From Paracoccaceae bacterium (lineage in GTDB: Bacteria; Pseudomonadota; Alphaproteobacteria; Rhodobacterales; Rhodobacteraceae): DNA of 32,306 nucleotides. Within the stretch, counting starts at the first letter, position 1, and each line of letters begins with the position of its first letter. Where the stretch lies: contig JABSSD010000014.1 in assembly GCA_013214575.1 (NCBI GenBank), positions 1-32,306 on the forward strand. Direction: 5' to 3'. The notes below the pieces were generated by a model that was not told the origin of the DNA, did no database searches, and saw nothing but the letters and a program-made list of their open reading frames with translations. Both the position numbers and the translations under genes were made by a program. Shown in pieces: positions 1 through 32,306 of the stretch.

Positions 1-239
1 CAAAGCGCACAGGATCGTAGCGATACATCTAGTCCAGCAAAATATTCCATCTTCCTTCTCCCTTGGTCACAAATCATCTTGTGATACTATCGGGAGCTCG
101 ACCTCAGAACAGAGGTGGCCCAATTACGCATGCTCAGGGCGGTTCGCTCCAGCTGGGGCAACACCAGAGAATGACTGCAAGGCCCCACAAAACTGCCGTT
201 GACGAGGCTCCCTTACGATCCACTGACCGGCAACACATG
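1..239. other. no gene recognised at left edge
   Basis: I see no convincing gene, RNA gene or regulatory site here. Short open frames exist on both strands, but none has a recognisable motif or a convincing ribosome binding site. The stretch adjoins a transposase relic and may belong to the same decayed insertion, but I could not match it to any IS end. Confidence 0.4.
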
Positions 240-470
240 CTTTCAGGTGTAAGAGGTTGGTTTGACGAAGGAATGGCTTGGCTTGGACTGGGAGGCTTGG
301 ACTGGTTGGCTTGGACTGGGCTGTGCCGGACTTCAGCACCTTCGTGTCGCCGACAGAAGCTGCTGTCGGGTGCCATTCCCTACCGGCGGTCAGCGGGGAG
401 GTGACACCTTCTGATCGACAGTGCCGGCATCAAAGCTGGGGGCGAAGGTGCGTGGACCGCGCGCAAGCAG
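240..470 (+). pseudogene. degraded IS5-family transposase remnant
   Basis: Three consecutive blocks resemble the middle of IS5-family (DDE) transposases. The first is GLDWAVPDFST at about 308-340. The second is CRRQKLLSGAIPYRRSAG at 345-398. The third is HLLIDSAGIKAGGEGAWTAR at about 405-464, whose family form is close to LIDSTGIKxEGEGEWxARK; its Asp is a catalytic residue in this family. Block one is in a different frame from blocks two and three, and an in-frame TGA (402-404) separates blocks two and three. The protein therefore has at least one frameshift and one stop. The N-terminal part and the C-terminal catalytic Glu region are not recognisable. The gene cannot make a working transposase. 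Family assignment rests on recalled motif similarity. Confidence 0.62.
280..319 (+). repeat. three tandem 14-bp units
   Basis: The 12-mer GGCTTGGACTGG occurs at 280-291, 294-305 and 308-319, each copy separated by two variable bases, giving a 14-bp period. The 12-mer encodes GLDW of the transposase relic in one frame. Because 14 is not a multiple of three, each extra copy shifts the frame, which fits slippage in an unselected pseudogene. Confidence 0.9.
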
Positions 471-612
471 CCTCTCGGGACATTGCTTTGCAATGCCCTG
501 CCGGGCAGCGGACGGTCCGGGATAACACGAGAACTGCCCGCTTCTTCCGGAAACAAACCCACTGAAATCGGGGTGTCAAACCTTAGCAATACTAACAGAT
601 GGAGCGGAGCCC

Positions 613-636
613 CATCGGCGGTGCAGACCGCCGATG
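613..636 (-). terminator. hairpin downstream of M20 peptidase gene
   Basis: A perfect 10-bp stem, CATCGGCGGT at 613-622 and ACCGCCGATG at 627-636, encloses the tetraloop GCAG. It lies 17 bp past the stop codon of the minus-strand peptidase gene. There is no T-run on the minus-strand 3' side, so it may be an RNA 3'-end stabiliser or an imperfect terminator. Confidence 0.6.
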
Positions 637-653
637 AAGAGTGCTCATACGGA

Positions 654-2042
654 TTACTTGGTCAGCGCATCCAGAATGCGCGCCCAGGAGCGGATACCTT
701 TGTGAAAGCTCTTGAGGTCGTATTTCTCGTTGGGGGAATGGATGGCATCGTCGTCATTGGCGAAACCAACCAACATGGCATCCATGCCCAGCACCGATTT
801 GAAGAAGCCGGCAATGGGGATTGATCCACCCATGCCGCAGAACACCGCCTCGCGGTTCCATTCGTCCGATAGCGCACCACGGGCGGCCTCGAATTCGGGG
901 CGGGCGATGTTCATCACGGATGCGGGCGAGCCTTCGAGATCCTGATCCCAGACCACTTTGGCGTCGGGCGACAGTTGGGCTTCGACATGGGCGCGAACCT
1001 TGCCACGCAGGGCGTCGGGGTCCATATCACCAACCAAACGGCAGGTGATTTTGCAGTGGGCCTCGGACGGAATCACCGTCTTTGATCCCGCCCCGTTATA
1101 GCCGCCCCACAGCCCGTTTACTTCGAGGGTAGGGCGCGACCATTGCTGTTCAAGGATCGAATAGGCTTTTTCACCATGGGCCTGAGTGTACCCGGCGTTG
1201 CTCAGATAGTCCTGCGCGTCAAATCCGGAGTTCTCCCATTGGCGCAGCAGGTCGGCGGGAACCTCGTGAACCCCGTCATAGAACCCTTCAATGGCAACGC
1301 GTCCGGTTTCCTGATCGTAAAAACTATCGACGATTCGCGACAGTTCACGCAGCGGATTTAAGCCGGGGCCGCCGTAGTGGCCCGAATGCAGGTCAATCCG
1401 CGGGCCGATCACGGTAAATTCATCCTTCAGCATGCCACGCAGCTGCGAGGCAATCGAGGGCACGCCGCGCGACACCATCGAGGTGTCACAGATCAGCGCG
1501 ATATCGGCTTTCAACTCATCGGCGTTGGCCTGCATGAAGGGAATCAGCGACGGAGAGCCGGATTCTTCTTCACCCTCAAAGAAGAAGGTGATGCGGCAGG
1601 GCAGGCTGCCATGCACCAGTTTCCAGGCGCGGCAGGCCTCGATAAAGGTCATCAACTGGCCTTTGTCATCCGATGCGCCACGGCCGCGAATGACGGTGCC
1701 ATTTTTGGTCTCTTCCAACTGCGGTTCAAACGGCGGGCTGGTCCACAGCTCTAGCGGATCAACGGGTTGCACGTCGTAATGGCCATAAAACAGCAGATGA
1801 GGCAGGTCGCTGTTGTCCTCGCCGACGTGGCCAACAACCATTGGATGCCCGGGGGTGGGCCGTTTGGTGGCCTCGACGCCAATGGATTGCAGATCCGCAA
1901 CCAGCCAGTCGGCGGCCTTGTCACAGTCTGCCTTGTAGGCGGGGTCGGTGGATATGGATTGGATTCGCAACAGGTCCATCAGGTGGGCGGTTGCAGTGTC
2001 CAAATTTCGGTCGATCTGGGCCAGCACATCATCAAGTGACAT
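654..2042 (-). CDS. M20 family metallopeptidase (dipeptidase-like)
   Basis: The product is a 462-residue di-zinc peptidase of the M20 family (ArgE/DapE/carnosinase-like), expected to be cytoplasmic and to hydrolyse dipeptides or related amides. Visible motifs include GHYDVQP (His88, Asp90), GRGASDDKGQ (bridging Asp125) and EGEEESGS (Glu158-Glu160, catalytic base and metal ligand). The stretch after about residue 200 with DLHSGHYGGPGLNP is the usual dimerisation/lid domain. I chose ATG 2042 because an AGGAG sequence sits just upstream. An in-frame ATG at 2129 would add 29 residues unlike the family N-terminus. The gene diverges from hemA across 312 bp. No signal peptide is seen. Substrate cannot be determined from sequence. 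Confidence 0.9.
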   Translation of the reverse strand: MSLDDVLAQIDRNLDTATAHLMDLLRIQSISTDPAYKADCDKAADWLVADLQSIGVEATKRPTPGHPMVVGHVGEDNSDLPHLLFYGHYDVQPVDPLELWTSPPFEPQLEETKNGTVIRGRGASDDKGQLMTFIEACRAWKLVHGSLPCRITFFFEGEEESGSPSLIPFMQANADELKADIALICDTSMVSRGVPSIASQLRGMLKDEFTVIGPRIDLHSGHYGGPGLNPLRELSRIVDSFYDQETGRVAIEGFYDGVHEVPADLLRQWENSGFDAQDYLSNAGYTQAHGEKAYSILEQQWSRPTLEVNGLWGGYNGAGSKTVIPSEAHCKITCRLVGDMDPDALRGKVRAHVEAQLSPDAKVVWDQDLEGSPASVMNIARPEFEAARGALSDEWNREAVFCGMGGSIPIAGFFKSVLGMDAMLVGFANDDDAIHSPNEKYDLKSFHKGIRSWARILDALTK

Positions 2043-2214
2043 CAATTTCTCCTGAACATCGAGGTGGTTTTGCGCAAAGCCTAGCAGTGGCATTGGTTGG
2101 GGGCCAGCGGTGTCTACGATTGGCATCAACCGTGTCCCTTAGGCGCCAACTTGGGGCGCAAACGGTCACAATTGGGCCGCTGCTGTTCTTGCCGCTGCCG
2201 GATCAAAGGTCTAT

Positions 2215-2228
2215 TTGATCCACATCAA
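2215..2228 (+). promoter_or_regulatory. FNR/FnrL-type box upstream of hemA
   Basis: TTGATCCACATCAA is a perfect match to the TTGAT-N4-ATCAA consensus of FNR-family regulators. Its centre at about 2221.5 lies 41-42 bp upstream of about 2263. A TATGTG hexamer at 2252-2257 could be the -10 element of a start there, the spacing typical of class II FNR activation. FnrL control of hemA is established in Rhodobacter sphaeroides. That the box acts here on hemA and not on the divergent peptidase is inference. Confidence 0.8.
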
Positions 2229-2285
2229 GGCTGCCATGGTTCGCTCGGGCGTATGTGGTTGAACGAAACAGGCGCTTAAGGTATC

Positions 2286-2303
2286 TATTCGCAAAGACGA
2301 ATA
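2286..2303. repeat. small inverted repeat in hemA leader
   Basis: TATTCG (2286-2291) and CGAATA (2298-2303) form a 6-bp dyad separated by CAAAGA. It lies between the inferred hemA transcription start and its start codon. It could be an operator or a weak leader hairpin. I do not recognise it as a known site. Confidence 0.35.
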
Positions 2304-2354
2304 CGGCACAGTCGCCTTCACTCCGGGGTGCCGGGATTAGCTATGGAGATACCG

Positions 2355-3578
2355 GTGGACTATACCGCGAAACTCGACGCAGCCATTAACCAATTGCATG
2401 AAGAAGGCCGGTACCGGACCTTTATCGATATCGAACGCCGCAACGGTCAGTTCCCGCATGCGGTGTGGACGCGGCCGGATGGCAGCCTGCAGGATATCAC
2501 CGTCTGGTGTGGCAATGATTACCTTGGCATGGGGCAGCATCCGGTGGTTCTGCAGGCCATGCACGAGGCGATTGACGCAACTGGCGCAGGCTCTGGCGGC
2601 ACCCGCAATATTTCCGGCACAACGGTTTACCATAAACGGCTTGAGGCTGAATTGGCTGATCTGCACGGCAAGGAAGCAGCCCTGTTGTTCACCTCGGCCT
2701 ATATCGCCAACGACGCGACCCTGAGCACCCTGCCCAAACTGTTTCCTGGGTTGATCATCTATTCCGATAGTCTAAACCACGCGTCGATGATCGAAGGGGT
2801 ACGCCGAAATGGCGGCGCCAAGCGGATCTTTCGCCACAATGATGTGGCGCATCTGCGCCAGCTTCTGGCGGCAGACGAATCGTCGGCCCCCAAACTGATC
2901 GCCTTTGAATCGGTCTACTCAATGGATGGTGATTTTGGCCCGATCGAAGAGATCATCGAGTTGGCCGAGGAATTCGGCGCCCTGACCTATATCGACGAAG
3001 TGCACGCTGTCGGCATGTATGGCCCACGCGGTGGCGGCGTCACCGAACGTGATGGGCTGGCGCATCGCATTGATATCATTAACGGCACCCTGGCCAAGGC
3101 CTATGGGGTGATGGGCGGCTACATTACCGCCAGCGCCAAAATGGTCGATGCAATCCGCTCCTATGCGCCGGGCTTTATCTTTACCACGTCGCTGGCACCC
3201 GCCGTCGCGGCCGGCGCGGCGGCCTCGGTTGCCTATTTGAAGACAGCGCCTGAATTGCGGGAGATTCACCAGCAGCAGGCCAAGATCCTGAAGCTGCGAC
3301 TGAAAGGCTTGGGCTTGCCGATCATTGATCAGGGCAGCCACATTGTGCCGGTCATTGTGGGCGACCCGGTGCACACCCAAAAGCTAAGCGACATGTTGCT
3401 GGCTGATTACGGTATCTATGTGCAACCCATCAATTTTCCAACTGTGCCCCGCGGTACGGAACGTCTGCGCTTTACGCCGTCGCCGGTGCATGGCCCCAAA
3501 GAAATTGACGCATTGATCCATGCCATGGACGCCCTGTGGTCGCATTGTGCGCTGAATCGTGCCGATCTGGCGGGCTAA
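2355..3578 (+). CDS. hemA: 5-aminolevulinate synthase
   Basis: This PLP enzyme condenses glycine and succinyl-CoA to 5-aminolevulinate, the first step of tetrapyrrole synthesis by the C4 route used by alphaproteobacteria. The GTG start at 2355 gives 407 residues beginning (M)[20 protein letters not shown], the length and N-terminus of Rhodobacter HemA. GGAG at 2345-2348 is well spaced for it. It also places the PLP lysine of GTLAKAYGV at residue 248, the number known for the R. capsulatus enzyme. An upstream ATG at 2343 overlaps the Shine-Dalgarno and is less likely. Other family signatures are NDYLGM near the N-terminus, [10 protein letters not shown] and [12 protein letters not shown]. The FNR box upstream suggests oxygen-responsive control. 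A RodZ-like gene follows after 131 bp. Confidence 0.97.
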
Positions 3579-3709
3579 GCCACGAGTGCCCTGTAAAATT
3601 TTCTAGAGTGTGTTACCCATTTATCAACGAAAGAGTGCAATCGAATCGTAGGGACGGTTTTATAGGCGCTCTAGTCTAATACGTGGCGGGCAGGAATGGG
3701 ATTGCAGGG

Positions 3710-4903
3710 ATGATTGGGCGCATCACTCAGCGCAGGTCTAAAGTGCAGGAGGTCAGTGTACCTCGGAGCTTTGATGATTTTGAATTTCGCCTCGGGGATG
3801 CGATGCGCGGTGAGCGCGCAACTCTGGGCAAATCGTTGCTGGATGTGCAGCGGGAACTGCGGATCAAAGCGTCTTATATCGCAGCAATAGAAAATTCCGA
3901 TCCCACCGTTTTTGACACCCCCGGCTTTATCGCTGGCTATGTGCGCTCTTACGCCCGCTATCTGAACATGGATCCAGAACAGGTGTTCGAGGATTTCTGT
4001 CGCGAAAGCGGATTTGAAGTGGCCCATGGGATGTCCACCAAAGCATCCAGTAAACGCGAGGGCCCGGTGCCGATTGCCACCGGTATGGGCGGGTTGGGCA
4101 GCGATGCATTTACCGCCCCCAACACACCTTTTGCCCCCAACCGGGGCGGCCTCTTTTCAAACGTCGAGGCGCGGGCCATTGGCTCGATACTGGTCTTGCT
4201 GGCCTTGATTGGCGGCGTTGGCTTTGGCGGCTGGACCGTCCTGCAGCAGGTGCAGCAAGTGCAGATGGCGCCCATCGAACAAACCCCGGTGGTTCTGGCC
4301 GAGTTGGATCCGTTGTTGGCTGCGGGCGCGATGTCTCTCAATTCTACCGCCGTCGCCAACTCGGACGCGCTGAACCGGTTGTACCGTCCTCAGGCTCTTG
4401 ATGTGCCTGTTCTGATGGCGCGGGATGCACCGATTTCGACATTGGATCCCAGCGCGTTTGGAAGTTTTGCTTCGTCAGAACTGCCGAGTTTGGAATTCGC
4501 CGTGGCGCGCCGTCCGTCTGCGCCGGTCTCCGCTCAACCGGTGCCGCAGGTTATCGAACAGGCCGCTCCCCGCATGGAAATGGTGGCCGTCCGCGAGTCT
4601 TGGGTGCGGGTCAGTGCTGTCGATGGCAGCGTGATTTTTGAAGGCATCATGAAGCCCGGCCAGCGCTATGAAATCCCAGCCACCGAAGAGGCGCCACTGC
4701 TGCGCACCGGCGAAAGCAGCGCCATTTATTTTGCTCTGGATGGGGCGCATTTTGGTCCGGTCGGTGGCCGTGGCCAGGTTACAAAAAATCTGCTGTTGTC
4801 GATTGATACCGTCACCGAACGATTTGATGTCGCGGATCTGGAGCAAGATCGCGACCTGGCCAAAATGGTGGCCGAACTCAAAACCGCGGTATTCTCGGAG
4901 TAA
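3710..4903 (+). CDS. RodZ-like HTH and DUF4115 membrane protein
   Basis: The 397-residue product has an N-terminal XRE-like helix-turn-helix (about residues 20-90, including GKSLLDVQRELRIKASYIAAIE). It has a basic and low-complexity linker, then one membrane span near 160-180 (GSILVLLALIGGVGFGGW). A long Pro/Ala-rich periplasmic linker follows, and then a C-terminal DUF4115 domain (ESWVRVSAVDGSVIFEGIMKPG). This layout is that of RodZ-type cell-shape proteins that link MreB to the envelope. Function by family is therefore morphogenesis, not transcription, though that is not shown here. The start is uncertain: an in-frame GTG at 3683 adds nine residues. It sits between hemA and ispG, an arrangement I believe is common in Rhodobacterales. 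Confidence 0.85.
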   Translation: MIGRITQRRSKVQEVSVPRSFDDFEFRLGDAMRGERATLGKSLLDVQRELRIKASYIAAIENSDPTVFDTPGFIAGYVRSYARYLNMDPEQVFEDFCRESGFEVAHGMSTKASSKREGPVPIATGMGGLGSDAFTAPNTPFAPNRGGLFSNVEARAIGSILVLLALIGGVGFGGWTVLQQVQQVQMAPIEQTPVVLAELDPLLAAGAMSLNSTAVANSDALNRLYRPQALDVPVLMARDAPISTLDPSAFGSFASSELPSLEFAVARRPSAPVSAQPVPQVIEQAAPRMEMVAVRESWVRVSAVDGSVIFEGIMKPGQRYEIPATEEAPLLRTGESSAIYFALDGAHFGPVGGRGQVTKNLLLSIDTVTERFDVADLEQDRDLAKMVAELKTAVFSE

Positions 4904-5012
4904 GCCGCCGGTGCCGGTTGCCAGTGATCGACGGGTGGCATGTCTTGGGCCATTGCAGCGCATGGGTTCCGGGCGTATCTAGTGGCAATTGACCTTTAGT
5001 CTGGATCCGCAA

Positions 5013-6134
5013 ATGTCGATCAATCATATCCGCCCCTGGCGCAATATCGAACGGCGTAAAAGTCGCCAGATCATGGTCGGGAACGTGCCGGTCGGCGGCG
5101 ATGCACCTATCGCTGTGCAAACCATGACTAACACCCTGACGACCGATGTCGCTGCAACCGTAAAGCAGGTGCAGGCCGCCGCCGAGGCCGGCGCTGATCT
5201 GGTGCGGATCTCGGTGCCGGACCAGGCCTCGTCCAAGGCGCTGAAGGAGATCGTCGCAGAAAGCCCGGTGCCGATCATTGCCGACATCCACTTTCACTAT
5301 AAACGCGGCATAGAGGCGGCTGAGGCGGGCGCCGCCTGTCTGCGGATCAACCCGGGCAACATCGGCAACGAATCGCGGATTGCCGAGGTGATCAAGGCGG
5401 CCAAGGACCACAATTGCTCGATCCGAATTGGTGTCAATGCGGGCTCGCTGGAAAAGCACCTGCTGGAGAAATACGGGGAACCCTGCCCGGATGCGATGGT
5501 CGAAAGCGGGCTGGATCATATCCGCATTCTACAGGATCACGATTTCCACAATTACAAGATTTCGGTCAAGGCATCGGATGTGTTCATGTCTGCGGCAGCC
5601 TATATGAAGCTGGCTGAGGCCACGGATGCGCCGATCCATCTGGGCATCACCGAGGCGGGCGGTTTTGTGTCCGGAACCATCAAATCGGCGATCGGCCTGG
5701 GCCAGATGCTGTGGATGGGCATCGGCGATACCATCCGGGTTTCGCTGAGCGCTGATCCTGTGGAGGAGGTGAAAGTTGGCTTTGAGATCCTCAAATCCCT
5801 GGGCCTACGCCACCGCGGGGTCAACATCATTTCATGCCCCTCCTGTGCGCGGCAGGGATTTGATGTGATCAGGACCGTCGAGTCACTGGAACAGCGACTG
5901 GCCCATATCCATACCCCGATGAGCCTGTCGATCATTGGCTGTGTGGTAAATGGTCCGGGCGAGGCTCTGATGACCGATATCGGATTTACCGGTGGCGGGG
6001 CCGGGGCCGGAATGGTTTATCTGGCTGGCAAGGCCAGCCACAAGATGAGCAACGAGCAAATGGTCGATCACATTGTGCAAGAGGTCGAGAAAAAAGCCGC
6101 CGCACTGGATGCGGCAGCCGAAGCCGCGGAGTAA
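5013..6134 (+). CDS. ispG: 4-hydroxy-3-methylbut-2-enyl diphosphate synthase
   Basis: IspG (GcpE) is a [4Fe-4S] enzyme of the MEP isoprenoid pathway that converts MEcPP to HMBPP. The 373-residue product starts [17 protein letters not shown], and the N-terminal TIM barrel is recognisable from [16 protein letters not shown] and [17 protein letters not shown]. The C-terminal cluster domain carries Cys275 and Cys278 in [12 protein letters not shown] and Cys310 in [10 protein letters not shown], with the cluster-ligating Glu317. These are the residues expected for a full active site. ATG 5013 was chosen because the family N-terminus begins there; an upstream TTG at 4989 adds eight unlikely residues. 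It ends 21 bp before the REP-like inverted repeat and converges with a dsbA-like gene. Confidence 0.97.
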
Positions 6135-6154
6135 CGCTGTTTGGGCAGGTTTGG

Positions 6155-6216
6155 TGTAGGGTGCGTGCTTGCACGCACCACTGCCACCGAAGGTGCGTGC
6201 AAGCACGCACCCTACA
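6155..6216. repeat. REP-like perfect inverted repeat
   Basis: Two 25-base arms (6155-6179 and 6192-6216) are perfectly complementary around a 12-base loop. Each arm also contains its own palindrome, GGTGCGTGCTTGCACGCACC at 6160-6179 and its complement form at 6192-6211. The element can thus fold as one long hairpin or two short ones. It lies between the convergent ispG and dsbA-like genes and could end transcription from both sides. The form fits repetitive extragenic palindromes. I believe related sequences are dispersed in Roseobacter genomes, but copy number cannot be tested here. Confidence 0.9.
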
Positions 6217-6222
6217 GCTACA

Positions 6223-6990
6223 TCAGCCGCGCTGGTCGCGTTTGATGGCAATAAGATCCGACATTTGACTCGCAGGTAAAAAACCCCGCAACAATTCGTC
6301 CTCCATCACAAAGGTCGGGGTTCCCGAGATCTTTAGCCGCTGTGCAAGTGCATGGTTCTGGGCCAATTCCTGATTGACCTCTGGGCTGTCCATCAGAGCC
6401 AGGATGGCATCCGCATCGAGCCCCAGCCCCTGGGCCAAGCGCCGCAGGACAACCTCGTTTGGCTCGCCCTTAAATTCGATCAGCGCGTCATGCACCTGTT
6501 TGTAGGCATCGGCCCCGGCGGCCAACCGGGTGGATATGGCAAAGCGGGAAGACAGCACAGAGGCCTCGCCGAGGATTGGGAATTCTTTGATGACCAATTT
6601 GATATTGCCATCTTCGGCAAGCAGTTGCGCCACCTCGGTGGCTGCCCGGCGGCAATAGCCACAACGATAATCCATGAATTCAACCAAGGTAATATCGCCG
6701 TCGGGGTTTCCGCCGACCCAGGAATAGCCATCATTTTGCAGCTCTTCCAGATTGGCGGCGACCAGTGCTTCATCCTGCATCATTTCGGCTTCGGCCTGAC
6801 GCTGCTCCAGCAGGTTCACCGCCTCGATGATTACCTCTGGGTTCTGCAACAGGTAGGCGCGCACCTCGGCGCCAAATACGGCACGTTCGGCGTCGCTCAT
6901 ACTGGTCAGATCCAGAGCCTGAACCGGGGCTGACAACAGCGCCAATGAGGTGGCGATACCCGCCGCAAGGGCTCGGGGAAAACGGATCAT
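6223..6990 (-). CDS. DsbA-family periplasmic thiol oxidoreductase
   Basis: The 255-residue protein begins with a signal peptide (MIRFPRALAAGIATSLALLSAPVQA, cleavage about residue 25). It then has a helical N-terminal extension and a thioredoxin fold with the active-site motif CGYC (Cys110, Cys113). The cis-proline loop is GTPTF near the C-terminus. This matches the Com1/ScsC-like branch of DsbA proteins that act on disulfides in the periplasm. Its direction, oxidase or isomerase, cannot be told. The start codon overlaps the stop of the upstream M48 protease gene as ATGA, with AGGAAG upstream, so the two are translationally coupled. It converges on ispG with the REP-like element between. Confidence 0.92.
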   Translation of the reverse strand: MIRFPRALAAGIATSLALLSAPVQALDLTSMSDAERAVFGAEVRAYLLQNPEVIIEAVNLLEQRQAEAEMMQDEALVAANLEELQNDGYSWVGGNPDGDITLVEFMDYRCGYCRRAATEVAQLLAEDGNIKLVIKEFPILGEASVLSSRFAISTRLAAGADAYKQVHDALIEFKGEPNEVVLRRLAQGLGLDADAILALMDSPEVNQELAQNHALAQRLKISGTPTFVMEDELLRGFLPASQMSDLIAIKRDQRG

Positions 6991-8339
6991 TTATTCTTCC
7001 TTTTTTGGTATTGTTCTGCAGCGATAAGCACATCCTGTGCCCGGCGCCAAGTGGCAGAGCCTCGTGGCAGCAAAGCGCTGGCACGTTTGGCGTGTCGGCC
7101 TGCGTCATCCATTCGGCCCTGAAGGGCGTATCTCTCGGCGGTGACCAGCGCCGCCATGCCGGTTCGGCCTGTCTTGGCATAGGCCAGCGACATGTCCCGC
7201 AGCAGCCGGGCATCGCGGAAATCGCGGGCCCGGGCCTTTTCCATTGCTTGGATGGCCTGTTTTGGCTGACCGGCGGCCAGCAAGGCGCGGCCATATCCAC
7301 CCAGGATCAGGGCTTCGGAGGGCGCCAGATCGACGGCCTGCCGGTAGGAAGTCAGGGCCTCGCTCCAGCGCCGGTTCTCCATCAGTATCTGGCCCTTCAG
7401 CTCATAATAATAGGCATCATTGGGCCGCTGCGCCAGGGCGCCGTTCAGCGCCACCAGTGACTTTTTCAGGTTGTTTTGCCGGTGAAAGGCCACCGCTTCG
7501 CGCATCAGGCGAATGTCCTTTGAGCTCTCTTCGTGGGCGCGTCGTTTGGTCCATTTTGGCGACCGGTTGAAGGCGGACAGTTTGCCCCGGACCCGGGCAA
7601 ACCAATAGTTGGCCTCGGCATTGGGGGTGCTTTGATCGCCAAAGCTGGCAACATAGGCCTTGGCGGCCCGCAGCCGGTCGCGGCTGAGGGGGTGCGAGCG
7701 CATATAGGGGTCCTGATTGGCGGTGCTCAGCAGGTCCTGGCCGGAAAAAACCTGGTGCAGGTCAACCAGCCCCTGTGGGCTGATGCCGGCCCGGGTCAGA
7801 TAGCCGGCGGCCGAGCGATCAGCCGAGGATTCTTCGGCCCGTGTATGGGCCAGAAAGCTGCGAAAGGCGGCGCTCTGGGTGCCGACGGCGATGCCCGCTG
7901 CGGCCTCTCCGGCGCCGGCCGCTGCGGCCAGTACCGCCAGCGCGACACCAAGACCCGAGATTGAGCTGGCAGAGCGCATGTTCTGCATGCGCCGGGACAG
8001 GTGACCATTGGCAATATGCGCTGCCTCATGGCCAATCACCGCCTGCAGCATCTCGGGGCTGGTGACTTTTAGAATCAGGCCGTAGTTGACAAAAATGGTT
8101 TGGGAATCAACCACAAAGGCGTTGAACGAGGCATCGTTGACCACCAGAACCCGCACCCGTTTGGCGTTCAGCCCGGCCGCAGTCAGCACCGGCGCCGCCA
8201 ATTTGCTGAGCCCATGTTCGATATCCGCATCGCGCAGCAACCCGAGCGCCGCCGATGGCAGCGCCGAAGCCACCAGGAACAATGTGCTCAACACCAGGGC
8301 CGGGATTGACGCCAGCCGATTTAGTCGGTCAATAAACAT
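6987..8339 (-). CDS. M48 zinc metalloprotease with TPR repeats (BepA-like)
   Basis: The protein has a signal peptide (about residues 1-32, ending ALPSAALG) and an M48 peptidase domain. The zinc motif is HEAAH (His104, Glu105, His108), and a downstream Glu lies in RAEESSADRSA. TPR-like helices fill roughly residues 280-440, for example YYYELKGQILMENRRWSEAL. This is the layout of BepA/YfgC, a periplasmic protease and chaperone in outer-membrane protein quality control. That role is from the family, not shown here. I chose ATG 8339 because it gives a clean signal peptide. An in-frame ATG at 8363 would overlap the divergent aminotransferase start. The gene ends in an ATGA overlap with the dsbA-like gene; pairing two periplasmic folding factors makes sense. 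Confidence 0.9.
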   Translation of the reverse strand: MFIDRLNRLASIPALVLSTLFLVASALPSAALGLLRDADIEHGLSKLAAPVLTAAGLNAKRVRVLVVNDASFNAFVVDSQTIFVNYGLILKVTSPEMLQAVIGHEAAHIANGHLSRRMQNMRSASSISGLGVALAVLAAAAGAGEAAAGIAVGTQSAAFRSFLAHTRAEESSADRSAAGYLTRAGISPQGLVDLHQVFSGQDLLSTANQDPYMRSHPLSRDRLRAAKAYVASFGDQSTPNAEANYWFARVRGKLSAFNRSPKWTKRRAHEESSKDIRLMREAVAFHRQNNLKKSLVALNGALAQRPNDAYYYELKGQILMENRRWSEALTSYRQAVDLAPSEALILGGYGRALLAAGQPKQAIQAMEKARARDFRDARLLRDMSLAYAKTGRTGMAALVTAERYALQGRMDDAGRHAKRASALLPRGSATWRRAQDVLIAAEQYQKRKNK

Positions 8340-8361
8340 GGCCGCACCATGGGAGATCAAC

Positions 8362-9537
8362 ATGCGAAACTCAACCCGATCAAATGTCGATCCCTTCATT
8401 GTGATGGATGTGATGGAGGCAGCGCGTCAGGCCGAAGAGGCCGGTCGCCACATTATCCACATGGAGGTTGGCCAGCCGTCGACCGGTGCCCCGCTGGGCG
8501 CACGGCGCGCCGTGGCCGCCGCACTGGACGGCGACGCGCTGGGGTATACCGTGGCTTTGGGGCTTCCGGCTTTGCGTCAACGGATCGCCCGGCTGTATGG
8601 AGAGTGGTATAATGTTGACCTGAACCCGGACCGGGTGATCGTGACGCCGGGATCCTCGGGCGCCTTTCTTCTGGGCTTTACCGCGCTGTTCGACAGTGGC
8701 GACCGGGTTGGGATCGGGGCGCCGGGCTATCCGTCGTACCGGCAGATTCTAAAGGCGCTGGGGTTGGTGCCGGTGGACATTCAGACGGCGGCGGAAAACC
8801 GCCTGCAGCCGGTGGCGGCAGAGCTATCCGGGCTGAATCTGGCGGGGCTGATGGTGGCGTCGCCTGCAAATCCAACCGGAACCATGCTGAACCGCGATGC
8901 TTTGGGGTCGCTGATCGCTGCGACGCAGGACCAAGGCGCCAGTTTTATCTCGGATGAGATTTATCACGGGCTGGAATATGAGGCCAAGGCGGTCACCGCG
9001 CTGGAGCTGACGGATGAGTGTTATGTGATCAACTCGTTCTCCAAGTTTTTTGCGATGACGGGCTGGCGGGTCGGCTGGATTGTGGTGCCCGAGGATCATG
9101 TGCGGGTGATTGAGCGGATTGCTCAGAACATGTTCATCTGCGCCCCGCATGCCAGCCAGGTGGCGGCGCTGGCGGCGCTGGAGTGTCAGGATGAAATGCG
9201 GCAAAACCTGAGTGTTTACGCGCGCAATCGCGCGCTGATGCTGCAGGGGCTGCCCAAGGCCGGGTTCACCAAGTTTGCACCGCCGGATGGGGCGTTTTAC
9301 GTTTACGCGGATGTCTCGGATCTGACCCAGGACAGCCGTGCCTTTGCGGCAGAGATTCTGGAGAAAGCCGGGGTTGCGGTGACGCCGGGCCTGGATTTTG
9401 ATCCCCTTCGCGGCGCCACCACCCTGCGATTTTCCTATGCGCGGTCAACCTCTGATATCAAAGAGGGGCTGGCGCGCCTTGAGACATTCATGGCAAATCG
9501 CCAGCAAAAATCGCCAGCAAACAGGGTGACGGTTTGA
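8362..9537 (+). CDS. class I/II aminotransferase (PLP-dependent)
   Basis: The product is a 391-residue fold-type I aminotransferase. Signatures are VASPANPTGTML (Asn-Pro-x-Gly phosphate/carboxylate site), ISDEIYHGLEY (Asp that contacts the PLP ring) and SFSKFFAMTGWRVGW with the Schiff-base lysine. The C-terminal substrate Arg lies in LRFSYARS. It is expected to transfer amino groups between an amino acid and a 2-oxoacid; the exact pair is not resolvable. ATG 8362 follows GGGAG at 8351-8355. A longer open frame upstream overlaps the protease gene and is not credible. Its start lies only 22 bp from that of the divergent protease. The downstream amidase start follows the stop closely. Confidence 0.92.
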   Translation: MRNSTRSNVDPFIVMDVMEAARQAEEAGRHIIHMEVGQPSTGAPLGARRAVAAALDGDALGYTVALGLPALRQRIARLYGEWYNVDLNPDRVIVTPGSSGAFLLGFTALFDSGDRVGIGAPGYPSYRQILKALGLVPVDIQTAAENRLQPVAAELSGLNLAGLMVASPANPTGTMLNRDALGSLIAATQDQGASFISDEIYHGLEYEAKAVTALELTDECYVINSFSKFFAMTGWRVGWIVVPEDHVRVIERIAQNMFICAPHASQVAALAALECQDEMRQNLSVYARNRALMLQGLPKAGFTKFAPPDGAFYVYADVSDLTQDSRAFAAEILEKAGVAVTPGLDFDPLRGATTLRFSYARSTSDIKEGLARLETFMANRQQKSPANRVTV

Positions 9538-9575
9538 CGATGGCGGGAATACGAGGCGGAAAAGGCGTGAGACAG

Positions 9576-10823
9576 ATGAGCAGAGTTTTTACACTCATAG
9601 CATTTACCTTGGCGCTGAACTGGCCGGGGGGACCGGCGCATGCCCAGACCCAGGGGTTCAGCGGGTTGGCGCGCATTGATCCCACCTCCAGCCGGATTGA
9701 GGACCGCGACAATGGTGGTGCCTACATCGCGCTAGGCCTGAGCCAGGGGGTGCCGTACCGGCTGTTCACCCTGAACAACCCGCCGCGTCTGGTGCTTGAT
9801 TTTCAGGAAGTGGATTGGCGTGGGCTGAGGTCCGAGGCTTTGTTGCAGGGGCAGCAGGTCACTCGGGTGCAGTTTGGCACCTATGTGCCGGGGTGGTCGC
9901 GGATGGTGTTGGAATTGGCTGGCCCCCTGAAGGTTGAAAGCGCGGCGCTGGATATCGACACGGTGACGGCACAGGCGAAATTACAGCTGCAGCTGACCCC
10001 GACCAGTGCCGAGAGCTTTGCTTCCAGTGTCGGCGCCCCGACCGATGCGCGCTGGGATCTGCCACCGGCGGAGGTTCTGCCTGCTCTGATACCGCGGGGC
10101 CCGGATGCGCCGTTGTTGGTAGTGCTGGATCCTGGCCATGGCGGCATTGATCCGGGTGCTGAAGTCAAAGACGCTGGATCTGCGGTGGTGGAAAAGGATC
10201 TGATCCTGGGATTTGCTATTGAGCTGGGTGAAGAACTGGTGCGGTCGGGACGTTTTCAGGTGCAACTGACCCGCGACGGGGATTATTTTGTCTCTCTGGA
10301 GCGTCGCATTGCGCTGGCCCATCAGGCCGGCGCGGATCTGTTTGTCTCGCTACATGCGGATTCCCTGTCGGAAGGCCTGGCCCATGGCGCAACGGTGCAT
10401 GTACTGTCGCCCGAAGCCTCGGATGTGGCCTCGGCCAAATTGGCGGAGCGCCATGACCGCAGTGATCTGCTGGCCGGGGTGGATCTGAGTGATGCCGATG
10501 ACCGGGTGACCGGTATCCTGCTGGACCTGGCCAGGCAGGAGACCCAGCCACGCAGTGACGCCCTGGCCCAGGCCCTGGTTGAGGGAATGGCCAATCAGGG
10601 CGGCCCAATGAACCGGCGGCCGTTGCGCTCGGCGGGGTTTTCGGTGCTAAAGGCGGCGGATATTCCCTCGGTGCTGATCGAGATCGGATTTCTGTCCAGT
10701 CCGCGGGATTTGAAAAACCTGCAGGACCCGGCGTGGCGGGCGACAATGACGCGCGGAATCTTGAACGGGCTGGTGACCTGGCGCGAGGAGGATGCGGCGC
10801 GGCGTGCCCTGGTTCGACGATAG
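9576..10823 (+). CDS. N-acetylmuramoyl-L-alanine amidase (AMIN + Amidase_3)
   Basis: The 415-residue periplasmic zinc amidase cleaves the bond between MurNAc and the stem peptide during cell separation. A signal peptide runs to about residue 24 (PAHAQ). An N-terminal AMIN-like domain follows (about 45-140, with YRLFTLNNPPRLVLDF). The C-terminal Amidase_3 domain has DPGHGGIDPGA (first zinc His), a Glu in VVEKDLILGFA, FVSLHADS (zinc His) and VLIEIGFLS (catalytic Glu). Its layout matches AmiC-type enzymes. ATG 9576 gives the signal peptide and has a GGAAAAGG tract upstream; the earlier ATG 9540 is possible. It sits upstream of penicillin-binding protein 1A, so two wall enzymes are neighbours. 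Confidence 0.93.
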   Translation: MSRVFTLIAFTLALNWPGGPAHAQTQGFSGLARIDPTSSRIEDRDNGGAYIALGLSQGVPYRLFTLNNPPRLVLDFQEVDWRGLRSEALLQGQQVTRVQFGTYVPGWSRMVLELAGPLKVESAALDIDTVTAQAKLQLQLTPTSAESFASSVGAPTDARWDLPPAEVLPALIPRGPDAPLLVVLDPGHGGIDPGAEVKDAGSAVVEKDLILGFAIELGEELVRSGRFQVQLTRDGDYFVSLERRIALAHQAGADLFVSLHADSLSEGLAHGATVHVLSPEASDVASAKLAERHDRSDLLAGVDLSDADDRVTGILLDLARQETQPRSDALAQALVEGMANQGGPMNRRPLRSAGFSVLKAADIPSVLIEIGFLSSPRDLKNLQDPAWRATMTRGILNGLVTWREEDAARRALVRR

Positions 10824-10846
10824 CTGCAATAGATGTAATGATGCAG

Positions 10847-10891
10847 TTGGGGCGCTGCCCCAAACCCCGGGATATTTTGAGCCAGATGAAG
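10847..10891. repeat. dispersed intergenic repeat, copy 1
   Basis: A 7-bp hairpin (TTGGGGC at 10847-10853, loop GCT, GCCCCAA at 10857-10863) is followed by ACCCCGGGATATTTTGAGCC and AGATGAAG. A second, diverged version occurs at 27368-27432 behind another operon. Both sit just past the end of a + strand gene, so the hairpin may also serve as a terminator for the amidase gene. Confidence 0.65.
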
Positions 10892-10942
10892 ATCCGGCCA
10901 GAGCCCGGGTGGGCAAATGGCGCATTACCGCCATCTGTTGTT

Positions 10943-10971
10943 TTGACCATTGGCGCTGGCGCCCTTATATA
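10943..10971 (+). promoter_or_regulatory. sigma70-type promoter of PBP1A gene
   Basis: TTGACC (10943-10948) and TATATA (10966-10971) are separated by exactly 17 bp. The inferred start near 10979 gives a leader of about 20 bases that contains the AGGAAGG ribosome binding site (10986-10992) and little else. The match is by eye. Confidence 0.65.
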
Positions 10972-10999
10972 GGCCGCATGTGCACAGGAAGGCCGTATA

Positions 11000-13501
11000 G
11001 TGCTTAGGATTATTCTCTCATTCTTTGGCTCCATCTTTAGCACCATCACGCTGGGTATTGCGATGGTGGCGCTGACGGTTGGTGCCGTATTCTGGATCTA
11101 TGGGCGTGATTTGCCCAGCCACGAATCGCTGGCCCAGTATCAGCCTCCAACCATCAGCCGGATTTACTCGGGCGAGGGGCAACTGATTGATGAGTTTGCC
11201 AAAGAGCGCCGTTTGTTTGCGCCGTCGGATGAGATCCCCGATCTGGTGAAACAGGCATTCATTTCGGCTGAGGATAAGAATTTCTACAGCCATAAGGGCT
11301 ATGACATGCGCGGGATTGCGGCCGCCGCCATTGAAGCGGTGCGCTCTCGGGGGTCCAATGTGCGGGGGGCCTCGACCATCACCCAGCAGGTGATGAAGAA
11401 CTTCTTGTTGTCCGGCGATCGCAAGGCCGAGCGCAAGATCAAGGAAATCATCCTGGCGGCGCGGTTGGAGGAGACGTTGAATAAAGAGCAGATCCTTGAG
11501 CTCTATATGAACGAGATCTTCTTAGGCCAGAACTCTTACGGGGTGGCGGCAGCCTCGCAGACCTATTTCAACAAGACGCTGGAAGAACTGGCGCCGCATG
11601 AGGCGGCGTTTCTGGCCTCCCTGCCCAAGGCGCCGGGTAAGTTTCATCCGGTGCGCGGCAAACAGCGGCTGACCGATCGGCGCGACTATGTGCTGCGGGA
11701 AATGTATCAGAACGGCTATATTTCGGAGGCGGTTTACCGGGTTGAAGTGCAGCAGCCGCTGCGCTCGGTGCAGAACGGCGATTTTGAAAGTTTCCGCACC
11801 GCGCTACCACCGCGTGACTATTTTACCGATGAAATTCGTCGCCAGCTGTCGGTGGATTTTGGCGAGGGTGAGTTTTTCACCGGCGGCTTTACCGTGCGTG
11901 CCACCATTGACGCGGAAATGCAGCGGGTGGCGGCGTTGTCGCTGCGCACCGGATTGGAGAAATACGACCGCTCGCGCGGGATCTGGCGTGGCACTGAGCT
12001 GACGATTGCGGCGGATCTGCTGAAGGATGAGGCCGCCTGGCGGGATGCCTTGGCAGCGAGCGATGTGCCCAGAGATGTCACGCTGGGGGGCAAGTGGCTG
12101 CCGGCGGTGGTGCTGGGCGTTGGCGATAAAGAGCTGACCGTCGGCGTCGAGGGGGCGGCAGGGACTGGCGCGGTGCCGCGCTCGGACATCAAGTGGATGA
12201 AGGGGAGTTTCAAGGATAACCTCACCCTCGGTGACGTGGTGCTGGTGCGGGCGCAGAGCAAAGATGAGGTCTTTCAGCATTGGTCCTTGCGGCAAATTCC
12301 CGAGGTGCAGGGCGGCTTTGTGGCGATGGACGTGAACTCGGGCCGGGTTTTGGCGATGCAGGGCGGGTTTTCCTATCAGCATTCGGTGTTCAACCGCGCC
12401 ACCCAGGCACAGCGTCAGCCGGGATCCAGTTTCAAACCCTTTGTCTATGCTGCGGCACTGGACAGCGGCTATAGCCCGGCAACAATTGTGGTGGATGCAC
12501 CGATTGAGGTGAACACGCCGCAGGGGCTGTGGCGGCCGCGCAATTCGTCGAATAAATTCTATGGACCGACACCGCTGCGCACCGGGATTGAGCGCTCAAG
12601 GAACCTGATGACAATCCGTTTGGCACAGGAAATTGGCATGCCGGTGGTGGCAGGCTATGCGGAACGCTTTGGTGTTTATGATGAAATGCGGCCCTATCTG
12701 GCCAACTCGCTCGGCTCGCAGGAGACCTCGCTGTATAAGATGGTGACCGCCTATGCGATGTTTGCCAATGGTGGCGAGCGCCTGAAACCGACCCTGGTGG
12801 ACCGTATTCAGGACCGTGACGGACGGACCATCTATCGCCATGATGACCGCGATTGTGTGGATTGCTCCTCGGCGCTGCTGCCCGACGGTGTAGCGCCGCG
12901 GATTATCACCGATCGCGATCAGGTGATGGACCCGATCACCGCCTATCAGCTGACCTCGATGATGCGTGGTGTGGTGGAACGCGGCACCGCCTCTGGCAAT
13001 GTGCATCTGGGGGTGCCGACCGCGGGCAAGACCGGCACCACAAACGAGGCGCGTGACGTCTGGTTTGTGGGTTTCACCTCGAATATTGTGGCGGGCTGCT
13101 ACATTGGCCATGATCGGCCACGGCCACTGGGGCGCGGCACCTATGGGGGCAATACCTGTGGCCCGGTGTTCCAGCAGTTCATGGAGAAGGCGACGGCCAA
13201 ATACGGTGGCGGTCCCTTTGATGTGCCGCCGGGTGGCCATTTCATCAAGATCGACCGTTATACCGGCGCCCGTCTGCCGGATGAGGCCAGTGGCGAGTAT
13301 GTTGTGGCTGAATATTTCCGCGATGGGGCCGAGCCGATCTTTGGGCTGAGCTATGATGGCGGATTTGCCATGGGATCAAACCTGCCGCTGTTTGAAGAGA
13401 TAAATGACTCAGGTCGACAGGTCACAACCTCGAGCGGTGGCACCGCGGTTCTGGGGCCCAAGGCGACGTTTGGCACAGTCAGTTCGGGTGGCCTGTACTA
13501 A
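11000..13501 (+). CDS. mrcA: penicillin-binding protein 1A
   Basis: This 833-residue bifunctional class A PBP polymerises glycan strands and crosslinks peptides in the periplasm. It has a membrane anchor near residues 10-35, then a GT51 glycosyltransferase domain with AEDKNFYSHKGYD (catalytic Glu), GASTITQQVMKN and the region ending YMNEIFLGQNSYG. An OB-like insertion follows, and then the transpeptidase. Transpeptidase motifs are S476-S-F-K479, S533-R-N and K677-T-G. The start is GTG 11000 with AGGAAGG seven bases upstream. Length and domain order are normal for PBP1A. The gene has its own promoter-like sequence and lies downstream of the amidase gene. 239 bp separate it from prfB. Confidence 0.96.
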   Translation: MLRIILSFFGSIFSTITLGIAMVALTVGAVFWIYGRDLPSHESLAQYQPPTISRIYSGEGQLIDEFAKERRLFAPSDEIPDLVKQAFISAEDKNFYSHKGYDMRGIAAAAIEAVRSRGSNVRGASTITQQVMKNFLLSGDRKAERKIKEIILAARLEETLNKEQILELYMNEIFLGQNSYGVAAASQTYFNKTLEELAPHEAAFLASLPKAPGKFHPVRGKQRLTDRRDYVLREMYQNGYISEAVYRVEVQQPLRSVQNGDFESFRTALPPRDYFTDEIRRQLSVDFGEGEFFTGGFTVRATIDAEMQRVAALSLRTGLEKYDRSRGIWRGTELTIAADLLKDEAAWRDALAASDVPRDVTLGGKWLPAVVLGVGDKELTVGVEGAAGTGAVPRSDIKWMKGSFKDNLTLGDVVLVRAQSKDEVFQHWSLRQIPEVQGGFVAMDVNSGRVLAMQGGFSYQHSVFNRATQAQRQPGSSFKPFVYAAALDSGYSPATIVVDAPIEVNTPQGLWRPRNSSNKFYGPTPLRTGIERSRNLMTIRLAQEIGMPVVAGYAERFGVYDEMRPYLANSLGSQETSLYKMVTAYAMFANGGERLKPTLVDRIQDRDGRTIYRHDDRDCVDCSSALLPDGVAPRIITDRDQVMDPITAYQLTSMMRGVVERGTASGNVHLGVPTAGKTGTTNEARDVWFVGFTSNIVAGCYIGHDRPRPLGRGTYGGNTCGPVFQQFMEKATAKYGGGPFDVPPGGHFIKIDRYTGARLPDEASGEYVVAEYFRDGAEPIFGLSYDGGFAMGSNLPLFEEINDSGRQVTTSSGGTAVLGPKATFGTVSSGGLY

Positions 13502-13740
13502 CGGGGTGATCCAGCCGTGCCGCTGGCAAACCGGCTTTGGTATCCGCTGTCAGCAATCCGTTTGCCCGGTGCTGGCGACAAGGGCTTGATATAGCTGTTT
13601 GGGATGGTTCTTCTGGGTTGCTGAGGGCCACCGGGTCATTATTGCCGCAAGACCAACCGTCATAACACCGGTGCTCATCTTGTGGTGTCCTTCAGGTCTT
13701 GGTATCACGCAGACCTTATAGATCAAGTTGGGACCAAACC

Positions 13741-14862
13741 ATGCGCGCCGAGATCCAGAACTATGTGGCCGAGATCGAAAAATCTCTGGACCTGCTCGCC
13801 CAGCGAATGGACAAGGAAACCGCGCCACATCGGCTCGAGGAATTCGACGCGCGCGTCGAAGACCCCAACCTGTGGGACAATCCCGAAGCCGCACAGAAGC
13901 TGATGCGTGAACGGCAGATGCTGGTCGATGCAATGGACACCTACACTGGCATCAAGCAGGACATGGCTGATAACGTCGAGCTTATTGAGCTTGGCGAGAT
14001 GGAAGATGATAAAGAGGTCATAGGTGAGGCCGAAGACGGGCTGAAGACACTGGCTACCAAAGCGGCAGAAAAGGAGCTGGAAGCGCTGCTGGACGGCGAG
14101 GCTGACAGCAACGACACCTTCCTTGAGATCAATTCGGGGGCGGGTGGCACTGAGAGCTGCGACTGGGCCTCGATGCTGGCGCGGATGTATGTCCGCTGGG
14201 CCGAGAAAAAAGGCTATAAGGTCGAGCTGCAGTCGGAAAGTGCCGGTGAAGAGGCCGGGATCAAGTCGGCGTCCTATAAGATCACCGGGCACAATGCCTA
14301 TGGCTGGTTGAAATCCGAGAGTGGTGTGCACCGTTTGGTGCGGATTTCACCGTTTGACTCGGCGGCCAAGCGGCACACGTCATTCACCTCGGTAAAAGTG
14401 TACCCGGTGGTGGATGACAATATTGAAATCGAGGTCAACCCGGCCGACATCCGCCTTGATACCTATCGCTCATCAGGGGCCGGTGGTCAGCACGTCAACA
14501 CCACCGATTCGGCGGTGCGGATCACCCACCATCCCACTGGTATCGTGGTCACCAGCTCGGAAAAATCCCAGCACCAGAACCGCGACATCGCGATGAAGGC
14601 TCTGAAATCACGGCTCTATCAGATGGAGTTGGACAAGCGCAGTGCGCTGGTCAACGAGGTGCATGAGAACGCCGGCGATGCAGGCTGGGGCAACCAGATC
14701 CGCTCCTACGTGCTGCAGCCCTACCAGATGGTCAAAGATCTGCGGACCAGTCACGAGACCTCGGACACCAAGGGCGTTCTGGACGGCGATCTGGATGGCT
14801 TTATGGCTGCCACTCTGGCGATGAATGTTGCCGGCAAAAGCCGCGCTGAGGCGCAGGCCTAG
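13741..14862 (+). CDS. prfB: peptide chain release factor 2
   Basis: RF2 reads UGA and UAA and triggers peptide release. The 373-residue protein carries the codon-reading tripeptide S203-P204-F205 (SPF, diagnostic of RF2) and the catalytic G248-G249-Q250 in [12 protein letters not shown]. It is a single continuous frame, so it lacks the programmed +1 frameshift at a UGA codon near position 26 seen in E. coli and many other prfB genes. ATG 13741 begins [21 protein letters not shown]-tract terminator follows 28 bases after the stop. Confidence 0.97.
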
Positions 14863-14890
14863 ACCGTCACAAATCGGAGTCGGGTCAATG

Positions 14891-14914
14891 AAAGCCGGGG
14901 CAACCCGGCTTTTT
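14891..14914 (+). terminator. rho-independent terminator after prfB
   Basis: AAAGCCGGG (14891-14899), loop GCAA and CCCGGCTTT (14904-14912) form a perfect 9-bp stem that runs into five T residues (14910-14914). Confidence 0.9.
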
Positions 14915-15362
14915 GCATGCTGGAGCACAACGGGCGGCTGGTTGGTAAAATTCCCCAGAGACACCCATTTGCGGGAAATATGCATTAATAAAAGATGTAT
15001 GTGAGCTATCTATTTGATTGTGTGAAGTCAGGCGGTAGGCTTGGTTTGAAGCTTTTCGTGAACCACTCGAACTAATGCCTTCAAGCCGCTGTTCTAAAAC
15101 TGTTTTGCCTATCGACCAATGCCGAGAAAATTGACCGAGTGCGGGGCCTGCGGTTGCACCACAAGGCGGGCTGTTTGCATTTGAAACAGATCCACTGGGT
15201 GCAGATGGAGACCTATAATGACTGGACGCAGTCGAATGTGACACTGGGGCAGGGCCGGGAGTTTCCGGCCCTTGGCAACACCAGCCAACAGGTCATTTTG
15301 TGACCAGAACAATACCTGTTGCCCGGGTGGTCGGGGCGGGGAGTCTTTGGGAGGAGACATTC
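14915..15362. other. 448-bp stretch with no recognised gene
   Basis: The first half is AT-richer than its surroundings. The second half holds a 7-bp hairpin, GGGCCGG (15252-15258) and CCGGCCC (15265-15271). Short open frames on both strands, such as 21 codons at 15119-15184 with four Cys, lack a ribosome binding site or recognisable motif. The promoter of the downstream membrane protein gene must lie here, but I could not assign it. Confidence 0.5.
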
Positions 15363-16139
15363 ATGATTACAGAGAAAGCTTTTGGCGTGCCTCAGCTTCG
15401 GCCGATGACTTTGGCCATCCTACGTCAGGCGGTGCGTCAGGGTTGGAAGGATTTCCGCTCCAGACCCGAACTTGGATTGATATTTTCCGGGCTATATATT
15501 CTGGCCGGCTGGGTCATGGTCTGGATCACACAGGCGACAGGGACCACGTTTTGGCTGGTCCTGGCGGCCATTGGCTTTCCACTGGTCGGCCCCTTTGCTG
15601 CTGTGGGCCTTTATGAGGTTTCGCACCGGTTGGAACAGGGCAGGCCGAAGAACCTGAGAGACGTACTTCGGGCCGTGTTGCAGCAGGGCAGCCGCCAGCT
15701 TCCGTCACTCTGTGCTATCATCGTGGTGGTTTTTCTGTTTTGGTTTTTCCTCGGCCATCTGACCTTTGCGCTGTTTCTGGGCTTGTCACCGATGACCAAT
15801 GTGTCGTCATCGCTGGATGTGTTCTTGTCCTCCAGCGGGCTGATGATGCTGGCTGTTGGAACCCTGATCGGCGCACTGATCGCACTGCTTTTATTCATGC
15901 TCACCGTGCTGTCTCTGCCGCTTTTGCTGGATCGTGAAATTGACTTTGTCACTGCGATGATCACTAGCTTTCAGTATGTATTGCAGAATTTTCCACTGAT
16001 GGTCAGTTGGGCTGCGTTTATCGCACTCACCACGTTTGTCGCGATGTTGCCTGGGTTTGTCGGACTATTGCTGGTTTTGCCGCTGCTGGGCCATTCAAGC
16101 TGGCATGTCTATCGGTTGATAGTGGTGGCCGAGTCATAA
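15363..16139 (+). CDS. DUF2189 integral membrane protein
   Basis: The 258-residue protein has about six hydrophobic spans. Examples lie near residues 40-60 ([18 protein letters not shown]), 62-80, 115-140, 160-190 and 205-250. The N-terminal phrase [19 protein letters not shown] and the span order match DUF2189 proteins, a family of unknown function common in alphaproteobacteria. GGGAGGAGA just upstream of ATG 15363 fixes the start; an in-frame GTG at 15300 is much less likely. No enzymatic motif is visible. It converges with the XRE-type regulator gene after 47 bp. Confidence 0.8.
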
Positions 16140-16186
16140 TCCTGAGTGACGCCCTGTGCGGCGTAAATACCGCATGGGCTGCCCGG

Positions 16187-16984
16187 TTAGCGGAACGGCT
16201 CTGTGATCTGCAGCAAACGTTGATGAAATGGCATTAAATCCGTTTCTGTGACAAAACCTGCACCCCGCGCGGCGCCAAGGATGTCACCGAATTTATCACC
16301 CAAATGCTCGTAGACCATTTTGGTGACCGGGATGCCGCTGCTGTCGTCGCGCACCGTGCGGCTGGCGTAGCCAACCCAGAAATTATTCTCAAGCGAGGCC
16401 ACCCGTGCAAGGTAGTTGAAGGAACAGGTCAAGGCCCCCCGCCGGGCGATGATCAGCGCAACGCCATCATCCTGACGGGTGGCGTAACCGCGAAACTCAC
16501 GTGAGTGGGAAAAAGAGGGCAACCCCTGATGACGCATTGCTTCCTTGGGTTCGAACCCTTTGACATAGGTGACCCCTTCGGAGCGAAAAATATACGACAG
16601 GCCAATCAGATACTGGTTGTCCCTGATAAAGCTGCGTCTTGAAAAACGATAGATTCCAGATGGAAATGACTGCTCCGAAAGCGAACTGACGCCCGGCCCA
16701 AGAAAATCTTTCAGGAACTGACCGTTGAGGATTTTTCCCTTGGTTTCAAACTCGTTGACCGGCTCTAGCAGGATGCGCGCATCGACATTAAAAAACGAAC
16801 AGATCCGGTCCAAAATATCAGGTCGCGGAAAACTCTCGCCAGACAAATAGCGATTGAACTGGGTCCGGTTGATGCTCAACTGACGCGTCAGTTCGGAAAT
16901 GGACGGATACTTTTTTGACAGATGGCGTAGATTGGCGCCAAACACGCTTCGCAAATCTGCCGGAGAAAGGGGTACCTTTGCCAT
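16187..16984 (-). CDS. XRE-type HTH transcriptional regulator
   Basis: The 265-residue protein has an N-terminal helix-turn-helix (about residues 10-72, SISELTRQLSINRTQFNRYL). The remaining 190 residues form a domain I do not recognise, predicted soluble and mixed alpha/beta. It likely binds DNA and senses a ligand or partner through the C-terminal part; the effector is unknown. The ATG is followed by AKVPLSPADLRSVFG. The gene diverges from a small conserved hypothetical across 230 bp. A short dyad-like ATTGTTCAATTCAAT at 17002-17016 directly upstream could be an autoregulatory operator. I see no obvious target among neighbours. Confidence 0.8.
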   Translation of the reverse strand: MAKVPLSPADLRSVFGANLRHLSKKYPSISELTRQLSINRTQFNRYLSGESFPRPDILDRICSFFNVDARILLEPVNEFETKGKILNGQFLKDFLGPGVSSLSEQSFPSGIYRFSRRSFIRDNQYLIGLSYIFRSEGVTYVKGFEPKEAMRHQGLPSFSHSREFRGYATRQDDGVALIIARRGALTCSFNYLARVASLENNFWVGYASRTVRDDSSGIPVTKMVYEHLGDKFGDILGAARGAGFVTETDLMPFHQRLLQITEPFR

Positions 16985-17214
16985 TGGACTCTGACCTTAA
17001 AATTGTTCAATTCAATAGTAAGCTGCAATGCCCGAACTGGAATTTTTCAGGGCAATTTCGTCTTATTGACGCCAAGTAGTGACAGATGTGACGCTGCGAT
17101 AGGTCAAGAGGCTATCCACTCAGACACAAAAAGCAATAGCCAGACGCCGAATTAACCATGTTTGAACGCTGCCAATTGGATCAGAATTGAGGGGTGTTCA
17201 GGAAGAGGTATGAG

Positions 17215-17571
17215 ATGAATGGTGTGGTGCTCTGGAGCGATGCAGGTCAGAAAAGGGCTGTCATTTGGTGTGAAGATCAGGGCGACCTGGCATTTTACGC
17301 GCAGAAGACGGCTCTGGAAATGGTGGATCTGCACGAAGGTGATCTGGTTTGTTTCGACCTGACCCTGCAGCAGAACAGGCGGATGGTGGAAAATCCTCAG
17401 GTTTTGGCGGAAATGGCCTGTCTGGGACTGGCGCAGAGTCTGATTGCTGCACTGCCTGAAGCGGTTCCAAAACCGGACCGCACTCAGAATACCGCGCGGA
17501 TTATTCCCTTTGTGGGGCATTTAAAACAAAAGCAGCGCGAAAATGCATCGCGCCGCAAGTGTGTTGGCTAG
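17215..17571 (+). CDS. small conserved hypothetical protein
   Basis: The product is 118 residues (NGVVLWSDAGQKRAVIWCED...) with no signal peptide or membrane span. The N-terminal 60 residues alternate beta-like segments (VVLWS, AVIWCE, DLAFYA, GDLVCFDL) and could form a small OB-like barrel. The C-terminal third is basic (HLKQKQRENASRRK). This hints at nucleic-acid binding but does not show it. ATG 17215 follows AGGAAGAGG at a good distance; an in-frame GTG at 17194 is less likely. The gene converges on ilvH with 19 bp between. I do not recognise a named family. Confidence 0.7.
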   Translation: MNGVVLWSDAGQKRAVIWCEDQGDLAFYAQKTALEMVDLHEGDLVCFDLTLQQNRRMVENPQVLAEMACLGLAQSLIAALPEAVPKPDRTQNTARIIPFVGHLKQKQRENASRRKCVG

Positions 17572-17590
17572 CTATCGGGTTGCGGGGCTT

Positions 17591-18151
17591 CTAGTTGCCT
17601 CGCAGTAAAGCAGCCACACCGGTCCGAGCCACTTCGACCAGACCCAGCGGCCGCATCAGATCGGCAAAGGCGTCGATCTTGTCAGGCGCGCCGGTGATTT
17701 CAAACACAAAGCTGGTCAGGGTGCTGTCGACAACATTGGCGCGAAAAATATCGGCCAAGCGCAGGGCCTCGACCCGCTTTTCGCCTTCCCCAGCCACCTT
17801 GAAGATGGCCAGTTCCCGCTCCACTGTGGTGCCTTCTACGGTCAGGTCATGCACCTCACGCACCGTTACAATGCGGCCCAGCTGGGCTTTGATCTGCTCG
17901 ATAACCTGGGGAGTGCCCTTGGTGACAATGGTGATGCGGCTCAGGTGGCCGGTATGGTCCACTTCGGCGACGGTCAGGCTTTCGATGTTGTAACCACGGC
18001 CGGCGAACAAGCCGATGACACGGGCCAGGACACCGGGTTCGTTTTCGACCAAAACCGCAAGCGTGTGCCGCTCCTGCACGTCCGAAAACGTCGGGCGCAG
18101 ATTATAGGCGGAATGCCGGGTCGAGCCTTTTTTGATGTGTAGGGCAGACAT
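17591..18151 (-). CDS. ilvH: acetolactate synthase small (regulatory) subunit
   Basis: The 186-residue regulatory subunit activates acetolactate synthase and makes it sensitive to valine feedback. An ACT domain runs from about residue 28 to 100 (HTLAVLVENEPGVLARVIGLFAGRGYNIESL), and the C-terminal ALS_ss_C domain ends near residue 180 (GLVEVARTGVAALLRG). A 25-residue N-terminal tail precedes the ACT domain. AAGGGA upstream supports ATG 18151. It lies 78 bp after ilvB on the same strand, and that gap contains two perfect palindromes. Confidence 0.95.
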   Translation of the reverse strand: MSALHIKKGSTRHSAYNLRPTFSDVQERHTLAVLVENEPGVLARVIGLFAGRGYNIESLTVAEVDHTGHLSRITIVTKGTPQVIEQIKAQLGRIVTVREVHDLTVEGTTVERELAIFKVAGEGEKRVEALRLADIFRANVVDSTLTSFVFEITGAPDKIDAFADLMRPLGLVEVARTGVAALLRGN

Positions 18152-18179
18152 ATATAGTCCCTTTCGGTTCTTCGTGACC

Positions 18180-18223
18180 CGGAAAATTCGAATTTTCCGA
18201 GCCGTTTTCTAAGTAGAAAACGG
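18180..18223 (-). repeat. twin perfect palindromes between ilvB and ilvH
   Basis: CGGAAAATTCGAATTTTCCG at 18180-18199 is a perfect 20-bp palindrome. Three bases away, CCGTTTTCTA (18202-18211) and TAGAAAACGG (18214-18223) form a perfect 10-bp dyad around two bases. Both would be RNA hairpins in the ilvB-ilvH transcript. Neither has a following T-run. A role in mRNA processing, stability or subunit ratio is inference. Confidence 0.9.
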
Positions 18224-18229
18224 GTCTGG

Positions 18230-19981
18230 TTAAACCAGCACCGCACCGCCGGCCTGAATGGCGCCTTCGGTATCGGCCTCACCCAGTAGCATTTCATTAT
18301 GTGCCTTGCCCGATGGGATCATCGGGAAGCAGTTTTCGTGTTTGGTCACCAGGCAGTCAAAAATCACCGGGCCGTCATACTCGAGCATCTCCATGATGGC
18401 GTCATCCAGATCAGCAGGGTCCGAGCAGCGGATGCCCTTGGCGCCAAAGGCCTCGGCCAGTTTGACAAAGTCGGGCAGGGATTCGGACCAGGACTGCGAA
18501 TAGCGCGATCCGTGCAGCAATTCCTGCCACTGGCGGACCATGCCCAGGCGTTCGTTATTGAGGATGAACTGTTTCACCGGCAGCTTATACTGCATGGCGG
18601 TGCCCATTTCCTGCATGTTCATCAGCCACGAGGCCTCGCCCGCGACGTTGATCACCAGCGCGTCTGGATGCGCCACCTGCACCCCGATCGAGGCGGGGAA
18701 GCCATAGCCCATGGTGCCCAAGCCACCCGATGTCATCCAGCGATTGGGATCCTCAAAATTCAGGTACTGGGCGGCCCACATCTGGTGCTGGCCCACCTCG
18801 GTGGTGATGTAACGGTCGTATTTCTTGGTCAGGGCCTCCAACCGCTGCAAAGCGTATTGTGGCTTGATGATCTTTTCATCCTTGGCAAACTTCAGGCAAT
18901 CCACCTTGCGCCATTCATCAATCTGACGATTCCAGGACACCACCGCCTCGGTATTGGTCTTGCGGCCGCGTGATTTCCAGACCTTCAGCAGGTCTTCGAG
19001 CACATGGCCAACGTCGCCGACAATTGGAATATCAATGCGAACAATCTTGTTGATCGACGAGGGGTCGATGTCGATGTGCGCCTTGGTGGAGTTCGGCGAG
19101 AAGGAGCTCAGAACACCGGTGATCCGGTCGTCAAAACGCGCCCCGATGTTGATCATCAGATCGCAGTCGTGCATCGCCATGTTGGCCTCGTACAGCCCGT
19201 GCATCCCCAGCATCCCCAGCCAATTTTTGCCCGAGGCCGGATAGGCGCCCAGCCCCATCAGGGTGGAGGTGATTGGAAAGCCGGTGGCGTCGACCAATTC
19301 ACGCAACAGCTGGCCGGCTGCGGGACCCGAGTTAATGACCCCGCCGCCGGTATAGAACACCGGGCGTTCGGCTTTTTCCAGGGCTTCGACCAGTTCGGTG
19401 ATCGAGGTCAGGTCGCCCTTGACCGATGGCTGGTAATGGGACGCCGAGGGTTTGGGGCCGCAGTAGGTGCCAGTGGCAAACTGCACGTCTTTGGGGATGT
19501 CGATCAGGACAGGTCCGGGGCGGCCAGAGGTGGCGACATGAAAGGCCTCGTGCAATACACTCGCCAGTTTTTCGGTGTCCTTGACCAGCCAGTTATGCTT
19601 GGTGCAGGGGCGGGTGATGCCAATGGTGTCGGCCTCTTGAAAGGCATCGGATCCGATCATGAAACTGGGGACTTGCCCGGTCAGAACAATGATCGGGATC
19701 GAATCCAGCAGCGCATCGGTCAAGCCGGTCACTGCGTTGGTGGCGCCGGGGCCCGAGGTGACCAGGGCGACACCCGGCTTGCCGGTGGAGCGGGCATAGC
19801 CCTCGGCCGCATGGACCGCGCCCTGTTCGTGGCGCACCAGAATGTGCTGGATGTCATTTTGCTGAAAAATTGCGTCATAGATCGGTAGGACAGCACCGCC
19901 GGGGTATCCAAATACTGTGTCCACACCCTGATCCTTCAGAGCCTGAATCACCATTTTTGCACCGGTCATCTCACGTGTCAT
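18230..19981 (-). CDS. ilvB: acetolactate synthase large (catalytic) subunit
   Basis: This 583-residue ThDP- and FAD-dependent enzyme makes acetolactate or acetohydroxybutyrate in Val/Leu/Ile synthesis. Three domains are visible. The Pyr domain has VRHEQGAVHAAEGYARSTGK, with the catalytic Glu. The central domain runs about 195-330. The PP domain has NVAGEASWLMNMQEMG and ILNNERLGMVRQWQ. The ThDP-binding motif reads GEAS where GDGS or GDAS is usual, a conservative Asp-to-Glu change at a metal ligand; ancestral or functional status is unclear. ATG 19981 has GGAG eight bases upstream. Longer in-frame starts (20029, 20062) fall in the attenuator and are unlikely. Expression is probably set by the upstream attenuator. 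ilvH follows. Confidence 0.96.
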   Translation of the reverse strand: MTREMTGAKMVIQALKDQGVDTVFGYPGGAVLPIYDAIFQQNDIQHILVRHEQGAVHAAEGYARSTGKPGVALVTSGPGATNAVTGLTDALLDSIPIIVLTGQVPSFMIGSDAFQEADTIGITRPCTKHNWLVKDTEKLASVLHEAFHVATSGRPGPVLIDIPKDVQFATGTYCGPKPSASHYQPSVKGDLTSITELVEALEKAERPVFYTGGGVINSGPAAGQLLRELVDATGFPITSTLMGLGAYPASGKNWLGMLGMHGLYEANMAMHDCDLMINIGARFDDRITGVLSSFSPNSTKAHIDIDPSSINKIVRIDIPIVGDVGHVLEDLLKVWKSRGRKTNTEAVVSWNRQIDEWRKVDCLKFAKDEKIIKPQYALQRLEALTKKYDRYITTEVGQHQMWAAQYLNFEDPNRWMTSGGLGTMGYGFPASIGVQVAHPDALVINVAGEASWLMNMQEMGTAMQYKLPVKQFILNNERLGMVRQWQELLHGSRYSQSWSESLPDFVKLAEAFGAKGIRCSDPADLDDAIMEMLEYDGPVIFDCLVTKHENCFPMIPSGKAHNEMLLGEADTEGAIQAGGAVLV

Positions 19982-20029
19982 CTGCTTTGCTCCATTGACG
20001 TCGTCTGTGTCTTCAAATTCATTGCGCAT

Positions 20030-20058
20030 AAAAAAAGCCCCCGATTTTTGTCGGAGGC
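20030..20058 (-). terminator. attenuator terminator upstream of ilvB
   Basis: On the minus strand an 8-bp stem (arms 20051-20058 and 20037-20044, one G-U pair) with loop CAAAAA is followed by seven T residues (20030-20036). It lies after the leader peptide and 49 bp before the ilvB start codon. Its 5' arm overlaps the antiterminator segment (20057-20065), so the two hairpins exclude each other. Confidence 0.9.
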
Positions 20059-20099
20059 GCATGGGTTCGAAAATGGTTTACCGTTACCGGCCCATGCGC
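20057..20099 (-). promoter_or_regulatory. antiterminator hairpin of ilvB attenuator
   Basis: On the minus strand GCGCATGGG (20099-20091), at the end of the leader ORF, is perfectly complementary to CCCATGCGC (20065-20057). The pairing could extend by GGA (20107-20105) with TCC (20055-20053) across a small internal loop, which would invade the terminator's 5' arm. A ribosome at the leader stop codon would cover the first segment and let the terminator form. A ribosome stalled on the Ile/Val/Leu codons would leave it free. Confidence 0.8.
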
Positions 20100-20131
20100 T
20101 TGGTTCCTACGATGATGACTAGGGTGATCAT
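20084..20131 (-). CDS. ilvB leader peptide (attenuator)
   Basis: The 15-codon frame encodes MITLVIIVGTKRMGR. Six of codons 2-8 specify Ile, Leu or Val, the end products of the pathway encoded just downstream. It has a good ribosome binding site (AAAGGAG) and starts about 23 bases from the inferred transcription start. Its stop lies 25 bases before the terminator's 5' arm. Branched-chain leader peptides are established for ilvBN and ilvGMEDA in enterobacteria, and I recall attenuation reported for Caulobacter ilvBN. This frame is far too well placed and biased to be chance. Confidence 0.92.
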   Translation of the reverse strand: MITLVIIVGTKRMGR

Positions 20132-20160
20132 TGTCCCTGGCTCCTTTTGCGTTGAAGGCG

Positions 20161-20189
20161 ACATTATGGAGGGTCGCCGGGGGCGTCAA
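20161..20189 (-). promoter_or_regulatory. sigma70-type promoter of ilvB leader
   Basis: On the minus strand TTGACG (20189-20184) and TAATGT (20166-20161) are separated by 17 bp. An overlapping CATAAT (20168-20163) at 15 bp is an alternative -10. The inferred start is near 20154, giving a leader of about 170 bases before ilvB. Confidence 0.75.
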
Positions 20190-20406
20190 CAGGTAATTGG
20201 GTCGAATCCGGGTTGAAATTTGACATTTTGTTGCGCTAGCGGGTGGCTTTGTGAAATATTCGCGAAAATCAGCTCTGAATCCCGGTTGAATGTGACTCGG
20301 GTTGCGATGCTTTGGCCCCGGCCGGTGCCAATAACAAAGTGCAATCGGCTCTGGGTGACGTTTCCGCCAGGTGATTTCGGCGATGTGAAAGCGGAGAGAT
20401 CTGGGC

Positions 20407-21051
20407 CTACAGTCCGGCGCCGGTTCCCTGCAGCACCCCATGCTCCAGCGCATAGCGGGTCAGACCGGCGGTGGAACTGATGCCAAGTTTGCGCTTGATG
20501 TTTTTGCGGTGGGTCTCAACCGTGCGCACCGAGATATCAAGCACCAGAGCAACTTCTTTGTTGGACTTTCCCTGTGCCAGTTCCAGTAGAATGGTCTGTT
20601 CGCGGGTTGTCAGGGACTCGCGGGTGTTTCCGTCTTTTGGCTCCAGTGAGCCTTTTGCGCCGGTGCAGAGGTATTTCTTGCCCTGCATGACGGCGTCGAT
20701 GGCCAGCTTGATCTCGTCGGTGGGCACATCCTTGAGAATATAGCCCATGGCGCCATGGCTGAGAGCACTAGAGATGTATTCTGGGCTGTTATGCATTGTC
20801 AGGATCAGGATGCGCGTGGCTGGGGCCCGTTCCAGCAGGATCTCGGTGGCGCTGAGACCCCCGAGTTCGGGCATGTTCAAGTCCATCAGGATCACGTCCG
20901 GAGCCAGCTCCGCAGCGCGGTTGACGGCCTCTCGTCCGTTGTTCAATGTGCCGACAACTTCGATGTCGTCATAGGTCTCTAGGATGGATTGAATTCCCTC
21001 GGCGACCATCGGATGATCATCCACTATCAGCACGCGAATTGGTTTGGTCAT
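20407..21051 (-). CDS. NarL/FixJ-family response regulator
   Basis: The 214-residue protein has an N-terminal receiver domain with acidic pair Asp11-Asp12, phosphoacceptor Asp57 (ILMDLNMPE) and Lys107 (YILKDV). Its C-terminal LuxR-type HTH includes LTTREQTILLELAQGKSNKE and ISVRTVETHRKNIKRKLG. It should bind DNA when phosphorylated. ATG 21051 follows GGGGAA; an in-frame GTG at 21063 adds four residues. It lies 49 bp after the histidine kinase gene on the same strand, so the two form a cognate pair. The nearby divergent TRAP operon is the obvious candidate target. ilvB lies downstream on the same strand but has its own promoter. Confidence 0.92.
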   Translation of the reverse strand: MTKPIRVLIVDDHPMVAEGIQSILETYDDIEVVGTLNNGREAVNRAAELAPDVILMDLNMPELGGLSATEILLERAPATRILILTMHNSPEYISSALSHGAMGYILKDVPTDEIKLAIDAVMQGKKYLCTGAKGSLEPKDGNTRESLTTREQTILLELAQGKSNKEVALVLDISVRTVETHRKNIKRKLGISSTAGLTRYALEHGVLQGTGAGL

Positions 21052-21100
21052 CAGTTTCCCCACATAGATATGGCGCGATTCAGGTCCCGGATTCTCGGCG

Positions 21101-22528
21101 CTATTGCACCTGGCTGGAGTCGGTGCCGCCGCCGGGCGGCAGCAAGTGACTTAACGGCAGTCGGGCTTCGATCACCGTGCCGCCTTGGGAGCCACGTGAT
21201 GACAGAATGCGCAGGGTGCCGTCAAGCTGTTCGATCCGTTCCTGCATATTGCGCAGCCCGATGCCTGAGCCGCTGCGGTCCTGTTGCGGGGGTAAACCGG
21301 TGCCATTGTCGGTGATGCGCATGGTGGCCCCTTTGGCGTGGCCGCGCAGGTCCATAGTGACATGCGTGGCGTTGGCATGGCGTTCGATATTTGTCAGCGC
21401 CTCTTGGGCGATGCGATACAGCGCGATCTTGCTGTTCTGGTCCAGCCGGTTGCTGAAAACCACGGTGCTGAATTCGGTTTCGATACCAGTGCGGGCTGCA
21501 AAATCACTGGTCAGCGCCTTCAGCGCAGGTCCAAGGCCCAGATCGTCGAGCACACCGGGGCGCAGATCGCGGCTGATCCTGCGGACTTCGGAGATTGCGG
21601 TGCCCAGGTAGTCGAGCCCCTTGTCCAGCGGTGGCAGCACCCGGTCATGTTCGCCGCGGGCCATGCGGCGGCGCGCATTGTCCAGCGCAAAGCGCACCCC
21701 AACCAGGATCTGGCTGATCCCGTCATGCAATTCCCGCGCAACCCGGCCGCGCTCTTCTTCCTGTGCGTCGAACACCCGCTGTGTCAGCTCTTTCAGCTTG
21801 GCGTCCGCCAGCCGTCGTTCGCGGATGTTCAGCATCATCCCCGAGGCAAACACCACAATCAGCGCCATCAGGGCAATGGCGCCAATGTAGACAAAGGTGC
21901 GTTGCACCCGCGTCTTGACCTCGGCGCGGGCGGCGGCCACCGAGGCCAGCACATCGTCGATGAAAACCCCGGTGCCAACCGCCCATTGCCAATCCTGCAG
22001 GCCAACCACATAGGCCACCATCTGGGCGGATTCTCCGGTCGAGGGTTTTTGCCACATGAAGCTGTGCCAGCCCGCCCCCTGGCGCGCCAGCCGGATGAAT
22101 TCATCCACCACGGGCACCCCGTTTTCATCGGTCAGGCCGGCCCAGTTCTTATTGATGAACTCGGTCTGACGCGGGCTGACCAGATTGGTGCCATCATAGT
22201 CATAAACAAAGAAAAACCCGTCGGTTCCGTAGATCATCGCCGACAGGATCTGCGTCACTTGCGTTTTGGCGGCGGCGTCGTCGGGCTGGGCGCGGCCATA
22301 GATAAAGGAAAATCCATTGCGGGCCTGGGTGACATAGTTTCTCAGCTCCGCCTTCTTGGCCTCCAGCAACTGGTGTTCCAGCGCCTGTATTTCGCGCTCG
22401 GCCAGGGCGCGGGATTGATAGGCCACCAGAACCGCGATCGCCGTCACCGCGATGACCAGAGGTATTGTCGCCAGCAGGGACAGCTTCTGGGCGTAATTTG
22501 GACGAATGAGGGGACGGAGCAGGCGCAT
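21101..22528 (-). CDS. Cache-domain NarX-type sensor histidine kinase
   Basis: The 475-residue protein has a membrane span near 17-37 and a periplasmic single-Cache domain (about 45-195). Its core reads GTDGFFFVYDYDGTNLVSP and continues to QDWQWAVGTGVFIDDV. A second span (about 212-232) follows, then a HisKA_3 domain with phospho-acceptor His268 (RELHDGISQILVG), and a HATPase_c domain (ITDNGTG, GSGIGLRNMQERIE). This is the sCache_2 type, whose known ligands are mostly small carboxylates; that is family knowledge, not shown here. No strong ribosome binding site precedes ATG 22528. The gene diverges from the TRAP operon across 261 bp and precedes its response regulator. Confidence 0.92.
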   Translation of the reverse strand: MRLLRPLIRPNYAQKLSLLATIPLVIAVTAIAVLVAYQSRALAEREIQALEHQLLEAKKAELRNYVTQARNGFSFIYGRAQPDDAAAKTQVTQILSAMIYGTDGFFFVYDYDGTNLVSPRQTEFINKNWAGLTDENGVPVVDEFIRLARQGAGWHSFMWQKPSTGESAQMVAYVVGLQDWQWAVGTGVFIDDVLASVAAARAEVKTRVQRTFVYIGAIALMALIVVFASGMMLNIRERRLADAKLKELTQRVFDAQEEERGRVARELHDGISQILVGVRFALDNARRRMARGEHDRVLPPLDKGLDYLGTAISEVRRISRDLRPGVLDDLGLGPALKALTSDFAARTGIETEFSTVVFSNRLDQNSKIALYRIAQEALTNIERHANATHVTMDLRGHAKGATMRITDNGTGLPPQQDRSGSGIGLRNMQERIEQLDGTLRILSSRGSQGGTVIEARLPLSHLLPPGGGTDSSQVQ

Positions 22529-22674
22529 GAGGCGAATCGATACGCAATTGATCGCCAGAAATCAAAGCCCGGATGAATTTTTATGTCCAAATAAGTACGA
22601 AAGCCGCACAGGTGGCGGCAGGCAGACATATTATTGCGTATGAATTGCAGTTTTTGGTCAGAAAAGACCGGATC

Positions 22675-22690
22675 TACGCAGTACTAGGTA
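22675..22690. promoter_or_regulatory. possible operator between kinase and TRAP operon
   Basis: TACGCAGTACTAGGTA contains a near-symmetric core (AGTACT) flanked by TAC and GTA. It sits in the 261-bp divergent gap and resembles the dyads bound by LuxR-type response regulators. This is a guess from position and symmetry; no other copies are visible for comparison. Confidence 0.25.
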
Positions 22691-22789
22691 TTCACATCGA
22701 ATGCGCCAAGGCTAGGCTGTCCGAACTTGTATCGACCCGTCCGGCCTTTGGCTCAGGACAATCTAAATAATCTGGGAGGAATAACACTA

Positions 22790-23872
22790 ATGGATCGTCG
22801 TTCATTTCTAAAAACCACTGCACTTGGCGGCACCGCTGCAGCCGCCACCACTCTGGCCGCACCGGCCTATGCCCAGGGTAAGCGTACCCTGACCATGGTG
22901 ACCTCTTGGGGTCGTGGCCTGGCAGGTGTTTTTGACGCAGCCCAGCACGTTGCAGACAGCATCAATGCCATGTCCGATGGCAGCCTGACCGTTGAAATCA
23001 AAGCCGCAGGCGAGCTGGTTGGCGCGTTTGAAGTGTTTGACGCCGTGTCTTCGGGCCAGGCTGACATGTATCACTCGGCTGATTACTACTATGTCGGTCA
23101 GCATCCTGCCTATGCATTCTTCACCTCGGCTCCATTTGGTATGACCGCTCAGGAACTTCTGAACTGGTATCACCATGGTGGAGGTCAGCAATTTCACGAC
23201 GAGCTGGGCCAGATATTTGGTCTGAAGCCGTTCCTGGCTGGTAACACAGGTGGTCAGGCCGGTGGCTGGTTCAACAAAGAGATTAATGGTCCAGAAGACT
23301 TTAACGGTCTGAAGTTCCGTATGCCGGGTCTGGGCGGCAAAGCGCTGGGTAAACTGGGTGCTTCCGTACAGAACATTCCGGGTTCCGAAGTGTATCAGGC
23401 GCTGGCCTCGGGCGCCATCGACGGCACCGAGTGGATCGGTCCTTGGGCGGATGAAAAGGCTGGTTTCCAGGAAATCACCAAGACCTATTACACCGCTGGC
23501 TTCCATGAGCCGGGTGCAGGTCTGACGCTGGCCACCAACCTCGACGTGTTCGAGAGCCTGTCGCCAGCTCACCAGAAGATCATCGAAGTTGCTGCTGGTG
23601 ACACCCACCAGTGGAACCTGGCTCAGTTCCTGAACAACAACGGTGCGGCGCTGCAGCGTCTGCAGGCCGGTGGCGTTAAGGTTCTTGAATTCCCTGACTC
23701 GGTCTGGGATGCCTTCGGCAAGGCCTCGGCTGAGGTGATGGCTGAGAACATGGACGACGAGTTGTTCAAGAAGATCAGCGACAGCTACACGGCTTCGATG
23801 AAGGCTTCTTCGTCCTGGCTGAAGCAGTCTTCGGGCACCTATACGGCACAGCGCGACCGCGTTCTGGGCTGA
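22790..23872 (+). CDS. TRAP transporter solute-binding protein, TakP-like (DctP family)
   Basis: This 360-residue periplasmic binding protein delivers a carboxylate substrate to a TRAP transporter. It starts with a Tat-like signal (DRRSFLKTT, cleavage near AYA-Q at 28). Residues Gln156 (NTGGQAGGWF), Glu214 and Trp215 (GTEWIGPWADEK) match, even in numbering, those that bind the cation and substrate in R. sphaeroides TakP, a 2-oxoacid binder. A 2-oxoacid such as pyruvate is the best guess for the ligand. GGGAGGA at 22774-22780 supports ATG 22790. The gene leads an operon with two membrane subunits, separated from them by a hairpin. Codon use is more biased than in its neighbours, consistent with high expression. 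Confidence 0.93.
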   Translation: MDRRSFLKTTALGGTAAAATTLAAPAYAQGKRTLTMVTSWGRGLAGVFDAAQHVADSINAMSDGSLTVEIKAAGELVGAFEVFDAVSSGQADMYHSADYYYVGQHPAYAFFTSAPFGMTAQELLNWYHHGGGQQFHDELGQIFGLKPFLAGNTGGQAGGWFNKEINGPEDFNGLKFRMPGLGGKALGKLGASVQNIPGSEVYQALASGAIDGTEWIGPWADEKAGFQEITKTYYTAGFHEPGAGLTLATNLDVFESLSPAHQKIIEVAAGDTHQWNLAQFLNNNGAALQRLQAGGVKVLEFPDSVWDAFGKASAEVMAENMDDELFKKISDSYTASMKASSSWLKQSSGTYTAQRDRVLG

Positions 23873-23894
23873 ATCGTCTGACGTCAACCACTTG

Positions 23895-23922
23895 GATCCT
23901 CCGCGCTCGCGGGGGATCTTTT
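23895..23922 (+). terminator. intra-operon hairpin after TRAP binding-protein gene
   Basis: A stem of ten or eleven pairs (GATCCTCCGC at 23895-23904 with its partner at 23909-23918, one G-U pair) is followed by TTTT (23919-23922). It sits 22 bases past the stop of the binding-protein gene and 65 before the small permease gene. Partial termination here would make much more binding protein than permease. Confidence 0.85.
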
Positions 23923-23986
23923 ATCAATTGCAGCAGGCAGGATGGCGGGACAGCCAGACCACTGCTGACAATCATCCGGGGGCAAA

Positions 23987-24922
23987 ATGCAGGAAGATAG
24001 TAGCATCTCCTTGTCAGGAATATTCGGCGGGCTCTTTGACGGGCTCTGGTGGCTGGTGCACAATATTGGCATGGCCTTTTACAACTTTGGCTATGCGGTC
24101 AGCCATCCGCAGCTTTGGCTGGACTGGTCAGACAAACAGTCGGTTATGCGCTTTGTCTATTATGGCGCCTCGGTTGAATTCTTTTTTGTGGCCTTCACCA
24201 GCTTTCTGGTTCTGACCGCTATCGGGCTGTACTACCGCGGCTTCATGTGGGGCATGGTGCGTGGGCTGGAAGGCTTCGCCAATACTCTGGGTCGGTTCTT
24301 TGCCTGGGCTGGACTGTTGATGGTGATACAACAAATCATCATCGTGTTCATCCAGCGGGTGTTTGCGCGGCCTGACATGAGTTTTGGTTTTGGCATTCCA
24401 CTGCAGATGGACATCAGCTGGTTTGCGGAAGAGCTGAAACTATACAACGCCTTGGTGGTTTGTCTCTGCGCCACTTACACCTTTGTTCAGGGCGGTCACG
24501 TGCGCGTTGATCTGGTCTATGCCGGTGTGAGTTACCGCACCAAGAAGGTGATCGACATGACCGGCTCGCTGATCTTCATGATGCCGACGGCGGTGTTGAT
24601 CTGGCTGTACGGCTGGTTCTTCCTGTGGCGGCATCTGATTGTGCCGAACCCCTCGGCCAGTGATACGCTGGAACGGCTGCTGAATAAATCGCGCGCGTTG
24701 CGCTGGAACGTTGAGACCATCGGGTTCAGCCCGAACGGATTTAACGGCTACTTCCTGTTCAAAATCCTGCTGGTGTCATTTGCCGGAATGGTATTCCTGC
24801 ATGCAATTGCCTTCTTCTACCGCTCGTTCCTCGAATGTGTGGAAGGTCAGGGCAGTGAAGGTAAATACCTCGACAAGGACAGCCTTGGCGAGGGCGAAGA
24901 AGCCTATGAAGGCGCTCATTAA
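23987..24922 (+). CDS. TRAP transporter small permease subunit (DctQ family), long form
   Basis: The protein has 311 residues, against roughly 160-220 for most DctQ proteins. It has at least four clear membrane spans (about 58-82, 92-116, 150-172 and 180-205), a soluble insert (about 215-250), a further span near 260-282 and an acidic tail (GSEGKYLDKDSLGEGEEAYE). With the large subunit it forms the membrane part of a sodium-driven carboxylate importer. The start ATG 23987 follows GGGGG. It is 17 bp from the large permease gene. The extra length is probably normal for this TRAP subtype and does not look like a fusion. Confidence 0.88.
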   Translation: MQEDSSISLSGIFGGLFDGLWWLVHNIGMAFYNFGYAVSHPQLWLDWSDKQSVMRFVYYGASVEFFFVAFTSFLVLTAIGLYYRGFMWGMVRGLEGFANTLGRFFAWAGLLMVIQQIIIVFIQRVFARPDMSFGFGIPLQMDISWFAEELKLYNALVVCLCATYTFVQGGHVRVDLVYAGVSYRTKKVIDMTGSLIFMMPTAVLIWLYGWFFLWRHLIVPNPSASDTLERLLNKSRALRWNVETIGFSPNGFNGYFLFKILLVSFAGMVFLHAIAFFYRSFLECVEGQGSEGKYLDKDSLGEGEEAYEGAH

Positions 24923-24939
24923 TCTAAAGGACAGCGGAT

Positions 24940-27294
24940 ATGATATTCGGTCTTGATGGCGTCGAAATCGGCTTGCTCATCGTGTTTTTCTGCCTCTTCG
25001 GAGGTATCCTCTCTGGTTTCCCGGTGGCCTTTGCCATCGCCGGTGCCGGTATTATCTCATTTGGTATCATTGCCTCACTGGATTCAGCCGGGTTGCTGAT
25101 CCACCATGCGATCGATACCTCAACCCAAGGCTACCGCGACCTGATCAATTCAGGCGTCAGAGCCGACTCGGTGTCGGTGTTCCGATACCCGGATCTGCCA
25201 ACTGCCGGCCAATCGGTGTTTCCCAACGGCTGGGAAACCGCGATGGACCGCAATCTGTCGTTCATCGTCAACCGAATGAATGAACGGGTTCTGGCGGGCG
25301 CCTCGATCGAGACGCTGCTGGCGGTGCTTATGTTTGTGCTGATGGGGATCACCCTGGAACGCTCAAAGATCGCCAATGATCTGCTGACCACCATGGCCCG
25401 GGTGTTTGGCCCGCTGCCCGGCGGTCTGGCGGTTTCAGTTGTGGTGGTGGGGGCCTTCCTGGCCGCCTCAACCGGTATTGTCGGCGCCACCGTGGTGACC
25501 ATGGGGCTGCTGGCCCTGCCGACCATGCTGAAAAACAACTACTCGCCGGAACTGGCGACAGGGGTGATTGCGGCCTCTGGGACGCTTGGGCAGATCATCC
25601 CTCCGTCTATTGTGATCGTTTTGCTGGGGACCCTGGCGGGCGACCTTTATTCCACCGCGCAGGAAAAGCGCGCGATGGATGTTGGCTGTTCTGACGCGCT
25701 GACCTTTTTGGGTGAGCCCGCGGTGGTTTCGGTCGGGACCTTGTTCCAGGCGGCGCTGCTGCCGGGTATTCTGCTGGCGCTGCTTTATGCGCTGTATGCC
25801 TTTGGCTATGCGATGCTGAACCCGGACAAGGCGCCGGCCGTGGTGATGGCGCAGAGTTCCAATGAGCCGATCACCCGCAACGAGGGGCTGACCTGGTTCC
25901 TCGCGGCGCCGATCGGTCTGATTGGTGGCGCGCTTCTCCTCGGCTCGGTTGGGCTGATTGGCAGTCAGAACATCACCGTCTCGTCGTTTTCGGATATTGG
26001 CCAAACCGCATCACTGCGCACCAATGTCAGTGCCCAGTGTCAGGCCTCGATGATCGAGCTACACGGTCAGGACGCCTGGAACGTGGCCGCAGCGGAGCAA
26101 CAGGCAATTAATGATGCTGGTGGCGTCAGCGAAAGCAAGCGGCTGACACCGGAAGAACTGACGGCAGCGAAAGCGGCCAAGATCGACAGCATATCACCAA
26201 TTGGTACCGGTCTGACCGTGCTGATGGTTCTGATGGGGATGGTGCTGATCACCGGACGCGGTGTTGCGCCATCGAGCGATCCCAAGCCGTTGATTCTTGG
26301 AGCGATCGGAATTCTGCTGGTTGCACTAGTGGATGCGGTTCTGGTGGCGCCAACAACAACCCCAGGCGGCACGATGCTGCTGATTGCCCTGCCGGGCCTG
26401 CTGGCCTTGTATGGCTGTCGCGAGGCGGCGGCCCGCTGCGCGCGCAATGATCTGATCCGGGTGGTGTTCCCACCGCTGGTGTTGATCATCGCCGTGCTGG
26501 GGTCGATCCTGGGTGGCATCACCAATCCAACGCCAGCCGCAGCGCTGGGGGCGGGAGGGGCCATCATGCTGGCGGCCTATCGGCGTCTGCAGGACGAGGG
26601 CCGCTCGGGCAAGATTATCATCTGGTCCACTTTCTCGGTGCTGATCTGTATCCTGATCGGGGTGAACTTTGATCTGCGGATCAATCAGCCAAAGGTCAGT
26701 TTTGAGACCTGGGTGGCGTTTGGCTTTGCCTATGCAACCTATCTCTACGCGCTGTTTGGCCTGTTGTTTGGCTGCTGGGTTCTGTTCAAGGGCGGCGTGC
26801 TGACACCGATCGTGCGGGAAACTGCTAAGGTGACCTCGATGGTGTTCACCATCCTGATCGGCTCGCAACTGTTGAACCTGGTGGTGATCTCCTTTGGCGG
26901 TGAGCATTATATCCAGCAGTTCCTGATGAGTTTCGACAACGAGCTGAAAGTCTTTCTTATCGTGATGCTGGTGTTGTTCTTCCTCGGCTTTGTGCTGGAT
27001 TTCCTGGAGATCATCTACATCGTGATCCCGATTGTCGGGCCGATTATCTATGGTGGCTCGTTTGATCCCAAATGGGTGACCATCATGATCGCGGTGAACT
27101 TGCAGACGTCGTTCCTGACGCCGCCGTTTGGCTTTGCGCTGTTCTATCTGCGGGGGGTGGCGCCCAAGGAGGTCACCACCGGCCATATCTATCGTGGTGT
27201 GATCCCGTTTGTGCTGATCCAGGTTGGCGGGCTGGCGCTGCTGTATTTCTTCCCGGTGATCGTGACAATTGTACCGGCGCTGATCGGCAATTGA
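24940..27294 (+). CDS. TRAP transporter large permease subunit (DctM family), extended
   Basis: This 784-residue multi-pass protein is the translocating subunit. Ordinary DctM proteins have about 430 residues. The N-terminal half is standard (GILSGFPVAFAIAGAG, GIVGATVVTMGLLALP, SGTLGQIIPPSIVIVLLG), apart from an extra soluble loop of about 65 residues (near 55-120). A large central insertion (about 320-500) follows, with a soluble part (ASLRTNVSAQCQ onward) and two or three extra membrane segments. The C-terminal DctM part resumes at LGSILGGITNPTPAAALGAGG and ends with TSFLTPPFGFALFYLRGVAP. AGGA precedes ATG 24940. A TTCG-capped hairpin follows the stop. Confidence 0.9.
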   Translation: MIFGLDGVEIGLLIVFFCLFGGILSGFPVAFAIAGAGIISFGIIASLDSAGLLIHHAIDTSTQGYRDLINSGVRADSVSVFRYPDLPTAGQSVFPNGWETAMDRNLSFIVNRMNERVLAGASIETLLAVLMFVLMGITLERSKIANDLLTTMARVFGPLPGGLAVSVVVVGAFLAASTGIVGATVVTMGLLALPTMLKNNYSPELATGVIAASGTLGQIIPPSIVIVLLGTLAGDLYSTAQEKRAMDVGCSDALTFLGEPAVVSVGTLFQAALLPGILLALLYALYAFGYAMLNPDKAPAVVMAQSSNEPITRNEGLTWFLAAPIGLIGGALLLGSVGLIGSQNITVSSFSDIGQTASLRTNVSAQCQASMIELHGQDAWNVAAAEQQAINDAGGVSESKRLTPEELTAAKAAKIDSISPIGTGLTVLMVLMGMVLITGRGVAPSSDPKPLILGAIGILLVALVDAVLVAPTTTPGGTMLLIALPGLLALYGCREAAARCARNDLIRVVFPPLVLIIAVLGSILGGITNPTPAAALGAGGAIMLAAYRRLQDEGRSGKIIIWSTFSVLICILIGVNFDLRINQPKVSFETWVAFGFAYATYLYALFGLLFGCWVLFKGGVLTPIVRETAKVTSMVFTILIGSQLLNLVVISFGGEHYIQQFLMSFDNELKVFLIVMLVLFFLGFVLDFLEIIYIVIPIVGPIIYGGSFDPKWVTIMIAVNLQTSFLTPPFGFALFYLRGVAPKEVTTGHIYRGVIPFVLIQVGGLALLYFFPVIVTIVPALIGN

Positions 27295-27329
27295 TTTACC
27301 GCGGGTGACGAACTGGCGAGACCAATGAC

Positions 27330-27351
27330 AAGGGGCCCTTCGGGGCCCCTT
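27330..27351 (+). terminator. hairpin after TRAP operon
   Basis: AAGGGGCCC (27330-27338), loop TTCG and GGGCCCCTT (27343-27351) form a perfect 9-bp stem capped by a stable TTCG tetraloop, 35 bp after the last TRAP gene. There is no real T-run. Confidence 0.75.
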
Positions 27352-27367
27352 GCTGCATCTGGCGCAG

Positions 27368-27432
27368 AGGGCGCTGCCCCCTGTTGGCCTGGACGGCCAA
27401 TTCACCCCTCGGACATTTATGGCCAGTTGAAG
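27368..27432. repeat. dispersed intergenic repeat, copy 2, with inserted hairpin
   Basis: GGGCGCTGCCCC is followed, after an interruption, by ACCCCTCGGACATTTATGGC and CAGTTGAAG. The same order of blocks occurs at 10847-10891. The interruption contains its own 6-bp hairpin, TTGGCC (27384-27389) and GGCCAA (27395-27400). I take this as a diverged member of one repeat family. Confidence 0.5.
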
Positions 27433-27469
27433 CGGGGGCGGTTTTGGTCTTGGTGTTGCTGAGATGCGA

Positions 27470-27853
27470 TCAGGACAGCTGTAGCAAGTCCCAGCGGTTG
27501 CCAAAGGGATCCTGCCAGACCGCGACGGTGCCGTAGGGCTCAACGCGCGGGGCTTCCTCAAAAAACACGCCTTTGGCGACCATGGCCGCATGATCGCGGG
27601 CAAAATTATCGGTGTGCAGGAACAGTCCGACCCGGCCACCAAACTGGTCGCCGATGGCGGCAGATTGGCGGTCGCCGTCGGCGCGGGCCAGGATCAGGCT
27701 GCCCTGACTGGCGCCGGGTGGCAGAATGCGGACCCAGCGTTTGTGCCCCTGGTCGATATCTTCGGCCAGCTGAAATCCCAAGACGCCGCAATAGAAATCA
27801 ATCGCCGCGTCATAGTCCGGGATCACCAGTGAAAAGGCATGCAGGGTCTGCAT
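27470..27853 (-). CDS. VOC family (glyoxalase-like) protein
   Basis: The 127-residue single-module vicinal-oxygen-chelate protein has the typical two beta-alpha-beta-beta-beta halves. The first is TLHAFSLVIPDYDAAIDFYCGVLGFQLAED and the second GLFLHTDNFARDHAAMVAKGVFFEEAP, ending VWQDPFGNRWDLLQL. Members include glyoxalases, dioxygenases and resistance proteins; none of these functions can be chosen. Its ATG overlaps the stop of the upstream transferase gene by one base (TAATG), so they are co-transcribed. Confidence 0.88.
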   Translation of the reverse strand: MQTLHAFSLVIPDYDAAIDFYCGVLGFQLAEDIDQGHKRWVRILPPGASQGSLILARADGDRQSAAIGDQFGGRVGLFLHTDNFARDHAAMVAKGVFFEEAPRVEPYGTVAVWQDPFGNRWDLLQLS

Positions 27854-28674
27854 TAGCGGTTCTGCAAACGGCGGTCGGGCAGATTTATATTTGCAACCTG
27901 TTCGGCGATGGGGTCGGTTGAGAGCGGGTGGAGATCGGCTTCAAAGGCGGCGGCATCCCGCATTGGCTGCCAGCCTCCGCCGCTGTAGATCTCAAGCCCG
28001 GAAAAGCTGGCCTTGTAGCCCATCTTGGGGCTGCCCGGCACCCAATAGCCAAGGTAGACATAGGGCAGCCCAGCCTCGCGGGCGATGTCGATGTGATCCA
28101 GGATCATATAGGTGCCAAGCGAGTTTCTGGGCAGGTCGGGGGTGTAGAAGGAATATACCATGCTGAGCCCATCCTCGAGTACATCGGTGAGCGACACCGC
28201 CGTGAGCTGATTTTGCTCTGTGGTACTGTATTCCACCACCCGGCTGCGGATTGGCGTTTCTTCTATCATGGCGGCAAATTCAAACACATCCATATCAGCC
28301 ATGCCGCCATCTGCGTGGCGACTGTCCAGATACCGGCGAAACAGCGCGTATTGATCCTCGGAGGCCCAGGGCGAGGTGGCGCGGCGTTCCAAGTTGGCAT
28401 TGCGCCGCAGGGTTCGCTTTTGACTGCGCGACAGGCTGAAGTCAGCGACTTTGATGCGGGCCGAGAGGCAGGCGGAACAGTCGGCACAAGAGGGGCGGTA
28501 CAACACGTTCTGCGAGCGCCGGAACCCCTGTTGCGACAGGCTGTTGTTCAACTGCTCCGCCTCGTCCCCCTGCAGAGCAGTGAACAATTTTCGCTCCATC
28601 CTGTCCGCCAGATAGGGGCAGGGCTGCGGGGCAGTCACGTAGAACTGCGGGGCAATCGGGAGCGTGTGGCGCAT
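27853..28674 (-). CDS. bpt: aspartate/glutamate leucyltransferase (Bpt)
   Basis: The 273-residue aminoacyl-tRNA-protein transferase belongs to the ATE1/Bpt family. In bacteria Bpt adds Leu from Leu-tRNA to N-terminal Asp or Glu, marking the protein for ClpS/ClpAP in the N-degron pathway. The N-terminal ATE domain has [14 protein letters not shown] and the Cys cluster [16 protein letters not shown]. The C-terminal ATE domain has [31 protein letters not shown] and [21 protein letters not shown] 28674 gives the family N-terminus ([14 protein letters not shown]). Substrate direction follows the Bpt subfamily and is inferred. It overlaps the VOC gene by one base and follows the RDD gene after 84 bp. 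Confidence 0.93.
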
Positions 28675-28758
28675 GGAAGTCCAGGATGAAGACGTGGGAT
28701 ATGTCGGAATGATAACAACCCATGTGGAAAGCGCCAAGGGCCGATCTGAGAAATGGTT

Positions 28759-29190
28759 TCAGACTCGTCTATTCAGCGCCACAGTTCCAAGAAAAGCATC
28801 GGTCAGCCCCTGGCCTCGGGACGACGTCAGCATCATGATCACCGAGATGACCTGCAACAGGGGCAGCATCAGCGAGATCGAATATCCGGCGGTATGCAGC
28901 ACGGCAAGGCGGAGGTCGAATGTCTCACCGGCCAGGCTGCGCAGTTCAATACCGGCAAAACGCATGCCCCAGGTGGCTGATCCATTGGCGATGGTGACCA
29001 CGCGGTAGGCAAAGCCAAGCACCAGAAAGAGCACAGGCCAGAAGAAAAAGCCAATGAACACGGTCATCACCGACACCGCAAAGCACAGCCCGGCGATGAT
29101 GACGCTGTCGATCAGCCAGGCCAACAGCCGTTTGCTGGCCACCGCCTGATAGAATTGCGGTTGATAATCTGGATCGGGCAGGGCGGTCAT
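28759..29190 (-). CDS. RDD family membrane protein
   Basis: The 143-residue protein has the RDD signature at its N-terminus (SKRLLAWLIDSVIIAG, with the Arg and Asp pair). Three membrane spans lie at about 26-46, 48-68 and 98-120, and the second conserved region is TWGMRFAGIELRS. RDD proteins are small integral membrane proteins. Some have been proposed as ion or amino-acid exporters, but the function here is unknown. GAGG precedes ATG 29190. It lies between DUF2852 and bpt on the same strand. Confidence 0.85.
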   Translation of the reverse strand: MTALPDPDYQPQFYQAVASKRLLAWLIDSVIIAGLCFAVSVMTVFIGFFFWPVLFLVLGFAYRVVTIANGSATWGMRFAGIELRSLAGETFDLRLAVLHTAGYSISLMLPLLQVISVIMMLTSSRGQGLTDAFLGTVALNRRV

Positions 29191-29216
29191 GGTTTTTGGA
29201 TCCTCGCATATGAGAG

Positions 29217-29238
29217 CCCTGCCCGATGAGGGGCAGGG
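29217..29238 (-). terminator. hairpin between DUF2852 and RDD genes
   Basis: CCCTGCCC (29217-29224) and GGGCAGGG (29231-29238) form a perfect 8-bp stem 26 bp after the DUF2852 gene stop. No T-run follows on the minus strand, so termination may be partial. Confidence 0.55.
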
Positions 29239-29263
29239 GGGACTGGTCTAGGGAGAGATCAAA

Positions 29264-29692
29264 TCAGCTGTGCTTGGCGGTGTCATCGGCACCGGCCGCC
29301 TTGGCGCGGTCATCCATGAAGTCGTCAAACTCGGCCTTGTCCTTGGCCTCGCGAAGGCGCTGCAGGAAGCTCTCAAAATCGCTCTGCTCCTGTTCCAGAC
29401 GGTGCAGGGTGTCCTCTTTGTAGGCATCAAAAGCACTGTTGCCGGTGGCGGACATCGAAGGGCGGGACCAGCGGTTGCTACGGCTGCGGTGACGGCACGA
29501 GGATGAGAACATTTTCTTGCTCCAGATCATGTAAAACAGAAGGGCTAGGCCGACGGGCCAGAAGAATACAAAGCCAAGAACCATGGCGGCAATCCAGGCG
29601 CCTTTGCCTTTGCTGTCCAGCCAAGACTCGCTGCGGGAAAACCAGCCCTGTGCGCTGAGCGGCGGGGCGGCGGTTTCGGTATAGGTGGTCAT
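29264..29692 (-). CDS. DUF2852 membrane protein
   Basis: The 142-residue protein has one or two adjacent membrane spans (about 33-58, GAWIAAMVLGFVFFWPVGLALLFYMIW). A basic, Ser/Arg-rich loop follows (SSSCRHRSRSNRWSR). The charged C-terminal helix (about 88-130, YKEDTLHRLEQEQSDFESFL) is predicted to form a coiled coil. These features match DUF2852, an uncharacterised family common in alphaproteobacteria. ATG 29692 has GGGAG upstream. A longer in-frame extension to 29872 runs through the insertion-element relic and is not real. Confidence 0.85.
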   Translation of the reverse strand: MTTYTETAAPPLSAQGWFSRSESWLDSKGKGAWIAAMVLGFVFFWPVGLALLFYMIWSKKMFSSSCRHRSRSNRWSRPSMSATGNSAFDAYKEDTLHRLEQEQSDFESFLQRLREAKDKAEFDDFMDDRAKAAGADDTAKHS

Positions 29693-30055
29693 TGAGTGTC
29701 TCCCTGGGTTTGAGTGAATGTAAATTCCTTTCACATTATGATATATCGGAACCCGGCAGGTGCATTGCAAGGGTGTAGCCGGACAGAGATTCTTGCAAAC
29801 TTGGACAGAGATAGTTGCAGCAACTCGTTTTTGAGTTTCAGGCACCTTAGCGGCGTTTTTAATGCAGGTCACCCCCAGAGCATTGGAAGCACTTCAAAAT
29901 ATCAAACCGCAATTGCCCGGCCTTTCTTGGTGATGGGTCTTGGGCGATGATCTGAGGCGCTGCCAGGCCTCAGTTTCGTACTGCACTGCACCGGCGTTTT
30001 TGGACACAGATAGTTGCAGTAAATGGACGGACAGCGGCTCAAACCGTTTAAATCG
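29693..30055. other. gene-free stretch with mobile-element scars
   Basis: It contains the DUF2852 promoter region, the three GGACA-type repeats (29781, 29803, 30002) and an inverted repeat, ACCGTTTAAA (30043-30052) with TTTAAACGGT (30072-30081), at the edge of the prophage relic. No open frame in it is recognisable. Confidence 0.6.
29781..29822. repeat. two direct repeats resembling IS-end sites
   Basis: GGACAGAGATTCTTGCA (from 29781) and GGACAGAGATAGTTGCA (from 29803) are direct repeats at a 22-bp period. A third copy, GGACACAGATAGTTGCA, starts at 30002. Multiple short direct repeats next to the tip are typical of IS21-like elements, which suggests a relic of such an end. No transposase is left between or beside them, so the assignment is tentative. 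Confidence 0.55.
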
Positions 30056-30440
30056 TCAGTTTGGCTGGCTCTTTAAACGGTCTTTAAACCCCGTTCTAAA
30101 GTTCCGGAACAACAACTCCCCACGCCGCCCCCTGGCGGTTTCCTTGAAGGCGACGGTGTAAGTGACCTGAACCTCTTTCATGTGGAACCAGGCAAAGATC
30201 TCGCGGATCTCGGGGACATCGTTGATCGACATCAGCGCCTTGCCCTTGGCTACCTTCATCCACCGCGCCAGAGTTTCAAAATCCTGGGGCGCTAACATCG
30301 CCTTGCCGAAATTGTCATCGTGCCCCAGTAGGGGACTAGGTAGAACTGGCTGAGGGCCGGTCATAGCAGGGTGATAAACTCAGCGTAGGGCAGGCACTCC
30401 AGAACGCACCCTCAGACGGATGCGGGCCTTTAGCGGGCAG
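30056..30440 (-). pseudogene. phage-type adenine DNA methyltransferase remnant
   Basis: The only open part (30056-30364, up to 102 codons) matches the C-terminal third of D12-class (Dam-like) N6-adenine methyltransferases: GKALMSINDVPEIREIF and EVQVTYTVAF, ending GRRGELLFRN. Upstream remnants in other frames include GCVLECLPYAEFI (about 30370-30410) and FYLVPYWG (about 30317-30340). The latter stands where the catalytic DPPYWG should be and has lost its Asp. At least two frameshifts break the gene, and the N-terminal SAM-binding part is missing. It cannot encode an active enzyme. Such genes are frequent in Mu-like and other prophages. Confidence 0.75.
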
Positions 30441-30672
30441 GGCGCTCTGATGAGGAACCAAAGCTATGCGTGAGACCATATAGACTGAGGTCATGCGCTG
30501 GAGAATTTGAAACCTTGCGATGTGATCCCAGTCGGCCAGGGTGTCCGGCCGGGTAGATTGGTCACCAACAGGTCAATGCCGCCATTGCTGGATTTGCATT
30601 TACTTTGGCTTACCCCCTAGAGGTCAGAACCAGAGAGGCAAAGAGCGCAGAGAAGGCTCAACGGGCGGGGTC
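30441..30672. other. decayed prophage DNA without recognisable gene
   Basis: It lies between the methyltransferase remnant and the Mor-like gene. All minus-strand frames are broken by stops. The start of the methyltransferase gene has probably decayed here, but I cannot recognise it. Confidence 0.45.
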
Positions 30673-31020
30673 TTAGGGCGCTTCAGATCGCAGCCACCTG
30701 CGCACGGCCACATCGGTCACGCAGAGTTTGCGGGCGATCTGCACCGTTAACAGGCCTTGGGCTTTGTAAGCGAGGGCGCGCCACTTTTTGGCCAGAGGGA
30801 CGCGAGGCTGTAACCTGTCAGATATTTCCGTCAATGCTTTGGCCTTGTCATACCCCAGCAGGGCGACGACGCTAGAGCGGGTTTGGGGGTTGCCCGCAAT
30901 ATAGATTTCGGTGCCGCCGAAGGCTTCTATAAATCGCAGGGTGTCGTCCAGGCCCAGAACCTCGAAGTAGGGTTCGACCTGGGCGGTTGGTTTTGGATGG
31001 GGCAGGTCAGAAACGATCAT
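30673..31020 (-). CDS. Mor-like phage HTH transcriptional regulator
   Basis: The 115-residue protein has a central EAFGGTEIYIAG segment and a C-terminal HTH (LLTVQIARKLCVTDVAVRRWL). This order, a GGxxIYI element then a HTH ending xVRRWL, resembles the Mor/C family that switches Mu-like phages to middle or late transcription. The N-terminal part (MIVSDLPHPKPTAQVEPYFEVLG) is not distinctive. The start codon overlaps the stop of the preceding small gene as ATGA. In a relic prophage it may have no remaining target. A generic phage HTH protein is the alternative reading. Confidence 0.6.
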   Translation of the reverse strand: MIVSDLPHPKPTAQVEPYFEVLGLDDTLRFIEAFGGTEIYIAGNPQTRSSVVALLGYDKAKALTEISDRLQPRVPLAKKWRALAYKAQGLLTVQIARKLCVTDVAVRRWLRSEAP

Positions 31021-31157
31021 GATGCGGCCCCTTTGAAACGGTTCATAGACAGGGCGATCACCGGGGAGAGGGGGCGGTCGCCCGGCCCCTCTCCGTTGTC
31101 ATCGGGCCAGAGCTGGGCAATCTGGGAGATAAAGGCGGTTTGTGGGGTTTTACTCAT
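31017..31157 (-). CDS. small phage-type hypothetical protein
   Basis: The frame encodes 46 residues (MSKTPQTAFISQIAQLWPDD...), with no membrane span or known motif. It overlaps the Mor-like gene by four bases (ATGA), which supports translation. Its start is uncertain: ATG 31157 lacks a good ribosome binding site, and an upstream TTG at 31199 is possible. Function unknown. Confidence 0.5.
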   Translation of the reverse strand: MSKTPQTAFISQIAQLWPDDNGEGPGDRPLSPVIALSMNRFKGAAS

Positions 31158-31179
31158 GCAGCCATATATGCAGCAGGGC

Positions 31180-31213
31180 AAAAACGCAGACACCCACAAC
31201 TACTTGTGGGTGT
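31180..31213 (-). terminator. terminator-like hairpin after gpG-like gene
   Basis: ACACCCACAA (31190-31199) and TTGTGGGTGT (31204-31213) form a perfect 10-bp stem with loop CTAC. On the minus strand it is followed within five bases by TTTTT (31180-31184). It would end transcripts of the virion morphogenesis gene. Confidence 0.65.
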
Positions 31214-31250
31214 GGCGGCTCATGAAATTTGACCAGGTTGGCGGGGATTT

Positions 31251-31751
31251 TCACTCCAGTCGATCCCGGCGGGTGGCGGCCTCTTCCAGCCAGTCCTCCA
31301 ACTCGGCGACGATATTGTCCTGGTCTTCATCAGACAGGCCGATGAACGGGCGGGCTGGGATTGTGCCCCAGGGGATTGAAGAGCCGTTTGAAGCCTTGCC
31401 AAAAGCGCCCGTACCCGCGCCGAATTGCATCACGGCGGCCTGAATGGCGTTTGAGCCATATTCGACGCTGTCCTGGTCGGCCTCATAAAACAGTGTGTTG
31501 CGCATATCTCCCGAGACATTCAGCGGCGTACCAAAGGTCAGCCCCAGTTTGGCATAGTGGTCCAGGGTGGATTGCTTGCGCGGAGCAAAAGGCGTGCCGT
31601 CGGGTTGCTCGCCGTCGCGCATGCGGTCCTGGGTCGAGACCAGCAGCAACTCGCCAATGGCGTCCATCACCGGGGTCATATCGCTCACAGCCGCTGCTAC
31701 CGCAGCCAGGGCAGGGTCCAGAGTGTCGGTGTTGTACTCAAAGCTGGCCAT
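31251..31751 (-). CDS. phage virion morphogenesis protein (Mu gpG / P2 gpS-like)
   Basis: The 166-residue product matches the tail-completion/virion morphogenesis family. Signatures are IGELLLVSTQDRMRDGEQPD and GTPFAPRKQ near residues 32-58. An L-N-x-S-G-x-(M/L) element (NVSGDMRNTLFYEAD) and YGSNAIQAAVMQFGAG follow. The C-terminal IPARPFIGLSDED is followed by an acidic helix (QDNIVAELEDWLEEA). Length is normal and no interruption is seen, so this is the best-kept gene of the prophage relic. AAGG upstream supports ATG 31751. Head, tail and transposition genes that should surround it are absent. Confidence 0.85.
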   Translation of the reverse strand: MASFEYNTDTLDPALAAVAAAVSDMTPVMDAIGELLLVSTQDRMRDGEQPDGTPFAPRKQSTLDHYAKLGLTFGTPLNVSGDMRNTLFYEADQDSVEYGSNAIQAAVMQFGAGTGAFGKASNGSSIPWGTIPARPFIGLSDEDQDNIVAELEDWLEEAATRRDRLE

Positions 31752-32306
31752 GTCAATTCTACCTTTGCTGTTGATGCTGGCATCAGGTCGCCAAGCTCTT
31801 TGGCTGAAGTAGCCGGTTTATCTCATTCGTAAACGATACGAATATCACAGAAAATGAGTAACGAGGGCGTGGATTGCAGCCTGGCGCCGCGATGGTCACA
31901 AATGGCCAGGTTGCGGACAATGCCATCACTTATTGTCATTGGTCTACAGGAGCGAACGGCCCTGACCAGCTGTTCGCGCCAAACACGTCTAACGGCCGCT
32001 CCCAGCCCAAAGCAGACTCGTTTGCCGGGTGCAACGAGCCGATGAATCTCATTGCAACATTGGCGGTTGAGCCAATCTCTCTAAAGACTGCTTCGATCTT
32101 GGGGCCAGGAAACTTTCTCACGTAGCAATGCGCGCAGATGGGCCAATGCCTTATGACCAGCCCACCCCGTTCCCCTTATCAGAGAGCCAATGAGCAGTAG
32201 GTCTGTTCTGATTTCGAATTCTTCGAATTGGACAGGACGCGACAATGAGGTGACTCGTAGGGCCTGGCGCAATTGCAGGGGGCCACAGAAAGCGACATGG
32301 CTTTTC
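31752..32306. other. 555-bp right edge without convincing gene
   Basis: Near the phage gene an inverted repeat, TTCGTA and TACGAA around five bases (31829-31845), could mark the prophage edge or an operator. Beyond it, short frames on both strands (for example 31936-32121 and 32081-32272 on the minus strand) lack recognisable motifs or ribosome binding sites. Two TTCGAA palindromes occur near 32213-32230. I assign nothing else. Confidence 0.45.

Follow-up and report, generated by a model that had tools for sequence, protein, structure and literature searches.

The ilvB leader region

The window, which is the whole stretch of 32,306 nucleotides analysed here, carries on its minus strand the genes for the two subunits of acetolactate synthase, with a leader region upstream of ilvB. 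The features identified are as follows.

20184..20189, minus strand: presumed promoter -35 box, TTGACG, read from the sequence
20161..20168, minus strand: -10 region, CATAATGT, of uncertain register (TAATGT is 20166-20161)
20141..20147, minus strand: Shine-Dalgarno sequence of the leader, AAAGGAG (an AGGAG-like site was scored in relatives)
20084..20131, minus strand: leader ORF of 15 codons, MITLVIIVGTKRMGR, with ATG at 20131-20129 and the stop codon TAA at 20086-20084
20108..20122, minus strand: regulatory codons 4-8 (Leu Val Ile Ile Val), from Ile/Leu/Val conservation in 76 leaders
20091..20099, minus strand: 5′ arm of stem P1, GCGCATGGG, complementary to the 3′ arm, with compensated variants in divergent members
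20081..20090, minus strand: P2, a hairpin CCG-GUAA-CGG whose loop contains the stop codon, from conservation and covariation of the outer pair
20057..20065, minus strand: 3′ arm of P1, CCCATGCGC, read directly and from the alignment
20050..20055, minus strand: UCCGAC, which can pair with GUAGGA (20110-20105)
20030..20058, minus strand: intrinsic terminator, stem 20058-20037 followed by T7
18230..19981, minus strand: ilvB, acetolactate synthase large subunit (NF006581, 1130 bits against a cut-off of 974)
17591..18151, minus strand: ilvN, acetolactate synthase small subunit (NF008864, 221 bits against a cut-off of 119)

The first-pass annotation had placed a promoter, AAAGGAG, the leader, P1, a terminator with seven T and ilvB in that order on the minus strand, and this arrangement can be read directly. 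In the presumed promoter, TTGACG lies 17 nt from TAATGT, and TTGAC is found upstream of the leader in 76 of 76 cases, but TAATGT is weak, agreeing with TATAAT at 3 of 6 positions, and a -10 sequence with at least four of six matches at a spacing of 16-18 nt is present in only 15 of the 76 leaders. A consensus promoter scan of the window did not list the TTGACG/TAATGT promoter. By eye, a sequence resembling the -10 region of the window is seen in many relatives.

The start codon of ilvB is the ATG at 19981. Another ATG, at 20062 within an arm of P1, opens a longer ORF; it was rejected as the ilvB start because its frame relative to ilvB is random (21/30/24 in the 75 rows that hold the motif, window included).

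The terminator of the window (8 pairs, 6 of them G-C) is not, alone, above chance, since one was found where shuffled sequences give 0.6. The fold of the window is mildly better than that of shuffles (z = -1.8; 8 of 200 fold equally well) and is by itself weak evidence, and at Rfam gathering scores the window had no match. It is conservation in relatives, rather than the fold of the window, that raises the element above chance.

Conservation and distribution of the element

When the ilvB upstream regions of relatives were aligned, as the first-pass annotation had proposed, the element could be aligned in 75 of the 80 relatives fetched. The alignment from these 80 loci (A1) omits L017, which is cut at a contig end, L059 and L067, which are divergent members, and L033 and L054, in which no element was seen. 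A covariance model of the element matched 126 of 149 same-family genomes at E ≤ 0.001. The neighbouring gene was ilvB at 46 and an MFS gene at 4 of 50 model-positive places (10 loci, a further 26 new ones from the family search, and 14 weak or second matches that were fetched). Loss of the leader from genomes that keep ilvB, which had been foreseen as counting against the proposal, was seen in a minority: among the model-negative genomes, 20 of 23 of which were examined, the leader was absent at 6 of the 19 ilvB loci read, and one of the 20 gave no ilvB match.

In a class sample of 69 ilvB loci, fetched from among 104 other genomes with ilvB (35 were left out, and L207 comprises 208 bases only), the window-family model (R1) matched two loci at E ≤ 0.01, both from the same family as the window; three weaker matches had E values of 0.12-1.1. 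A generic search for at least four Ile/Leu/Val codons in six together with a terminator retrieved 5 of the 69, and only the two found by R1 resemble the leader of the window.

The leader peptide, which had been described as a 15-codon Ile/Leu/Val leader, is strongly conserved. When 76 leaders are aligned by their stop codons, Ile, Leu or Val occupies codons 4, 5, 6, 7 and 8 in 76, 75, 75, 72 and 73 cases, respectively (95-100%), as against at most 13% at the other codons. The length is 15 codons in 72 of 76, as assigned by a script that scores Shine-Dalgarno sequence and ATG and breaks ties towards 15 codons. Rare codons are preferred: CTA accounts for 53% of Leu codons in the leaders (background 2.7%) and GTA for 51% of Val codons (background 7.2%). 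The Salmonella leu leader also uses CUA and, according to the available part of that report, replacement by CUG makes the attenuator less sensitive (PMC1183508). The spacer between stop codon and terminator is 23-29 nt (median 25) in all 76 leaders.

Three features of trp/leu/ilv-type attenuators are found here: a short leader ORF, predicted to be translated and provided with a ribosome binding site, ahead of the operon; a cluster of codons for the pathway amino acids at a fixed place; and an intrinsic terminator between the leader and the first structural gene. The parts, order, spacing and conservation of an attenuator are evident in the DNA itself.

Covariation and folding

The first-pass annotation had predicted that both pairings would covary. 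This holds for the terminator, in whose inner stem three of five pairs are changed on both sides across the 76 leaders, and for P2, whose outer pair covaries, but not for P1, which hardly varies among the 76 close leaders (both-sided change in one of nine pairs). The P1 sequence changes only in divergent members, which keep the same layout with a new P1, for example GCGCAGUCGC/GCGACUGCGC and GCGCAUCG/CGAUGCGC. In the sliding control, the covariation score rose from the observed 0.069 to 0.073 at a shift of -1, where, however, only 46% of cells pair as against 98%.

Part of the comparison with divergent sequences used 33 loci chosen for divergence, not at random. In divergent members, P1, P2 and terminator were located by script with one mismatch allowed. 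The P1 probability of L298 is 0.07-0.12, and the P1 of L303 and of L301 is doubtful; L301, L303, L306 and L308 were omitted from the folding set, and L298 in addition from the sequestration set.

The stop codon is situated inside the P2 loop in 72 of the 76 leaders, and the loop is of the GNRA type in 67 (flank-shuffle control, 0.39). P2 is nevertheless predicted poorly, with a probability of 0.08 in the window and a mean of 0.33. No conserved protector hairpin between the 5′ part of the leader and the P1 arm was seen by eye.

The two-base overlap of P1 and terminator in the window had been regarded as sufficient for a switch, a view that the folding results do not bear out in that form. At equilibrium the P1 core and the terminator mostly form together. 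To measure sequestration of the terminator 5′ strand in the stalled state, transcripts cut before the terminator 3′ strand were folded. Four E. coli attenuators gave values of 0.80-1.00; the 76 ilvB leaders averaged 0.54 with the ribosome stalled at codon 4, 0.37 at codon 6 and 0.13 at codon 8. Simple exclusion of one hairpin by the other is therefore doubtful.

Mechanism

Our favoured reading, held at a probability of about 0.85, is that ilvBN is controlled by ribosome-mediated transcription attenuation, with charged Leu-, Val- and Ile-tRNA as the signal. When these amino acids are plentiful, the leading ribosome would pass codons 4-8, reach the stop codon and cover the 5′ arm of P1; transcription would then end at the downstream terminator. 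Were charging of the Leu-, Val- or Ile-tRNA to fall short, we infer that the ribosome would stall at codons 4-8, P1 would fold ahead of it and RNA polymerase would read through into ilvB. P1 may act by position, so that the terminator abuts the stalled ribosome and/or a rigid helix; a mainly positional role is favoured because P1 captures only part of the terminator strand. Several accounts of how P1 acts were considered.

The location of P1, between codons 4-8 and the terminator, suggests that it may park the stalled ribosome at the terminator. By shortening the path along the RNA, P1 would bring a ribosome at codons 4-8 to within approximately 27 nt of the terminator, where the ribosome itself would block closure of the hairpin; with no ribosome present, the terminator would work. 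For leaders of 15 codons, the distance from the end of codons 4-8 to P1 runs from 20 down to 8 nt, and in the members measured the terminator begins -3 to +8 nt beyond P1. As far as the available text of PMC4824070 goes, an E. coli ribosome closer than ~27 nt represses a terminator and uncoupled translation abolishes the effect; the value of 27 nt was, however, fitted with a different terminator on linear RNA, and one series was repressed with a spacer of 17 nt while the other was not at 18 nt. A ribosome on the stop codon would be 23-29 nt from the terminator, near that limit. This account also explains termination without translation, even though the P1 core folds without a ribosome mask as well (0.91 on average, for an RNA that lacks the 5′ UTR and begins at the start codon). 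In the literature accessible to us no precedent was found for a helix that brings a ribosome near a terminator, and the spacing could serve other ends. We hold this reading tentatively.

Classical strand exclusion, the reading of the first-pass annotation, in which P1, lengthened by the GUAGGA-UCCGAC pairing, captures the terminator 5′ strand before the 3′ strand is made, is rather doubtful. The additional pairing is possible for stalls at codons 3-4, and UCC-GGA also at codon 5, so that stalls at codons 3-5 in the window hold five of the seven terminator bases; for such early stalls the classical reading is still viable. Stalls at codons 6-7 hold only two of seven and those at codon 8 one, leaving at least five free. 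In at least 75 of the 76 leaders, P1 can include the two bases that it shares with the terminator, but at equilibrium the outer pairs of the terminator outcompete those of P1 (approximately 0.7 against 0.3; 0.87 against 0.13 in the window). A GGA codon 9 accompanies a CUCCG terminator, occurring in 18 of 19 such leaders and 25 of 57 others, although the Fisher value of 1e-4 overstates this association since the leaders are related. The overlap is absent in 11 of 12 divergent ilvB members, as located by script, and in both rhizobial-type pump leaders measured. With one ribosome position folded for each, 9 of 12 divergent or rhizobial members sequester at most 0.14, and L309, L059 and L089 reach 0.46-0.55. 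Inspection by eye showed no conserved pairing between leader and terminator in the rhizobial type; the value for L089 is 0.46.

It is unlikely that P1 works chiefly by abutting the terminator and sterically hindering entry of the hairpin into the exit channel of RNA polymerase. P1 and terminator follow each other without a gap in all 76 close leaders, and their distance is -3 to +8 nt in the other members measured, but the 8 free nucleotides in rhizobial-type leaders weaken a direct clash, and read-through without translation would be predicted. Action in trans of the terminated RNA or peptide, as with Sinorhizobium rnTrpL/peTrpL (peTrpL works in trans, according to the part of PMC7298713 available), with P1 invariant as a target-binding sequence, is very improbable: P1 is nearly invariant where covariation would be possible and the related Atu_C8 is classed as an sRNA, but divergent members replace P1 and the last leader residues vary in pump leaders.

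The element upstream of a Bcr/CflA efflux-family gene

The same element also precedes a Bcr/CflA efflux-family (MFS) gene in this genome and elsewhere. The window gives a full-length but weak match (25.4 bits, against a gathering score of 50 bits) to Rfam family RF02502, Atu_C8, described as a 'Rhizobiales sRNA', with which it shares a leader ORF, a GCGCAUGGG/CCCAUGCGC stem, a stop-in-loop hairpin and a terminator in the same order. Unlike the window, the RF02502 matches examined are situated upstream of the same Bcr/CflA MFS gene rather than ilvB, and in the two measured the stem and terminator are 8 nt apart. The source locus of Atu_C8, which we take to be from Agrobacterium strain C58, is outside the matches examined.

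The element was present in 15 of 19 plasmid records opened, of 28 that carry the pump gene; L230, L242, L243 and L245 were without it. Two loci are absent from the stop-in-loop tally: R. etli L229, whose loop contains no stop codon in the valine frame, and L239, a near-copy of L237. In L136 the branched-chain run is missing.

Comparison with known systems

Regulatory codons, a stop codon and a terminator before the first structural gene are common to this element and the E. coli trp, thr, leu and his attenuators, from which it differs in sequestration as described above. Attenuation has been reported for ilvBN of Caulobacter crescentus (Tarleton 1994, cited in PMC4117421); judged from the cited description rather than from its sequence or hairpins, that alphaproteobacterial system is similar in having a leader with tandem Ile/Val codons at which pausing controls a rho-independent terminator. 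Upstream of alphaproteobacterial ilvB/ilvIH, amino-acid attenuators have also been predicted (Vitreschak 2004, as cited in PMC1273637 and PMC2573895). In the available part of its report, the Rhodobacterales cysS motif uORFC-8-2 (PMC8632094), which belongs to the same bacterial order, has a proposed ribosome-mediated attenuation, but with cysteine codons and a different gene.

The kind of switch is thus already known, and its predicted operation at ilvBN here is well supported. A literature search that covered few subscription papers and, for some queries, part of the results found neither ilvB attenuation in Rhodobacterales nor this element before a Bcr/CflA gene. The fold of the attenuator and its second location before an efflux-pump gene look new. 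The ilvB and Bcr/CflA leaders across the Alphaproteobacteria, together with one Burkholderia record, might even represent a distinct architecture, in which a P1-type stem enclosing a stop-in-loop hairpin parks the stalled ribosome and does not compete with the terminator; we regard this as a speculative proposal.

Significance

With these results, branched-chain amino acid control in the Rhodobacterales becomes open to direct testing. The leader and its folding RNA probably turn on the synthesis of leucine, valine and isoleucine when those amino acids are scarce. The textbook rule of two mutually exclusive attenuator hairpins is called into question, and many natural variants are available with which to test it. 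The comparison also suggests that the Rfam sRNA family Atu_C8 is in fact a coding attenuator that serves an efflux-family gene, and a tRNA-charging switch may therefore control an exporter. If so, the pump version would switch on the exporter when valyl-tRNA is short or ribosomes stall on valine runs, and the trigger would be, for example, an inhibitor that acts on the supply or the charging of branched-chain amino acids.

The probable ilvB attenuator and its conservation in the family

The ilvB locus of the window contains the following features.

20407-21063, minus strand: LuxR-type response regulator gene, the upstream flank of the attenuator
Between 20407 and 19981, minus strand: the attenuator, in order TTGACG box, Shine-Dalgarno, 15-codon ORF, P1 stem, intrinsic terminator
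19981 (start), minus strand: ilvB, the downstream flank, followed by ilvN

P1 has 9 bp, its 5′ arm lying inside codons 11-14 of the leader ORF, and the terminator ends in seven T. A cache-domain histidine kinase and the LuxR-type regulator (20407-22528, minus strand) are encoded immediately upstream. The closest IlvB relatives come from Ruegeria, Leisingera and other Rhodobacteraceae, and the source of the window probably belongs among them. Attenuation of ilvB is, as a kind, already established: it is described for Caulobacter ilvBN with reference to Tarleton 1994 (PMC4117421), and alphaproteobacterial ilvB/ilvIH leaders are credited to Vitreschak 2004 (PMC1273637, PMC2573895).

Among 80 ilvB loci picked by IlvB similarity, the whole element was alignable in 75; these and the window form an alignment of 76 leaders, from which a covariance model was built. 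The model matched 126 of 149 same-family genomes (E <= 0.001), and at 50 matching places the neighbour was ilvB in 46 and an MFS gene in 4. Of the 23 genomes without a match, 20 were listed, and 19 of these carry ilvB at E <= 1e-200. By inspection, a divergent leader was read upstream of 13 of the 19 genes (L297-L304, L306, L308-L311) and no leader in the upstream regions of the other 6. Retention of ilvB with loss of the leader, which the first-pass annotation had set against its own reading, thus occurs in a minority of these loci. Same-family or related ilvB genes lacking a visible leader are found at L296, L305, L307, L312-L314, L033 and L054; at L033 and L296 a TTGAC box is retained, and leader and terminator are absent. 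One genome (G620) has two ilvB genes, each with a separate attenuator (L276, L282).

Codon content of the leader peptides

The expectation that the leader ORF and its Ile/Leu/Val codons would be conserved was borne out. Start codons were chosen by script, with ties broken towards 15 codons, and 72 of the 76 leaders have that length; codon positions were counted from the stop and are independent of start choice. Ile/Leu/Val occupy codons 4, 5, 6, 7 and 8 in 76, 75, 75, 72 and 73 leaders, respectively, and at most 13% of every other position. CTA accounts for 49 of 93 Leu codons (53%, versus 2.7% background) and GTA for 107 of 208 Val codons (51%, versus 7.2%), the background being 384 ORFs drawn mechanically from the same loci. 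For leu leaders, both theory and experiment point to CUA as a preferred regulatory codon (PMC1183508). Stop codons were TAA in 61 leaders, TGA in 15 and TAG in none.

Covariation of the stems

The covariation predicted for the stems was only partly observed. In the 76 leaders the terminator and the outer pair of P2, the inner hairpin holding the stop codon, vary in sequence and retain pairing, but P1 is nearly invariant (both-sided change at 1 of 9 pairs). Overall, 98.4% of cells are paired, and the covariation score was reached by 0 of 500 shuffles; sliding partners by -1 gave 0.073 versus 0.069 observed, but with 46% of cells paired. When divergent and pump-linked members were added, both-sided changes appeared at 8 of 17 pairs and again 0 of 500 shuffles reached the score; since the 33 rows were selected as divergent ones and aligned by fitting to the model, this result leans towards the model. 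Among 16 leaders of the rhizobial type, P1 is almost constant and P2 has both-sided changes at 3 of 6 pairs, a pair count reached by 30 of 500 shuffles and a score reached by none of 500.

The stop codon lies inside the P2 loop in 72 of 76 ilvB leaders (67 with GNRA) and in 25 of 26 leaders of the pump (MFS) gene; examples are CCG[GUAA]CGG, GGAUGG[UAUAG]CCAUCC, GAACCC[UGAUU]GGGUUC and GGGGC[UAG]GCCCC. Because flank shuffles already give 0.39 and 0.40, respectively, these counts alone are moderate evidence. A script located such a hairpin in 11 of 13 divergent ilvB leaders, a count without shuffle control. The varying P2 stems are the stronger evidence. Against P2 stands its predicted probability, which averages 0.33 and is 0.08 for the window.

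Proposed mechanism of antitermination

The stalled-ribosome logic stands. A stall at codons 4-8 leaves the ribosome 20-8 nt short of P1, the terminator follows P1 directly, and stop codon and terminator are separated by 23-29 nt (median 25) in each of the 76 leaders. In E. coli a ribosome within about 27 nt is reported to repress a terminator, an effect that disappears when translation is uncoupled (PMC4824070). From these distances and the E. coli limit it is proposed that P1 would park the stalled ribosome against the terminator.

An alternative is that the P1 helix itself acts by abutting the terminator. In the members measured, the distance between the end of P1 and the terminator ranges from -3 to +8 nt.

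A second alternative is strand exclusion of the terminator by P1; the first-pass annotation had seen the two-base overlap of the hairpins as fitting control by stalling. When the 76 leaders were folded by partition function under a ribosome mask, with stalls at codons 4-8, the cores of P1 (0.97-0.99) and the terminator (0.95-1.00) were both formed. The same held in the stalled state for 12 of 13 further members (nine divergent ilvB, L059, L067 and two rhizobial-type), with terminator probability at least 0.87 and P1 at least 0.88, the exception for both being L298. With stalls at codons 4-7 the two shared base pairs of the 76 leaders go to the terminator at about 0.7 versus about 0.3 to P1. 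All but one of the 12 divergent ilvB members with an assigned P1 lack the overlap (for L308 no P1 was assigned). Co-transcriptional folding was allowed for by cutting the RNA before the terminator's 3′ strand. The E. coli trp, thr, leu and his attenuators then sequester 0.80-1.00 of the terminator 5′ strand, whereas in the 76 ilvB leaders the mean fraction held is 0.54 with a stall at codon 4, 0.37 at codon 6 and 0.13 at codon 8. Among 12 divergent or rhizobial-type members, computed at one ribosome position (edge at the P1 base), nine were at or below 0.14 and L309, L059 and L089 at 0.46-0.55. The window comes closer to exclusion at early stalls, with 5 of 7 terminator bases held at codons 3-5, because GUAGGA (codons 8-9) can pair with terminator UCCGAC, but only 2 of 7 are held at codons 6-7 and 1 of 7 at codon 8. 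According to these models, strand exclusion by itself would not suffice for antitermination, at any rate when the ribosome stalls at codons 6-8 and in the majority of divergent members.

A second location, upstream of a Bcr/CflA-type MFS gene

The model found one further copy in the window's own genome (53.7 bits, E 4e-10), on contig C114 (locus L128).

1436-1535 of C114: second attenuator copy (range of the model match)
1561-2760 of C114: MFS gene, Bcr/CflA efflux family, directly after the second copy

The MFS protein passes the Bcr/CflA cut-off (TIGR00710, 218.9 versus 200.9 bits), and the leader is rich in valine: MNPVNIVVVVSERCMVR. The same contig also carries an ORF for an IS110-family transposase (308-763).

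Of 289 genomes sampled from the class, 17 encode the MFS protein at E <= 1e-70 (19 places). The element was upstream at 8 of the 13 places with at least 45% identity and was seen at none of the 6 with 40-42%. It precedes the gene in Roseobacter denitrificans (pTB1), Phaeobacter piscinae, Leisingera caerulea and the betaproteobacterium Burkholderia arboris (element at 543-637 of L244); the presence of both element and pump gene in the last suggests transfer as one unit. At least four Ile/Leu/Val in six codons occur in 22 of 26 pump leaders, these runs comprising 112 Val, 30 Ile and 18 Leu. The signal for the pump version might be valine supply or drugs that stall ribosomes. On Agrobacterium tumefaciens pAt2, the element before a related MFS gene is a TPP riboswitch (1327-1443 of L230) and not the attenuator.

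Relationship to Rfam Atu_C8

Atu_C8 (RF02502), filed as a Rhizobiales sRNA, presumably originates from the RNA-seq work on Agrobacterium by Wilms and colleagues. According to PMC3738593, three of the sRNAs in that work were likely 5′ UTR leaders. RF02502 scored above gathering upstream of the MFS gene in all 11 Rhizobium/Phyllobacterium records opened (L229, L231-L240), and lies upstream of the same gene in all six over-threshold genomes of the order of genome G107 (L089, L152-L156). Its consensus can be read, interpretively, as the leader MIILVVGPRMGRAV, UAA falling within the loop of a hairpin. In 16 of the 17 Atu_C8 leaders, a short peptide containing Val/Ile/Leu and ending at a stop in a hairpin loop was scored or read, L239 being a near-copy of L237; the reading frame of L229 lacks a stop in the loop. 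Judged from these sequences, Atu_C8 appears to be an attenuator and not a stand-alone sRNA.
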